A program made the position numbers and the translations under genes. The notes beneath the pieces were generated by a model. That model was not told the origin of the DNA and did not search any database. It saw only the letters and a program-made list of their open reading frames with translations. 64,000 nucleotides of DNA from Candidatus Saccharicenans sp. (GTDB taxonomy: Bacteria > Acidobacteriota > Aminicenantia > Aminicenantales > Saccharicenantaceae): positions 62,001 to 126,000 of the forward strand of contig JANLFU010000002.1 in assembly GCA_024653215.1 (NCBI GenBank). Reading direction: 5' to 3'. Below, piece by piece: positions 1-64,000 of the stretch (its first letter is position 1; the number at the start of each line of letters is the position of its first letter).

Positions 1-2
1 CG

Positions 3-863
3 GTAATTTACGGCCGGAAGACCGACCGGGAAAAGTTTGCCGGGGCCGAGGCCACCTACGCCATCGAGGCCCTGATGTCTGACGGGAAGGCCCTGCAGAT
101 GGGCACCTCTCACAACCTGGGCCAGCATTTTGCCCGGGTGTTTGACATCAAGTTCGAGGACCGAAACCAGAAGCTTCAATATGTCTGGCAGACCTCGTGG
201 GGCGTTTCCACCAGGATGATCGGGGCCCTGGTCATGTCCCACGGCGATGATTCCGGCCTGGTCTTTCCGCCCCAGGTGGCCCCCATCCAGGTGATAATAG
301 TTCCCATTTCCATAGGAAACTGGAAGGAGAGCGTGCTGCCGGTGGCCCGGAAGCTCAAGGATGCACTGCAGCAGGCTGGCTGCCGGATCCACCTCGATGA
401 CCGGGCCGAGTATACCCCCGGCTGGAAGTTTTCCGAGTGGGAAATGAGGGGCGTCCCGCTGCGCCTGGAAATCGGGCCCCGGGATGTTAAGAACAACCAG
501 GTGATTGCCGTCCGCCGGGATAACAAGGAAAAAATCGCCCTCGATATGAACGGAATAGAGGGCAGGGTTGAGGAGATGCTGGCCACCATCCAGAAATCCC
601 TGTTCGACCGGGCCCTGGCTTTTCAGAAAGAGAACACCAGGGAGGCCAGCAATTACGAAGAGTTCAAGAAGACGATCGAAGAAAAACGGGGTTTTATCCG
701 GGCCCTGTGGTGTGGCCGGGAAGCCTGTGAAGCGAAGATCAAGGAAGAAACCATGGCCACCATCCGGGTTATTCCTCTTGACCAGGAAAAAGACCTGGCC
801 GGCCGCTGTGTCTGCTGCGGCCAGGAAGCCAGCACCCTGGCCTATTTTGCCCGGGCTTATTGA
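3..863 (+). CDS. proS: Prolyl-tRNA synthetase, archaeal/eukaryal-type (5' partial; starts before the window)
   Basis: Open frame runs from the window edge (VIYGRKTDREKFAGAEATYAIEALMSDGKALQMGTSHNLGQHFARVFDIKFED...). Class II aaRS motifs and a C-terminal Cys-containing domain ending ..ARAY. Confidence 0.93.
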   Translation, partial: VIYGRKTDREKFAGAEATYAIEALMSDGKALQMGTSHNLGQHFARVFDIKFEDRNQKLQYVWQTSWGVSTRMIGALVMSHGDDSGLVFPPQVAPIQVIIVPISIGNWKESVLPVARKLKDALQQAGCRIHLDDRAEYTPGWKFSEWEMRGVPLRLEIGPRDVKNNQVIAVRRDNKEKIALDMNGIEGRVEEMLATIQKSLFDRALAFQKENTREASNYEEFKKTIEEKRGFIRALWCGREACEAKIKEETMATIRVIPLDQEKDLAGRCVCCGQEASTLAYFARAY

Positions 864-928
864 GGCTACCCGAACCGGCCCGGCTGTTTATAAACCGGCC
901 TGAACATAAACGGCCCAGGGAGGGGGGC

Positions 929-1567
929 GTGAGCCAGGATTCGACCTACGACCGGGAAAGAAAAGAAATGGTCGAATACCAGATCCGGCGCCGGGGTGTC
1001 AAAGACAGGAAAGTCCTCAGAGCCATGCTCAAGGTGCCTCGCCATCTTTTTGTTCCCGAGCAGATGAAAGAGCTGGCCTACGGCGATGAACCCCTGCCCA
1101 TCGGAGAAGGTCAGACCATTTCCCAGCCCTACATCGTGGCCTACATGACTGAAGCCCTCAGGCTCCGCGGCCGGGAAAGAGTGCTGGAAATCGGTACCGG
1201 TTCCGGTTACCAGACAGCCATCCTGGCTGAGATTGTCCGGGAGGTCTACACCGTGGAATTGATTCCGGAGCTGTCAGCCAGGGCCCGGGGCGTCCTGGAT
1301 AAGCTCGGTTACCGGAACATTCAGTTCCGGGTGGGCGACGGCACTCTCGGCTGGCCCGAGCATGCTCCCTTTGATGCCATCCTGGTTTCGGCTGCTCCGG
1401 CCTCGGTCCCGCCGGCCCTGGTCGAACAGTTGAAGCCGGGCGGGAAGATGATCATCCCGGTGGGTACCGATTTCCAGGAACTGGTCCTGGTCACCAGGAA
1501 AGAGACCGGCTGGGATGAACAGAGGTTAATCGGGGTGAGGTTTGTGCCGCTCATCACCGTCCATTGA
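929..1567 (+). CDS. pcm: Protein-L-isoaspartate O-methyltransferase (likely GTG start at 929; ORF extends to 860)
   Basis: VPRHLFVPEQMKELAYGDEPLPIGEGQTISQPYIVAYMTEAL and VLEIGTGSGYQTAILAE motifs. Confidence 0.93.
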   Translation: MSQDSTYDRERKEMVEYQIRRRGVKDRKVLRAMLKVPRHLFVPEQMKELAYGDEPLPIGEGQTISQPYIVAYMTEALRLRGRERVLEIGTGSGYQTAILAEIVREVYTVELIPELSARARGVLDKLGYRNIQFRVGDGTLGWPEHAPFDAILVSAAPASVPPALVEQLKPGGKMIIPVGTDFQELVLVTRKETGWDEQRLIGVRFVPLITVH

Positions 1568-1610
1568 AATTATCCCGATTTCAGGGCAAAATGATGACAG
1601 GAGAAAAAAG

Positions 1611-2096
1611 GTGCAACCAACAGCTCTTTTAAGGCGCGGGCTGACCACGCTGGTTCTCTGCCTGGCGGTCATGACCCAGCTTTACTGCCAGGCCAGCCGC
1701 CGCGACAGGTTCATCAAGGTTTTCCTCCCCGGCGGCCGGGAAATAAAGGCCGAACTGGCCGTCACCCCGGCCGAAAGGGAGCGCGGCCTGATGTTCCGGG
1801 AAAAACTGGAAGCGGACCAGGGCATGCTGTTTGTCTTCGAGGAAGAAGACCTGTATTCTTTCTGGATGAAAAATACCCTGATCCCCCTGGATATAATCTG
1901 GCTTAACTCCCACCAGCAGATTGTTCATATAGAAAAAAACGTGCCGCCCTGCCGCCAGGACCCCTGCCCGGGCTACATGCCACGCCAGCCAGCCCTATAT
2001 GTTTTGGAACTTCAGGCCGGCCAGGCCGAGGCCAATAACCTGCAGCTCTACCAGAGAATCTCTTTTGTGCTCCCGGACTGGGCTAAAAAGAAATAG
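1611..2096 (+). CDS. DUF192 family protein (likely GTG start at 1611)
   Basis: ERERGLMFREKLEADQGMLFVFEEEDLYSFWMKNTLIPLDIIWL is the typical DUF192 signature; N-terminal signal-like segment. Confidence 0.88.
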   Translation: MQPTALLRRGLTTLVLCLAVMTQLYCQASRRDRFIKVFLPGGREIKAELAVTPAERERGLMFREKLEADQGMLFVFEEEDLYSFWMKNTLIPLDIIWLNSHQQIVHIEKNVPPCRQDPCPGYMPRQPALYVLELQAGQAEANNLQLYQRISFVLPDWAKKK

Positions 2097-2119
2097 TAGG
2101 GAGCGGTCGGGGAGTCTTC

Positions 2120-2746
2120 TTAATTTCCGGTCTGATAAATCAATTGCGGTTTCTTGCCGGCAGCCTGTCCGTGGTAGAAAAGCCATTTATTGTAGTATTC
2201 TTCATCCTGGTATATTTTTATCGATTTTTTATCAGAGGAGCTGACCACGCCCACTATCTGCGGGTTCCTGATTTTTTTCAGGCTGTCTTCGGCCACCACC
2301 AGCAATCTGTCGGCTGACTGTGTTTCCCCGGCCCGGACCGTCCCCCGGCCGGCCTCGGCCGATGAGGGAAGAAGGAGCAGGTTCCACTTGCCGTTTTCTG
2401 ACATGGGGTCCCGGTAGACCCGGCGCAGGCATTTTTCCTTGACCAGGTCTTCCAGGGAAGAAGGGTAGGCCCCGGGTTTTTTCTGCTGGTATAACCTGAT
2501 GGCTTCCACATACTGCTTTCCGCGGAAAATCAACTCCTCTTCTTTTTCCCGGCGGAGCTGGGTTTCCAGGACCGGAACGGCTACCAGCAAACCGAGGCTC
2601 ATCACGAAAATGGCAATGAGCAGAAGGAGAAGGGTATAACCGGGTGGCCTGGAGAATCTAATTGGTAAAGCTTTGTTAAACGGCGCGGGCTTAAGACTGG
2701 CCCGCTTCCTTATCCGCAAGTGCTCAGGATTTTTTCCGGTTTTCAT
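2120..2746 (-). CDS. Pseudopilin-like protein (type II secretion/type IV pilus minor-pilin type) with atypical N-terminus
   Basis: PPGYTLLLLLIAIFVMSLGLLVAVP hydrophobic helix, then YVEAIRLYQQKKPGAYPSSLEDLVKEKCLRRVYRDPM, a GspG-like layout. Confidence 0.75.
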   Translation of the reverse strand: MKTGKNPEHLRIRKRASLKPAPFNKALPIRFSRPPGYTLLLLLIAIFVMSLGLLVAVPVLETQLRREKEEELIFRGKQYVEAIRLYQQKKPGAYPSSLEDLVKEKCLRRVYRDPMSENGKWNLLLLPSSAEAGRGTVRAGETQSADRLLVVAEDSLKKIRNPQIVGVVSSSDKKSIKIYQDEEYYNKWLFYHGQAAGKKPQLIYQTGN

Positions 2747-2757
2747 TCCGGCGTCTT

Positions 2758-3171
2758 CTACCAGGTGTTATACGGCGTTCCGTCCAGGGCCTTGGCTTCC
2801 GAGCCGGACTTAACATCCACCACGCCCAGGTTTTCATAGGGCACATACTCATCCACCGGCGGCATCTGCCTGACTTCCACCCAGGTTTCGTTGGAACCGG
2901 TGATGGGATCGATGGGTATGGTCTTCAGGTAATTTTCTTCGACCAGGGACTGAAGCGTCGGCGGGTATTTATGCTTGTCCTGGTAATACTGGTCGATCAT
3001 CTTGCGCATGATGAACAGGTTTTCTTTCAGCACGGCTTCCCTGGCCCGCTTGACCGACATCTGGTACTGGGGCACGGCCAGTCCCAGCAGGATGCCGATG
3101 ATGCTCAGCACAATCAGGATTTCTATCAGGGTGAAGCCCTGGTTTCTTCGCTGAAAGTTGATGGTTTTCAT
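2758..3171 (-). CDS. Type II secretion/type IV pilin-like protein (GspG-like)
   Basis: RRNQGFTLIEILIVLSIIGILLGLAVP prepilin motif; KYPPTLQSLVEENYLKTIPIDPITGS. Likely start at 3171 rather than 3249. Confidence 0.86.
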   Translation of the reverse strand: MKTINFQRRNQGFTLIEILIVLSIIGILLGLAVPQYQMSVKRAREAVLKENLFIMRKMIDQYYQDKHKYPPTLQSLVEENYLKTIPIDPITGSNETWVEVRQMPPVDEYVPYENLGVVDVKSGSEAKALDGTPYNTW

Positions 3172-3172
3172 G

Positions 3173-3685
3173 TCACCAATCCCTGTATTTAGTTCCATCC
3201 AGAGCCGTTCCCTGGCTCCGGGTGTAAACGTCATAGACGTTGTCTCCACCCCAGGTGTCGGAATCAGGCTTATCCTGGTAAGAGCGGAGTCCCCAGTCGT
3301 AAGAATTGGTCATCGGGTCCAGGGGGATTTTTCTCAGGAAGCGGACCAGGACCTTCTTGGTAGTTTTCCTGCCCGAGTCGTCGGTGACTTCCTGCTCCAC
3401 TTCCACCCCGTTGACCAGGGTTTCCAGGTCGGGCGGGTAGCCAAAACTGTCGGGGTCAACCTTTATTTTTTTCTCGTCGGCCAGCTTCTTGTAATCGTCG
3501 ATGGCCTGCCTGAGCAGCCTCAGGCTCTGCTGCAACTGGATTTCCTTTTCCCGCTTGACCGAGGTGGTGATGACCGGGATGGCCACCGCCGTCAGCAGGG
3601 CCAGGATGGACAGGGTGACCACCATTTCCAGGAGGGTAAACCCCCGCTGCCTCCGTTTCCGGATGACCCTGGACGAGTCTGTCAT
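3173..3685 (-). CDS. Type II secretion/type IV pilin-like protein (GspG-like)
   Basis: RRQRGFTLLEMVVTLSILALLTAVAIPVI prepilin motif; GYPPDLETLVNGVEV...RKIPLDPMTNSYDWGLRSY. Start chosen at 3685. Confidence 0.86.
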   Translation of the reverse strand: MTDSSRVIRKRRQRGFTLLEMVVTLSILALLTAVAIPVITTSVKREKEIQLQQSLRLLRQAIDDYKKLADEKKIKVDPDSFGYPPDLETLVNGVEVEQEVTDDSGRKTTKKVLVRFLRKIPLDPMTNSYDWGLRSYQDKPDSDTWGGDNVYDVYTRSQGTALDGTKYRDW

Positions 3686-3695
3686 TTTTATAATC

Positions 3696-5888
3696 TTAAA
3701 ACCTGTTACGGTCACCCCTGGGACGGGAATGGCTGAAACCGTGCGGCCGGCGGTCATGGGAATGGCCGTGGCTGCGTCTTTCTCCTCCCTCGCCCGGGCG
3801 ACGGGGAGAGGTTTCTTCCAGAGCCTTCTTGCTGAGACGGATGCGGTTGTTCTCTTCGTCTATGTCGATAACTTTAACGGTGAGAGTCTGACCCAGGCTG
3901 ATCTCGTCCTTGATGCTGCGGACCCGGTAAGGAGCCACCTCGGAGATGTGGAGCAGGCCGACGATGTTGGGCAGGATTTCGACAAAGGCTCCGTACTCTT
4001 CCAGCCTGACCACCTTGCCGGTATAGACCTGGCCCAGTTCCACCTCGGCCGTGATTTCCCTTATCATCTGCTTGGCCTTTTCGGCCGATTCCATGTCGGA
4101 AGAGGCAATGGTTACCTTGCCGGTTTCCTCGATGTCTATCTTGGCGTTGGTCTGGGCCACGATTTTCTTGATCATCTTGCCGGCCGGCCCGATGACATCG
4201 GCCACCTTCTCCGGGTTGATGAACAGGATGATTATCCGCGGAGCGTAGGGAGAAAGTTCCGGCCTTGGCTCGGGCAGAACAGCCTTCATCTTTTCCAGGA
4301 CCTGGAGCCTGGCTTCACGCGACTGCCACAGGGCTTCTCTCAGTATCTGGGGGGTCAGGTAGGGGAGCTTGAGGTCGAGCTGGATGGCGGTGATGCCCTT
4401 CTCCGAGCCGGTCACCTTGAAGTCCATGTCGCCGTAGTGGTCTTCCAGTCCGGCGATGTCAGTCAGGATGGCGTAACGGTCACCCTCCTTGACCAGGCCG
4501 GTGGCGATTCCGGCCACCACCATCTTGAGCGGCACCCCGGCATCCATCAGGGCCAGGACTCCGCCGCAGACGGTGGCCATGGAAGAAGAACCGTTGGATT
4601 CCAGGATATCCGACACAATCCTGATGGTGTAGGGGAAGGTTTCCTCGTCGGGAATGGCCGGGAGGATGCCCTTTTCGGCCAGGGCTCCGTGACCGATTTC
4701 CCGTCGGCCCGGTGCCCTCATGAAAGACACTTCACCCACACAGAAGGGTGGGAAATTATAATGGAGCATGAACCTCTTCTCGGCCTCTTCGCCCAGGCCG
4801 TCCAAGCGCTGGACGTCTTCAAAGGTGCCCAGGGTGACCGTGGCCAGGCTCTGGGTTTCGCCTCTGGTGAAGAGGGCCGAGCCGTGAGTCCTGGGCAGCA
4901 GTCCAACTTCGATGCTTATGGGGCGCAGTTCGTTGAAAGCCCGGCCGTCAGCCCGGCGACCTTCGTTCAGTATCAATTCCCGGACCAGCTTTTTCTGAAG
5001 GTTGTAAAAGATTTCCTTGGTCTGGGATATTTCTTCCGTGTTCTCCTTGGGGATGGCGGCCAGCAGGCGGTTCAGAATCTCATCGGCCGCCTTCTCGCTG
5101 GCCTTTTTCTGCTTGATCTGGATGGCCTGGAGAAGTTCTCCCCGGATTTCCTCCTCGATTTTCCTGACCTTTTCCGGGTCGGGAAGCTTGGCCTGGACCG
5201 GGAGCTTCTGGATATTAAGCTGGCTGAACAGCTCTTTCTGGGCCTGGACGATTTTCTTGATCTCTTCCTGGGCCAGGAGCAGTCCTTCCAGCACCTTTTC
5301 TTCTTCCACTTCCAGGGCGCCGGCCTCGATCATGCAGATGCCGTCTTCGTTGCCGGCCACCACCATGTTCAGAACTGAATTTTCCAGCTGGCTGGCTTTG
5401 GGGTTGATGATGAACTGGTCGTCAACCAGCCCGACCTTGACCGCTCCCAGGGGAGTGGTGAACGGAATTTCCGAGAAGTACAGGGCGGCCGAGGCCCCGA
5501 TGATGCCCAGGGTATCCGGTTCGTTTTCCAGGTCGGCCGACAGCAGCAGGGCCACCACCTGGGTGTCCTGGAAGTAACCCTCGGGGAACAGCGGCCGGAT
5601 CGGCCGGTCGATCAGCCGGGCCACCAGGATTTCGCGCTCCGAGGGCTTGCCCTCGCGCTTGAAAAAGCCACCGGGGATCTTGCCGGCGGCGTAGGTGTTC
5701 TCGCGGTAGTCGACGATCAGCGGCAGAAAATTCTTTTCGCCCGAAACTTCCTTCTTGCAGGTGGCGGTGACCAGCATGATGGTGTCGCCGTAGCGAACCA
5801 GGGCCGAACCGTCAGCCTGCTTGCCCACTTTGCCGAGCTCTACGGATAGAGTCCGGCCACCGATTTCAATATTGATGGTATTTGACAT
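3696..5888 (-). CDS. pnp: Polyribonucleotide nucleotidyltransferase
   Basis: Full-length PNPase: two RNase PH domains, KH ([11 protein letters not shown]) and S1 ([32 protein letters not shown]). Confidence 0.98.
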
Positions 5889-5917
5889 GGTTAAAACTCG
5901 ATTTTACGGCGGATGGC

Positions 5918-6184
5918 CTATTTTCTGAGATTCAATTTCTTGATAAGGGCCAGGTACCTCTCCCGGTCATTTTCCTTGAGGTATTCCAGCAACCTTTTCC
6001 TCTGCCCGACCAGCTTCATCAGACCGCGCCTGGAATGAAAATCCTTCTTGTGGGTCTGAAAATGGGTGATCAGCTGGTTAATCCTTTCAGTCAGGATGGC
6101 GATCTGAACTTCCGGAGAGCCGGAATCAGAGGGATGCACCTGATTGTCCTGAATGATTTTGGTCTTTACTTCTTTCGTTAACAC
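5918..6184 (-). CDS. rpsO: 30S ribosomal protein S15 (GTG start)
   Basis: [55 protein letters not shown] Shine-Dalgarno upstream of the GTG. Confidence 0.97.
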
Positions 6185-6211
6185 TCTTCTTACTCCTTAT
6201 TTTTCCCGATA

Positions 6212-6240
6212 ATGATACCAGAAATCGGTCAGAATGTAAA
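6212..6240 (-). promoter_or_regulatory. Predicted sigma70-type promoter for rpsO-pnp
   Basis: On the minus strand TTTACA-N17-TATCAT, about 28 nt upstream of the rpsO start. Confidence 0.6.
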
Positions 6241-6293
6241 ATGCCTAAGGTATGTATTTTCAGATAATTATAATTTTCAGGGAAGTGTCCGGG

Positions 6294-6464
6294 TTAATTG
6301 CTGCCGGTCAGGGCCTTTTTCCTGGCCAGCAGGGCCCGGGCATAACGGGACTGCCAGCGGCCTTCGGCCTTCTTGATTTCTTCCAGCCGGGCCTCGATTT
6401 CAGCCAGGGTCAGGCGGTTGATCTTCTTGTTCTTGCTGGTCTTGTCAGCAGCAGAATCAGCCAT
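6294..6464 (-). CDS. Small 56-aa conserved-looking hypothetical protein, absent from the supplied ORF track (<60 aa)
   Basis: Manual reverse translation: MADSAADKTSKNKKINRLTLAEIEARLEEIKKAEGRWQSRYARALLARKKALTGSN*. CGGAGG Shine-Dalgarno just upstream and a promoter-like TTGCCA-N17-TATTTT. Confidence 0.75.
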   Translation of the reverse strand: MADSAADKTSKNKKINRLTLAEIEARLEEIKKAEGRWQSRYARALLARKKALTGSN

Positions 6465-6499
6465 GGTTTTCCTCCGTCAGATGGAAAAAAGAGCTAATA

Positions 6500-6528
6500 A
6501 AAATAGCAAAAATGGTCGGCCCTGGCAA
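6500..6528 (-). promoter_or_regulatory. Predicted sigma70-type promoter for the 56-aa small protein
   Basis: Minus strand TTGCCA-N17-TATTTT. Confidence 0.45.
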
Positions 6529-6544
6529 GAGCCGGTAACCGCAG

Positions 6545-6572
6545 CCGGGCCCGGCCGGTGAGCCGGGCCCGG
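6545..6572. repeat. Perfect 11-bp inverted repeat with 6-nt loop
   Basis: CCGGGCCCGGC-CGGTGA-GCCGGGCCCGG in the divergent intergenic region; no adjacent T tract. Confidence 0.7.
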
Positions 6573-6680
6573 ACCGCCGGGAAGGATTGCCCGCATTTGA
6601 GGGAAAGTTGAAGCCCGGGAAATACTTCTTGCCAAAACCGGGTGGATTTATTAATTTTATAGGCTAAAAGGGAGTAGCCG

Positions 6681-8366
6681 ATGGAAAATAAATTTGACCG
6701 GAGGGAATTCCTGAAGCAGGCTACCCGGGCCGCCCTGGGCTCGGCCGGGTTGCTGATGCTGGACGGCTGCCGGAAGCAGCGCGACCTGGACCTGCTGGTC
6801 AGAGGGGCCCTGGTGGTCGACGGCAGCGGCCGGCCGCCCTACCAGGCCGATGTCGGGATCAGGGGTAAATATATTGTTTCGATCGGAAAACTAAGAAATG
6901 GTTCGGCCCGGCGGGTCATCGAGGCCGGCGGGCTGTGCCTGTCGCCCGGTTTTATAGACGTTCATACTCACACCGACGTGGAATTGCTGGTCTGCCCCAC
7001 GGCCGACAGCCTGGTTCGCCAGGGAATAACCACGGCCATCGGCGGAAATTGCGGCTCATCCCGCTTTCCCCTGACCCCGGAGATGCTGGAAACTGAGAAC
7101 CGGTACCTGAAGGAAGAACTCGGCATAGAAGCCGACTGGACTGACCTGGACGGATTTTTCCGACGCCTACTCCGGAAGGGGATTGGAATTAACTACGCCA
7201 CCCTGGTCGGCCAGGGCACGGTCCGGGCAGCTGTGGTTGGCTATGACAACCGCCAGGCCTCGGCCGAGGATCTGTCAAGAATGAAAGAACTGGTTAAGCA
7301 GGCCCTGGACCAGGGAGCCCTGGGGATGTCCACCGGACTGGAGTATGCTCCTGGTAGCTTCGCCTCCACCGGGGAGCTGGTAGAGCTGGCCCGGATTCTA
7401 AGGAAGTTCGACGGAATCTATGCCACCCACATGCGAGATGAAGAGGACGGGGTCCTCGAAGCCGTGGAGGAGGCCATAACCATTGCCAGAGAGGCCGGGG
7501 TCAGCCTGGAAATTTCTCATCTCAAGGTCGGTTACCCCAGGAACTGGAACAAGCTCGATGAGCTGCTCAGCCAGATTGACGCGGCTGCAACCGGGGGAGT
7601 GAGAATTGCGGCTGACGTTTATCCTTACACGGCCTTCGCCACCGGCCTGAGTATCTTTTTCCCGCTCTGGGTCCGGGAAGGGAAAAAGGAAGATTTTCTC
7701 GGGCGCCTGAGAAACCCGGAACTTCAGCCCCGTTTGAGGGAAGCGGTCAGCGAAGCTGAAAAGAACGTCGGTACCTGGGACAAGGTCCTGATCTCTTCTG
7801 TAAGGACGGAAAAGAACCGCTGGCTGGAAGGCCTTAACCTGGAACAGGCTTCGAGGTTGCAGGGCAAGGACATTTTCACTTTCATCCGCGACCTGTTGCT
7901 GGACGAGGAAGGCCAGGTGTCCATGGTCTGCTTTGCCATGAGCGAGGACAACCTGAAAAAAATTCTCAGGCATCCGCTGACCTGCCTCTGCACCGACGGG
8001 GAGCTGGCCTCGACCTCTGGAGTCCTGTTCAGGGGAAAACCGCACCCGCGGTACTACGGCAGTTTTCCCAGGGCCATTGCCGAGTACGTCCGGAAAGAAA
8101 AGCTGCTGTCCCTGGAAGAAATGGTCAGAAAGATGACCTCGGCTCCGGCCGAAAAGTTCGGTCTCAGGCGAAGGGGCAGAATAAAGGAAGGTTATGCTGC
8201 CGACCTCGTCCTTTTTGATTACGAAAAAATCAGGGACAGGGCTACCTGGTCCGAACCGCATCAGTATCCCGAGGGCATTCATTTTGTTGTGGTTAACGGC
8301 CGGGTGGTGGTCGAAGGAGAACAATTTACCGGCGAGCTGCCCGGAGAAATTCTTGGGCGCCAGTGA
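6681..8366 (+). CDS. Amidohydrolase family, N-acyl-D-amino-acid deacylase/D-aminoacylase-like; Tat-type lipoprotein signal
   Basis: FDRREFLKQATRAALGSAGLLMLDGC (twin-Arg plus lipobox); PGFIDVHTHTD, GNCGSS, ATHMRDEEDGVLEAVEEAI, HPRYYGSFPR motifs. Confidence 0.9.
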   Translation: MENKFDRREFLKQATRAALGSAGLLMLDGCRKQRDLDLLVRGALVVDGSGRPPYQADVGIRGKYIVSIGKLRNGSARRVIEAGGLCLSPGFIDVHTHTDVELLVCPTADSLVRQGITTAIGGNCGSSRFPLTPEMLETENRYLKEELGIEADWTDLDGFFRRLLRKGIGINYATLVGQGTVRAAVVGYDNRQASAEDLSRMKELVKQALDQGALGMSTGLEYAPGSFASTGELVELARILRKFDGIYATHMRDEEDGVLEAVEEAITIAREAGVSLEISHLKVGYPRNWNKLDELLSQIDAAATGGVRIAADVYPYTAFATGLSIFFPLWVREGKKEDFLGRLRNPELQPRLREAVSEAEKNVGTWDKVLISSVRTEKNRWLEGLNLEQASRLQGKDIFTFIRDLLLDEEGQVSMVCFAMSEDNLKKILRHPLTCLCTDGELASTSGVLFRGKPHPRYYGSFPRAIAEYVRKEKLLSLEEMVRKMTSAPAEKFGLRRRGRIKEGYAADLVLFDYEKIRDRATWSEPHQYPEGIHFVVVNGRVVVEGEQFTGELPGEILGRQ

Positions 8367-8387
8367 CCCGGGAGGTGAGGACCGGAT

Positions 8388-9344
8388 ATGAAAGCCTGGA
8401 AAAAATTGCACGCGGACAGGCCGGCCAACACTGCTGGCGGCGAATCAAGACGGCCTGTCCCGATTATGATTATCTTAATTCTGGCGGCGTCCCTTTCATT
8501 CCCGGTAAGCCAGGCTGCGGCGGCTGAGAGCCGGAGGGTCGAGGCCGGTACGGGAGATGTTTTCGAGCTTCGTTACCGGCAGCTCCAGCCCGGAGAGCCG
8601 TTGCTTGTTATCTGGACCAGTTCAGTCTCTGACTATGCCGGGATTTTCTTCGGCGAAAGCAGCCACTGGTTAAAGAAAGGCGATTCAGGACGGCAGTTTC
8701 TGGTGCTGGGCCTGGATGTGATGCTCAAACCCGGGGAGCGGGTCCTGGAGGTCGAGCTGTGGTCTGGCGGTCAGCTGGCCGAAAAGCTGACCGTTAACCT
8801 GGAGGTGGCCGGACGGGATTTTCCCAGGAAAAAATTAACCGTGGACCAGAAGTATGTCACTCCGCCGCGGGAAGTTCTGGCCAGGATAAAGAGGGAATCC
8901 GAGCTGCTGGCCCTGGTTTATAGCACCAGCAGTCCGGACTGGCTGGCCGAAGGACCGTTTGTGCTGCCCTGCGAGGGAAATCTCTATCCAAACTTCGGGC
9001 AGCAGAGAATCTACAACAACGTCCCGCGCTCGGTGCATACCGGGGTGGACATCGCCGTGCCGGCCGGACATCCCATCGCCGCCACCAATTCCGGGCGGGT
9101 GGCGCTGGCTTCAGACCTCTATTACTCTGGAAAAACCGTCGTCATCGACCATGGATTGGGGCTTTTCAGCAGCTATTCCCATCTTTCCAAATTGCTGGTC
9201 AAAAGGGGAGAGATGGTTAAAACCGGGCAGGTGGTGGGCCTGGCCGGGTCCACCGGTCTGTCCACCGGGCCCCATCTGCACTGGGCGGTCAGGGTTTATG
9301 AAGCCAGGATTGACCCCCTGTCTCTTCTGGAGTTAGGGTTTTAA
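8388..9344 (+). CDS. M23 family metallopeptidase (LytM-like)
   Basis: HTGVDIAVPAGHPIAATNSGRV....VVIDHGLGLFSSYSHLSKLLVKRGEMVKTGQVVGLAGSTGLSTGPHLHWAV; signal-like N-terminus. Confidence 0.93.
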   Translation: MKAWKKLHADRPANTAGGESRRPVPIMIILILAASLSFPVSQAAAAESRRVEAGTGDVFELRYRQLQPGEPLLVIWTSSVSDYAGIFFGESSHWLKKGDSGRQFLVLGLDVMLKPGERVLEVELWSGGQLAEKLTVNLEVAGRDFPRKKLTVDQKYVTPPREVLARIKRESELLALVYSTSSPDWLAEGPFVLPCEGNLYPNFGQQRIYNNVPRSVHTGVDIAVPAGHPIAATNSGRVALASDLYYSGKTVVIDHGLGLFSSYSHLSKLLVKRGEMVKTGQVVGLAGSTGLSTGPHLHWAVRVYEARIDPLSLLELGF

Positions 9345-9693
9345 GCTCGCCTTTTAAGACCTGCAGCCTATTGACATCTCTCGACTGCCCGGGTCTGTAA
9401 TCTATAAAGATGCATTTTTTTTATTATCGTTAAGCCCCGGAATTTTATATTCGATTAAAAAGTTGAGTTTCATGTAAATAAAGAGTCAGGGTGAACAACT
9501 CTTATCATTTTATGATCCCTCCTGGCAAAAATGCCAAGCCCGAGCCGGTCACGGTTTAAGCAGAGCCTCAACATCTTTTGCCCGGATGTCTCCAGGAATG
9601 CCGAGTAAACGGGAGCAACCACCCCGTCCGGACTTATCTCTTTATTTTTTTCTGAGCCCGCGATGGGCTTGAGCCAGTATCAACATCGTTGGC

Positions 9694-11739
9694 CTATTTT
9701 TTTAGGTAAGTGGCCAGCCAGTCCAGGACGGTCTGCCACCACAACCGGGCGTTGAGCGGCTTCTGGATGAAATGGTCTTCGTCCGGGAAGTAAAGCAACC
9801 GGCTGGGCACCCCCATCCTCTGCAACGAGGTAAAAAATTGCAGGCCCTGCTCCAGCGGTACCCGGAAGTCGTTGGCGCTGTGGATAACCAGGGTCGGGGT
9901 CTTGAAATTCTGGACGTAGTAGCTGGGCGAAAATTTCTGGTACATTTCCGGGTTGGTCCAGGGTGTGCCCCGGTACTCCCATTCCGGGAACCAGAGTTCT
10001 TCGGTGGCCCCGTACTCGGAGCGCAGGTCGAAGACTCCGGAATGGCTGATGAGGCAATCGAAAATGTCGGTCTGGCCGGCAATCCAGTCAATCATGTAGC
10101 CGCCGTAGGAGGCCCCGGCCGCTCCCAGCCTGTCCCTGTCTATGAACGGGTAAGAGCCGTGCAGATAACCCACGGCTTTGATGAGGTCGCGGTAGGGCTT
10201 GCCGCCCCAGTCACCGCTGATGGAATCGGTAAAGGCCTGGCCGTAGCCGGTGCTGCCGTGGAAGTTGACCATGGCCACGACATAGCCGGGGGCGGCGAAC
10301 ATCTGGGCATTCCAGCGGTAATGGAAATTGTCCACCCAGGCTCCCTGGGGACCACCATGAATTAACATCACCAGCGGGTATTTTTTATTCGGGTCGAAGA
10401 AGGGCGGCTTGAGCAGCAGGCCGTGCACCCGGTCGCCTTCCGATTCGAACCAGAAGTCCTCGGCCGCGTTCATCTCCAGACCGGCCAGCAACCCGGCATT
10501 GACGTCGGTGAGCTGTTTTAATTTCCTGCTGGCCAGGTCAATAGAATAGACGTCGTTAGGACGATTGATGGCCTGTTTCAGGGCGTAGATGGTCCGCCCG
10601 TCAGGAGAAATCCGCAGGGCGCTCAGGTAATGTCCTTCCAGGATTTTCTCGATTTTGCCGCCGGCGAGGGCCACTCTGAACAGCGCGGTTCGGGCCTTTT
10701 CTTCGCACAGGAAATAGATGGCTTTGCCGTCCGGGGCCCATAGGAATTCGCTCAGGGAATAATCAAGTTTTTCAGTCAGGTTGGTAAAGGTCCTGTTCTG
10801 CCGGTCATAGAGAATCAGGTCCAGCTGGTCAGCTTCAAAGCCAGGCCTGGCCATGGCCCGGTAGGCCAGGTAGCGGCCGTCCGGGGAATATTTGGGGTCG
10901 ATATCGTTGGCCCGGCTGGTGGTCAGTTTTTCCAGATTTTTTCCTTCTGGCGTGGTCAGGAAAACATCGTTATTCGTTCCCAGCCCGAGTTTCAACTCCG
11001 GGTCGATGTTACGTACCAGGGCGATTTCTTTTTCATCGGGGGCCAGGCAGAAATCGAGCTCGCCGCCCAGGGCAATCGGCGGGGTATCGTAATCGCCCGG
11101 GGTCAGGTCCAGCGGCTGGCCGCCATCCAGCGGAAACAGGAAAAGGTGGCTCCTGGTGCCGTCAAACCAGGTATTCCAGTGGCGGAAAAGCAGGTGGTCG
11201 TAAATTCTGGCCTTGACCTTGCTTGCTTCCCGCTCCTCGAATTTCTTCCGGTTGGCTTCAAGGTCCGGACACTCCGGGAAAACCGAGCTGGTGACCAGCA
11301 GGAACTTTCCCGACCTGGACCAGCTGAAGGAACCGACCCCGCCGGGAAAATCGGTGACCTTGCGGGCCTCGCCGCCGCCGGCTGGTATCAGCCAGACCTG
11401 GGGCGAACCACCCCGGGTGGAAATGAAGGCCAGGGTCCGGCCGTCGGGGGACCAGCGTGGGGAGAAGTCGGCTGCCGGGCTGAAAACGAACGGAACCGGG
11501 GTTCCGCCAGTGGCCGGCACCAGGTAAATATCGCTATTGCCGCGGTTGGTCTCCAGGCTCATGGCCGTGATGACCAGGGCCAGGTTTTTTCCGTCGGGCG
11601 TGAGCTGCGGGTCGGTCACCCTTTTAATCTTTATAAAATCGTCGAAGGTCAGAGCCTTTCTGGTCTGGGCCGGGGCCGTGGACAGGCCCAGGCTCAGGCT
11701 GATGATCATGATCACCAGGTTTTTAAGTGCCCGTTTCAT
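9694..11739 (-). CDS. S9 family peptidase (prolyl oligopeptidase/acylaminoacyl-peptidase-like), secreted
   Basis: WD40-like propeller repeats (WSPDGRTLAFIS, YSPDGRYLAY) and a catalytic domain with GASYGGYM and DEDHFI. Confidence 0.93.
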   Translation of the reverse strand: MKRALKNLVIMIISLSLGLSTAPAQTRKALTFDDFIKIKRVTDPQLTPDGKNLALVITAMSLETNRGNSDIYLVPATGGTPVPFVFSPAADFSPRWSPDGRTLAFISTRGGSPQVWLIPAGGGEARKVTDFPGGVGSFSWSRSGKFLLVTSSVFPECPDLEANRKKFEEREASKVKARIYDHLLFRHWNTWFDGTRSHLFLFPLDGGQPLDLTPGDYDTPPIALGGELDFCLAPDEKEIALVRNIDPELKLGLGTNNDVFLTTPEGKNLEKLTTSRANDIDPKYSPDGRYLAYRAMARPGFEADQLDLILYDRQNRTFTNLTEKLDYSLSEFLWAPDGKAIYFLCEEKARTALFRVALAGGKIEKILEGHYLSALRISPDGRTIYALKQAINRPNDVYSIDLASRKLKQLTDVNAGLLAGLEMNAAEDFWFESEGDRVHGLLLKPPFFDPNKKYPLVMLIHGGPQGAWVDNFHYRWNAQMFAAPGYVVAMVNFHGSTGYGQAFTDSISGDWGGKPYRDLIKAVGYLHGSYPFIDRDRLGAAGASYGGYMIDWIAGQTDIFDCLISHSGVFDLRSEYGATEELWFPEWEYRGTPWTNPEMYQKFSPSYYVQNFKTPTLVIHSANDFRVPLEQGLQFFTSLQRMGVPSRLLYFPDEDHFIQKPLNARLWWQTVLDWLATYLKK

Positions 11740-11779
11740 ATCGGTCCTCCTGAAAATGGCCGTTATATTTTTCCCGAGC

Positions 11780-11808
11780 ATTATAAACTATCCGGCTGCC
11801 CGGGGCAA
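11780..11808 (-). promoter_or_regulatory. Predicted sigma70-type promoter for the S9 peptidase
   Basis: Minus strand TTGCCC-N17-TATAAT. Confidence 0.6.
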
Positions 11809-11938
11809 AAGCCGGCCAGGCTATTGATTTGAAATTTTATTTTGCCGCCGGCGGTTTTTTCTGGTAAAAGTGATAAAATAAACCAGGTTAGATTGAATTT
11901 CGTATTCAGATAAAAGAGCTGGTAAGCCGGGACGGTCG

Positions 11939-12850
11939 ATGAGCATCGAGCTTCAGAACATCCATTATTCCTACGGGAAGGTCAAGGCCCTGAACGGGGT
12001 CAACCTGACTGTCGGGGAAGGGGCCACCGGTCTGCTGGGACCGAACGGGGCCGGCAAGAGCACATTGATCAAGATCATGCTCGGATTTCTGACCCCGGCC
12101 GAAGGCCAGGGTAAGGTCCTCGGCTACGATGTCCGGACTGAACAGAAATTCATCCGGCGCCTGGTGGGCTACATGCCCGAGGATGAATGCTTCATTCCTG
12201 GCCTGGACGCGGTTACCTTCACCGCCCTGATGGGCGAGCTGTCCGGCCTGCCGCGCCAGGAAGCCATGAAGCGGGCCCACGAAGTGCTGTTCTACGTCGG
12301 CCTGGGCGAGTCGCGCTATCGGCTGGTCGACACCTATTCTTCCGGAATGAAGCAGCGACTGAAACTGGCCCAGGCCCTGGTGCACGACCCCAAGCTCTTG
12401 TTCCTGGACGAGCCCACTTCCAGTCTCGACCCGACCGGCCGGCAGGAAATCCTGGAGCTGATCGGGGAGATCGCTTCAACCAAGGATATCCGGGTGCTGC
12501 TGTCCTCGCACATCCTGGCCGACATCGAGCTCATCTGCGACCGGGTGGTCATCATAAATAAAGGAGAAATCGCGGCCACTGGTCGAATTGAAGACCTGAA
12601 GATGGTCAACTACCAGCTCTACGAGCTCCGGATAAAGGGCGAGCTCAACGGTTTTCGCCGGGAGCTGGAGGAGGCCGGTTGCCGGGTGGAAGAAACCGAA
12701 GACCGTCTGGTTAAAGTATATACCCCGCCGGGTTTTGACCGCCGGCGTATTTTTCTTAGTGCTGCCAGGAACGGGGTCCAGGTCAGGCAGTTCGTCTGCA
12801 GCCAGACCTCGCTCGAAGACCTGTTCGCCCGGGTGGTGGGAGTCGACTGA
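11939..12850 (+). CDS. ABC transporter ATP-binding protein
   Basis: LLGPNGAGKSTLIK Walker A, YSSGMKQRLKLAQALVHDPKLLFLDEPTSSLDP signature/Walker B. Confidence 0.96.
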   Translation: MSIELQNIHYSYGKVKALNGVNLTVGEGATGLLGPNGAGKSTLIKIMLGFLTPAEGQGKVLGYDVRTEQKFIRRLVGYMPEDECFIPGLDAVTFTALMGELSGLPRQEAMKRAHEVLFYVGLGESRYRLVDTYSSGMKQRLKLAQALVHDPKLLFLDEPTSSLDPTGRQEILELIGEIASTKDIRVLLSSHILADIELICDRVVIINKGEIAATGRIEDLKMVNYQLYELRIKGELNGFRRELEEAGCRVEETEDRLVKVYTPPGFDRRRIFLSAARNGVQVRQFVCSQTSLEDLFARVVGVD

Positions 12851-13722
12851 TGGCCGAAGTCAGGGAAAAGGGTTACCATCACTGGGAAGGTCAGCTCCAG
12901 GATAAGGGCCGGATGTTCTGGCCCATTACCAGGACCGGCATCAAGCTGGCCTTTCAGCGCAAGCGCTTCAAGTTTCTTTTCGCCGTGTCTTTTATGCCGG
13001 CCATCACTTTCGCCGTGGGCGTCTACATCTCCGAGCGATTGGAAGATTTCAAGTTCATGGCCCAGGGAGCCGAGAGGACCCTTCAGGTTAACCCCGGGTT
13101 TTTCAGGACCTACCTCAGCCTGGATTTCATATTCTTCATGATTCTGCTGTTGATGGCCCTGGGCGGGGCCGGCCTCATCGCCGACGATTTCCGCCATAAA
13201 GCTATCCAGCTGTATTTCGCCCGGCCGCTGACCAGGCTCGACTACCTGCTGGGCAAGGCCGGGGTGGTGATGTTTTTTGTCGGCCTGCTGACCCTGGTCC
13301 CGGCCCTCATCCTGTTTCTGCTGAAGCTTCTGTTCTCGGGCAGCTTCAAGTTCTTCCTGGACTATCCCTGGTTGCCCCTCTCCATTATTATCTACTCTGC
13401 CTTCCTGATGGTCTTTTTCACCTGCTATGTCCTGCTGGCCTCGTCTGTCAGCAAGAACCGGAATTATGTCATCGCCCTGATTTTTGCCGTTTATTATCTT
13501 TCAGAGATTGCCAGGGGAATATTCTACGTCATCTTCCGTTCTCCCTATTCCATCCTCCTGTCGATTCCGGGCAACCTGCAACAGGTGGCCGCGGCCGTGT
13601 TTCAGGTCAAGCCGGCCCTGGCCGTGCCCTGGTACCTGTCCTTCCTGGTTCTGTCCGCTTTCTGCCTGCTGTCGTTTTTCTTTTTAAGACGCAAGCTCAG
13701 GGGAGTGGAGGTTATCCGGTGA
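12850..13722 (+). CDS. ABC-2 type transporter permease
   Basis: Multiple hydrophobic segments; DDFRHKAIQLYFARPLTRLDYLLGK motif; translationally overlapped with the preceding ATPase (TGATG). Confidence 0.85.
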   Translation: MAEVREKGYHHWEGQLQDKGRMFWPITRTGIKLAFQRKRFKFLFAVSFMPAITFAVGVYISERLEDFKFMAQGAERTLQVNPGFFRTYLSLDFIFFMILLLMALGGAGLIADDFRHKAIQLYFARPLTRLDYLLGKAGVVMFFVGLLTLVPALILFLLKLLFSGSFKFFLDYPWLPLSIIIYSAFLMVFFTCYVLLASSVSKNRNYVIALIFAVYYLSEIARGIFYVIFRSPYSILLSIPGNLQQVAAAVFQVKPALAVPWYLSFLVLSAFCLLSFFFLRRKLRGVEVIR

Positions 13723-14645
13723 GCGCGGTTATCGAGGCCAGGAATCTTTCCCGCTGGTACGGAAACGTCCTGGGCATCAGCGAGATCACCCTGGACATCG
13801 AGCCCGGGATAACCGCTCTGCTCGGGCCAAACGGGGCCGGCAAGTCGACCTTCATGAAAATCATAACCGGTCAGCTCAAGGCCAACATCGGCCAGGTCAG
13901 GATTTTCGGTCAGCCCGTCTGGAACAACCGGCACATTTTCCGGCGGCTGGGCTTCTGCCCGGAATCGGACGCCTTTTACGAGGAACTGAACGGCCTGGAA
14001 TTCCTGACCGGACTGCTGTCGCTTTACGGCTACGACCGGAAAGAGTGCCTGGACCGGGCCAACCGGGCCCTGGAGCTGGTGGAACTCAAGGACGTCAGCC
14101 GGCGGCCAATCAGGAGTTACAGCCGGGGCATGCGCCAGAGAATCAAGATTGCCCAGACCATCGCCCACGACCCGGAGATCCTGATCCTGGACGAGCCGCT
14201 CAGCGGGCTGGACCCCCTTGGCAAACGACGCATCATCAGGCTGATCAAGGAATTCCGGGATGCCGGGAAAACGGTGGTGGTCTCCAGCCACGTCCTGCCC
14301 GAAGTGGAGGCCCTGACCTCGGAAATCATCCTGATCCATAACGGCAAAATCCTGGCCAGGGGAGATATCCACTTCATCCGGGAGCTTCTGGACAGCCATC
14401 CCCACATGATCCGGGTCAAATCGCCGCAGTACCGGGAACTGGCCAGGTTGCTGGCGGCCGAGGAGTATGTTCTCAATATCACCTTTGAACCTGAAGCCTC
14501 GGCCGTGGTCTTCGAGACTCACCACCGCGACCGCTTCTTCAACCGGTTGAACGAGCTGGTGCTCGACCCGGGTCTGGACCTGGAAGAGATCACCTCGCCC
14601 GACGATAACCTGCAGGCCGTGTTTGACTACCTGGTGGGAAGGTAA
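13719..14645 (+). CDS. ABC transporter ATP-binding protein (GTG start)
   Basis: LLGPNGAGKSTFMKIITG; YSRGMRQRIKIAQTIAHDPEILILDEPLSGLDPLGK. Confidence 0.96.
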   Translation: MSAVIEARNLSRWYGNVLGISEITLDIEPGITALLGPNGAGKSTFMKIITGQLKANIGQVRIFGQPVWNNRHIFRRLGFCPESDAFYEELNGLEFLTGLLSLYGYDRKECLDRANRALELVELKDVSRRPIRSYSRGMRQRIKIAQTIAHDPEILILDEPLSGLDPLGKRRIIRLIKEFRDAGKTVVVSSHVLPEVEALTSEIILIHNGKILARGDIHFIRELLDSHPHMIRVKSPQYRELARLLAAEEYVLNITFEPEASAVVFETHHRDRFFNRLNELVLDPGLDLEEITSPDDNLQAVFDYLVGR

Positions 14646-14646
14646 G

Positions 14647-15429
14647 ATGAAAGAAGAAATACTCAGGGTCTTTTCCTTCTACTTCTTCCTGGGCAGGAAG
14701 TCCGGCCGGACCAGGACCTTTTTCCTGCTGAGTTCAATGGCGGTGCTGATGGCCCTGGTCATCAGGACCTACCGGCTGGCCGGCCACTGGACCGAGGACG
14801 GCCAGGTCGTTTTTCAGAATTTCCTGATGGTCTTTTTCCTGCAGTTCCTGATCGTGCTGCTGGGCCTGTTCTACGGAAGCTCCATCGTGGTGGAAGAGCT
14901 TGATAACCGCACCCTGCCTTACCTGACTTCCCGTCCGGTTAGGCGGGCGGCCATCATCCTCGGCAAGTACCTGGCCTACCTGAGCCTGACCACCGTCATG
15001 CTGGTCTTCGCTGTTCTCCTGTCCTACCTGATACTCAACCTGGACGCCGAATTCCAGGCGAAGGACCTGCTGACTGTCCTGCGCTACTCGGCCATCCTCT
15101 GGCTGGGCCTGGCCGCCTATCTTTCTTTTTTCAGTTTTCTCGGAACCTGGTTGAAGAAACCGATACTGGTGGGGCTGGCTTTTGGCTTCGGCTGGGAAAG
15201 TGTCATCCAGTATTTTCCGGGGACCACCCAGAAACTATCGGTGGCCCATTACCTGAAATCCCTTCTGCCCCAGTATACCAGCAGCAGCGGGAAGCTCGGC
15301 TTCCTTTTCATCAGGCTGGAACCGACCAAACCGGCCCTGGCGGTGGCTATCCTGGCGGGGATAATCCTGGTTTTTCTGGTCCTGGCCTGCCTGTTTTTTA
15401 CCTACAAGGAATACCTGTTCGAAGACTGA
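14647..15429 (+). CDS. ABC-2 type transporter permease
   Basis: Hydrophobic; VVEELDNRTLPYLTSRPVRRAAIILGKYLAY motif parallels the upstream permease. Confidence 0.85.
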   Translation: MKEEILRVFSFYFFLGRKSGRTRTFFLLSSMAVLMALVIRTYRLAGHWTEDGQVVFQNFLMVFFLQFLIVLLGLFYGSSIVVEELDNRTLPYLTSRPVRRAAIILGKYLAYLSLTTVMLVFAVLLSYLILNLDAEFQAKDLLTVLRYSAILWLGLAAYLSFFSFLGTWLKKPILVGLAFGFGWESVIQYFPGTTQKLSVAHYLKSLLPQYTSSSGKLGFLFIRLEPTKPALAVAILAGIILVFLVLACLFFTYKEYLFED

Positions 15430-15477
15430 ACGCGGATCGCCGGCCGCCCAGCCCGGCTGAAAAAATTTCTCCTGAAC

Positions 15478-16491
15478 TCAGGGACTGGTTTTTTCCTTCT
15501 GGACAGCCCGGTCGCCGACCATTCTTTCTCTTATGATTTTCTTCAGGCCGTCAATCAGGTCTTCTTTCAGGCTCAGGTAGAGTTTAACGTAGCGTTCGCT
15601 GGAGGTTATTTCCAGGGAGTTAAGGGCCTGTCCGACTTCCGGGGCCTCGCCGCTCAGCCCCAGTCCCAGGGCCTTTAGCCCGCTCAGTGTTTCGGCGATC
15701 TTCTGGTGGCTGTCCCTGGAATCGGCATAGACCTTGATCTCGGCCGTGTAGCTTGGCTGGCGGTAATCGGTAAATGAAGAAAGGTAGCGGACTTTCTCCA
15801 TCAGCTTGAAAGCGGGATTATCGCTGTCCTCGGCCTTGAACAGGCCGGTGGGAACGGTCAGCCAGCCGAAGGTCAGGGAGTTCATATTTATGTCCTTGAG
15901 GTAGGGGCGCTTTTCCTTGCTGGTCAGGAGGTTGGGAACCTTGCCTTTATAAACCTCGATGATTTTCTTGACCGCTTTCTCCGAGCCTATGGCCAGGTTG
16001 GAGTCATCCAGGAAGGCCAGGCAACCAACGGCCGACTCTTCGATTTCGATGAAGGGGAAGAAAGGAATTCCCTCGTAGTACTCCAGGCTGGATTCCTGCT
16101 GGCTATCGGCGGGGATCAGTTTTGACCGGTCATACTTGAGGTTCACCAGGAGAACAGCGTTCTCGGCCGGCTTATTCATGTCCCCGGCCACGGCCACGGC
16201 CACCAGGAAGACGTCCCTGGTCAGGTTGACAAAGGCTTCGGCTTTTTTACGATAGGCAGCCAGTTCTTTTTCTTCCTCGATCGTTTTCTGAATGGCCTTG
16301 AGGTTCACCAGGCGGTTCCAGTCAGCCACCATGAAGGCCGAGGTATCGGCCGGAAGCAGGGTTAGCATATCCTGGCCGCGAGCCTTCCCGGCCACCGGAA
16401 TCCTCGGGGTCGGGGCGCAGCTCAGAAACATTAAGGGCAGTATCAAGAACAAGGAAAAAACGGCGAAAGACCTATTTTTTTTCGTGGACAT
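15478..16491 (-). CDS. Hypothetical lipoprotein (DUF3352-like layout)
   Basis: MSTKKNRSFAVFSLFLILPLMFLSCAPTP lipobox; ...LLPADTSAFMVADWNRLVNLKAI. Confidence 0.65.
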   Translation of the reverse strand: MSTKKNRSFAVFSLFLILPLMFLSCAPTPRIPVAGKARGQDMLTLLPADTSAFMVADWNRLVNLKAIQKTIEEEKELAAYRKKAEAFVNLTRDVFLVAVAVAGDMNKPAENAVLLVNLKYDRSKLIPADSQQESSLEYYEGIPFFPFIEIEESAVGCLAFLDDSNLAIGSEKAVKKIIEVYKGKVPNLLTSKEKRPYLKDINMNSLTFGWLTVPTGLFKAEDSDNPAFKLMEKVRYLSSFTDYRQPSYTAEIKVYADSRDSHQKIAETLSGLKALGLGLSGEAPEVGQALNSLEITSSERYVKLYLSLKEDLIDGLKKIIRERMVGDRAVQKEKTSP

Positions 16492-16648
16492 AATTCTCTC
16501 CTTCGTTAATTTATACGAAAATGACCGGTGCCCGGTTCACCAGCCTCTATCATATTACAGTAAAGCAGGCGGGCACAATAAATCTCTTGCCAGAAGGGGG
16601 CGGACTGGGTTTTAATAGGAAATCTGAATTCTGTCGGGTGGAGGTGCC

Positions 16649-17968
16649 ATGAAAAAAGCAACCGGCCTGAGCCTGTTATTGATAATTTTTTCTTTTCTGG
16701 TAAGCGGGTTTCTATATTCAAAAGAAGGTCTGCCCCAAGTACTCCCGGTCAGGGAGCAGGCCCGGGTGGTTAACGCCTGGCTCGAAAAAAGGCTGGAAGT
16801 GATACTGCCCGAGATCATGAGAAGGGAAGGGGTGGATATGTGGCTGGTCATCTGCCAGGAGTACAACGAGGACCCGGTATTCCTCACCCTGGTCCCCTTC
16901 GAGCATCTTTCAGCCCGGCGGCTGTCGATGCTGGTTTTCTTTGACCGGGGAAAGGACAAGGGCCTGGAGAAGTTTTCGGTCAGCCGCTATCCGATAGGCA
17001 ACCTTTACCAGGCAGCCTGGAATCCCGACAGGGAACCGGACCAGTGGAAAGCCCTGGCCGACCAGGTCAGGGCCAGGAACCCCAAAAAAATCGCCATCAA
17101 CGAATCGGCCACCTTTGCCTTTGCCGACGGACTGACCGCCACCAATAAACAGCTCCTGGTCAGGTACCTGGGGCCGGATTATGCCAGGAAACTGGTTTCG
17201 GCCGAAAGGCTGGTGGTGGGCTGGCTGGAAACGAGGCTTCCGGAAGAAATCGAGGTCTACCACCAGATTGCCCGCCTGGCCCATGGCCTGATAGAGGAGG
17301 CCTTTTCCAACGCGGTCATCACACCCGGCATTACCACCAGCGAGGACCTCGAGTGGTGGTTCTGGGAGAAGATAAACTCTCTGGGCCTTAAGACCTGGTT
17401 CTCACCGACGGTGGATATCCAGCGACCGAAGACTTCTGCCCACAAGGACAATGTGATCAGAAGGGGAGACCTGCTCCATTGCGATATCGGGATTACCTAC
17501 CTGCGTTTGAACACCGACCACCAGGAGCTGGCCTATGTCCTCAGACCTGGAGAGACCGAGCCACCGGCCGGGTTAAAGGCGGCCCTCCGCTGCGGCAACC
17601 GCCTGCAGGATATCCTGGTTTCAGAATTCAAAGCCGGTCGCACCGGAAACGAGGTCCTGGCCGCGGCCCTGGGCAGGATGAGGGCCGAAGGAATAAAGGG
17701 TAGTATTTACACTCACCCGCTCGGCTTTCATGGCCATGCTGCCGGCCCGACCATCGGACTCTGGGACAAGCAGGATGGGGTTCCGGGCCAGGGTGATTAC
17801 CCTCTATTCTACGACACCTGTTATTCGATAGAGCTTAACTGTCGCAGCCTGGTGCCCGAGTGGGATAACCAGGAAGTGCTGATTGGCCTGGAGCAGAATG
17901 CTTCTTTCACCAAAGAAGGCCTGGTTTATCTTGACGGCCGGCAGACCGCCCTGCACCTGGTCCGTTAG
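16649..17968 (+). CDS. M24 family metallopeptidase (Xaa-Pro aminopeptidase-like), signal peptide
   Basis: RRGDLLHCDIGITYLRLNTDHQELAYVLRPGE; HPLGFHGHAAGPTIGLWD; C-terminal creatinase-like metal ligands. Confidence 0.88.
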   Translation: MKKATGLSLLLIIFSFLVSGFLYSKEGLPQVLPVREQARVVNAWLEKRLEVILPEIMRREGVDMWLVICQEYNEDPVFLTLVPFEHLSARRLSMLVFFDRGKDKGLEKFSVSRYPIGNLYQAAWNPDREPDQWKALADQVRARNPKKIAINESATFAFADGLTATNKQLLVRYLGPDYARKLVSAERLVVGWLETRLPEEIEVYHQIARLAHGLIEEAFSNAVITPGITTSEDLEWWFWEKINSLGLKTWFSPTVDIQRPKTSAHKDNVIRRGDLLHCDIGITYLRLNTDHQELAYVLRPGETEPPAGLKAALRCGNRLQDILVSEFKAGRTGNEVLAAALGRMRAEGIKGSIYTHPLGFHGHAAGPTIGLWDKQDGVPGQGDYPLFYDTCYSIELNCRSLVPEWDNQEVLIGLEQNASFTKEGLVYLDGRQTALHLVR

Positions 17969-18182
17969 GCTGGCCCGTTTGTCGGCCAGAAAGGGAGGAA
18001 ATTTTCCGCCAACCCGAACCGGTCAGTTAATTAAACCTAAAGCTGAGCAACCGATCAAGCCAAGGCCCGGGCCCCGAAAAAATTAATGGCTCTTTCCAGG
18101 AGACGAGGAGGAAATTATTTCGGTGAGATTTTTTCAGGAATTTTGTATCTTATTAAAATAAAAAATTTGAGGAGAAGTTTCC

Positions 18183-20822
18183 ATGATGATCAGGTTTAAC
18201 CATTCTTCAGCCACCCAGAGAGTAATAATGGCGTTGCTCTTCCTGTTGCTGATCGGCCAGTCAGGGCTGAACAGCGCCGCCACCCCCGAAAAGGCCAACT
18301 ATGAGCTGGCTGCCCGCTGGACTCCGGCCCGGGTGGCCAGGCTGGTCTTTGACCTGTCGGTCGAACCGCGCTGGCTCAAGACCGGAGACCGGTTCTGTTA
18401 TAGCTTCGAGACACCGCAGGGCAAAAACTGGTACCTGGTGGACCCGGCGAACCGCAGCCGCCGGCCGCTGTTTGACAACGCCCGGATGGCGGCCGAGCTG
18501 ACCAGGATTCTCTTAACTCCCTATGATGCCCAGCACCTGCCGATCAAGACCATAAAATTTGTTAAGAACGAAACGGCCATCCAGTTCGAGGTCGAGGTTC
18601 CGCTCGACAACGAAGTCTCGGTTGATGGCCAGGTGATGAAAGTCAGCGAACTTGAAAAGAGGTTCCTGGATCGGGAAAAGGAGAAGGAAAAGGAACAGGA
18701 CACTGAAATGGATAAGACCCGGACCGAAAAAGAAAAGCCCAAGGAACCGGAAAAGAAAACCAGGGTTCTGGGTTTCGAGTACGACCTAAAGACTGCCAGG
18801 TTGAGCCTGATCAAGGATTACGAGGCCCGGCCCAAGAGACCGCGCTGGGCTTCCCTCTCGCCCGATAAAAAATGGGTGGTCTTCGCCCGCGGGCATAACC
18901 TGTTCCTGATGGATGCCGACAATTATGCCCGGGCCCTGAAGAAACCGGACGATAAGACCATCCAGGAAATCCAGCTGACCACTGACGGTGAAGAGGCCTA
19001 CAGCTTCAGCCGGCGACTGCGCGATGATGAAATCAAGGAACTTCAGAAGGATGAAAAAGACAGGAAGGATTTCCGGCGCCCGGCCATAATGATTTTCTGG
19101 TCGCAGGATTCCAAGAAGTTTGCCTGCATCCGCCAGGACGAGAGAAAGGTGGGAGAACTGTGGGTGATCAATAGCCTGGCCAGCCCCCGCCCGACCCTGG
19201 AATCCTACAGGTACGGGATGCCCGGCGAGGAGAACCAGCCCCAGCCGGAGATCCTGGTGTTTGACCTGGCCACCCGGGACAGGCTGAAGGTCAAGGCCGA
19301 GAAATTCAAGGACCCCACCTTTAACATTTTTACCGCTCCCCGGCCGGCGGTGGTGGAAGACCCGGATGAACCGCCTCCGGCCACCTGGGTCTCCGAGACC
19401 TCGGACCGGCTGTATTTTGGCCGCCAGACCCGCGACCTGCACGGCTATGAGGTCTGCCTGGCCGACACCAGGAGCGGCGAGGTCAGGACCATCATCAGCG
19501 AACGCCTGAACACCTATATCGACTACCAGCCTCTGCGGCTGGTAAACGGCGGCCGCCAGCTCATCTGGTGGTCGGAGAGAGACGGCTGGGGTCATTATTA
19601 CCTTTATGACAGCGACGGCCGGCTGCTGAACCAGATTACCTCAGGGGAATTCAACTGCCAGGAAGTGGTCAGGGTGGATGAAAAGAGCCGGCTCCTGTAT
19701 TTCACGGCCTGCGGGCGGGAGAAGGGTGAGGACCCGTACTATGAGCATCTCTACCGCATCGGCCTGGACGGCAGCGGCCTCAAGCTCCTGACCCCGGGCA
19801 ATTTCAACCACGCTGTTTCGATGCCCGATTCAGCCCGGTTTTTCGTGGTCAACTACTCCCGGGTCGACACCGCCCCCAGGTCCGACCTGTATGATTCGGC
19901 CGGCAACCGGCTGCTGGAGCTGGAGACCGTGGATACCGGCCAGCTGCTGGCCGCCGGTTTCAAGTTCCCGGAAACCTTTACCGTCAAGGCCGCCGACGGG
20001 GTCACCGATCTTTACGGGGTGATGTACAAGCCGTTTGATTTTGACCCCGGGAAAAAGTATCCCATCATTGCCTATGTCTATCCGGGGCCGCAGACCGAGA
20101 GCGTTTCCAAGAGTTTCTCTCCCCGGAACCAGAACGTGGCCCTGGCCCAGCTGGGCTTTGTGGTCATCGAGGTCGGAAACCGCGGCGGCAGCCCCATGCG
20201 TTCCAAGTGGTACCACAATTACGGCTACGGTAACCTGCGGGATTACGGCCTGGCCGACAAGAAGTATGCCATAGAACAGCTGGCCTCACGGCATTCATTC
20301 ATTGATATAAACCGGGTGGGAATCTACGGCCATTCCGGCGGCGGGTTCATGACGGCCGCGGCCCTGCTGGTCTATCCCGATTTCTTCAAGGTCGGGGTGT
20401 CTTCATCCGGAAACCACGAGAACAACATCTACAACCGCTGGTGGAGCGAAAAGCACCACGGGGTCAAGGAAGTGGTGGACAAGGACGGGAAGGTTAAGTT
20501 CGAGTACAGCATTGATAAGAACTCAGAGCTGGCCGGAAACTTAAAGGGCCACCTGCTCCTGGCTACCGGAGACATGGATGACAATGTCCACCCGGCCAAC
20601 ACCTTCCGGCTGGCCGCAGCCCTGATCAAGGCCGGGAAGCGCTTTGACTTCTTCCTCTTCCCGGGGCAGCGCCACGGTTACGGAGACATGAACGACTACT
20701 GGTTCTGGATAAGGGCCGATTACTTTGTCCGGCACCTGCTGGGCGATTATTCCCAGACGGTGGACCTGGTGGAACTGCAGCGGGAAAAGGAGAAGAGCGG
20801 GGAAAAGAAGGCCGCCAGGTAG
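18183..20822 (+). CDS. S9 family peptidase, dipeptidyl-peptidase IV-like
   Basis: DPPIV-type propeller; RVGIYGHSGGGFMTAAALL catalytic Ser motif; GDMDDNVHPANT; PGQRHGYG. Confidence 0.93.
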   Translation: MMIRFNHSSATQRVIMALLFLLLIGQSGLNSAATPEKANYELAARWTPARVARLVFDLSVEPRWLKTGDRFCYSFETPQGKNWYLVDPANRSRRPLFDNARMAAELTRILLTPYDAQHLPIKTIKFVKNETAIQFEVEVPLDNEVSVDGQVMKVSELEKRFLDREKEKEKEQDTEMDKTRTEKEKPKEPEKKTRVLGFEYDLKTARLSLIKDYEARPKRPRWASLSPDKKWVVFARGHNLFLMDADNYARALKKPDDKTIQEIQLTTDGEEAYSFSRRLRDDEIKELQKDEKDRKDFRRPAIMIFWSQDSKKFACIRQDERKVGELWVINSLASPRPTLESYRYGMPGEENQPQPEILVFDLATRDRLKVKAEKFKDPTFNIFTAPRPAVVEDPDEPPPATWVSETSDRLYFGRQTRDLHGYEVCLADTRSGEVRTIISERLNTYIDYQPLRLVNGGRQLIWWSERDGWGHYYLYDSDGRLLNQITSGEFNCQEVVRVDEKSRLLYFTACGREKGEDPYYEHLYRIGLDGSGLKLLTPGNFNHAVSMPDSARFFVVNYSRVDTAPRSDLYDSAGNRLLELETVDTGQLLAAGFKFPETFTVKAADGVTDLYGVMYKPFDFDPGKKYPIIAYVYPGPQTESVSKSFSPRNQNVALAQLGFVVIEVGNRGGSPMRSKWYHNYGYGNLRDYGLADKKYAIEQLASRHSFIDINRVGIYGHSGGGFMTAAALLVYPDFFKVGVSSSGNHENNIYNRWWSEKHHGVKEVVDKDGKVKFEYSIDKNSELAGNLKGHLLLATGDMDDNVHPANTFRLAAALIKAGKRFDFFLFPGQRHGYGDMNDYWFWIRADYFVRHLLGDYSQTVDLVELQREKEKSGEKKAAR

Positions 20823-20912
20823 AATTGACCGGGCCTGATGGCCCGAGTTGGAGCCGGAGTTTTTTCTGGTAAAATAAGTTTCTGTATTAACAGCAAGAAA
20901 GGAGAAAACCGG

Positions 20913-21461
20913 ATGACCCTGGATGAAATCATAAAACACCGCCGCAGCATCCGCCGCTATACCCCGCAACCGGTGGAGCGGGAAAAAATCCTGGCCTGCC
21001 TGGAAGCGGCCCGGCTGGCCCCGTCGGCTCATAACGCCCAGCCCTGGCGCTTCCTGGTGATAGATGAGCCCGGGCTTAAAAACCAGGTGGCCGAAAAAGC
21101 TTTTACCGGTATCTATTCCTCCTGTAAGTTCGCGGCCCAGGCCCCGGTGCTGGTTCTGCTGCTGGCCGAAAAGGATTTCGTGGCCAACCGGCTGGCCCGG
21201 GTGGTGCAGGGGACGCAGTTCTACCTGCTGGACATGGGGATTGCCGGCGAGCATTTCGTCCTCAAGGCCGAGGAGCTGGGGCTCAGCACCTGCTGGATTG
21301 GCTGGTTCAGCCTCAAAGGGGTCAGAAAGGCCCTGAAGATCCCGAGAAAATACCGCCCGGTGGCCATCATCTCTCTGGGCTATGCCGCCAGCCGGCCGCC
21401 CGGAGACCATATCCGGAAAAAGCTGGAGGAGGTGGCCTGGTTCAACCGGGTTGAAGGCTGA
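20913..21461 (+). CDS. Nitroreductase family protein
   Basis: MTLDEIIKHRRSIRRYTPQPVEREKILACLEAARLAPSAHNAQPWRFLVI. Confidence 0.93.
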   Translation: MTLDEIIKHRRSIRRYTPQPVEREKILACLEAARLAPSAHNAQPWRFLVIDEPGLKNQVAEKAFTGIYSSCKFAAQAPVLVLLLAEKDFVANRLARVVQGTQFYLLDMGIAGEHFVLKAEELGLSTCWIGWFSLKGVRKALKIPRKYRPVAIISLGYAASRPPGDHIRKKLEEVAWFNRVEG

Positions 21462-21521
21462 AGGCCGGCCCCTCTTAAAAACAAGGCTTGAGGTGAAAAG
21501 CTCAAAAAAGAAATCTGGCAG

Positions 21522-22685
21522 ATGAGGAGAAAGGAATTGGTCCTGTTCCTGCTAATAGTTCTCTTGATTTACGGTTCGGTCAACGGCTACATTTTCTGGC
21601 GTGGTCTCCAGGCCCTGTCCGGTCCGGGCCCGGCCCGGCTGATTTTCAGCCTGCTTTTTTTGGGCTCGGTCCTGGCCTTTCCGGTCGGACGAATCTTGAA
21701 TGCCCGTTTCCACACCCACCTGACCGAAGGCCTGGTCTCCCTGGGTTCCTACCACCTGGCCCTGATGCTCTATCTTTTCCTTTTCATTTTTATCAAGGAC
21801 ATTATTCGCTGGCTGGTCAGAATTGCGGGCGCTCAGGTGACGCCGGACAGCTGGCTGTCAATCAGGCACCCGGGCTCCTTCCTGGTTATCGTGGTCCTGT
21901 CGCTCCTGGTGGTAATTCTGGGGCACCTCAACGCCATCAACCCCAGGCTCAGGGAACTGAATCTCAACATTGAAAAGAAGGTTCCGGCCGGGTCCGAGCT
22001 CCGGGCAGTATTGATTTCTGACATTCACCTGGGAATAATCAACCGCTCCAGCCGGCTGGAAAAACTGGTGGATAGAATCAACGACCTCCGGCCCGATGTG
22101 GTCTTTTTCGCCGGAGACATAGTTGACGAGGGAGTCTCGCAGGAAGAAGAGGAGAAGATGGTCGGACTTCTCCGGAAGATACAAAGCCCGCTAGGCCTCT
22201 ACGCCTGTCCCGGCAACCACGAGTACTACGGCGGTTTTGAGCGGAATATTTCTTACCTGGAGAAAGCCGGGGTAACGGTCCTGCTCGACCGGGCGGTCCG
22301 GGTGGACGGCTGGTTTTATGTGATAGGCAGGAAAGACTGGGCGGCCCTGCGCTCCGGCCAGAAAAGGCTATCGCTGGAAGAAATCATGAGCCAGGACGGG
22401 GTGGACCGGGCCTGGCCGGTAGTGGTCCTCGACCATCAGCCGCTTTATCTCGAGGAGGCAGCCCGGGCCGGGGTGGACCTGCAGCTTTCCGGTCATACCC
22501 ACGCCGGGCAGCTTTTTCCCCTGGATATCATTAACAGGTTTGTCTACGAGAAAAACTGGGGCTACCTGAAGAAGGGCACAACCCATTTTTATGTTTCCTC
22601 GGGATCCGGGACCTGGGGACCTGCGGTCCGCACCGGCAGCCGATCGGAGATTATCCTGCTCAGGCTTCGCTTCCAGGAAAATTAG
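21522..22685 (+). CDS. Membrane-anchored metallophosphoesterase (YkuE-like)
   Basis: N-terminal TM segments; LISDIHLG, VVFFAGDIVDEG, CPGNHEYYGG, LDHQP, LSGHTHAGQLFPL. Confidence 0.93.
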   Translation: MRRKELVLFLLIVLLIYGSVNGYIFWRGLQALSGPGPARLIFSLLFLGSVLAFPVGRILNARFHTHLTEGLVSLGSYHLALMLYLFLFIFIKDIIRWLVRIAGAQVTPDSWLSIRHPGSFLVIVVLSLLVVILGHLNAINPRLRELNLNIEKKVPAGSELRAVLISDIHLGIINRSSRLEKLVDRINDLRPDVVFFAGDIVDEGVSQEEEEKMVGLLRKIQSPLGLYACPGNHEYYGGFERNISYLEKAGVTVLLDRAVRVDGWFYVIGRKDWAALRSGQKRLSLEEIMSQDGVDRAWPVVVLDHQPLYLEEAARAGVDLQLSGHTHAGQLFPLDIINRFVYEKNWGYLKKGTTHFYVSSGSGTWGPAVRTGSRSEIILLRLRFQEN

Positions 22686-22696
22686 CGGCTGGCAGC

Positions 22697-23245
22697 TTAT
22701 TTCTTTCCCGACTTGCTGGCGTCGTAGCGTTTAATGACTTCATCGGTTATATCCAGCTCCGGCTTGTAATGAATCAGGCCGGAGGTGCTAAGGTCAAAGA
22801 CCAGCTCGTAACCTCTTTCTTTGACCAGTTCGTCAATTACCGCCAGCATTTCTTCCCGGATTCTTTTTATCAGCTGGTTCTTGAACTGCTCGAAATTGCG
22901 GCTGTTTTCCTGCTCGTACTTCTGGCGGTCGGCTGCCTTCCGGTCAATTTCCTGTTGCAGCCTGGCCCGGGCCTCGGGGTTGAGGGTCAGGGTCTGGCCG
23001 GCCAGTTTCTGCTGCAGGGCCTTGATCTCTTCATCCATTTTTTTAAGCTCGGCTTTAAGCGCTTCTTCTCTTTCCTGCAGGATGGCCACGGCCTTTTTCC
23101 CTTCCAGCGACTGGTCAAAAGCTTTCTGGGAGTTGACTATGGCCACTTTAAGAGCGCTCTGGGCCCTGGCTGGAACCGCAGCCAGGACAACGGTTATCAT
23201 CATCAGGATAATGGCCAGTCGGCCGGAAAATTTCGGATTTTTCAT
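22697..23245 (-). CDS. OmpH/Skp family periplasmic chaperone-like protein
   Basis: Signal peptide, KVAIVNSQKAFDQSLEGKKAVAILQ, long coiled-coil, YELVFDLSTSGLIHYKPELDITDEVIKRYD. Confidence 0.9.
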   Translation of the reverse strand: MKNPKFSGRLAIILMMITVVLAAVPARAQSALKVAIVNSQKAFDQSLEGKKAVAILQEREEALKAELKKMDEEIKALQQKLAGQTLTLNPEARARLQQEIDRKAADRQKYEQENSRNFEQFKNQLIKRIREEMLAVIDELVKERGYELVFDLSTSGLIHYKPELDITDEVIKRYDASKSGKK

Positions 23246-23271
23246 GGTAAACCTCCTGAGGGCCGGCGCCT

Positions 23272-24387
23272 TCAAGTTTTCAGGGCAGAGAGCACCTCGG
23301 CCACCCGGTCCAGGGCCTTTTTCAGGTAATCCTGGCTGGAGCCGTAACCGAAGCGCAGGTGCTGGTCCAGTTCAAAGTGATCGCCCGGGACAAGGAGCAC
23401 GCTCTTTTCTTTCATGATTTTTTCCACCAGCTCGGTGGAGTTAATCTGCAGGTTGTAGCGGGCAAATAGAATGGCCCCGGCCTGGGGCGGAAGATAGCTG
23501 AACAGGCCGTTAAAGCCGTTTAGCCACTTTTCCAGGACGGGCAGGTTGTTGTTCAGTATATCTCTGGTTCTTTTCAGAATCCTTTGCCGCCTTTCCGGTT
23601 CCAGCACCCTGGTGGCCAGGTGGTCGGTCAGGGCCGAGACCGAAATGGTGGTGTAATCGTGGTAGGTCCAGATTTTCCTGACCAGCTCCAGCGGCCCGAC
23701 CAGCCAGCCCAGCCGCAGCCCGGGCAGGCCATAGGCTTTCGATAAGCCGGCCACCACCACCAGCCGGTCGTAGCTGCCCCAGAAGGAAGGGGTTTCCAGT
23801 CCGTTTCTTTCGGCTCCCCGGTAGACCTCGTCCACCAGCAACCAGGCCCCGACCTTTTCCGCCTGCCTGACGATTTCTTCACGGATTTCGCGGCTCAGGA
23901 TGGCCCCGGTCGGGTTGTTGGGATTGGTCAGGATGATGAGCCGGGTGTTACCGTTGACCAGCTTCCTGAGGTCGTCCGGGTCCGGCTGCCAGCCCAGTTC
24001 GGACCGTAGCCACAGGGGTTTAACCCGGGCCCCGAAGCTCCGGCTGAGGCCCCACATCTGCATGTAATTGGGTAGCTCGAAGACCACCTCGTCCCCGGGT
24101 TCCAGCAGCGACCACATCAGCAGGAAGTTGGCTTCAGACGACCCGGCGGTGACCATGATCTGTTCCGGGTCAATCCCGGGATAAAGCCGGGCGATGTTTT
24201 CCCGCAGCCGCGGGGTGCCGTTGGTCTGGGTATAACCGATGTCCACCGCGGCCAGCTCTTCCAGCTCGCCGGGCAGCAACAGTTCTTTCAGGTTCAGAGG
24301 GTGGACCCCGCTTTCCGACAGGTTGTAGTCGACCACGTTTTCCCAGAGCGACTGCATTCTTTCCATCTTGAAGATTTCAATTTTCAC
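23272..24387 (-). CDS. Class I/II PLP-dependent aminotransferase
   Basis: MVTAGSSEANFLLMWSLLEPGDEVVFELPNY; LIILTNPNNPTGAIL; VVVAGLSKAYGLPGLRLGWLVG. Confidence 0.93.
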   Translation of the reverse strand: MKIEIFKMERMQSLWENVVDYNLSESGVHPLNLKELLLPGELEELAAVDIGYTQTNGTPRLRENIARLYPGIDPEQIMVTAGSSEANFLLMWSLLEPGDEVVFELPNYMQMWGLSRSFGARVKPLWLRSELGWQPDPDDLRKLVNGNTRLIILTNPNNPTGAILSREIREEIVRQAEKVGAWLLVDEVYRGAERNGLETPSFWGSYDRLVVVAGLSKAYGLPGLRLGWLVGPLELVRKIWTYHDYTTISVSALTDHLATRVLEPERRQRILKRTRDILNNNLPVLEKWLNGFNGLFSYLPPQAGAILFARYNLQINSTELVEKIMKEKSVLLVPGDHFELDQHLRFGYGSSQDYLKKALDRVAEVLSALKT

Positions 24388-24412
24388 GGCGCTATCCTTT
24401 TATTTAATATTA

Positions 24413-25243
24413 TCAGATTTCTACCTTGAACAGGCCCTTTAGAGCCAGGCCCAGGATGATGGAGAGGAGAAAGTAGGCCACCAGCCAGTGAAAACCTATC
24501 CCCAGTAGCTTCAGCCTTTGCGGCTCGAAGCGGAGTTCAATCTGCTTGAGCAGGGAATCGGCCGGAAGCGGTCTTTCTCCCGGGTAGAGAAGCTCCTGCC
24601 AGAGGTTCCTCTTCACTCTGACGGTTGAGACCCTGAGAAGCCGGCCCTTCCCGGCCGGAACGATTTTCTGGTACCTTTCGCCGTTGACCTGGATGACCAG
24701 GGGGTCGTCAACCGGGCCGGTTACCTTCAACCGCCAGGCTACCTCGGCCTCGTCGATTATCCTGACTGGCGGAGTTTCCACCACCAGCCCCTCGGGCGTT
24801 TCCAGGTCCAGTCTCAACCTTTCCAGGTCCATGGTCTTTATAAACCGGGCCTTCAGCAGAAAAGTTTCACCCGGGGCCGGCGGGCGCGAGGTAAACCACA
24901 GGTTGAGCTGGGCCAGGATCAGGAAAATGGGCACTATCATGACCAGCAGCGGTTTGAGGTTGTACAGCAGGTACTGCAGGTTGGCCGCGAGCAGTTCTTT
25001 CTGGCTTCCGAGCTGGGTCCTGAGGTCAGTCTGGTAAAGCCTGATTTCGAGCAGGTTGGCCTTGATGCGATTTTTCACCCGCCTGATTCCCTCCTGGTTG
25101 GAGGTTTTCTTGTAGATGAACAGCATCAGCAGTGCGGTCAGAAGGGAAATAGCCAGCATGGCCACCCAGGGATTGAGGGAAGAAAAGGGCAGAAAGATGA
25201 GGTTGAATAAACTTCCGACTGCTCTGTTCAGCCACCAGACCAT
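24413..25243 (-). CDS. EMC3/TMCO1/DUF106-like membrane protein (Oxa1/YidC superfamily-like) with a soluble insert
   Basis: TM1 (WVAMLAISLLTALLMLFIYKKTS), basic helical stretch (RRVKNRIKANLLEIRLYQTDLRTQLGSQKELLAANLQYLLYNLKP), TM2 (LLVMIVPIFLILAQLNLWF), ~130-aa soluble domain, TM3 (HWLVAYFLLSIILGLALKGLF). Confidence 0.65.
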   Translation of the reverse strand: MVWWLNRAVGSLFNLIFLPFSSLNPWVAMLAISLLTALLMLFIYKKTSNQEGIRRVKNRIKANLLEIRLYQTDLRTQLGSQKELLAANLQYLLYNLKPLLVMIVPIFLILAQLNLWFTSRPPAPGETFLLKARFIKTMDLERLRLDLETPEGLVVETPPVRIIDEAEVAWRLKVTGPVDDPLVIQVNGERYQKIVPAGKGRLLRVSTVRVKRNLWQELLYPGERPLPADSLLKQIELRFEPQRLKLLGIGFHWLVAYFLLSIILGLALKGLFKVEI

Positions 25244-25264
25244 GGGTTTGGGGTTCCGCCGGAC

Positions 25265-25456
25265 TCAGGAGATATAGCCCAGGCCCTTGAGCCTCTTCTT
25301 GATTTCTTCCTCGGAATCGGCCCCTTCGAACTTGGCCACTTCCTTTTCCAGCAGGTGAACGATGAACTCTTCGGTTGAGCTGTAGCCGGCAGCCTCGGCG
25401 ATCTTTTCAATCTTTTCGTACAGGTCTTTTTCCAGCTTGACCTTGGCCTTGCCCAT
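25265..25456 (-). CDS. Small ribbon-helix-helix-like (CopG-type) protein
   Basis: MGKAKVKLEKDLYEKIEKIAEAAGYSSTEEFIVHLLEKEVAKFEGADSEEEIKKRLKGLGYIS. Confidence 0.75.
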   Translation of the reverse strand: MGKAKVKLEKDLYEKIEKIAEAAGYSSTEEFIVHLLEKEVAKFEGADSEEEIKKRLKGLGYIS

Positions 25457-25488
25457 TTTTAATCTCCTTTTCTATACTTCAGCCGGGC

Positions 25489-27522
25489 TCAGAATAACGG
25501 CCGGCCGGTGATTTCAGGTGGAATTTTAACCCCGAACAGCGTCAGAATGCCAGCGGTCACGTCTTCCAGGGCCGGTTGCTCCAGCCGGGCCGGCCGGCTG
25601 GCCAGCAACACTCCCGGGATCAGGTCGGGAGCTGTCATGTGGTCGCCGCTCCATTTCTGGGGATTGTCTTCGATGAGCTCTCTCGGGAAACTGCCCAGGG
25701 GCGAGTTCCAGGAGATGCGGTAATTACGATTAAAACCAAGGATTATATCCGGGGCCTCGGGTAGATAGGCCCCGCTGTAAACTTCGGAGGTCAGGTAAGC
25801 TTTGAGGATGACTTTTTCCCCGGTCAGGGGGTCGGTGACCTGTTCCAGCTTGTGGGCCAGTTCCCGGAGCAGTGGCTCCTTTTCTTCCGGCCGGACCAGG
25901 CCCTGGGCTTCCCGGCCCTTGAGGTTCAGGTACAGGGCGTTGAGTCCGACACCGTAGGCCCTGGTCCTCGACCAGTCGGTTGCCTGAAATAAAGACACTT
26001 CTTCCGGCCTGGTTCCCGGGCGAAGCACGTGGTAACCGTTTCTCAGGAGCCAGGTGTTGAGGTTAAAACCGCGCCGGAAGGGACAGAAGCCGTGGTCGGA
26101 CATGACCACGATGACCGTGTTCCGGTCCACCTTCTCCATCGCCAGCTGCAGGGCCCGGTCCATCTGGCGGTAGGTCTGCTCGATGACCTGGCCGAACTCG
26201 GCCGCCAGCTTCTCGTTGTAGGCCGGGTGGTTGCGGTCTATCAGGCGAAAGAACATGTGCTGGCGCTGGTCGGCGTTGGAAAAATAATAGAAGAGAAGGC
26301 CCGAGCGGAAGTTCCTGAGCTCCTCTTCCAGCATGGCCATGGATTCCTGGTAGACGATTTCATCCTGGGCCAGGAACTCCTTTTCGTCCAGGACATCGTT
26401 TTCCAGGGCGGCGGTATCGGCCGGCAGTCCCTTGGTGAAGAACGGCCCGAACTTTCTGGCCAGCTCCCGGGAATAACTTTCCGGGGTGCTCAGCGGCAGG
26501 GCCGGGTCAGATGGATCGATGTTTATCGGGCTGACGTAGAGCTTGAATTTCGGCCGGACTTCCTTGAGGTAAAACATGCAGATTCCGCTGACGCCCTGGG
26601 TTGGAATAAAATCAAACCTGATTTTCTTCCAGCCGCTCCATTCTTTTTCCCTCAGGATAAACTCCTGGTCCTGGTAGGCAATCTTGGCCACCGGGTTGAC
26701 CGGGTCGATAAAAACCTTGAAGTCGACAAAGGTTTCCGGGTTGCCCCGCTGGAAGGGGTTGTTGGGTCCCGGGATCCGGGCTTCCACCCGGTTGCCGATG
26801 ACGTAGACATCGTGTACCCGGCCGCCCCCTCCGTATTCTTCGGTAACGGTCTTGTATTCGTTGGTGTAATAGTTGAAAAGTCCGTAATAGCCCTTGAGGT
26901 CGGGGGTACCCATGCCGGAAAAAGTGCGTTGCTTGGTTTCAACCGGCGGGTAATTGGAAGGAATCTTGAACACGGTGGCCGGGATGTCGTAATCTTCCAG
27001 GATCTGCCAGAAAGCCCGTCCCCGGCGCAGGTTTCTGATTTCCCCGCCCGAGAGCGGAATGTTCAGCTTGCCCAGCCTGAGGTTATGCCTGGCCGGCAGG
27101 CTCTCGGAAGCGGAAAACACCGGCAGGTAGGTCCTGGGGTCGCGGTGGACAAAATCAAAAATGCCATGGCCGCCGGGATTGGTCCCTGTGATGAAATTGG
27201 CCCAGGCCACCGGGCTCTGTGGCGGGACGCTCGAACCAAGCGGACGGTAGGTTCCCGAGGCGGCCAGCTTCTGGAAATGGGGGAGCTTGCCCTCCTGGAG
27301 GAAGCGGTCGAGGAGAACGGTATCCAGGCCGTCCATGCCCAGGACCAGTACCTTCAGCCCGGTTTCTTTCCGACCGGCAGTCCGAAGGAAAGCCTGGCCA
27401 GGAGCAAGAAGAAGTCCGGCCGATGTACCCAGGACCAGCTGCAGGAACTCCCGTCGTTTGAGGGCCTCTTCATTTTTTCTTCCGGACATCGGAGCCTGCC
27501 TTTTTCTGAACGTTTTCTCCAT
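25489..27522 (-). CDS. Alkaline phosphatase superfamily (type I phosphodiesterase/nucleotide pyrophosphatase-like) protein with Tat-like signal; alternative start 27489
   Basis: ALKRREFLQLVLGTSAGLLLAPGQAFL; VLVLGMDGLDTVLLDRFL; QSPVAWANFITGTNPGGHGIFDFVHRDP; VVMSDHGFCPFRRGFNLNTWL. Confidence 0.9.
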   Translation of the reverse strand: MEKTFRKRQAPMSGRKNEEALKRREFLQLVLGTSAGLLLAPGQAFLRTAGRKETGLKVLVLGMDGLDTVLLDRFLQEGKLPHFQKLAASGTYRPLGSSVPPQSPVAWANFITGTNPGGHGIFDFVHRDPRTYLPVFSASESLPARHNLRLGKLNIPLSGGEIRNLRRGRAFWQILEDYDIPATVFKIPSNYPPVETKQRTFSGMGTPDLKGYYGLFNYYTNEYKTVTEEYGGGGRVHDVYVIGNRVEARIPGPNNPFQRGNPETFVDFKVFIDPVNPVAKIAYQDQEFILREKEWSGWKKIRFDFIPTQGVSGICMFYLKEVRPKFKLYVSPINIDPSDPALPLSTPESYSRELARKFGPFFTKGLPADTAALENDVLDEKEFLAQDEIVYQESMAMLEEELRNFRSGLLFYYFSNADQRQHMFFRLIDRNHPAYNEKLAAEFGQVIEQTYRQMDRALQLAMEKVDRNTVIVVMSDHGFCPFRRGFNLNTWLLRNGYHVLRPGTRPEEVSLFQATDWSRTRAYGVGLNALYLNLKGREAQGLVRPEEKEPLLRELAHKLEQVTDPLTGEKVILKAYLTSEVYSGAYLPEAPDIILGFNRNYRISWNSPLGSFPRELIEDNPQKWSGDHMTAPDLIPGVLLASRPARLEQPALEDVTAGILTLFGVKIPPEITGRPLF

Positions 27523-29680
27523 TTTCTTTTTTTATTTTACCCGAATCTTCCGGAAGAAGCGACCGGCCATCCAGGTAGGCCGGCAGCGGAACCCCGAACA
27601 GCTGGAGGACGGTCGGGGCTATGTCCATGATGCTGGCCTCCCGGGCGTCCAGCTTCAGGTTGCTGAACAGCACTCCGGGAACCAGGGCCGGGTCCAGGCA
27701 GTGGTCGGCCGACCAGGCCTTACGATTGTCCTCGATGACAGTCCGGTTGACCTTGCCCACCACCGAGTCCCAGGAAGCCCGGTAACCCTGGTTGTAGGCC
27801 ACGATCAGGTCGGGAGCGTTATCCCGGTAGGGCCCATGGTAAATCTTTTCAGAATCAATCAGCCGGTTGATGGCCACCGAGCCCTTTTCCGGGTCTTTAA
27901 GCCCGGAGAGTTTTTCCATGAGCTCCTGCTTGAGGCGCCGGCTTTCTTCTCCCGGCTCAACGATTCCCTGGGCCTCGCGACCGCGGAGGTTGAGGTAGAT
28001 TCCGGCCAGGCCCAGGGCATAGGCCCTGGTCCGGCTCCAGTCAACCTGGCGGAACCATTCCTCGCTTTCGCTGGCCCCTTCCTTGAGATGAAGGTAGCCA
28101 TTCAGGTATAGCCAGGAGTTCAGGTTGACCCCGCGGCGGAAAGCCTTGAAGCCATGGTCGGACATGACGAACAGGCAGCTTTTGTCGTCCAGGCTGTTCA
28201 GGACCCGGCCGACCAGCGTGTCCATTTTCTGGTAGAGTTCTTCCAGCACCCGGGAGCCGTCTTCCAGCCTGGCCGTTGGCTGGTAGGCTGGATGGCTTTT
28301 ATCGAGGTAGCGCCAGAACATGTGCTGGATGCTATCGGTGGTTTCAAAAACACAGGCCAGGAGCCCGCGGCGGGTTTTCTTCAGGCCGTTGAAGAAAATT
28401 TTTTCCCAGTCCTCGTGGAAGGAATAAGCCAGTTCCAGGAAAGCCTTTTCCGGAAGTACTCCCTCGTTGAGGGCCCAGGTGTCGTTGGCCTCGCCCAGGG
28501 TGACGTAGCTGCCGAATAGCCTGGCCAGGTAGGGCGCATAAATAAAAGGATGGGAAATGGGCAGGGCCGGCTTTTCCGGGTCGATGTTGAGCGGAGTGAC
28601 GTAGAGTTCAAAGTGCGGTTTTAGGTTCAGCAGGTAGAACCGGGCGATGCCCCGGATTTTCATTCCCGGCCCGGCCGGGAAGCTGAGCCTGACCCAGGGC
28701 GAAAAAACGCCCTTCTTCAGTTCGAAACGCTGGCCCGAGACTTCCACCAGGGCCGAGTCCTGCTCGTAGTTGAGTTTTATGGTCATCGGCAGCCGAATTT
28801 CTTCCGGCTTTTTTAGAAGGGAATTTTCGGGGCCACCCAGGTAGGTCCTGACCACCTGGCCTTCCACCGTGACCAGCTGGCTTTCTCCACCCTCTTTTTT
28901 CTCCAGGCGGGCCGGGTTGCTGGTATAAAAAAGGAAGGTGCCCTGGCTGCCTTTAAGGTCGGGCAGGCACATCCCCGACAGCAGGTGCCCGGCGAATTTC
29001 TCCGGGGGGAAGGTGATGGGCACCCGGAGCACGGTGGAAAAAATGCCCTGCTGGCCGAGGATTTTCCAGAAGGGCTGGCTTCGGCGCAGCAGTTTTATTT
29101 CCGGCCGGCCCAGGGGTATCCGGTACCGGCCCAGCGGTATAAACCGGCGCGGCGGTCCTATCCGGGCCGAGGACAGGTCCGGCAGGTAATTCTTCGGGTT
29201 GCGGCTTAAAAAATCGAAGATGTTGTGTTTTGATGGTTCGCAGCCGGTCATGAAGGAAGACCAGGCCACGGGGGAAATGGCCGGGGTGGTCGTCTGCAGG
29301 GGTCGGTAGGTTCCCTCTTTTTTTAGCCGGCTGAGGTTGGGCAGCTTGCCCTCGGCCATGAACTTTTCGGCCAGCACCGGGTCCATCCCGTCAAAGCCGA
29401 GGATGATGACCCGGTCGACCCGGCTGTGGCGGTAGGCCTTCTGACCCCGGAGCAGGCGGAGCAATAGCCGGAAGGGCCAGCTCAGCAAGGAGAAAAAGGC
29501 CAGGAAAAAGGTCAGGAAGAAAACCAGGAAGGATGAGAGGAAAGCAAATCCGGCTCCCGGCCCGATATAAGCTGCGGCGCTGACGGTCAGGCTGAGGAGC
29601 AGAAAGAAGAATAGCCGGTAATTCAGGACAGGCCCTGGCCGACGGTTCGGGTAGGAGTTTTCACCGCTTGCGGCTTTCAT
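27470..29680 (-). CDS. Alkaline phosphatase superfamily protein with N-terminal membrane segments
   Basis: Two or three N-terminal TM segments, then VIILGFDGMDPVLAEKFMAEGKLPNLSRLKKEGTYRPLQTTTPAISPVAWSSFMTGCEPSKHNIFDF; FVMSDHGFKAFRRGVNLNSWL. Confidence 0.92.
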   Translation of the reverse strand: MKAASGENSYPNRRPGPVLNYRLFFFLLLSLTVSAAAYIGPGAGFAFLSSFLVFFLTFFLAFFSLLSWPFRLLLRLLRGQKAYRHSRVDRVIILGFDGMDPVLAEKFMAEGKLPNLSRLKKEGTYRPLQTTTPAISPVAWSSFMTGCEPSKHNIFDFLSRNPKNYLPDLSSARIGPPRRFIPLGRYRIPLGRPEIKLLRRSQPFWKILGQQGIFSTVLRVPITFPPEKFAGHLLSGMCLPDLKGSQGTFLFYTSNPARLEKKEGGESQLVTVEGQVVRTYLGGPENSLLKKPEEIRLPMTIKLNYEQDSALVEVSGQRFELKKGVFSPWVRLSFPAGPGMKIRGIARFYLLNLKPHFELYVTPLNIDPEKPALPISHPFIYAPYLARLFGSYVTLGEANDTWALNEGVLPEKAFLELAYSFHEDWEKIFFNGLKKTRRGLLACVFETTDSIQHMFWRYLDKSHPAYQPTARLEDGSRVLEELYQKMDTLVGRVLNSLDDKSCLFVMSDHGFKAFRRGVNLNSWLYLNGYLHLKEGASESEEWFRQVDWSRTRAYALGLAGIYLNLRGREAQGIVEPGEESRRLKQELMEKLSGLKDPEKGSVAINRLIDSEKIYHGPYRDNAPDLIVAYNQGYRASWDSVVGKVNRTVIEDNRKAWSADHCLDPALVPGVLFSNLKLDAREASIMDIAPTVLQLFGVPLPAYLDGRSLLPEDSGKIKKENGENVQKKAGSDVRKKK

Positions 29681-30975
29681 TTAATCTTTTTGACGATGAG
29701 TCCGGCCAGGTCCTCGATGGCCAGGTCGGGTCCGTGTTCTTCCATCGACCAGAAGAAAGCGTCGTCCCAGGTGTGCATTCCCTGCAGGTGGCTGCGCCCG
29801 AACACTTCTTTCTTACGGATGGAACCCTTCAGGTCGAAACCGGGCTCGGATACCACCACCAGGTCCGGGCCGCGGGAAGTATATTTACCGTCGTAAATTT
29901 CCTCGGCTTTGAAAACATGGCGGATAACTTTCCGGCCCTCGTATTCCAGCTTGAGCAGTTTCTCGGCAATTTCCTGCTTGAGTTCCTTCTTGTCCGACCG
30001 ATCCACCCGCCCCCGGGGAAATTTTTTCTTCAGGTTGAGGTAGATGCGGTTGGGGTCGAGGGCAAAGGCCACCGTCCGGTTGGAAATGTCGTTAAGGGTC
30101 CTGGGTTCGGGAGTGTTAAAGGACAGGTAGCCGTTCCGGGCCAGCCAGGCGTTGAGGTAGACTTCCTGGACGATGCCGGTAAAACCGTGGTCGGACAGCA
30201 GGAAAAGGTTTTCCTCGCTCTCGTTCATCTTCTTGAAGGTGTTGAGGATCTTGGCGATGATGCGGTCAATCTGCTGGTAGAAGTCCAGGAAGGCCTGGTG
30301 GTAGGGATGGTCCTTGTGCTCGTAGGCCGACCACAGGAAGTGGTGCAGCCGGTCGGTGCAGGTGATGACAAACTGGAAATAGTCCCAGTCCTGTTCCCAG
30401 AAATAGTTCAGGGCCTTCTGGTGGCTGGCCATGGTCTTGGAAATTTCCTGCCAGAGAACCGAGGGGTTGTCGGCCACCTTGCCCGAGTCCACGTCTATCT
30501 GGTAGCCCATCTGCTCCAGGGCGGTGAAGTAGCTCTGGGGGAAGACCGAACGGGACAGGTCGACGGCCACGAAGCCGGAAACCAGGACCCCGTTTATCCT
30601 CCGGGCCGGGTAGGTGGAGGGCTGGTTGATGACGATGCTCTTCAGGCCGCGACTTCCCAGCCGGTCCCAGATGGTTTCGGCCTTGACGTCCAGGAAATTG
30701 GGCAGCCTGATTTCGTAGGTCCCGGGCTTGAAGTCGGTGAAGCCGAAGATGCCGTGGCTGCCCGGGTTGGTCCCGGTCATGAAGTTGGTCCAGGAAACGG
30801 CTGATATCTCGGGCAGGCTGGCCTTCATCCGGTGCAGGTGGCCGATGTCCAGCAGGCGGGCCACGGTGCTCATCACCCCGGACTTGGCCAGCTCCAGGAG
30901 CATGGAGTGGGGGACACCGTCCAGCCCGATAACGCAGATTTTTCGGCGGGGTTTCTGTTTTCTGATTATGGCCAT
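29677..30975 (-). CDS. Alkaline phosphatase superfamily protein, no evident signal peptide
   Basis: KICVIGLDGVPHSMLLELAKSGVM; EISAVSWTNFMTGTNPGSHGIFGFTDFKP; LLSDHGFTGIVQEVYLNAWL; stop overlaps the next start (ATGA). Confidence 0.92.
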   Translation of the reverse strand: MAIIRKQKPRRKICVIGLDGVPHSMLLELAKSGVMSTVARLLDIGHLHRMKASLPEISAVSWTNFMTGTNPGSHGIFGFTDFKPGTYEIRLPNFLDVKAETIWDRLGSRGLKSIVINQPSTYPARRINGVLVSGFVAVDLSRSVFPQSYFTALEQMGYQIDVDSGKVADNPSVLWQEISKTMASHQKALNYFWEQDWDYFQFVITCTDRLHHFLWSAYEHKDHPYHQAFLDFYQQIDRIIAKILNTFKKMNESEENLFLLSDHGFTGIVQEVYLNAWLARNGYLSFNTPEPRTLNDISNRTVAFALDPNRIYLNLKKKFPRGRVDRSDKKELKQEIAEKLLKLEYEGRKVIRHVFKAEEIYDGKYTSRGPDLVVVSEPGFDLKGSIRKKEVFGRSHLQGMHTWDDAFFWSMEEHGPDLAIEDLAGLIVKKIK

Positions 30976-30985
30976 TTACCCGATT

Positions 30986-31013
30986 ATTATAACATCAGGC
31001 GGCCGGCTGTCAA
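30986..31013 (-). promoter_or_regulatory. Consensus sigma70 promoter for the AP/EMC3-like operon
   Basis: Minus strand TTGACA-N16-TATAAT; the -10 ends 10 nt before the ATG at 30975. Confidence 0.75.
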
Positions 31014-31078
31014 TTTTTTCCGGGCAAAAGACCGGCTATCTAATTGATAAACAATGAATTGTGGGCGGCCCCGGAATT

Positions 31079-31771
31079 TCAGTGCGCTTCCTGGCCGCCG
31101 GCCTTGAGGACCTGTTCCAGGAACATCTCCTCCGGCACCGCCCCTTCCAGGCTCAGGCTGTCGTTGAAGATGGTCTTGGGAACGCCGAACACCTCGTACT
31201 TCTGGGTAAGTTCAGGAAATTCAGTGGCTTCGACCATGGCCGCCCTGACCAGGGGAGATTCCAGGGCCATCTGGTGGCCCAGGCGGACGGCCACCGGGCA
31301 GTAGGGGCAGGTGGGAGTGACAAAAACCTGGATGTTGACCTCTTTATCGAGCTTCTTAAGGGCAGTCTTGGTTTCCTCTGATAACTCGGTTTCGCCCCGG
31401 CTGACGTCCACGATGGCCTCCAGCAGGCTCATGAACTCGTAGCCCGAGGGTATCCCGAAGAAGCGGATGCCGGCATCCTTTTCGCCCATGACCACGATGG
31501 CCGGCACCTTGTCCACCTGGAACTCGGCCGCCCGGGCCGGTTCCTTCTCAAAATCGTACACGGTCAGCTTGATTTTATCGGTCAGACCGGCCAGCTCTTC
31601 CAGCAGCTGCTTGGTTTCCGGGCAGAAACCGCAGTCTTCCTGGACCTCGCGCCCGGGCACGATCAGCGGGCTCTTTTCCTTCTGGAAATAGACCAGGTTA
31701 ACCGGGTTCCGAAGCTCGGCCTCGAATTTTTTCCGGGTAAAATCCCTGACTTCTTCGTTAAGAAGTTGCAT
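31079..31771 (-). CDS. Protein disulfide oxidoreductase (PDO)/glutaredoxin-like, tandem thioredoxin folds
   Basis: Two CxxC motifs: EDCGFCPETKQLLEEL and VTPTCPYCPVAVRLGHQMA. Confidence 0.88.
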   Translation of the reverse strand: MQLLNEEVRDFTRKKFEAELRNPVNLVYFQKEKSPLIVPGREVQEDCGFCPETKQLLEELAGLTDKIKLTVYDFEKEPARAAEFQVDKVPAIVVMGEKDAGIRFFGIPSGYEFMSLLEAIVDVSRGETELSEETKTALKKLDKEVNIQVFVTPTCPYCPVAVRLGHQMALESPLVRAAMVEATEFPELTQKYEVFGVPKTIFNDSLSLEGAVPEEMFLEQVLKAGGQEAH

Positions 31772-31878
31772 GTTCGCTCTCCTTTTCTCTTTTTGTTATC
31801 GGGATGTTAATTCCTACTATTCCTATAAGTTTAATATAGATTCTGAAAAGAATCAAGGCCCAGCCTCGGCCGGCCGGA

Positions 31879-31907
31879 TTGACAACTACCGGGGAATGGG
31901 CTTAAAT
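31879..31907 (+). promoter_or_regulatory. Predicted sigma70-type promoter for the class III aminotransferase
   Basis: TTGACA-N17-TTAAAT. Confidence 0.6.
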
Positions 31908-31950
31908 TAAACTTCTTTTCAATCTTACGCCTGCGGGCGGCGAAAGTAAA

Positions 31951-33336
31951 ATGGAAAAATTATTCCGCTACCTGGAAAGGGAATACCGGAAGAAAACGGC
32001 GAAAAGCGCCGCTCTGTTCCGCCGGGCTTCCCGGGTCATGGTCCGCGGGGGCAGCCATTCCCTCCGGCTGTGGAAACCCTATCCCTTCTTTCCGGTCTCG
32101 GCCGCCGGGGCGGAAGTCAGCGACGTTGACGGAAACCGCTACCTTGATTACTGGCAGGGACATTACGCCAACATCCTGGGTCATAACCCCGAGGTCATCC
32201 GCCGGGCAGTGGAGCCCCATTTCCAGCACGGCACCTTTCATACCGGTTTCGAGACCCTGTCCCAGGTGGAGCTGGCCGAAAGGCTGCTGGCCAGCCTGGG
32301 CCGCCGGGGGCTTAAAGTCCGCTTTACCACTTCCGGGACCCTGGCCTCCACCTACGCCGTGATGCTGGCCATGGGCTACACCGGCCGCCAGCGCGTCCTC
32401 AAGGTCGGCGGTGGCTGGCACGGGGCCTCTCCCTACCTGCTCAAAGGGGTGAAGTTTCAGCCCGGAGCCGGATTCCGGGCCGCGGATTCGGCCGGGGTGC
32501 CCCCCGAGTTCAGCCGCCAGGTGCTCATCACCAGGTTCAACGACTGCCAGCACCTGTCGGATGTTTTCCAGAAGCACGGCCGGAAGCTGGCCGCCTTCAT
32601 CCTGGAACCCTTTATCGGTGTCGGGGGGTTCCTGTTCTGCTCCCGCCAGTACCTGGAGCTGGCCCGGCAGCTTTGCGACCGCTACGGGGTGGTCCTGATT
32701 TTCGACGAAATCATCTCCGGTTTCAGGTTCTGCGCCTCGGGCCTGCAGAAGCTCTACGGCCTTTCACCCGATATTTCTCTTTTTGGCAAGTTAATCGGCG
32801 GCGGGCAGGCGGTGGCGGCCGTGGTCGGTAAAGCCGAGATCATGGAAGGCTGTGAACCGTCGGGCCTGAAACACAGGCGTGTCCACTTTGAGGGCGGCAC
32901 CTTTTCCTCTCACGAAGAATACATGAGGGCCGGCCTGGCCATGCTGGATTACCTGGAAAAGAACCAGCACCGGGTTTATCCTTACCTCGGGCAGCAAGCC
33001 GAAAAGCTCAGGCGCGGCATAGAAAGGGTTTTCCGGGAAGAGGGACTGGAGGCCGTCTGCACCGGCGACGGCCACGAGCTGGTACCGGACTCGTCCTTTT
33101 TCATGGTCAACTTTCCGAGGAAAAAAATCGACTACCGCCAGCCCGAAGACCTCTGGAACCCGGAACGTTCAAACGTTACCCTGAGGGAGGAAGTCCTGAA
33201 ACTGGCCCTGCTCCTTAACGGGGTCCACGTGGTTCACGGCGGGGGCTGCCTGTCGACCGCTCACACCCCGGAGGACGTCGACCGGACCATCCAGGCCTAT
33301 GCCGAGGCCGCCCGCATTTTCAGGCGGTTCTTATAA
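31951..33336 (+). CDS. Class III aminotransferase (glutamate-1-semialdehyde 2,1-aminomutase-like)
   Basis: VSDVDGNRYLDYWQGHYANILGHNPEVI; VLIFDEIISGFRF; DISLFGKLIGGGQAVAAVVGKAEIM. Confidence 0.9.
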   Translation: MEKLFRYLEREYRKKTAKSAALFRRASRVMVRGGSHSLRLWKPYPFFPVSAAGAEVSDVDGNRYLDYWQGHYANILGHNPEVIRRAVEPHFQHGTFHTGFETLSQVELAERLLASLGRRGLKVRFTTSGTLASTYAVMLAMGYTGRQRVLKVGGGWHGASPYLLKGVKFQPGAGFRAADSAGVPPEFSRQVLITRFNDCQHLSDVFQKHGRKLAAFILEPFIGVGGFLFCSRQYLELARQLCDRYGVVLIFDEIISGFRFCASGLQKLYGLSPDISLFGKLIGGGQAVAAVVGKAEIMEGCEPSGLKHRRVHFEGGTFSSHEEYMRAGLAMLDYLEKNQHRVYPYLGQQAEKLRRGIERVFREEGLEAVCTGDGHELVPDSSFFMVNFPRKKIDYRQPEDLWNPERSNVTLREEVLKLALLLNGVHVVHGGGCLSTAHTPEDVDRTIQAYAEAARIFRRFL

Positions 33337-33354
33337 TTTTTAATCCGACCCGAC

Positions 33355-33474
33355 TTAATTCCCGCCACGGCAGCCCGACGCGACGGTGATTATTTTCTGA
33401 AGACGGGAGTTGGCCTGGTTCAGGCCCCGGGCAAATTCAACCTTGGCCCGCACCAGGTTTTCGAGTGCGGTCAG
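33355..33474 (-). pseudogene. Possible remnant of a coiled-coil/efflux-type coding region (C-terminal fragment)
   Basis: Reading frame LTALENLVRAKVEFARGLNQANSRLQKIITVASGCRGGN*, codon-like composition; in-frame stop immediately upstream and no start or RBS. Confidence 0.3.
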
Positions 33475-33554
33475 TCAAGGCAGGAATGATAGGAGGGAAT
33501 TCAGACCACATAACCCGGCAGAAAAGGTTGGTTTTTCCCGGTCTTCATTCATGT

Positions 33555-36257
33555 TCAGGTTTCCCTCATCAGGAATTCATATTTTCCTGATTCCACCCAG
33601 AAGACCGGTTCCCGGTTCAGTTCGGCCAGGGTCACTCCCAGCCGCGGGTCTTCGGCCACGAATTCGTCTTTCTCCCAGAGCAGCAGGCCCGATTCTTTGA
33701 TCAGGTAATCACGCCAGAGGCGGGGCAAGGTTAGCCGGGCCCTGGTCCCGACCGGAACCGTCAGTTTTAGCTTAAACTCGGATTCCCTTTTCTCCCAGTC
33801 AACCGCTATTTCACCCTGGATGGTGACCAGACGACATCGAACTTCATCCAGCCCGGGATAAGGTTTAACCTCGAATACTTTCCAGCCGGGTTCTATCGGT
33901 TGCAGCCCGGCCAATCCCCGGTAGAACCAGGCGTCCGCGCTGCCGAACATGGCATGGTTGTGCGAGTTCATGCCCTGGCCGGTGAGCTTTTCCCATCTTT
34001 CCCAGAGACTGGTGGCGCCTTCCCTGACCATGTAGCCCCAGCCGGGATAGGAATCCTGGAGGATTATCTTCAGGGCCACGTCCGGCAGCCCGAATTTTTC
34101 CAGCACCTCAAACAGAAAGCGGGTTCCGATTACCCCGGTGTCGGGGTGATAATCGTGCCGGATGACCAGCGATTCCAGCAGGGCTTTAAGCACGTTTTCT
34201 TTTGCCTCTTCGGGAACCAGGTCCAGGAGGAGCGGCAGCAGGTTGGCCGTCTGGTCCGGGAAGCGGTCTGCCGGCCCCTGTCGCAGGGCTTTGTATTGCC
34301 TTTCTTGAAGGTAAGCCCGGTTGAAAGCCGCCTTGATCTGCCCGGCCAGCTCCTGGTATTGCCTGGATTCTTCCTTCCTTCCCACCAGCTCGCAGATGCT
34401 GGCAAAAATCTGCACGTCGTGATAGTAGAACCAGGTGGCCACCAGGTCCAGCGGGGTTTTCTTGGGCACCATGCCCCCCGGCTGGCACCAGTCGCCGTAT
34501 TTGCCCAGGCCGAGCTGCAGGTTTCCGGTGGCTTTCTGCCTAAGAAAATCTGTGTAATTCTTCAGGCCCTGATAATGCTTGCGCAGGATGTCCCGGTCTC
34601 CGTAAAAATGGTAGAGGTGCCAGCACAGGCTGATGTAGGCCGAGCCCCAGGCCGGGTCGGCCGGATAAACGGCCGGGTTGTAGGGGGGCACGAAATCGGG
34701 CAGGCTGCCATCCTCTCTCTGCGCCTGCCTGATTAAGTTCAGGAAATGGGTGTAGAAGGCGGCCAGGTCAAAATTGTAAGAAGCGGCCTCGGCCGTGGCC
34801 AGGACGTCTCCCAGCCAGCCGTGGCGTTCGTCGCGCTGGGGACAGTCGGTGGGAATGCTCATCAGGTTGGAACGAAAGCTGGTGAGGCAGCAAGCGTGAA
34901 TTCTGTTCAGCAGTTCGCTTGACGACTCAAACTGCCCGCTTCTCTCGACGTCGCTGTGGATGAAGCAGGCCTCCAGGGTATCCTCGTCCGGAGTCCCCGG
35001 GAAGCCGTCCAGTTCCACGTAGCGAAAGCCGTGGTAGGTGAAGTGCGGCTCGTAGACCTCGAGCCTGTCGCCCTTCAGGATGTAAACGTCGGTGGCCCTG
35101 GCCCGGTCGCAGGTGGCCTGGTTCAGGCTGCCGTCGGGGTGGAGGAGCTCGCCGTAGCGGAGCTGAACCTGGGTTCCGGCCGGGCCGCTGACCCGCAGCC
35201 TGGCCCAGCCGGAGATATTCTTCCCGAAATCAAAAATATACCGGCCTTCGCCCGCCGGCCTGATGCTGACCGGCTTCAGTCGGTCGGTAATTCTTATGGG
35301 CGGAATGTTCTGGGCAGCCAGGGCCGGACCGGAAACGGTCACCGCCTTCTGCCAGCCGGAGTCGTCGAAACCCGGCTCGGCCCAGCCCGGCTGTTCCAGG
35401 CGGGCGTCATAATTTTCGCCGAAATAGATGCCGTTTTCCCTGACCGGGCCGCCGGAAACTCGCCAGCTCTCGTCGCTGGTGATGATGTCCAGGCCACCCT
35501 TTTCGTAGTAGATTTCCAGCCGGCAGAGCAACCGCGGCTGGCCGTAGCCATACTTCTGGATGTGGCGGCCGTTGCCGAGAACAACTCCCACCGCATTCTG
35601 TTCCCGGACCAGGTCGGTGACCTCGTAGGCCGAGTACAGGGCGACCTTGTTATAATCCGACCAGCCCGGGTCCAGCACCCGGTCGCCGATTCTCTGCCCG
35701 TTAAAAAACAGGCGGTAATGCCCGAGCCCGCTGATGTAAATCATGGCCCGGGTGGCCCGGCCCCGGCTCTTGAATTCCTTCCTGAGGTAGATTCCCAGGC
35801 ACTGGATGTCCGGTTCTTCGCTCTGTCCCAGCAGGACCGTTGTTGGCCCGGTATAGGTCTCGGGCTCTTCCATGGTAATCCAGCTGGCCCGCAATTTTGA
35901 GGTGCCCATGAAACCGGTGCCAAAGACGGCGATGTCGCTGTAGGGGCTGACCTGCCCGGAGATGTTCCACCAGCGGACTCTCCAGTAGTAGTTCTGGCAG
36001 CTCAGCAGTTCCTCGCCGCCGTAGGGAATGTGGGTGCACTCCTGGCTGCTGACCTGTCCGCTGTCCCAGAAATCGCCTACCTCCTTTTCGCAGAATTCCC
36101 TCTCCGAGGAGACGATGATCTGGTAGGCGGTCTGCTGGTCGCCCCGGAAATCGCTCCTGAGTTTCCAGAAGAACCGTGGTCTGGGGATATCGATGAGCTC
36201 TGGTTCCCTGAGGTACTCTACCCTCAGGTCAAAAGGGGGATGAATCGGCATTCTCAA
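33555..36257 (-). CDS. Alpha-L-rhamnosidase, GH78 family
   Basis: IYISGLGHYRLFFNGQRIGDRVLDPGWSDYNKVALYSAYEVTDLV; SIPTDCPQRDERHGWLGDVLATAEAASYNFD; ATSLWERWEKLTGQGMNSHNHAMFGSADAWFYRGLAGL. Confidence 0.95.
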   Translation of the reverse strand: MRMPIHPPFDLRVEYLREPELIDIPRPRFFWKLRSDFRGDQQTAYQIIVSSEREFCEKEVGDFWDSGQVSSQECTHIPYGGEELLSCQNYYWRVRWWNISGQVSPYSDIAVFGTGFMGTSKLRASWITMEEPETYTGPTTVLLGQSEEPDIQCLGIYLRKEFKSRGRATRAMIYISGLGHYRLFFNGQRIGDRVLDPGWSDYNKVALYSAYEVTDLVREQNAVGVVLGNGRHIQKYGYGQPRLLCRLEIYYEKGGLDIITSDESWRVSGGPVRENGIYFGENYDARLEQPGWAEPGFDDSGWQKAVTVSGPALAAQNIPPIRITDRLKPVSIRPAGEGRYIFDFGKNISGWARLRVSGPAGTQVQLRYGELLHPDGSLNQATCDRARATDVYILKGDRLEVYEPHFTYHGFRYVELDGFPGTPDEDTLEACFIHSDVERSGQFESSSELLNRIHACCLTSFRSNLMSIPTDCPQRDERHGWLGDVLATAEAASYNFDLAAFYTHFLNLIRQAQREDGSLPDFVPPYNPAVYPADPAWGSAYISLCWHLYHFYGDRDILRKHYQGLKNYTDFLRQKATGNLQLGLGKYGDWCQPGGMVPKKTPLDLVATWFYYHDVQIFASICELVGRKEESRQYQELAGQIKAAFNRAYLQERQYKALRQGPADRFPDQTANLLPLLLDLVPEEAKENVLKALLESLVIRHDYHPDTGVIGTRFLFEVLEKFGLPDVALKIILQDSYPGWGYMVREGATSLWERWEKLTGQGMNSHNHAMFGSADAWFYRGLAGLQPIEPGWKVFEVKPYPGLDEVRCRLVTIQGEIAVDWEKRESEFKLKLTVPVGTRARLTLPRLWRDYLIKESGLLLWEKDEFVAEDPRLGVTLAELNREPVFWVESGKYEFLMRET

Positions 36258-36344
36258 CTCCTGAATATGAAGTTTTCAGGCCGGGCCTCCTGGAACCGGC
36301 TTGAAAATTTTGTCTAATTTTGGTCATCACTTTTTTTCTCCAGT

Positions 36345-37796
36345 TTACATGGCCTGGACCAGGAAATAGTCCGGGACCTCCAGGCCGTAGTCTTCGGGGT
36401 TGATTTCCTTGACAATGGTCCGCCTGAATTTCCTGGACTGGGGGTCGACCTCGGTCAGGTCCACCACCTCGCCGTCGACTTTTTGACCCTGGCTGTCGAC
36501 GATTATTTTAACCCTGGGCCGCAGCAGGAACCTGGCCTCCTGGTTGTTTTCCACCACCAGGCCGACCTCACCGGTGTTTAGCAGCACCAGGCTGCCCACC
36601 GGGAAGATGCCCATCATCTGGACAAAGGTCTTGAGGATAACCGGGTTGAACTCGCTGCCGATATTCTCCAGCATCAGGCTCAGGGCTTCCGAGCGGGTGA
36701 AGGTCTTCTTGCGGTAGACCCGCTTGGTGGTGATGGCGTCGAAGAAGTCGCAGACCTTGACGATGCGGCTGTAGAGGTTGACGTCACTTTTTATTTTTAA
36801 CCGGGGATAACCGGTCAGGTCTTCTTTGATGTGGTGCTCCATGGCCACGTGGATGGCACTCACCGGTAGCCGCCGGAACTCTCGCAGCTGGACCAGCTTT
36901 TCCGCGCCCTGGTGGGGATGGAGTTCCATGATCTTTCTTTCGTCATCAGTCAATTGGCCCGGCTTGTTGAGAATCTCCAGCGGGGTGTCGATCTTGCCCA
37001 GGTCGTGGAAGAAGGCGGCCAGCCCCAGGTCCACCAGCTCGGCCCTGGACAGCCCCAGCCGCCGGCCCAGGGCCACGGCCAGCAGGCTGACGTTGACCGA
37101 GTGGTTCAGGGTGTACTCGTCGTGGTTCTTGATGGTGGTCAGGCCCAGCAGGAAAGACTCGTTGTCAACCAGATGGTTGAAGATGGACTGGATCAGGCGG
37201 CGGGTGGTGTTGAGCCTGATCTGCTCGTTTTCCTTGTTCCTCTCCGACACCTCCCGCAGGTGCAGGATGCTGAGGAAGAAGAGACGGGCGGCGCTTCGCT
37301 CCGGGCTGGGCAGTTTTTCCGAGGCCTCCAGCTTCTCCAGCCGGATCCGCTCCACGTTCTGCTGGACCAGCTCGTTGACTATGTCTTCAAAAGGGGTGGT
37401 CGAGGTCCGCTTCTGGCCGAGGATGTTGACTGCCCGGAGAAGTTCCTCCCGGGAAACCTCTGGTTCAATGGTCAGCAGCCCGATTTCCCGCTTGCGGAAC
37501 TCCTCCAGCAGAAACTTGAAGATGGGGTAGTTGGCCAGGGAAAACTTCAGCCGGGACTGGTTGAAAAAGATGGATTCCCGCTTGATCTTGAAGTTTATTT
37601 CCGGGGCCGCCTCTTTCAATTCCCGCAGGTTCTGGTACAACAGGTCTGTCTGTTCCTGGAGCAGCTCGTTGTTCTCGGCGTACAGCCTGAGAATCTTGAA
37701 AACGATGTAAAACCTGATCAGGAAATTGATGGCCAGCTTCTGCTGTTTCGGGCTGACAGGCTGTTTTGTTTCGGGTTGCAGCGTATCCTCGCTCAT
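36345..37796 (-). CDS. HD-GYP-type phosphohydrolase with N-terminal helical module
   Basis: FFHDLGKIDTPLEILNKPGQLTDDERKIMELHPHQGAEKL; MEHHIKEDLTGYPRL; VCDFFDAITTKRVYRKKTFTRSEALSLM. Confidence 0.9.
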   Translation of the reverse strand: MSEDTLQPETKQPVSPKQQKLAINFLIRFYIVFKILRLYAENNELLQEQTDLLYQNLRELKEAAPEINFKIKRESIFFNQSRLKFSLANYPIFKFLLEEFRKREIGLLTIEPEVSREELLRAVNILGQKRTSTTPFEDIVNELVQQNVERIRLEKLEASEKLPSPERSAARLFFLSILHLREVSERNKENEQIRLNTTRRLIQSIFNHLVDNESFLLGLTTIKNHDEYTLNHSVNVSLLAVALGRRLGLSRAELVDLGLAAFFHDLGKIDTPLEILNKPGQLTDDERKIMELHPHQGAEKLVQLREFRRLPVSAIHVAMEHHIKEDLTGYPRLKIKSDVNLYSRIVKVCDFFDAITTKRVYRKKTFTRSEALSLMLENIGSEFNPVILKTFVQMMGIFPVGSLVLLNTGEVGLVVENNQEARFLLRPRVKIIVDSQGQKVDGEVVDLTEVDPQSRKFRRTIVKEINPEDYGLEVPDYFLVQAM

Positions 37797-39685
37797 GTCC
37801 TGTCTCGCTTTTCTCCATCCAGGGTTAACCTGACCAGGGCCTGGCTGGCCGCTTCCCGCACCCGGCGGTTTAAGAACTTTTCTCCCCGGCGCAGCAGTTC
37901 CACGGCTTCAGGGCTGCGGTTGGCTTCCAGGCCGGCCACGGCGCACAGCCTCAGTTCCGTGGCCGAGGGCCACCAGGATTTCTTGAGGTACATCCGTCGC
38001 AGAAAGTTAAAGGCCTCGGGGTTCCGGCTCCGGCCGAGAAACTCGAACAGGGCCTTTTTCTCTTCGAAGGGCTTTTGCCGGAAGGCCCGGCTACCGGTCT
38101 CCTTCATCAACTGGGCCAGGCGGCTCGAATCGCCCAGGTACTTCAGGCTGCCGGTGGCCTTGAGCCGGACCTCCGGGTCCCGGTCGTTCATGAAGCCCAG
38201 GAGTATCTTGTTGGCCATTTCATCCTGGAAGGTCCCCAGCGCCTCGATGGCTTTTAACTTCAAGCCCCTATCGCCGAGCGTTAAAAAATTGCTGAACTGG
38301 GGAATTATCTTCTGGCCGGGCAGGTGCTGCATCACCTCAATGACCGCGGCGGTCAGGGTCGGCTTCTGGTCGTCGATGAAAGCGGGGGCCAGGCCCGGGT
38401 TTTCCTGGAGCTTGCTCCTGACCAGGTTCCGGATATTTTCCCTGAAGTCCTGCTGGTCAATTTTCTCGTAAAGCTCGCCCAGGAAGGGCAGAGCCCTTTC
38501 CCCGAACTGCTGGAGGTAATCAAACAGGGCCGGGTAATTGAGATCGATTTTCTGGTCAACCAGTTTCCTGATTTCATCCAGGATCTGCAGGCTGCCGGCG
38601 CTGGTGGCGAAGGCCTCCAGCCCAGGGAGCTTTTCCGGCTGGTCGCCGGCAATCAGGGCTTTAAGCTCCTTAATTTTCCTGTCCAGGAGAATCGGGATCT
38701 CAAACCGGCCGGACCTGATGCTCTCCTGGTAAAAGTTGCGGAGAATGTCCAGGTTGGCCTGGTACTGCTGCGGGTCCTTTTCCAGGGCCAGGATTTCCAT
38801 CATCAGGTTCAGGAATTCTTCTTCGGGGGAGAGCTGGCGGTTGCGCTCCACCAGCCGGTTGAGCAGCTCCATCTCCTCCGGGCTGAGAGCCACCAGGTCG
38901 GCCAGGCCGCCGGCGGGTTTTCCCGGGCCCGGAACGGGCTCTTCTTTTTGCGGCCGGGTTTCTCCCTCGCCCTCGGCAAAATCAAGGGTCTGCTGCCAGG
39001 TTTCCGGCAGGTCGGGAAGTTCCTGGTCCTCGAACGACTCCAGGGCCTGTTTCTCCTCGGGCCGGAGTTCCAGCTTGCCAGAGAAAATCTTCTCCCGGTT
39101 GACGTTAATCTCCACCGTCCGGCTGGCCAGTTCCTGGGGGATGATCTGCAGTCCCTTCTTGTTCAGGCTTTCGGCCCGTTCCTCCAGGATGCGGTTTTCG
39201 ATGAACTCTTCCGGGGCGTAGTACTGGACGTTGGCCAGGTCTTTCAACCACAGGGCGTTGACCAGGTCGGATTCTTCCGCCGGCTTGGCCGATTCCGAGC
39301 GGACCAGGTCCAGGAACTCGCCGATTTCCTGGTCATCCATCCCCTGGTAGAGGGCCAGCACCCGGAGCCCATCCTTGTAGAAAAAGAAGGGCAGGCTCTT
39401 GCTGGAAATTTCATCCTGGTAGACCGGCTTGCCCCCGTAATAAAAAGCAAACTCGCCGATTTCCAGTTCCAGCTTCTGGAACTGCTCTAAGAATGATTTG
39501 AGCTTGGCGATAAAGTCCTGGCGGAAGTGAATGGCCGAGGCGTGGTGGGCCGGGAAAATCTTCAGGGCGGAGATGGTGTTGGCCAGGGACAGGACCACCT
39601 CCCGGGCCTTCTGGAAGGCCAGGGCCTCATACTCCTTCTCTGATAGTTCCTGGTCTCTGGTCTTATCCTCTGGAGTCATGGTCAA
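37793..39685 (-). CDS. HEAT-repeat-containing protein
   Basis: C-terminal alpha repeats (LTLGDRGLKLKAIEALGTFQDEMANKILLGFMNDRDPEVRLKATGSLKYLGD); overlaps the HD-GYP gene (ATGA). Confidence 0.8.
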   Translation of the reverse strand: MTMTPEDKTRDQELSEKEYEALAFQKAREVVLSLANTISALKIFPAHHASAIHFRQDFIAKLKSFLEQFQKLELEIGEFAFYYGGKPVYQDEISSKSLPFFFYKDGLRVLALYQGMDDQEIGEFLDLVRSESAKPAEESDLVNALWLKDLANVQYYAPEEFIENRILEERAESLNKKGLQIIPQELASRTVEINVNREKIFSGKLELRPEEKQALESFEDQELPDLPETWQQTLDFAEGEGETRPQKEEPVPGPGKPAGGLADLVALSPEEMELLNRLVERNRQLSPEEEFLNLMMEILALEKDPQQYQANLDILRNFYQESIRSGRFEIPILLDRKIKELKALIAGDQPEKLPGLEAFATSAGSLQILDEIRKLVDQKIDLNYPALFDYLQQFGERALPFLGELYEKIDQQDFRENIRNLVRSKLQENPGLAPAFIDDQKPTLTAAVIEVMQHLPGQKIIPQFSNFLTLGDRGLKLKAIEALGTFQDEMANKILLGFMNDRDPEVRLKATGSLKYLGDSSRLAQLMKETGSRAFRQKPFEEKKALFEFLGRSRNPEAFNFLRRMYLKKSWWPSATELRLCAVAGLEANRSPEAVELLRRGEKFLNRRVREAASQALVRLTLDGEKRDRT

Positions 39686-39697
39686 AATTCAGGCATA

Positions 39698-39726
39698 GTT
39701 TAATGCAGTACCCGAATAATAGTCAA
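39698..39726 (-). promoter_or_regulatory. Predicted promoter for the HEAT/HD-GYP pair
   Basis: Minus strand TTGACT-N17-TTAAAC. Confidence 0.45.
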
Positions 39727-39747
39727 ACGGCGGCGGAAGGGCGTGGC

Positions 39748-41010
39748 TCAGCGCTGGCTCAGCACCTGCTCCTCGTAGTCCTTGACCTCGGCCAGCCACA
39801 TGTTTTCCGGCGGGACGTTGTGATTCAGGCAGTAGTAGTCCCAGACCGCTCCCAGGGGCAGGTCGCGGGCCACCTGCCGCCAGGCCAGCTTGACCAGGCT
39901 TTCTCCGGCCAGCTCGGCCTGCTTGATTCTTTCCCAGGGCAGGAGCAGGGCCCGCAGCAGGCTGCGCAGGGTGGACCTGGCTCCCAGCACCCAGGCCCCG
40001 ACCCGGTTCATCGAGGCGTCGAAGTAGTCCAGGGCCAGGTGAATTTTTTCCGGGATGGGGGAGTTGATGATTTCTTCGGCCAGGGTGTCCAGCTCATCGT
40101 TCCCGATGACCACGTGGTCGCTGTCCCAGCGCAGGCCGCGGCTGATGTGGAGGAGTAGCTCGCTGCTGACCTGGAGAATGGCCGAAAGCTTATCGGCCAC
40201 CGACTCGGTCGGATGGAAGTGGCCCAGGTCCAGGCAGACCATCTTTCCTTTCTTCAGGGCATAGGCCAGGTAAAACTCATGGGAACCGACCACGAAGGCT
40301 TCGCTGCCCAGGCCGAAGAGCTTGCTTTCCAGCGAGTCCTTGAGCAGGGTCTGGGAGAACTCCAGCTCAAAGATTTCCTCCAGGGAATCGTAAAGGAGCT
40401 GGCGGTAGAGCCAGCGGTCGGAGGGAATATCCTTCAGCCCGTCCGGGATCCAGAGGTTGTGGATGGAATAGGACTTGAGTTCCCGTCCGAAAAAGGCAGC
40501 AATCTTGCGACAGCACCTGACGTGCTCGACCCAGAATTTTCTTATTTCTTTCCGGGGATGACTCAGGGTCAGGCCCGAGGCCGCCTTGGGGTGGTTGAAG
40601 CAGGTGGCATTGAAATCAAGTTTGATGTTCAGGATTTTGGCCCACTCCACCCAGCCCCGGAAATGGGCGGGCTCATACTCGTTGCGCTCGACCGGCCCGT
40701 TGAATTCCCCGTAAATGGAATGGAGGTTGACCCGGTGGCGCCCGGGAATCAGGGATAGGGCTTTTTCCAGGTCCTGGCGGAGCTCGGCCGCATTCCTGGC
40801 CCGGCCCGGGTGACGGCCGGTGACCTGCAGGCCCGAGCCCTCAAAGCTGATTTCCTGCCATTCGAACCCCTGGACATCGTCTCCCTGCCAGCAGTGCAGG
40901 CTCAGCTGAAATTTCTGCAGTTCTTCCAGGGCCTTTTCGGTGTCAATTCCCAGCTCGCCGTACTTTTCCCTGGCTTCTCGGTAACGTTTATCGACCACAG
41001 TCAGGTCCAT
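39748..41010 (-). CDS. rhaA: L-rhamnose isomerase
   Basis: LSLHCWQGDDVQGFE; ATGRHPGRARNAAELRQDLEKALSLIPGRHRVNLHSIYGE; CLDLGHFHPTESVADKLSAI; strong AGGAGGG Shine-Dalgarno before the ATG at 41010. Confidence 0.96.
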   Translation of the reverse strand: MDLTVVDKRYREAREKYGELGIDTEKALEELQKFQLSLHCWQGDDVQGFEWQEISFEGSGLQVTGRHPGRARNAAELRQDLEKALSLIPGRHRVNLHSIYGEFNGPVERNEYEPAHFRGWVEWAKILNIKLDFNATCFNHPKAASGLTLSHPRKEIRKFWVEHVRCCRKIAAFFGRELKSYSIHNLWIPDGLKDIPSDRWLYRQLLYDSLEEIFELEFSQTLLKDSLESKLFGLGSEAFVVGSHEFYLAYALKKGKMVCLDLGHFHPTESVADKLSAILQVSSELLLHISRGLRWDSDHVVIGNDELDTLAEEIINSPIPEKIHLALDYFDASMNRVGAWVLGARSTLRSLLRALLLPWERIKQAELAGESLVKLAWRQVARDLPLGAVWDYYCLNHNVPPENMWLAEVKDYEEQVLSQR

Positions 41011-41080
41011 TATCAACCCTCCTGGATGATGTTTTTTTATAATTTTAAGGTTCCGCTGTCAAGACCGGGGGAGGAGTAAT

Positions 41081-42553
41081 CTACTTTAGCCCGGTCACCC
41101 GGAGGAAATCCTGGTAACGTTCTGACCAGAGCTCCGGCCGTTGGGGGTTGAATTCTTTTATTTCAAAAGAGTGTCTGACCACTTCTCTTATTTCCTGTCC
41201 ATCGCTTACGGCTCCGGCGGCCAGGGCCTGGACCAGGACGTTGCCGGCCGAGGTGGCCTCGTCCGGGCCGGCCAGCACTCTCAGGCCGGTGGCCTCGGCC
41301 GTGAACTGGTTGAGCAGCTGGTTGCGCGAACCGCCGCCAACGAGGTGAATGGTGCTGAACTTCCGCCCCGTCAACCGAACGAGTTCTTCCACCACCAGCC
41401 GGCTCTTGAAGGCCAGGCTCTCCAGGACGGCCCGGACCGTGGTCCCGATGTCGACCGGTTCTCTCTGCCCGGTCTTCCGGGCGTAAGAGTTTATGGCTTC
41501 AACCATGTTATCGGGATGGAGAAAATCGGGGGCATCAGGGTCCAGGTAAAGGCGGAAGGGCCGGGCGGCCCGGGCCATCTCCACCAGCTGTTCATAGTTA
41601 AGGTCCCGGCTTCTGGCCCAGACCTTGCGGCACTGCTGCAGCGGCCAGAGCCCGGTGACATTCTTCAGGAAACGGATGGTCCGTCCCAGCCCGCTCTCGT
41701 TGGTGAAGTTGGCGGCAAAGGACTGCGGGGTAACCACCGGTTCCGGAAGTTCCACGCCGACCAGTGACCAGGTTCCGGAGCTGATATACAGCCAGTCTTC
41801 GCCCCGGCCCGGGGCCGCGGCCACGGCCGAGGCGGTGTCGTGGCTGGCCACCTGGACAACTTCTATGCCGGGCGCCCCGTCTTCGACCAGCCAGCCGGAA
41901 ATCCTGCCCAGCCGGGTTCCGGGCTGGTTGATTTCCGGAAGTATCGTGGATGGAATTCCCATCCTTTCCAGCAGCTCCGGTATCCAGCCCCGGCTGAAGG
42001 GCGAAAGCATCTGGGAGGTGGAGGCAATGGTCAGCTCGGTCGCCTGTTTTCCGGTCAGCAGGTAATTGATGAGGTCTGGGGTGAACAGCAGCCTGCGGGC
42101 GGCCCAGATTATTCCCGGGTTTTCCTCGAGGTAGCAGTAGAGCTGGAAGAGTGAATTGAACGGCAGAAACTGGATTCCGGTCAGGCGGTAGAGTTCCTCC
42201 CCGGGAAAATTCTTAAAATATTTTTCCATGGCCTGCGGGAAGGAACGGTGGCGGTAGCAGTAGGGAAGGGACAGGAGGTTACCCCGCTCATCCAGCAGGC
42301 CAAAGTCCACGCCCCAGGTGTCCACCCCGAGGCTGGCCACTTCCAGGCCGTCCCGGCGGCAGTCCCGGAGGACTTTCCTGATTTCTTCGAAAAGGTAATA
42401 GATGTTCCAGTGGAGGCGGTTTTCCAGCAGGATGGTCTTGTTGGGAAAGCGGTGGATTTCTTTTAACTCCAGCCGGCCAGCCTGCAGCCGGCCCAGCATG
42501 GCCCGGCCGCTTTCCGCTCCCAGGTCAAAAGCCAGGAAGTTATGAGTGCCCAT
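41081..42553 (-). CDS. rhaB: Rhamnulokinase (FGGY family)
   Basis: FLAFDLGAESGRAMLGRLQAGRLELKEIHRFPN; LGVDTWGVDFGLLDERGNLLSLPYCYRH; IHLVGGGSRNQLLNQFTAEATG. Confidence 0.95.
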   Translation of the reverse strand: MGTHNFLAFDLGAESGRAMLGRLQAGRLELKEIHRFPNKTILLENRLHWNIYYLFEEIRKVLRDCRRDGLEVASLGVDTWGVDFGLLDERGNLLSLPYCYRHRSFPQAMEKYFKNFPGEELYRLTGIQFLPFNSLFQLYCYLEENPGIIWAARRLLFTPDLINYLLTGKQATELTIASTSQMLSPFSRGWIPELLERMGIPSTILPEINQPGTRLGRISGWLVEDGAPGIEVVQVASHDTASAVAAAPGRGEDWLYISSGTWSLVGVELPEPVVTPQSFAANFTNESGLGRTIRFLKNVTGLWPLQQCRKVWARSRDLNYEQLVEMARAARPFRLYLDPDAPDFLHPDNMVEAINSYARKTGQREPVDIGTTVRAVLESLAFKSRLVVEELVRLTGRKFSTIHLVGGGSRNQLLNQFTAEATGLRVLAGPDEATSAGNVLVQALAAGAVSDGQEIREVVRHSFEIKEFNPQRPELWSERYQDFLRVTGLK

Positions 42554-42818
42554 GAAATTGCCTTTCAATTTTTTTCAAGACCTAATTTTAACCGCATTGG
42601 CCCGGAATAATCCAGACTCAGGTTTCAAATTCATGCGGCCCGGGTAAGATCGGCTTCTACTTCTGAGCCCCTGGCTGTCTGGACTCTGAATCCGGCTCTT
42701 GATGGTAGCCTGACCCGGGCGCCTCTGCTCTGAACTGGAAGGTGTTGTCTGAAAAGTATTCCCGCGCAGAGGAAAGTGAGAATAATAATGAAAAATGGTG
42801 CATTGCGGCCACGATTTT

Positions 42819-42847
42819 TTGAAACCTCATCCCGGATGGTTTATATT
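42819..42847 (+). promoter_or_regulatory. Predicted sigma70-type promoter for the YjbQ-family gene
   Basis: TTGAAA-N17-TATATT, 18 nt before the ATG at 42866. Confidence 0.6.
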
Positions 42848-42865
42848 AAAGAGCGGGAGCGAGAG

Positions 42866-43285
42866 ATGAGAATTGTCCAAGAAGTAATTACCATATCAAC
42901 CCGCGGGCACAATGATATCCAGGACCTGACCCCGGAAGTGGAGCGCAGGCTTGAGGCCAGTGGCCTGAAGGAAGGACAGGCCCTGGTTTTTGTCCAGGGC
43001 TCGACGGCTGGGGTCACCACCATGGAATATGAGCCCGGGCTGGTCCAGGACCTGCCGGAACTCCTGGAAAAACTGGTGCCATCGAGCCGCAGCTACCATC
43101 ACGATGAAACCTGGGGCGATGCCAACGGCTTTTCCCACCTGCGGGCTTCGCTCCTCGGGCCCTCGCTCATGGTGCCCTTTGCCGGGGGCCGGTTGCAGCT
43201 GGGCACCTGGCAGCAGATCGTCCTGGTTGATTTTGACAACCGGCCGAGGAGCAGGTATGTCCTTCTGCAGTTCGTGGGAGAATAG
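42866..43285 (+). CDS. UPF0047/YjbQ family protein
   Basis: EVITISTRGHNDIQDLTPEVERRL; YHHDETWGDANGFSHLRASLLGPSLMVPFAGGRLQLGTWQQIVLVDFDNRPR. Confidence 0.94.
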   Translation: MRIVQEVITISTRGHNDIQDLTPEVERRLEASGLKEGQALVFVQGSTAGVTTMEYEPGLVQDLPELLEKLVPSSRSYHHDETWGDANGFSHLRASLLGPSLMVPFAGGRLQLGTWQQIVLVDFDNRPRSRYVLLQFVGE

Positions 43286-43379
43286 CCGCGGCTAAAAAAT
43301 TTGCTCCGGGCCCGTCCGCGGGGATGATAATCCCGGCCGATGGAGTATAATTAGGTAAGCCAGAAAGAGAAGAGCCACG

Positions 43380-44714
43380 ATGGATATAAATGACCTCAGG
43401 GAATCGCTAAGGAAGAAGGCCAGGGGCCAGTCTCCGGATAAGGTCAAGGCCATCTGGCAGGAGCTCAATTCCCGGCAAAACCTGACCACGCGGGAGAAAC
43501 TGGAAAAGCTGCTGGAAATTTCCAGGAAGCAGAAGAAAGAACCGGAAGGGAAGACCATCCTGCCCGGGGAACGGCCAGGCCGGGGGGGAAGCGGCCAGCC
43601 GTTTCTCATCCTGGAAAACTCTTACCACCTCGGGGCCCGTTATGGACAGATTCCGCTGTCGCTGGGCCTGAATATTCCCGGCCAGGTCCTGGCCGTCCTG
43701 GCCAGGGACCGGGAATTTGAAAGCCTGTCACTGTCCGGGGCAGTCTTTATCGACCTGGAGACCACCGGGCTGGCCGGCGGCACCGGGACCGTGCCCTTCC
43801 TGGTCGGCCTGGGCTTTTTCGAGAATGATAACCTGAAGATAGTCCAGTATTTCCTGAACGACCTGGCGGCCGAGGGCCGGATGCTGGAAGACCTGAGGCA
43901 ACTCCTGGAAGAAAAAAAATTCACCTCGGTCGTTTCCTACAACGGCAAGGGCTTTGACCTGCCCCTCCTGGAGACCCGGTTTACCCTGAACCGGATGCGG
44001 CTGGTCCTGACAGGCCTGCCCCACCTCGATTTCCTGTACACGGCCCGGCACCTTTGGAAGCACAGGTATGAAAGCTGCCGCCTGTACGAGCTGGCCCTTA
44101 ACCACCTGGGGGTGGACCGGGCCGAGGACATCCCCTCCGAGGAGATTCCCTGGCGGTATTTTCAATACCTGAGGACCGGGGACTTCTCGCTGGTCGAACC
44201 GATTTTCTACCACAACCAGGAAGACCTGATGTCTCTCTACGGAGTGGTGGTGGCCGGCTCCCTGCTGGTGGCCCGAACCCTGGAACAGGACGAGGTGGAC
44301 ATCGAGGCTACCGAGCTACTGGGGGTGGGTAAGATCCTGGAGCGGGCCGGCCAGGTGGAAAGGTCAATCGCCTACTATGAAAAGGCCCTGGATAAAAACC
44401 TGCCGGAGCCGGTCTCGGCCAGGGTCCGGAAAAACCTGGCCCAGTATTTCAAGCGACAGAAGAAATGGGAGAAATCGATCGAGCTCTGGCAGCACCTTAT
44501 GGAAAACAGCGAGGACCTGGAGTGCTTCCGGGAGCTGGCCATCTACTATGAACATCACCGGAAAGACCCGGAGGAGGCCCTGAAGTATGCCCTGGACGGG
44601 CTGGCCCTGTCCCGGGGACGCGACTTAAAGTACGAGCAAGACTTCGAAAAAAGGGTGAATCGCCTTAACCATAAGGTCAGCAGGCTGAAGTCCACCAAGC
44701 CAGGCAGGCCCTGA
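43380..44714 (+). CDS. RNase H-like exonuclease domain (YprB-like) protein with C-terminal TPR-like repeats
   Basis: AVFIDLETTGLAGGTGTVPFLVGLGFFEND; SYNGKGFDLPLLETRF; HLDFLYTARHLWKHRYESCRLYELA; HNQEDLMSLYGV; then TPR-like helices. Confidence 0.88.
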   Translation: MDINDLRESLRKKARGQSPDKVKAIWQELNSRQNLTTREKLEKLLEISRKQKKEPEGKTILPGERPGRGGSGQPFLILENSYHLGARYGQIPLSLGLNIPGQVLAVLARDREFESLSLSGAVFIDLETTGLAGGTGTVPFLVGLGFFENDNLKIVQYFLNDLAAEGRMLEDLRQLLEEKKFTSVVSYNGKGFDLPLLETRFTLNRMRLVLTGLPHLDFLYTARHLWKHRYESCRLYELALNHLGVDRAEDIPSEEIPWRYFQYLRTGDFSLVEPIFYHNQEDLMSLYGVVVAGSLLVARTLEQDEVDIEATELLGVGKILERAGQVERSIAYYEKALDKNLPEPVSARVRKNLAQYFKRQKKWEKSIELWQHLMENSEDLECFRELAIYYEHHRKDPEEALKYALDGLALSRGRDLKYEQDFEKRVNRLNHKVSRLKSTKPGRP

Positions 44715-44830
44715 GCCCGGCCGGTTCTGGAAAGAAAGGGGCTGTGCAGTGGCGGGCCTGGCCGGGAAGAGGCAGCGCGGCCGACCGGTCAGGGCTTCAC
44801 CCGGCTTAGTGCTGATTAAGGAGGCTGGCG

Positions 44831-45832
44831 GTGCGAGCCATGGTCGTTTCGGGGTTCAAGCCCGTTGAAGAAAACCCGCTGGAGCTACGGGAAGTGGCCA
44901 GCCCGGTTCCGGGTCCCAACGAAATCCTGATAAAGGTAAATTACTGCGGCGTCTGCCATACCGACCTGCACACGGTAGAAGGGGAGCTGCGCTCGGTGTC
45001 GCTGCCGAGAATTCCCGGGCACCAGGTGGTCGGGGTGGTGGAGCAAAAGGGCGAAGGGGCCGAACTTTTCAGGAAGGGAGACCGGGTTGGGGTGGCCTGG
45101 TTGTACAGCGCCTGCGGCCACTGCGACTTCTGTCGCCGCGGGCTGGAGAACCTCTGCCTGGAAGCCAGGTTTACCGGCTACCAGGTTGACGGTGGTTACG
45201 CCGAATACCTGGTTGCTCCCGAAAGCTTTGCCTACGAGCTGCCCGAGAATTTTCCCGACGAGCAGGCCGCCCCGCTGCTCTGTGCCGGGATCATCGGCTA
45301 CCGGGCCCTTCGGTTGAGCCGGGTCAAGCCCGGGCAGAAACTGGGGCTGTTCGGCTTCGGGGCCTCGGCCCACGTGACCATCCAGGTGGCCAGGCACTGG
45401 CACTGCCGGGTTTACGTTTTTTCGCGAAGCCCGCAGCACCGGCAGCACGCCCTGGAGCTGGGAGCCTGCTGGGCCGGTCAACCCGATGAGCTGCCTCCTG
45501 AGAAGCTTGATTCGGCCATCGTTTTCGCCCCGGCCGGAGAGGTGGCCCGCCTGGCCCTCAGGGCAGTGGACCGCGGCGGGACCGTGGCCCTGGCCGGAAT
45601 ATACATGAGCCCCATTCCGCAGATTGATTACGAAAACGAGCTCTACCACGAAAAATGCCTGAAGAGCGTGGCCAACGCCACCAGGCAGGACGGAGTCGAG
45701 TTTCTGAAGATGGCGGCCGATATCCCGGTTCGGACCGAGGTCAGGATTTATCCACTGGAAGAAGCCAACCGGGCCCTCTATGAGGTTAAGCACAGCCTGG
45801 TCACCGGGGCGGCCGTTCTTAAAATTGGCTGA
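44831..45832 (+). CDS. Zinc-dependent alcohol dehydrogenase family protein
   Basis: CGVCHTDLHTVEGEL; GDRVGVAWLYSACGHCDFCRRGLENLC (structural Zn Cys); LGLFGFGASAHVTIQVARH. Confidence 0.93.
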   Translation: MRAMVVSGFKPVEENPLELREVASPVPGPNEILIKVNYCGVCHTDLHTVEGELRSVSLPRIPGHQVVGVVEQKGEGAELFRKGDRVGVAWLYSACGHCDFCRRGLENLCLEARFTGYQVDGGYAEYLVAPESFAYELPENFPDEQAAPLLCAGIIGYRALRLSRVKPGQKLGLFGFGASAHVTIQVARHWHCRVYVFSRSPQHRQHALELGACWAGQPDELPPEKLDSAIVFAPAGEVARLALRAVDRGGTVALAGIYMSPIPQIDYENELYHEKCLKSVANATRQDGVEFLKMAADIPVRTEVRIYPLEEANRALYEVKHSLVTGAAVLKIG

Positions 45833-45838
45833 GGCCGG

Positions 45839-45867
45839 TTGAAAAATCTGTCCCGGTAAGATAATAT
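45839..45867 (+). promoter_or_regulatory. Predicted promoter for tRNA-Arg
   Basis: TTGAAA-N17-TAATAT about 18 nt upstream of the tRNA 5' end. Confidence 0.5.
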
Positions 45868-45885
45868 TTAATAGCTCTTCGTTGG

Positions 45886-45959
45886 GCGCCCGTAGCTCAG
45901 TTGGATAGAGCGACTGACTACGAATCAGTAGGCCGCAGGTTCGAGCCCTGCCGGGCGCA
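45886..45959 (+). tRNA. tRNA-Arg (anticodon ACG), CCA not encoded
   Basis: Manual cloverleaf: acceptor GCGCCCG/CGGGCGC, D stem GCTC/GAGC, anticodon stem ACTGA-CTACGAA-TCAGT, T arm GCAGG-TTCGAGC-CCTGC, discriminator A. Confidence 0.96.
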
Positions 45960-45976
45960 CTCTTTACCTCCGCTCG

Positions 45977-46684
45977 ATGAAAGCTCTTCTGTTAATAGGC
46001 CCGCCCGGTGCCGGTAAGAGTCCGTTCGGGGATTACCTCCAGAAGCAATCCGGCGTCGAAAAAAGGTTCTGCCATCTCGATTTCGGCCGGGAGCTCCGGG
46101 AAATTATCAAGGAGCATTTGACGGCCGGGGCTGACCACCTTCCCGAAAAAGAGACGGAGAAAAAAGAACAGTCGGACCGGGAAGGCCGGGCCGGCCCGGC
46201 CGGAGCCGGTTATTTCAACCGGCAGGAACTGGAGCGGGTCAGGCAATCGGTGGAGACATCCAGCCTGTTTGAAGAGGCTGACCGGGAGCTGGTCAGAAAA
46301 ATTGTCCGCCATTTCCTGGAAAAAAACGCGGTTGGTGAGGATGATATTCTGATCCTTAACGGGCTGCCGCGCCACCGGGCCCAGCTGGGCTGGCTGGAAG
46401 ATATTCTGAACATTGCCCTGGTGGTGAACCTTGACTGTCCCGAGGACGTGGCCGTGCGCCGGATCCTGGCCAACCTGGACGGCGAGCGCCAGGGCCGGGA
46501 GGACGACCGGCTGGAGGTTATCGTCCGTCGCTACCGCCTCTACCAGGAGAAAACCGGGCCGCTCCTGGACTATTTCCGCCAGTCTGGAGTTCCGCTCATC
46601 AGCCTTAAGGTCGACCGGGAGACCAGGCCCGAGGCTCTCTGGGCCAAGCTCCAGTCGTTCCCGCCCTTTACCCTCTTATCTTAA
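45977..46684 (+). CDS. Adenylate-kinase-like nucleoside monophosphate kinase (divergent)
   Basis: MKALLLIGPPGAGKSPFGDYLQ P-loop; ILNGLPRHRAQLGWLEDILNIALVVNLDCPEDVAVRRILANLDGERQGREDDRLEVIVRRYRLYQEKTGPLLDYFRQSG. Confidence 0.75.
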   Translation: MKALLLIGPPGAGKSPFGDYLQKQSGVEKRFCHLDFGRELREIIKEHLTAGADHLPEKETEKKEQSDREGRAGPAGAGYFNRQELERVRQSVETSSLFEEADRELVRKIVRHFLEKNAVGEDDILILNGLPRHRAQLGWLEDILNIALVVNLDCPEDVAVRRILANLDGERQGREDDRLEVIVRRYRLYQEKTGPLLDYFRQSGVPLISLKVDRETRPEALWAKLQSFPPFTLLS

Positions 46685-46749
46685 AGTGTTTCTCGTCCAG
46701 AGAATTTATCTTCCCGTTATAGCTGGCGGGCCAGGCTGTCCGGACCATA

Positions 46750-46773
46750 ATATATGAAAACTTATTCATATAT
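46750..46773. repeat. Perfect 9-bp inverted repeat
   Basis: ATATATGAA-AACTTA-TTCATATAT between convergent genes. Confidence 0.7.
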
Positions 46774-46942
46774 CTGTTGCCCGAGTTTTTCTTCTTTCTT
46801 CCCCGAGTCCGGACGGGGTTCCAGGGTCGGTTGATTTTTCCGGGTAAATACTAACTAAAGGGGCTATGAACGGCCGGCCGGGGCCCGGCAATAATTTGTG
46901 GATATTCTTCCGCCAGCCGGCCTGTCCCGGTCAGGTCCTGGC

Positions 46943-48286
46943 TCAGCCGATGAGCTTTCTGGCTTCCAGGTAAAAACGCTTTTCCCAGGCCTCGCCCATG
47001 GAGAAAGTCTTGCGGGGCAGGGCTCCGTCCAGGATGACCGTGGGGAAAAGCTGGCACTTGTCCATGGCCGGAAGGTAAAAGCCCAGGTTCCCGGGTTTCT
47101 GGCGGCTGAGGTTCAGCAGCGAGTCATCGCCGTGAACGTAATCCAGGCCCGAAGCTTCCTTCTTTTTCAGGTAATCATCCAGGAAGGCCTGGAGGCTGCC
47201 CACGGTCAGGTTGTGTTTCGGTTGCAGGAACCTTATGGAATGGAAGCTGTTCTGCCCGACCAGTCCGGCTATCTGTTCCTGGTTCCGGCGGGCATTGACT
47301 GCCTGTTTCATTTCTTCAAAATCGTGGTGTTCCCGCAGTTCCACCCGGCCGTTGAAGAACTCCACCAGGTTCGGGACCAGGTTGTCCGGTTGGCGGACCT
47401 CAAACAGCACCCGGTGAATCGGCTCGAAGACCAGGGACTCGTCGTGCAGGTTGACCACCTCCACCAGGGCATAACGCAGGGGAGAGTTCCGCAGGTCTTC
47501 CGGGTTGCGGGCTGCGGCCTTGGCCCTTTCCCAGATGGTCTTGGCCGTGGCCAGGGAGTGGTTGCCGTCGCCCACGGCGAACAGCAGCAGGGGAGTATTG
47601 TCTGGCAATCCGTATTTTTTCTGGAATTCCCCGGGGCTGGCCAGGCGCTGGAGACCGTCCATGACCATTTTTTCCACCTCCGGCCGGTCGACCAGGAAGC
47701 CGCGCAGCCGCCCGGAGTTGAACATCAGCTCGAACTCGTACAGCCGGCTGAGCTCCCGGCTGTGGTCGGCGGCCGGGCCAATCAGCAGGTGGTCCGGGTC
47801 ATCAACGAGAATCATGATGTGGGGGGCCTCCAGGGCCGCTCCCTCTCTTATCTTCACCCGGGGCGGAATTCTTTCGATGATGGTGCCCTCGGTGGCCCGG
47901 ATGAGGCTGCTTGCCCTGGGATTGTAGTCGTAGGCCTCCAGGTCCAGGCAGAAGAGAAGTCCCCGCCGCCAGCCATGGGCGGTTTCTCGCTCGACGTAAA
48001 TCATTCCGGATACCTCCCGGAAAAGCCCGCGGCCCAGGTAGTCCTTCATGGCGGCCTGGATCCTGGCGATTCGCGCCTCTTTATCCGGAGAGTTCAGGTA
48101 AACTTCGGGGTAGATCAGGTGCAGCGTTGACGGGGCTTCCCCGACCAGCTCTTCCACCCTTTTCCAGTATTCCGGTTCCGAGGTGTACTGGTCGCAGGCA
48201 ATCACCGACCACTTCTGAAGGTCCAGGCCCTCTGCCGGCAGCAGGATTTCCGGGATGGCCATTCCCAGAGAACTGAAAATTTTCAT
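46943..48286 (-). CDS. DUF1015 family protein
   Basis: WSVIACDQYTSEPEYWKRVEELVGEAPSTLHLIYPEVYL; LLFAVGDGNHSLATAKTIWE; NLTVGSLQAFLDDYLKK. Confidence 0.92.
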   Translation of the reverse strand: MKIFSSLGMAIPEILLPAEGLDLQKWSVIACDQYTSEPEYWKRVEELVGEAPSTLHLIYPEVYLNSPDKEARIARIQAAMKDYLGRGLFREVSGMIYVERETAHGWRRGLLFCLDLEAYDYNPRASSLIRATEGTIIERIPPRVKIREGAALEAPHIMILVDDPDHLLIGPAADHSRELSRLYEFELMFNSGRLRGFLVDRPEVEKMVMDGLQRLASPGEFQKKYGLPDNTPLLLFAVGDGNHSLATAKTIWERAKAAARNPEDLRNSPLRYALVEVVNLHDESLVFEPIHRVLFEVRQPDNLVPNLVEFFNGRVELREHHDFEEMKQAVNARRNQEQIAGLVGQNSFHSIRFLQPKHNLTVGSLQAFLDDYLKKKEASGLDYVHGDDSLLNLSRQKPGNLGFYLPAMDKCQLFPTVILDGALPRKTFSMGEAWEKRFYLEARKLIG

Positions 48287-48524
48287 CTTATGAATCCTTT
48301 CCTGTTTCAGGAATATGAAGTTTTTTTATATAACAACCGACGGCATTTTTCAATTCCCGCAGCCTGACCGGAGGGGTTTACGAGCGGTCGAAAACGGCCC
48401 GGTGGCCGCCAGAGTTCTGGTTCTGGGCCGGCAAGTAACCTTTCGGTATTTCCAGAAGTAATGTTGAGCCATTTTTGTCGGACTCCCGTCGATCTATTTA
48501 ACTTCACGGGCCATGTTTTAGGAT

Positions 48525-48553
48525 TTGACAAAAGCCGGCCGATAAACTATAAA
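48525..48553 (+). promoter_or_regulatory. Strong sigma70 promoter for the acyl-CoA dehydrogenase
   Basis: TTGACA-N17-TATAAA. Confidence 0.7.
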
Positions 48554-48600
48554 AGCTCATCATCAGGGCTTAATAAATTTACATAACAGTGAGGTGCGAT

Positions 48601-49755
48601 GTGATTTCCTTTGAGCTTACCGAAGAACTTAAAGCCTTGCAGGACATGGCCCACTCCTTTGCCGAAAAGGAGATGAGGCCCAAGGCCGCCCTCTACGACC
48701 GGGAGGAAAAATTCCCGGAAGAGGTCATGCAGAAGGCTTTCGAGGCCGGTTTCCTGACCTGCAATGTTCCGGTGGAATACGGCGGCGGCGGGCTGAGCGA
48801 CCTGGAAGTGGCCATAATCTCGGAAGAGCTGGCCTGGGGCTGCGCCGGCATGTACACCACCATGATGGCCAACTCCCTGGCCTTCACTCCAATCATCCTC
48901 TTCGGCAGCGAAGAGCAGAAGCAGAAATTCCTGACTCCCTTTTCCCGGAAGATGGCCTTTGCTTCCTACTGCCTGACCGAAAGGGAGGCAGGCTCGGATA
49001 CCTCGGCCATCAAGACCATTGCCCGAAAAGATGGCTCCGATTACGTGATCAACGGTTCCAAGTGTTTCATCACCAACGGCGGGGTGGCCAGCCTGTACGT
49101 GGTCTTCGCCAATGCCGCCCCGGAGAAGGGAGCCCGCGGTATAACTGCCTTCATAGTTCCCCGCGAGACTCCTGGAATAACCATCGGCAAGATTGAAGAC
49201 AAGATGGGTCACCGGGCCTCCAACACCGCCGAGATTTTCTTCGAGGACGTCCGGGTGCCGGCCGAGAACATCATCGGCCGGGTGGGCCAGGGCTTCCTGA
49301 TTGCCATGAGAACCTTCGACCGCACCCGCTCGGCCGTGGGCGCGGCCGGGGTCGGCCTGGCCCGGGCGGCCCTGGAGTACGCCGTGGATTACGCCAAGAC
49401 CCGGGTCCAGTTCGGCCAGCCCATCGCCACCTTCCAGGCCATCGGCTTCAAGATTGCCCAGATGGCCATGGAAATAGAGGCGGCCCGGCTGCTGGTCTGG
49501 AAGGCGGCCTGGATGGTTGATAAAGGCCTGCCCTGCGGGCTGAACTCGGCCATGGCCAAGTGCTTCGGCTCCGACCTGGCCATGTGGGCCTCGCTCGAAG
49601 CCCTGCAGATCCTGGGTGGTTACGGTTACATGAAGGACTACCCGGTGGAAAAGCTGGTCCGCGACGCCAAGCTGCTCCAGATTTACGAGGGCACCAACGA
49701 GATTCAGCGCCTGGTGATTTCGCGGGAAGTGATCGGACCGATAATCAGGAAGTAA
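48601..49755 (+). CDS. Acyl-CoA dehydrogenase (GTG start preferred; ORF extends to 48589)
   Basis: ASYCLTEREAGSDTSAIKTIARKDGSDYVINGSKCFITNGG; QIYEGTNEIQRLVISREVIG. Confidence 0.96.
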   Translation: MISFELTEELKALQDMAHSFAEKEMRPKAALYDREEKFPEEVMQKAFEAGFLTCNVPVEYGGGGLSDLEVAIISEELAWGCAGMYTTMMANSLAFTPIILFGSEEQKQKFLTPFSRKMAFASYCLTEREAGSDTSAIKTIARKDGSDYVINGSKCFITNGGVASLYVVFANAAPEKGARGITAFIVPRETPGITIGKIEDKMGHRASNTAEIFFEDVRVPAENIIGRVGQGFLIAMRTFDRTRSAVGAAGVGLARAALEYAVDYAKTRVQFGQPIATFQAIGFKIAQMAMEIEAARLLVWKAAWMVDKGLPCGLNSAMAKCFGSDLAMWASLEALQILGGYGYMKDYPVEKLVRDAKLLQIYEGTNEIQRLVISREVIGPIIRK

Positions 49756-49776
49756 GCGGTTTCTGGAAGATAAAAA

Positions 49777-49810
49777 AAGGGCCTCTTCCGAGGCCCTTGT
49801 TCATTTTTGG
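49777..49810. terminator. Bidirectional Rho-independent terminator between acyl-CoA dehydrogenase and exbD
   Basis: AAGGGCCTC-TTCC-GAGGCCCTT with a flanking A run (49772-49778) and downstream TTGTTCATTTTT. Confidence 0.75.
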
Positions 49811-49840
49811 TTAAGAAAAAAGGAAAACAGGTGGGGGATA

Positions 49841-50227
49841 TTACTCTTCGAATTTCTCGGGGATGATAGCCAGTGTTTCTACGCCAGCGCCTTTGCAGAT
49901 ATCCATGACTTCCATGACCTTGCTGAAGGGCAGCTTGGCATCGGCCCGGATGAAGATGGTCTTATCCTGGCGGGCCGCATACAGACGGCGCAGCTCTTCC
50001 AGGAGCATCCTGAGCTCCAGCGGGTTTCTCTGTATTTCAACCTGGTCATTTTTCTTAACGGTCAGAACGATGACGTTGGGGTCCTGGCCGCCTTTGCTCT
50101 CAGCCTGGACTTCGGGCAGCTTGGCATCGATGCCCATCTGAACCATGGGAGTGATAACCATGAAGATGATCAATAAGACGAGTAAGACATCGCACAGCGG
50201 AACGACATTGGGTTCTGCTTTCGCCAT
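49841..50227 (-). CDS. exbD: ExbD/TolR family biopolymer transport protein
   Basis: NVVPLCDVLLVLLIIFMVITPMVQMGIDAKLPE; IFIRADAKLPFSKVMEVMDICKGAGVETLAIIPEK. Confidence 0.92.
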   Translation of the reverse strand: MAKAEPNVVPLCDVLLVLLIIFMVITPMVQMGIDAKLPEVQAESKGGQDPNVIVLTVKKNDQVEIQRNPLELRMLLEELRRLYAARQDKTIFIRADAKLPFSKVMEVMDICKGAGVETLAIIPEKFEE

Positions 50228-50358
50228 ACTCTCCTCCTTAAAGTTGTTAGAAAATGATTTTATTGCAAACTGCGGGCTTTGTCAATTAAAAATCCTGTCC
50301 GCCTGCAATTTTTTAGAAGCTATTCTCTCAGATTTTTAACCCGGAAGCAACAGGTGGT

Positions 50359-50387
50359 TTGAATTTTTTTCCATGACGGGTTATATT
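50359..50387 (+). promoter_or_regulatory. Predicted sigma70-type promoter for the TIGR04076 gene
   Basis: TTGAAT-N17-TATATT; start codon 19 nt downstream with a GGAGGAGG Shine-Dalgarno. Confidence 0.6.
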
Positions 50388-50405
50388 CATGGTGGAGGAG
50401 GAGGG

Positions 50406-50678
50406 ATGAAAGACTTAAAAGTGGAAGTGGTGGAGGTTATCTCCCGCTGCGGCGCCCGGCACAAGCCCGGCGATTGCTTTTACATCAGGGGAGAAGGGAT
50501 GCTGGAGGTCCCCGAGGGCAAGAAGGTCTGCCTGTATGCCCTGAACAGCCTTTTTCCTTTCCTGACCGCCAAGCAGCGCCAGGACGAGCTGCCCCAGGAC
50601 GACTGGATCGCCGAAACCGAAATTCTGACCTGTCCCGACCCTAAAGGCGTCAGGTTCAGGATCACCGCGCTCGACTGA
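50406..50678 (+). CDS. TIGR04076 family protein
   Basis: MKDLKVEVVEVISRCGARHKPGDCFYIRGEGMLEVPEGKKVCLYALNSLFPFLTAKQRQDE...CPDPKGVRFRI. Confidence 0.85.
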   Translation: MKDLKVEVVEVISRCGARHKPGDCFYIRGEGMLEVPEGKKVCLYALNSLFPFLTAKQRQDELPQDDWIAETEILTCPDPKGVRFRITALD

Positions 50679-50772
50679 GCGGGCGCTGGCCGCAGCTCTT
50701 TGATTTTTGCCTCCGGCTGTGGTATATCTCTGTCTATTTTTTCCGGGACCGACTCGCTGACCGGAGGACAAG

Positions 50773-52533
50773 ATGAACGTCCTGCTCCTGCTGCTCATAG
50801 CCATAATATTGTTTGTCCTGGCCGGACGTTTTTATGCCGGTTACCTTTCCCGAAAGCTCGGGGAGGACCCGGCCCAGCCCACCCCGGCCGTCACCTGCAA
50901 CGACGGGCGGGACTACGTGCCCACCAGGAACTACATCGTCTTTGCCCATCATTTCTCGGCCATCGCCGGGGCCGGGCCCATCCTGGGTCCGACCATGGCC
51001 CTGCTTTACGGCTACGTTCCGGCCTGGCTGTGGATTGTCTTCGGCGGCATCTTCATCGGGGCCGTCCATGACTTCAGCGCCCTCTTCGTTAGCATGAGAG
51101 AGGGCGGGCGGTCGATGGCCGAGGTAGCCCGCCGCACCCTGGGACCGGCCGGCTTCAACCTGTTCATCGGTTTTACCATCGTCATGATCGTCCTGGTGAC
51201 TTCTTCCTTTCTCAATGCCACTTCCATCTCGCTGACCTCCCTCTGGCCCCTGGCCAAGATCGGGGTCAAAGAAGGGGAGACCTTCCTCAAGACGGTGGTG
51301 GTTGACGGCGTGGTCATGGGCCGCATCGGGGGCATCGCCTCCATGTCGGTCATCATCATCACCCTGAGTTCGCCGCTGCTGGGCTGGCTGCTTTATAAAA
51401 AAAGGATGAAAACCGCCCTGGCCTACCTGCTGGCCCTGGCCATCGGGGTGGTTTCGGTCGTGGCCGGTATTCACTACCCGGTTACCCTGAGCCCCAGGAC
51501 CTGGATGATAATAATTTCCATTTACGTGCTGATAGCGGCCGGGGTGCCGGTCTGGGTGATTCTCCAGCCCCGGGATTTTATCAACGTCCAGATCCTCTAT
51601 GGGGGAATAATCCTCCTGGTTCTGTCGGTCTTCAACACCGGCTTCCACGGCCTGAAGGTGACCATCCCGGCCTTTAACCTGCAGGAGGGCATTCAAAACC
51701 TGGGACTGATCTGGCCGATGATGTTCTGCACCATTGCCTGCGGGGCCATCTCCGGCTTTCATGCCCTGGTGGCCGGCGGAACCACCTGCAAGCAACTGCC
51801 ATGCGAGAAGGATGCCCGCCGGGTGGGTTATAACGCCATGCTGCTGGAGTCGGTCCTGGCTGTCTGCGTGGTCCTGGCGGTGGGAGCGGCCCTGGGCTTC
51901 GGCGATTACAAATCGATTGTCTGGCCGCAGGACCCGGCTGTCAAATCCAATCCCATCCTTGGCTTTTCGCTGGCTGCCGGGCATTTATTCAACCTGGGCC
52001 TGGGAATTCCGGTGGCCCTGGGCACCATATTCGGCATCCTGCTGGTGGAAGGCTTCGTGGTCACCACCCTGGACGCGGCCGTGCGGCTAAACCGTTACCT
52101 TTTTGAAGAGCTGTGGTCGATAGTCTTCAAAAATCCTCCCCGCTTCTTAAAGAATTACTGGATTAATTCGGGACTGGCGGTGCTGCTGATGTGGGCTCTG
52201 GCCTATTCCAACGCCTTCAACGTCCTCTGGCCCATCTTCGGCACGGCCAACCAGCTGCTGGCCGCCCTGACCCTGTTTGCCGTCTCGGCCTGGCTGCTGC
52301 TAAGGCGCCGGCCCAACTGGTTCACCCTGGTGCCAGGAATTTTCATGCTGCTGACCACCCTGGCTTCGCTGGTCATCCTGATGCGGTCCTACTGGTTGAA
52401 GAAAAATTACATACTGCTGGCCGCCGACTGGTTGCTGCTGGGACTGGCCGCGGGCGTTATAGTCCTGTTTGCCAGGACATTTTCAGGACGCGGGCAGAGG
52501 AAACCGCACCAGGCCACGGAGACCGGTGGCTGA
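50773..52533 (+). CDS. cstA: Carbon starvation protein CstA family transporter
   Basis: PTRNYIVFAHHFSAIAGAGPILGPTMALLYGYVPAWLWIVFGGIFIGAVHDFSALFVSMREGGRSMAEV; multi-TM. Confidence 0.95.
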   Translation: MNVLLLLLIAIILFVLAGRFYAGYLSRKLGEDPAQPTPAVTCNDGRDYVPTRNYIVFAHHFSAIAGAGPILGPTMALLYGYVPAWLWIVFGGIFIGAVHDFSALFVSMREGGRSMAEVARRTLGPAGFNLFIGFTIVMIVLVTSSFLNATSISLTSLWPLAKIGVKEGETFLKTVVVDGVVMGRIGGIASMSVIIITLSSPLLGWLLYKKRMKTALAYLLALAIGVVSVVAGIHYPVTLSPRTWMIIISIYVLIAAGVPVWVILQPRDFINVQILYGGIILLVLSVFNTGFHGLKVTIPAFNLQEGIQNLGLIWPMMFCTIACGAISGFHALVAGGTTCKQLPCEKDARRVGYNAMLLESVLAVCVVLAVGAALGFGDYKSIVWPQDPAVKSNPILGFSLAAGHLFNLGLGIPVALGTIFGILLVEGFVVTTLDAAVRLNRYLFEELWSIVFKNPPRFLKNYWINSGLAVLLMWALAYSNAFNVLWPIFGTANQLLAALTLFAVSAWLLLRRRPNWFTLVPGIFMLLTTLASLVILMRSYWLKKNYILLAADWLLLGLAAGVIVLFARTFSGRGQRKPHQATETGG

Positions 52534-52545
52534 TGGCCGGATTTC

Positions 52546-52941
52546 TTATTGCAGGGTTTTCAGGGCCTTCTTGTTGTTGCTGGTCTTAAAAACCAGGAGC
52601 GTCCTTCCGGCGCCGGCCGAGGAGCCATAGGAGTACTTGATATCGATGACCGCTCCGCCCAGCAGGGCGCCGATTTCCGCTCCCACCCCGATGCGGTCGG
52701 TCACTTCAACCGTGATGACCCGGGTGACTTTTATCTTGTAGCGAAGCGCCTTCAGGGCCGCTTCTGCCTTCTTGTTGTCGGAGGTGATCAAGCGGAAGTG
52801 CCCCTTGTCTTCTTCTGAATAAACAAAGTAAGCTCTCAGGTTTATTCCGGCGTTGGCCAGGGTGCCCAGGACCCGTCCGAAAATGCCGGGCTCGTTGGGA
52901 GTGATGACATGCAGTTCGGTTTCTTCCTTGACCACGTTCAC
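52546..52941 (-). CDS. ACT domain protein (tandem ACT-like)
   Basis: LHVITPNEPGIFGRVLGTLANAGINLRAYFVYSEEDKGHFRLITSDNKKAEAALKAL; VTDRIGVGAEIGALLGGAVIDIKYSYGSSAG. Confidence 0.85.
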   Translation of the reverse strand: MNVVKEETELHVITPNEPGIFGRVLGTLANAGINLRAYFVYSEEDKGHFRLITSDNKKAEAALKALRYKIKVTRVITVEVTDRIGVGAEIGALLGGAVIDIKYSYGSSAGAGRTLLVFKTSNNKKALKTLQ

Positions 52942-53086
52942 CTTGTTTCTCCTTTTCTCCTGATCTCGGTTAACAGGTCCGCAGAATAAGTCTCACTATA
53001 AAATTTTATTAATTCACCATCAACCTATTTTTTTTACAGTATTTTGATTATAATTTCAACCAATTTTATCAAAAAAGAAGGCAAGG

Positions 53087-53767
53087 ATGAAAAAACTGGC
53101 CATCATCGATAACTCCCTCTGGCCGGATAGCTACAACCCGGTCGAAGACTGGACGGCTCACATCGACCTGCCGTATCGCTCTTTCCGGGCGGTGGACGGT
53201 TACCTGCCGGACCTGGATGATGGCTACACCCACCTGATCCTGACCGGCTCCGAGGCTTCGATCGTCAACCTCGATCCGTGGGCGCTGGCCGAGGCCGTCC
53301 TGGTGAAAGAAGCGGTTGAACGGGGCCTGACCGTTCTCGGAAGCTGCTACGGTCACCAGCTTTTGGCCCTGGCCCTGGCCGGTCCGGCCTGCGTCAGGAG
53401 GGCCGAACGTCCGGAGATAGGCTGGGGCGAGGTGGAAATCCTCAAACCCGACCCGCTCCTCGGCCCGGCCGGGCGGCTTTATGTTTTTTCTTCTCACTAC
53501 GATGAAGTCTGTAACCTGGATGAAAGCCGGTTTGAGATCCTGGCCCGCAGCCAATACTGCCAGGTCCAGGCCTTCAGGTTGAAGGGAAAAAATGTCTGGG
53601 GACTCCAGGCCCATCCCGAAATTGACCCCGCCTCGGCCATCCGGCTCCTTGGTGGCATGCTGGAAAAAGGTTTTTCGTGGCAGGAACTCATCAGGGAAGC
53701 CCTCAACTCCACTCCCCGGGATGACCGCTGGATAGAGGTCATCAGCCGCAATTTTGTTTCCCTGTAA
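53087..53767 (+). CDS. Class I glutamine amidotransferase (GMP synthase GATase-like)
   Basis: GLTVLGSCYGHQLLALALAG nucleophile elbow; VWGLQAHPEIDP catalytic His-Glu. Confidence 0.9.
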   Translation: MKKLAIIDNSLWPDSYNPVEDWTAHIDLPYRSFRAVDGYLPDLDDGYTHLILTGSEASIVNLDPWALAEAVLVKEAVERGLTVLGSCYGHQLLALALAGPACVRRAERPEIGWGEVEILKPDPLLGPAGRLYVFSSHYDEVCNLDESRFEILARSQYCQVQAFRLKGKNVWGLQAHPEIDPASAIRLLGGMLEKGFSWQELIREALNSTPRDDRWIEVISRNFVSL

Positions 53768-53793
53768 ATTAAGAAAAAGATATCCGATTTTTC

Positions 53794-53822
53794 TTGACAA
53801 CCGGGGTATTTTTTTATTAAAT
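53794..53822 (+). promoter_or_regulatory. Predicted sigma70 promoter for the PKD/beta-barrel gene
   Basis: TTGACA-N17-TTAAAT; AAGGAGG Shine-Dalgarno downstream. Confidence 0.65.
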
Positions 53823-53858
53823 GAAAGAGCCAGATAATAAAAAAAGGAGGTAGTGCTG

Positions 53859-55349
53859 ATGAAAATCAGAAAGATGGCAATTTTCATGGTAATCGTTCTG
53901 GTCTTGATTTTTACCCTTGAAGCTGCTGCCCAAGCCAAGAAGATCAACAATATCGGACAGTATACGTTTGCCAGAGTCAGGGGAAAGATTCCGACCCCGG
54001 AAGTCATGAAGATGCTGGTTGACCGCTATGCGGCCGACATCAAGACCGGGTTCGAACAGGCCGGTTATGGCTTTCTCTATGAACCGTTCATCAACCAGTT
54101 GAAGACGGCCCAGTTTGAGGACACCACCTGGAACATCGGTGAGACCGTCAAGTGGATGCTGTTCAGGTCCCACGGCAAGGTGAAAGTTTCCGGAGAGCTG
54201 GAGTGGGCCGGAAAGAAACCGGTTGAGGTCTTTGCGGTCAAGGTCAAGGAAGGTTATAAGACCTACACCTTCATCATCCCCAAGCCCTGCGGCAACATCG
54301 CCTTCAAGGACATGGTGGAAGAAATCCCCGAGGCCATCTGCTCCCTGAAAGTGTCGCCGGCCAAGGCCAACATCAATGACCCCATCACCGTCGACATGAG
54401 CGGCACCCAGTTTGCCAAGAGCATGAAGGTTGAGATTTTCGACAAGCAGGGCACCAGGGTGGCCAGCAAGGACCTGACCCCCGAGGGAGCCAAGTGGCAG
54501 ACCAAGCTGGACAAGCCCGGCGAGTATGTCTTCAAGGGCTCGGCCATTAACCTGGCTGGCAAGCCGTCGGCCAATCCCTGCGAGGGCAAGGTTTACATCA
54601 ATTATCCGCCCGTGGCCAAGGTTGCTCCTTCCTGCACCGATTGCACCAACATGTACGGCAAGCCCCTGACCTTTGACGCTTCCGGTTCTTCCGACCCGGA
54701 CGGCGAGGTAACCAGGGTGGTCTTTGAACTCCAGGACGCCAACGGCCAGGTAATTGACTCTTTCAATGACACCGAAAAACCCTTTACCTGGGAAAAGACC
54801 CTCTACAAGGAAGGAACCTTCACCGTCAGCACCACCGCCTACGATAACGACGGCGCCGTTTCCTCGGCCTCCGAGGATTCCAGGAAATCCTTCACCGTCA
54901 CCAGGAAAAAGTTCTTCGGCCTGATTGAGCTTGGCCCGATGCTGGCTCATGGCGGCGACCAGTACGACCTGCCCAGCTATGCCCTCTACCTGTACCTCAG
55001 GCCCGGCTTCTTCTACTGGATCAACCCGGACAAGGTCAGCCTGACCATGACCGCCGGTGCCGGACTGCCGCTCAAGGGCGATCCCTGGAAGGCCATCATC
55101 ATGGCTGAAATGCTGGCCAATTTCCACTTCGGCAAGGTTTACCTGGGTATCGGACCCGGATTCACCACCAAGGAACTGAGCAGCCTCTACAACCGCAAGA
55201 GCGGTGTTGATGCCGTCGGCCAGCTTGGAATTACCCTGTTCAACAACTACGTCAGGATGAGCCACCTGTTCTTCGAGTTCAGGGCCCCCATCGGCCGCAA
55301 CTTCGAAGACCATCACAAGATGGGCCTGGGCTTCAGATACTGCTTCTAA
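53859..55349 (+). CDS. PKD-domain protein with C-terminal outer-membrane beta-barrel-like region
   Basis: Signal peptide; PLTFDASGSSDPDGEVTRVVFEL..TAYDNDGAVS (PKD); C-terminal alternating strands ending ..KMGLGFRYCF (terminal Phe). Confidence 0.8.
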   Translation: MKIRKMAIFMVIVLVLIFTLEAAAQAKKINNIGQYTFARVRGKIPTPEVMKMLVDRYAADIKTGFEQAGYGFLYEPFINQLKTAQFEDTTWNIGETVKWMLFRSHGKVKVSGELEWAGKKPVEVFAVKVKEGYKTYTFIIPKPCGNIAFKDMVEEIPEAICSLKVSPAKANINDPITVDMSGTQFAKSMKVEIFDKQGTRVASKDLTPEGAKWQTKLDKPGEYVFKGSAINLAGKPSANPCEGKVYINYPPVAKVAPSCTDCTNMYGKPLTFDASGSSDPDGEVTRVVFELQDANGQVIDSFNDTEKPFTWEKTLYKEGTFTVSTTAYDNDGAVSSASEDSRKSFTVTRKKFFGLIELGPMLAHGGDQYDLPSYALYLYLRPGFFYWINPDKVSLTMTAGAGLPLKGDPWKAIIMAEMLANFHFGKVYLGIGPGFTTKELSSLYNRKSGVDAVGQLGITLFNNYVRMSHLFFEFRAPIGRNFEDHHKMGLGFRYCF

Positions 55350-55367
55350 TACGCGCTGCACATATCG

Positions 55368-55400
55368 GGGGGCGGCTTCGAGCCGCCCCCTTTTCTTTTT
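55368..55400 (+). terminator. Strong Rho-independent terminator
   Basis: GGGGGCGGC-TTCGA-GCCGCCCCC followed by TTTTCTTTTT, 19 nt after the PKD gene. Confidence 0.92.
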
Positions 55401-55939
55401 AAAGCCGCCCGGCTTTACCTGAGAGGAATTTAGCAGAAGCTTCCGGCTTTTTTCCTTTAAGCTCGTGGTGATTTGATAAACTTCAGGTGGTTGCCGGGTC
55501 GCCCTGGAAAGCGAGGTAACTGGCTTGTTACCAGAAGTGGACCGGCCACGAGGAATTTAATTTTTTGAGCTTCCTGGTGCTGCTGGCTATCCTTTTTTCT
55601 TGATTCCCGCCGGAAAATGAAATAGCCCCACCCGGTGGCTAGTCGGGCAAGTCGACTTTATCGAGGGGATAGCTCTGTCTTTTTCAAGTTTTCTGCTGAG
55701 GAATCCGGCCCTCATGGACTGTGAACTGCCCGGAGCGTCTTGAGCTTCCGGCCGGGAAAAAAGACCCGGCCCTCTTTCCCGCGAATAGCAAGAGGGTCGG
55801 ACTCCGGCCTGGGGAGAAAGGCCGCTGGTTTTAGCAGGAACCGGGGATTAATAGGTAAGAAAAGGGTAGCCACCAGGCAAGTTAAATTAAATTAAAAAAA
55901 GTAATACCTGATTATCAAGAAAATAAGGGAGGCGGCGGG

Positions 55940-56227
55940 TTACTCGGCCAGCTTGGTCAGCTTGGAAAGTTCCTCGTTGTAATACTTGCGGTAGAGGATT
56001 TCCCATTCCTGGGAACCTTCCTCGATCTGTTTTTTCTGGGCGGCTATCTTTTCCCTGGCCTTGCGGTCGAGCTGGTCGTAGAGCTTCATCTCCTCCTCGA
56101 TGGCCCTCTGGATGGTCAGCCGCACCTCGTTGGGCTCGTCCAGGAAATCCACCTGGTCGTTCTTGTAGAGAGCCTGCATCAGCAGCTTGGACAGGTGATG
56201 AATTTTTTCCTTGGACAGCCTGCTCAT
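55940..56227 (-). CDS. DUF507 family protein
   Basis: MSRLSKEKIHHLSKLLMQALYKNDQVDFLDEPNEVRLTIQRAIEEEMKLYDQLDRKAREKI. Confidence 0.88.
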   Translation of the reverse strand: MSRLSKEKIHHLSKLLMQALYKNDQVDFLDEPNEVRLTIQRAIEEEMKLYDQLDRKAREKIAAQKKQIEEGSQEWEILYRKYYNEELSKLTKLAE

Positions 56228-56505
56228 CAGATTACTATGTTCCTTTCCTTGGCCAGTTTGGTCTTGATCATTTTGAACATGGTCTGGTACTCGATGTTGC
56301 CCTTGCGAATTTCATCCATGTGCTTGTTCAGGATTTCCCGGACCTCCTGGTCCAGCTTGTCTTCCTTGATGAACTCTTCGGTGATGAGGTTGATAATTTC
56401 TTCCAGGACCCGGGTCTTGTCCTCGACCAGAATCTTCCCTTCTTTTATCAGTGCTCTTAATATTACGAATGATAAATGTTCTATCTGGTTCCTGTTTAGC
56501 CTCAT
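56227..56505 (-). CDS. DUF507 family protein (tandem paralog)
   Basis: MRLNRNQIEHLSFVILRALIKEGKILVEDKTRVLEEIINLITEEFIKEDKLDQEVREIL; TGATG overlap with the next gene. Confidence 0.88.
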   Translation of the reverse strand: MRLNRNQIEHLSFVILRALIKEGKILVEDKTRVLEEIINLITEEFIKEDKLDQEVREILNKHMDEIRKGNIEYQTMFKMIKTKLAKERNIVI

Positions 56506-56600
56506 CGCCTATATAAAATATATCAGCGCCGGTCAAATTTCAAGGACGGTTGTTAACTTTTTTTGAAATACGGTAAAAAAAATTGACATTAGCAGCCGGT

Positions 56601-57533
56601 TCAGTCGGTAGAACCGGCCTTAAGCACCAGTTCCGGGCGGAAGACCTGGCTCCCGGCCTCAAATCTGGCCAGGCCAAGCAGTCGGTTTCGCTCTGAAAAA
56701 ACGCGGAAAATGGGCTCCGCCTGGTGGCGGCTGGAGGCGAGTGAGGCCCGGTTGACCTGCCTCAGGCTAACCCCGTTGCCGTGGGCAAAGCTCCTTGCTC
56801 CCTGTTCATCCAGCCAGATGGCCGGATAGTCTGGAAGCAGCCTGTCCAGGGGAATAAGAAACCGGTCGTAGTCCTGATTTCGAGACAGCTCTTCAATTTT
56901 CTCCAGGCTGAGAGCTTCTTCCTCGGTATAAAGACCCGAGGCCACCCGTCTCAAGGCCGAAAGGTGGGCCCCGCAGCCCAGTTTCTGCCCGAGGTCGTGG
57001 GCCAGCGAGCGGATGTAGGTCCCCGCGGAACATTCCACCAGGAACCTGATTAGCGGCGGGCTGTAATCCAGGATTAAAAAGCGGTGGACCGTGACCCGGA
57101 CCGGGTTAAGCTCCAGCTTCAGGCCTTTTCTGGCCAGCCTGAAGGCCGGTTGACCGTTGACCTTCTTGGCCGAGTAGGGCGGGGGAAGCTGGCTGATTTC
57201 ACCAACAAAGGAAGAAGCTGCCTCCAGCAGTTTCTTTTCTTCCGGGAAGACGCAGCTTTCCGGGCCTTCCGGCTGCCCCTCGGAATCGTAGGTGTCGGTG
57301 GCCTGGCCCAGTTTGATTTCGCCGGTATAGGTCTTATCCGCCCCGGACAGGTAGGGGAAAAGGCGGGTGGCCTGCCCGACGGTTATCAGCAGCACTCCCG
57401 TGGCCAGGGGGTCGAGGGTGCCGGCGTGGCCGATTTTTTTGACCCTGAGAAACTTCCTTATTTTCAGGACAACGTCATGAGAGGTCAGGCCGGCCGGCTT
57501 GTCGACGACAATCAGGCCATCCATGGTTGGCAT
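56601..57533 (-). CDS. truB: tRNA pseudouridine(55) synthase
   Basis: GLIVVDKPAGLTSHDVVLKIRKFLRVKKIGHAGTLDPLATGVLLITVGQATRL. Confidence 0.97.
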   Translation of the reverse strand: MPTMDGLIVVDKPAGLTSHDVVLKIRKFLRVKKIGHAGTLDPLATGVLLITVGQATRLFPYLSGADKTYTGEIKLGQATDTYDSEGQPEGPESCVFPEEKKLLEAASSFVGEISQLPPPYSAKKVNGQPAFRLARKGLKLELNPVRVTVHRFLILDYSPPLIRFLVECSAGTYIRSLAHDLGQKLGCGAHLSALRRVASGLYTEEEALSLEKIEELSRNQDYDRFLIPLDRLLPDYPAIWLDEQGARSFAHGNGVSLRQVNRASLASSRHQAEPIFRVFSERNRLLGLARFEAGSQVFRPELVLKAGSTD

Positions 57534-57547
57534 GCTTGAGGCTGCTT

Positions 57548-58525
57548 TCAGCTCTTGGCCTTGTTCTTCCTGAGTATTTCTTCCACCGCCCTAGGAATTT
57601 CCTGCGACAGCTTTTCATATTCTCCGTAGACGGTAAAGCCGGCGGCGTGCATGTGACCGCCTCCGCCGTAGCTTTCAGCCACCAGGGCCGAGTTGGCCTG
57701 TCCCTTGGACCTCAGGCTGACCCGGAAGACTCCCGGCTCCATCTCCTTGAAGAAGATGACCATCTCCACGCCTTTAATTGAGCGGGCGATGGTGGTGATA
57801 TCTTCCACGTCAACATCTTTAAGGCCAACCTCCTCGATGTCCCGGCGAAACATGGACAGCATGGCCAGGTTGCCGGCCGGGTTCATTTTCAGGCTGGTCA
57901 GCACCTTGCCCAGCAGCCTGACCTTGGCCGCGGTGTTGTTATTTAGCAGCTTTTCGGCGATGGCGTTGGGATTGGCCCCGGACTCGGCCAGCCGGTAGCA
58001 GGTATAGAGCGCCCTGGCGCTGGTGTTGGAGAACTGGAAGGAGCCGGTATCGGAAAAGATGGCCGCGTACAGGAACTCGGCAATCCGCGGGGTGGGCTGG
58101 AGTCCCAGCGGTTCCAGCAGCTCGTAGACCATCTCGCCCACGGCCGAAGCCTCGGGGTCGATCCAGTTGAGGTCGGCGTAGGGTGAGTTGGAGTAATGGT
58201 GGTCGATGTTGATCTTCGGCAGGTGGTCAATTCCGGTCTGCCCGGAACGGGAGACGTCCACGCATTCCAGCAGGATGACCAGGTCCAGGCCTTCCGGGTC
58301 GATCTGTCCGCGTTTTATCCTGGCCGTTTCCGGGAACTCGTAGAAGGGAAAGGGCAGCGGGTCGTGGTTGACCACCTGGACTTTTTTACCCAGCAGGTCC
58401 AGCATCTCGGCCAGGGCCAGGCTGGTGTAGATGGAGTCGCCGTCGGGTCGGAGGTGGGAAGTGATGGCAATATGATGGCTGGTCTTGATTTTCCTGGCTA
58501 TCTCAAGTTTTATCGTCTGGCTCAT
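57548..58525 (-). CDS. nrnA: DHH/DHHA1 phosphoesterase, NrnA-like oligoribonuclease/pAp phosphatase
   Basis: IAITSHLRPDGDSIYTSLALAEML; NIDHHYSNSPYADLNWID; FSDTGSFQFSNTS; SYGGGGHMHAAGF. Confidence 0.92.
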   Translation of the reverse strand: MSQTIKLEIARKIKTSHHIAITSHLRPDGDSIYTSLALAEMLDLLGKKVQVVNHDPLPFPFYEFPETARIKRGQIDPEGLDLVILLECVDVSRSGQTGIDHLPKINIDHHYSNSPYADLNWIDPEASAVGEMVYELLEPLGLQPTPRIAEFLYAAIFSDTGSFQFSNTSARALYTCYRLAESGANPNAIAEKLLNNNTAAKVRLLGKVLTSLKMNPAGNLAMLSMFRRDIEEVGLKDVDVEDITTIARSIKGVEMVIFFKEMEPGVFRVSLRSKGQANSALVAESYGGGGHMHAAGFTVYGEYEKLSQEIPRAVEEILRKNKAKS

Positions 58526-58868
58526 TGTCCTTCAGCGAGTCGAGCAGGCGGTCGATTCTTTCTTCATAATCGGCCGTGAGGTCAAGCACAAAAATTAGCT
58601 CTGGATTATATCTTAAATTCAACCTGGTCGCAAGAAGCCGGCGGAAGTGCGGGGTCCTTTTCTGGAGGAGTTTCAGGATGGCTTCCCTTTTCTCTTTCTG
58701 CAGGACGGAAACCGCGATGCGGGCCGTCTTCAGGTCGGGCGGCATCTCCACCCCGGTCACGGTCAGGAAGCCGGTCATCTCCGGCAGCTCGTTGATCAGC
58801 AGGCGGCTGATTTCCTGCTGGATGAGCTGGCTGACTCTTTTCGGGCGGTAGGAACCTTCAGCGGGCAT
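58503..58868 (-). CDS. rbfA: Ribosome-binding factor A
   Basis: RPKRVSQLIQQEISRLLINELPEM..LTVTGVEMPPDLKTARIAVSVL..LRYNPELIFVLDLTADYEERIDRLLD. Confidence 0.94.
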   Translation of the reverse strand: MPAEGSYRPKRVSQLIQQEISRLLINELPEMTGFLTVTGVEMPPDLKTARIAVSVLQKEKREAILKLLQKRTPHFRRLLATRLNLRYNPELIFVLDLTADYEERIDRLLDSLKDNEPDDKT

Positions 58869-58880
58869 GGCTTTTTCCCG

Positions 58881-59162
58881 TCAGTAATAATTTAACTGGT
58901 GGCCGGAGAGCAGAGCTTCGGTGGTGGACCGGGCTTCATCCAGTATCCGGTTCAGCACCTGCTGGACCACGGCCTGCTGGCTGTTGACCGTGGCCACGGC
59001 CAGGACCGTCCGCTGCCAGCTTTCCTGGAAGGCGATTTCCGAGACCGAAACGTTGTAGCGATGCTTCAGGCGGTCGGTAAAGCTGTTGATGAAGCGGCGT
59101 TTTTCCTTCAGGGAATGAGAATATTCCAGGAAAAATTCCAGGGTCAGAACACCGACTATCAT
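58881..59162 (-). CDS. DUF503/YlxP family protein
   Basis: MIVGVLTLEFFLEYSHSLKEKRRFINSFTDRLKHRYNVSVSEIAFQESWQRTVLAVATV. Confidence 0.93.
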   Translation of the reverse strand: MIVGVLTLEFFLEYSHSLKEKRRFINSFTDRLKHRYNVSVSEIAFQESWQRTVLAVATVNSQQAVVQQVLNRILDEARSTTEALLSGHQLNYY

Positions 59163-59173
59163 GGGCGGGCCCC

Positions 59174-61339
59174 TTACTCGGGCCGGACTTTTTCCTTGAC
59201 GAAAGCTTCAATCACGTCGCCCGGCTGGACCGGGTCGGCCTTCTCCAGCCCGATACCGCACTCGTAGCCCTTGATGACCTCGGTCACGCTGTCCTTGAGG
59301 TGCTTGAGAGAGGAAATCCTGGTCTGGTAGAGAACTTCATTGCCGCGGATGACCCGGGCCTCGGCGTTCCTGACAATCTTGCCGTCGATGACCTGGCAGC
59401 CGAGGACCGTGCCCACCTTGGCGATCTGGAAAATCTTCTTGACCTGGGCCCGGCCGAGAACGGTTTCCTTGATGACCGGCTCCAGCATTCCGGCCACGGC
59501 CTTTTTCAGGTCGTCGGTCAGCTGGTAGATGATGCGGTAGAGCCTGATTTCCACCTTTTCGTTCTGGGCCAGCTCCTGGATCTTGGCAGGCACCTTGACG
59601 TTGTAACCGATGATGATGGCCCCGGAAGCCGAGGCCAGGAGGACATCGGCCTCGGTCACGTTGCCGGTTGAGGCCTGCAGGATGTTGATTTTGACCTTGT
59701 CGGTGCTGAGGGTCGGCAGCAATCCCCTGAGCACCTCGACCGAACCGTGGACGTCGGCCTTGATGATAACCGGGAGTTCCTTGGTCTGGCCCTTTTCAAT
59801 TTTCTTGAACAGGTCTTCCAGGGTCAGGGGGACTTCCTTGGCCTGGGGAGTTTTCTTCATCCGGGCGATCCGGAATTCGCAGATGCGGCGGGCGATTTCC
59901 AGGTCTGGCACCACCTGGAAGAAATTTCCGGCCTCGGGCACCTGGTCAAAGCCCAGGACCTCGACCGGGGTGGATGGCCCGGCGCTCTTGACCGGCTTGC
60001 CCCACTCGTCGAACAGGGCCCGGGCCTTGCCGTAGGTCAAACCGCAGATAAATGCCTGGCCGGGGGTGAGTGTGCCCAGCTGGACGATGACCGTGCCCAC
60101 CGGGCCTTTCTGGGGGTCAAGCCTGGATTCGAGGATAACGCCCTGGGCCGGGACGTAGGGATGGGACTTGAGCTCCAGGATGTCACCGAGCAGCAGGACC
60201 ATTTCCAGCAGCTCGTCTATGTTCTTTTTTTCCTTGGCCGAGATTTCCACACAGATGGTCTTGCCGCCCCACTCTTCCACGATCAGCCCTTCCTTGGCCA
60301 GCTGTTGCTTGACCCGCTCCGGGTTGGCCTCGGGCTTGTCTATTTTGTTGATGGCCACGATGATGGGCACGTTGGCCGCCTGGGCGTGGCTGATGGCTTC
60401 TTTTGTCTGGGGCATGACCCCGTCGTCGGCGGCCACGACCAGGATGACGATGTCGGTGAGCTGGGCTCCGCGGGCCCGGAGCTGGGTGAAGGCTTCGTGA
60501 CCCGGGGTGTCGATGAAGGTGATGTAACGGTTCTTGTAATTAACCCGGTAGGCCCCGATGTGCTGGGTGATTCCGCCTGCTTCGCGTTCGGCAATGTTGG
60601 AGGAGCGGATGGCATCCAGCAGGGTGGTCTTGCCGTGGTCAACGTGACCCATGATGGTCACCACCGGCGGCCTGGTCACCAGGTCGTTCTTGAGGCTGAA
60701 AGCCAGCTTCCTGATATCATGTTCCAGGGAAACCATTTCCAGGTCAACCTTGATAATCCTGGAGATGGCCTGGAGCAGCGATTCATCTATGAGATCAGAG
60801 GCTGCGGCGTCATAGCCGGCCGCCTGGAGATGGTCTATCAGGTCCTTGGGCTTTATCTTGAAGCGCTCGGCCAGGTCCTTGACCGAGATGCCTTCCTGGA
60901 TCTGGATTTTTGGCCGCGGCTTGGGAGCCGCCGGGGCCTTGGGAGCCGCGGGTTTAGCCGCCGGGGCAGCCGGTTTTTCCGGGGCCTGGGCCCTGGTGGC
61001 CGGCTCTGCCTTTGGTTCCGGGGCTGGTTTTGGCTGGGCCTGTGGCCCGGGGGCGGGCTCGGGCTTGTGTTCGGGTGCGGCCTTCGGAGCAGCCTTGGCG
61101 GCCGGTTGAGGCTTGGCCACTGCCGGCTGCGGTTTGCCGGCGGTGCCGGGTTTGGCTTCCTGGGCAGTCCTGGCGGCCGGAGCGGACGGGGCCTTGCCCT
61201 CAGCCGGGGCCTTTTTAGGGGCCGGCGTTCCGGCGGCCGCGGTCTTGGCTTCAGCCGCGGTCGAGGCCGGCTTTTTCTTGGTCTCGGCTTCTTTTTCGGC
61301 TTTGCCCTTGGTGGTGGTTTTGGTCTTGGTTTTGTCCAT
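59174..61339 (-). CDS. infB: Translation initiation factor IF-2
   Basis: [42 protein letters not shown]; Ala/Pro/Lys-rich N-terminal extension. Confidence 0.98.
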
Positions 61340-61359
61340 AGTCTATTCTTTAAGCTCTC

Positions 61360-62385
61360 TTATTCCTGGATTATTGAAATTTTCCAGCCGACCAGCTTGC
61401 TGGCCAGCCTGACGTTAATGCCCTTCTTGCCGATGGCCAGGGAGAACTGCTCCTTGTCCACATGGGCCTCCATCTCCTTGGCCTGCTTGTTACTGACCAC
61501 GATCTTGTTTATCCGGGCCGGGCTCAGGGCGGACTTGGCGTAAGCCTGGGGGTCGGCCGCCCACTCAATTATATCAATTTTTTCTCCGCCCAGCTCCTTG
61601 CTGATGGCCAGGATGCGGTTGCCCTTGACCCCGATGCAGGCCCCGACCGGGTCGATGTCCCGGTCCTGGCTGGCCACGGCCACCTTGGCCCTTTCTCCAG
61701 GCTGGCGGACCACGTCCTTGACCTGGATCGTCCCGGAAGCAATCTCCGGAATTTCCAGCTCCAGCAACTTCAGGAGAAAGCGGGGAGAGGTCCGGGAGAG
61801 CTGGACCTGGGGACCGCGAACGTTCTTCTGGACCTGGGTGATGACGGCCTTGACCAGGTCGCCCGGCCTGAACTCATCGCCTGGAAGTTTATCCTTGTTG
61901 GGGAGAAACACTTCCGCCCGGTTGACCTCGAGCACCGTGCCGTTATTCTCAAATCGCCTGACCACGCCGGTGACGATTTCGCCCATCCGGGGAGCGAATT
62001 CCTCGTAGACTTTCTCCTGCTCGGCGTCGCGGACCTTCTGGAAGATGACCTGCTTGGCGGCCTGGGCGGCAATCCGGCCCAGGGTTTCGGCCGGAAGCTC
62101 TATTTCAATTTCTTTCCCCAGCTTGGCTCCGGGGTCGTGAAGGACGGCTTCATCCTGGGATATTTCCCTGGCCGGGTCGGTGACTTCTTCCACCACCTTT
62201 TTTACCGCATAGACCCGAAGCTCGCTCTTTTCCGGCTTGAAGTCGACAACGATCTCCTCGCCCTTGTTGAAGAACTTGGCGGCGGCCAGGCGGAGCGATT
62301 CCTCGATGGCCTTGATGATGACCCGGGGCTGGACACCACGCTCCTTGCTGAGCTGGTTGATAGTGCTCCAAACGTTGACTTTCAT
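61360..62385 (-). CDS. nusA: Transcription termination/antitermination factor NusA
   Basis: GEIVTGVVRRFENNGTVLEVNRAEVFLPNKDKLPGDEFRPGDLVKAVI; VASQDRDIDPVGACIGVKGNRILAISKELGGEKIDIIEW. Confidence 0.96.
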   Translation of the reverse strand: MKVNVWSTINQLSKERGVQPRVIIKAIEESLRLAAAKFFNKGEEIVVDFKPEKSELRVYAVKKVVEEVTDPAREISQDEAVLHDPGAKLGKEIEIELPAETLGRIAAQAAKQVIFQKVRDAEQEKVYEEFAPRMGEIVTGVVRRFENNGTVLEVNRAEVFLPNKDKLPGDEFRPGDLVKAVITQVQKNVRGPQVQLSRTSPRFLLKLLELEIPEIASGTIQVKDVVRQPGERAKVAVASQDRDIDPVGACIGVKGNRILAISKELGGEKIDIIEWAADPQAYAKSALSPARINKIVVSNKQAKEMEAHVDKEQFSLAIGKKGINVRLASKLVGWKISIIQE

Positions 62386-62466
62386 TACCAGGTTTATCCT
62401 TCACCCGCATAAAACGGATATGAATTATATCTTAAAAGGGTAAAGGTTGCAATTGAACGGGAAAGG

Positions 62467-63819
62467 TCAGGCCGGCTCATCGGCCAGCTCGCCGTGCAGG
62501 CTGTATGGCCCGCAGCCGGTTATCCTGACTCTGACCATGCGGTTGCTGACGTCTTTCTCCGAGCGAAAGTTGACCACCTGGTAGCCTTCGTTCCGACCGG
62601 CATAGAGGTTGCCCTTCTTGCTGGCTCCGAGGCAGAGCACCCTGACCGTCCGGCCTACCAGGCTGCGGTTTAGCTCCAGCTGGATTTCTTTCTGCCTGGT
62701 CTGCAGCCTGACCAGGCGGTCTATCTTGACCTCTTCGGGCACGTCATCTTTCAGCCTGGAGGCGGCCGTCCTCGGCCGCGGGGAGTAGCGAAAGGAAAAG
62801 ATGTTGGCGAACCTGATTCTCTCCAGCAGGTCCATCGTTTGCTCAAAATCTTCCTCGGTCTCGGTGGGGAAACCGACGATGATATCCGTGCTCAGGCTGA
62901 TGTCCGGAAGCCGTGATTTCAGCCGGTCAATCTTTTCCAGGTAGTCGGCCCTGGTGTACTTCCGGTTCATCATTTCCAGGATGCGGTCGGATCCGGACTG
63001 GAGCGGCAGGTGAAGCTGGTGGCAGACCTTTCGGATTGAAGCCATGGCCTCGATGAGCTCCGGCCCGAAATCCCTGGGATGGGAGGTTATGAACCGGATC
63101 CACTCTATCCCCGAGATCTCGGCCACCCGGGCCAGCAGCTCGGGCAGTCCGGCCCCGGTTTCTGGGTCGCGGTAGGAGTTAACGTTCTGACCGAGAAGCT
63201 GCACTTCAAGGTAGCCGCGGTCGGAGAGAGACCTGACCTCTTCCAGGATGGAACGAAGCGGCCGGTACTTTTCCCGGCCCCGGACATAGGGCACCACACA
63301 GAAGGTGCAGAAGTTGTTGCAGCCTTCCATGATGGTGACGTAGGCCGAAACCCGGCTCTCCCGGGCTTCCGGGACGATGGGCAGGTCGGTCCAGTCTTTT
63401 TCCCAGGCAGTCAGGACCCGCCTTTCTTCCTGGAGATTTTTCAGGATGAGAGGAACCTCGGCGTACTGGTGTGGCCCGGCCACCAGGTCCAGGTAGGGAA
63501 ACTTCTTCAGCAATTTTTCCCGGTAGAGCTGGGCCACGCAGCCCAGGCAGGCCAGGACCGAACCCCGCCTTTCTTTCTGGTCCTTGAGCCGGCCCAGGTA
63601 GGAGAAAAGTTTCTCCACGGACTTTTCCCTGACGGCGCAGGTATTGACCAGGATGAAGTCGCTGTCCTCAGGATTTCTGGCTGGCCTGGCCCCGGCTGCC
63701 AGCAGCAGGCTGGCCAGGTGCTCGGAATCGTTGACGTTCATCTGGCAGCCGAAGGTGTGAATGTAAAAAGTCTTTCCGTCCAGCATCAGCTCACCGGTCT
63801 TTTCCATCGCTTGAGCCAT
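62467..63819 (-). CDS. miaB: tRNA-2-methylthio-N6-dimethylallyladenosine synthase MiaB (radical SAM methylthiotransferase)
   Basis: FYIHTFGCQMNVNDSEHLASLLLAAG; VTIMEGCNNFCTFCVVPYVRGREKYRPL (CxxxCxxC); TRAM-like C-terminus. Confidence 0.95.
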   Translation of the reverse strand: MAQAMEKTGELMLDGKTFYIHTFGCQMNVNDSEHLASLLLAAGARPARNPEDSDFILVNTCAVREKSVEKLFSYLGRLKDQKERRGSVLACLGCVAQLYREKLLKKFPYLDLVAGPHQYAEVPLILKNLQEERRVLTAWEKDWTDLPIVPEARESRVSAYVTIMEGCNNFCTFCVVPYVRGREKYRPLRSILEEVRSLSDRGYLEVQLLGQNVNSYRDPETGAGLPELLARVAEISGIEWIRFITSHPRDFGPELIEAMASIRKVCHQLHLPLQSGSDRILEMMNRKYTRADYLEKIDRLKSRLPDISLSTDIIVGFPTETEEDFEQTMDLLERIRFANIFSFRYSPRPRTAASRLKDDVPEEVKIDRLVRLQTRQKEIQLELNRSLVGRTVRVLCLGASKKGNLYAGRNEGYQVVNFRSEKDVSNRMVRVRITGCGPYSLHGELADEPA

Positions 63820-64000
63820 TATTATAGCCTAAACCGGGCCGGTTGGTTATGGGACAGGCGAGAACAAACGGGTGGAATTGCTTGTCAGGCCGGTTTAAGC
63901 CAATGAAATAATTAAATGAACATTTAAGATTCTGGACGGAAGCGGCTTTGTAAATTAATAACCTGATTAAATTAATAAAGTTTATGTTGGAAGAAGCTTT

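Follow-up and report, generated by a model that had tools for sequence, protein, structure and literature searches.

We identified in Acidobacteriota a membrane protein which profile comparisons relate to the DUF106 (EMC3/TMCO1) proteins, which carries a predicted beta-rich domain between its second and third transmembrane segments (TM2 and TM3) and which is encoded together with phosphodiesterases apparently placed on both sides of the membrane. We consider it, at a probability of about 0.45, to be a DUF106-type protein that gained this domain and serves a two-sided phosphodiesterase system as its dedicated membrane partner, its groove either assembling the phosphodiesterase PDE2 or passing a substrate. 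The gene was found in a stretch of 64,000 nucleotides from Candidatus Saccharicenans sp. (contig JANLFU010000002.1, positions 62,001 to 126,000), called the window here, and all coordinates refer to it.

Predicted architecture and family relation of the membrane protein

The gene (24413..25243) is read on the minus strand from an ATG start and encodes 276 amino acids, the plus-strand reading being ruled out by stops throughout. A preliminary description of this DNA had proposed an open reading frame at this site and had given no strand; the frame proved to be real and all peptides quoted from it are present. A chance frame is ruled out by the spread of full-length, uninterrupted homologues, which are present in 37 of 40 near relatives, in 77 of 297 genomes sampled evenly across Acidobacteriota and, in a separate sample of relatives, in 169 of 396. 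A sequence scan of genome contigs returned homologues in close relatives only, and a plasmid sequence search found none on plasmids.

The AlphaFold2 model, calculated with an alignment of 67 family proteins whose homologues are 26-87% identical to the window protein, has a mean pLDDT of 96.2 and a pTM of 0.88 and is without a weak segment. It predicts, all on the minus strand, an N-terminal helix before TM1 (residues 2-20, 25184..25240), TM1 (residues 25-47, 25103..25171), a basic helical hairpin predicted to be cytoplasmic (residues 48-97, 24953..25102), TM2 (residues 98-117, 24893..24952), an inserted domain predicted to be periplasmic (residues 118-251, 24491..24892) and TM3 (residues about 252-269, 24437..24490). 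The hairpin helices comprise residues 50-69 and 74-97, the second being continuous with TM2 up to residue 117. The insert had been suspected to be beta-rich and about 130 residues long; the model places strands from residue 127 to 251, and the segment between TM2 and TM3 has 134 residues in the window protein and 125-155 in all 67 aligned homologues. As this length is kept in all of them, the insert dates back to the ancestor of the family and is no local accident.

Invariant in the 67 sequences are Y91 in the hairpin, K193 in the insert and W253 at the start of TM3, and W170, P221, E223 and G248 of the insert are near-invariant. The membrane segments retain polar residues, i.e. S33 and T36 in TM1, Q112 and the residue at position 114 in TM2, which also has the conserved P98 and P105, and S261 (S/T in the family) in TM3, and they are without any charged residue. 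The cytoplasmic-type hairpin ranks among the most conserved parts of the protein. The mean family net charge of residues 45-97 is +6.4, with the N-terminal part, the insert and the C-terminal tail being near neutral; because the charge excess is confined to this region, the positive-inside rule would place the hairpin in the cytoplasm and the N-terminus and the insert in the periplasm.

Profile comparisons support placing the protein within the Oxa1 superfamily, on its DUF106 (EMC3/TMCO1) branch. Searching all PDB sequences with the family profile (hmmsearch, 177,635 sequences, up to E 10) gave the archaeal DUF106 protein MJ0480 (5c8j) as the sole match, with an E-value of 1.5e-9. The alignment consists of two colinear stretches, residues 8-121 with 9-126 of MJ0480 (38 bits), in which the N-terminal helix aligns with 9-24, and residues 248-273 with 172-197; the second stretch, covering TM3, is weak alone at 6.5 bits, yet it includes the tryptophan starting TM3. 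For archaeal YidC, a published analysis reports that a tryptophan located at the lipid-water interface is conserved (PMC8675477). Comparison with the MJ0480 sequence by hhalign resulted in a probability of 93.9% (E 1.6e-7), and the controls gave 0.2% for an acidobacterial YidC and 0.3% for an unrelated membrane protein from the window. Both proteins have TM1, a basic hairpin, TM2 and TM3 in the same order, an SNQ/VDQ following TM1 and a tryptophan starting TM3, and they differ in that MJ0480 is archaeal and its aligned blocks of TM2 and TM3 are about 46 residues apart, where the bacterial family has a folded domain of 125-155 residues. The preliminary description had assumed these segments to be closely spaced in DUF106/EMC3 proteins; this holds in relative terms, as MJ0480 still has a spacer of about 46 residues.

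The Pfam family EMC3_TMCO1 (PF01956) is matched by 28 of the 67 homologues at E <= 1, with a best E-value of 3.1e-6, the next most frequent Pfam family being matched by four. The window protein itself reaches 18.1 bits, under the cut-off of 27.1, one homologue (L048) exceeds it with 27.5 bits and most members stay below; an NCBIfam search gave the window protein no name. Since it scores under the Pfam gathering cut-off, the protein is, by its profile scores, a divergent new subfamily of the Oxa1 superfamily and not an established PF01956 member. Sub-threshold PF01956 matches within the phylum were rejected as proof on their own, many weak ones falling into frames of 510-600 amino acids, the size of YidC, and one frame whose sequence identifies it as an ordinary YidC (L121:544-2076) matching at E about 2e-5. 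As PF01956 weakly matches ordinary YidC, the Pfam match alone indicates the superfamily, and the PDB and hhalign results are what place the protein on the DUF106 side.

In the fold comparison, Foldseek returned weak matches to beta-sandwich domains for the full model (best E 0.011) and chance helices for residues 1-122 (best E 0.7), with no Oxa1-fold protein among the matches listed in either case. The three-helix Oxa1 core is thus supported by sequence profiles and not by fold comparison: the assignment of TM1, hairpin, TM2 and TM3 to this core in the preliminary description is borne out by the MJ0480 match, hhalign and PF01956 in 28 of the 67 homologues, and of the AlphaFold, profile and Foldseek checks it had proposed, the first two yielded a confident model and the MJ0480 match and the last yielded no Oxa1-fold protein among the matches listed. 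One might accordingly regard the protein as an unrelated three-TM protein resembling DUF106 by convergence on a TM-coiled coil-TM pattern, in line with the Foldseek outcome, the weak single-sequence Pfam score and the fact that composition can inflate remote matches between membrane proteins. We consider this very unlikely, given that the single PDB match among 177,635 sequences is an archaeal DUF106 protein with a colinear TM3 and a common interface tryptophan, that PF01956 is by far the commonest Pfam match and that the hhalign controls are negative.

A conserved operon with phosphodiesterases

In the window, the genes for the phosphodiesterases PDE3, PDE2 and PDE1, a 63-residue protein and the membrane protein lie in this order on one strand, with overlaps or with gaps of no more than about 32 bases. 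The preliminary description was right about the protein's identity and its insert and missed this operon, the main functional clue. All three phosphodiesterases are encoded on the minus strand and belong to the AlkP superfamily: PDE1 (25489..27522; PF01663, E 8.4e-37), its likely start being about 11 codons downstream of the frame start, PDE2 (27470..29680; E 9.1e-32), a paralogue 41% identical to PDE1, and PDE3 (29677..30975; E 1.7e-38), a soluble enzyme without a signal which is present in part of the loci. They reach 111-134 bits on PF01663, above the cut-off of 23, and inspection of the translations by eye revealed the AlkP motifs in all three, i.e. the first metal Asp, the SPVAW/SAVSW serine, DxxxH, SDHG and the final His. 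Apart from a weak sulfatase match, no solved relative of these enzymes was found at E 0.01.

The two paralogues differ in their N-termini. PDE1 has an export signal, Tat-type in the window (RREFL), and its homologues carry, depending on the lineage, Tat-type RR[DE]F[IL] or lipobox signals, pointing to export to the periplasm; it is often without a TM anchor and is lipobox-anchored in some lineages. PDE2 begins with a hydrophobic start followed by the motif AY[IV]GPGAG[FI] (AYIGPGAGF in the window, the motif being present in 37 of 39 PDE2 proteins), a single TM segment and a basic stretch. This N-terminal segment is without any Pfam match and looks like an inverted membrane anchor, and because of the basic stretch after the TM segment the positive-inside rule makes a cytoplasmic catalytic domain most likely. 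The operon enzymes thereby resemble type I phosphodiesterases (PF01663) in the family profile and in the metal and nucleophile motifs, and differ from known PF01663 systems by a paralogue pair apparently located on opposite sides of the membrane and by the accompanying small protein.

This small protein (25265..25456, minus strand) is RHH_1-like (PF01402, 22.3 bits, cut-off 20.5), the scores of its homologues on RHH_1/CopG being mostly under the cut-off, and ends in RLKGLGYIS. The C-terminal tail [KR][LF]xGLGY[IL] plus one residue was found in all 62 cases. Tails of the LGY type also end sulfatases (L065, L098) and a phosphodiesterase paralogue (L116:5704-7158), near or outside these operons, and on Halorussus plasmids a 74-residue frame ending in RLEQLGYLEK (L107:3801-4025) lies just upstream of an AlkP-type gene, with no DUF106-like gene annotated nearby. 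As a lead, the LGY tail may be a docking peptide of AlkP-superfamily systems.

The order PDE2, PDE1, small protein and membrane protein recurs across Acidobacteriota. A phosphodiesterase gene lies directly upstream in 63 of 66 non-identical loci, the other three reaching a contig edge within 351 bases, i.e. in 63 of 63 examinable loci, and the small LGY-tail gene immediately precedes the membrane-protein gene in 62 of 66; two of the four loci without it end at a contig edge, which leaves 62 of 64. The median gap between the membrane-protein gene and the phosphodiesterase/LGY genes preceding it is about 19 bases. PDE1 (E <= 1e-137) is encoded in all 77 genomes with the membrane protein compared to 3 of 220 without it (Fisher p about 2e-68, a significance overstated since the genomes are related). 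Among these three, one reaches a contig edge, another is a fragment and the third (G190, a single contig) is a true exception, showing that PDE1 can exist alone. The partnership of the membrane protein with the phosphodiesterases is thus well supported.

Other genes lie close to the operon. The PLP aminotransferase encoded downstream (23272..24387, minus strand; NF005593, 323.7 bits, under its cut-off of 476) was considered as a member of the system and rejected as probably not belonging to it, its synteny being confined to the window's order and near kin; its nearest models, PRK07324 and capreomycidine synthase, are likewise matched under their cut-offs. A GSA-aminomutase-like PLP enzyme (31951-33336, plus strand) scores under its model cut-off, and a protein disulfide oxidoreductase (31079-31771, minus strand) reaches 271.9 bits on TIGR02187 (cut-off 185). 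In 16 loci (L064, L065, L076, L092 and 12 others) a sulfotransferase gene is located near the operon, and some of these loci also carry sulfatases and genes for PAPS synthesis (fused ATP-sulfurylase/APS kinase). These sulfation-gene neighbours hint that the system may act in the chemistry of surface glycans or lipids.

Proposed function and alternative readings

We propose that a bacterial protein of the DUF106 branch acquired an extracytoplasmic, beta-rich domain in the TM2-TM3 connection, that its basic cytoplasmic hairpin would hold PDE2 and its inserted domain PDE1, and that the small LGY-tail protein would be a cytoplasmic accessory or regulator beside PDE2. The Oxa1-type three-helix groove would serve either for the assembly of PDE2, whose predicted orientation is inverted (N-out), or as a path by which a membrane-anchored substrate moves its polar part from one leaflet to the other. 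The topology of each protein, the physical complex, the substrate and the choice between these two groove functions are inferences on our part. The exclusive association with phosphodiesterases on both sides of the membrane is the reason why we favour a dedicated partner over a general insertase, and the conserved polar residues within the TM segments would fit a working groove. In favour of a groove activity, all Oxa1-family members tested scramble lipids in simulation and some of them in vitro, EMC3 and TMCO1 being among those scrambling in simulation (PMC10491306).

Insertion being the known role of the superfamily, the protein could also be an insertase or chaperone only, which folds and inserts PDE2 and perhaps other operon products and has no catalytic role, with the insert serving as a periplasmic holdase. 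Strict operon linkage, genome co-occurrence and the unusual signal and N-out TM arrangement of PDE2 would agree with this. We regard it as somewhat unlikely, as one-client insertases are rare, as the conserved extracytoplasmic domain suggests a role in the periplasm, where the catalytic domain of PDE2 is not expected, and as the same genome encodes a canonical YidC of 567 amino acids. Due to this separate YidC, the membrane protein is no YidC substitute. It was also rejected as a YidC or second YidC itself, no PF02096 match being among the Pfam matches listed for the window protein and the 67 members and the hhalign probability being 0.2%. YidC (PF02096) is of the same superfamily, and Gram-negative YidC also has a periplasmic beta domain. 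That domain, however, lies between the first two TM segments of a protein with a five-TM core and a conserved positive residue, whereas the window protein has three predicted TM segments, none of them with a charged residue, and its insert between TM2 and TM3.

A groove without charged residue could conversely be one that is no longer active, the protein then being a mere scaffold, i.e. an Oxa1-derived anchor holding the periplasmic PDE1 at the membrane via its insert. The conserved K193, W170, P221 and E223 of the insert and the frequent lack of an own TM anchor in PDE1 are in agreement with such a role. In lineages with lipobox-anchored PDE1, however, the anchor would be needless, an inert anchor would have no need of the polar residues S33, T36, Q112, 114 and S261, and few parts of the protein are as conserved as the cytoplasmic hairpin; we therefore judge a scaffold alone to be unlikely.

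Within the reading as a dedicated partner, a more specific version is that the DUF106-type protein was repurposed in bacteria as a lipid- or glycolipid-passing core, in which a cytoplasmic phosphodiesterase, the groove, the outward-facing docking domain and the periplasmic paralogous phosphodiesterase would act on one membrane-anchored substrate in both leaflets, with sulfation genes joining in some lineages. We hold this version to be rather unlikely as it stands.

Implications for the Oxa1 superfamily in bacteria

In the publications found, DUF106 is regarded as an archaeal group, with YidC forming the branch present in bacteria (PMC8887752, PMC8675477), and the literature searched contained nothing on bacterial DUF106, on EMC3 in Acidobacteriota or on these phosphodiesterases. 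Compared to archaeal DUF106 proteins, the family described here differs by its operon with phosphodiesterases and by most members scoring under the PF01956 cut-off. With the eukaryotic ER proteins EMC3 and TMCO1 it has the Pfam family and the core in common; these give no direct PDB sequence match up to E 10, and their partners and the insert differ. EMC3 and TMCO1 act within larger complexes with lumenal beta-rich partners.

A bacterial DUF106-like protein existing beside a normal YidC, with constant partners in every examinable locus, is a natural experiment on this fold as something other than a general insertase, and its association with phosphodiesterases at both membrane faces makes the recent proposal of lipid scrambling by Oxa1-fold proteins testable. 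The operon furthermore connects an unnamed LGY-tail small protein with enzymes of the AlkP superfamily, both in bacteria and, apparently, in haloarchaea, and it makes the DUF106-like protein a system open to testing rather than a mere curiosity. Our data suggest that in many Acidobacteriota an ancient insertase fold came to serve, as a dedicated partner, a phosphodiesterase system acting on both sides of the membrane.
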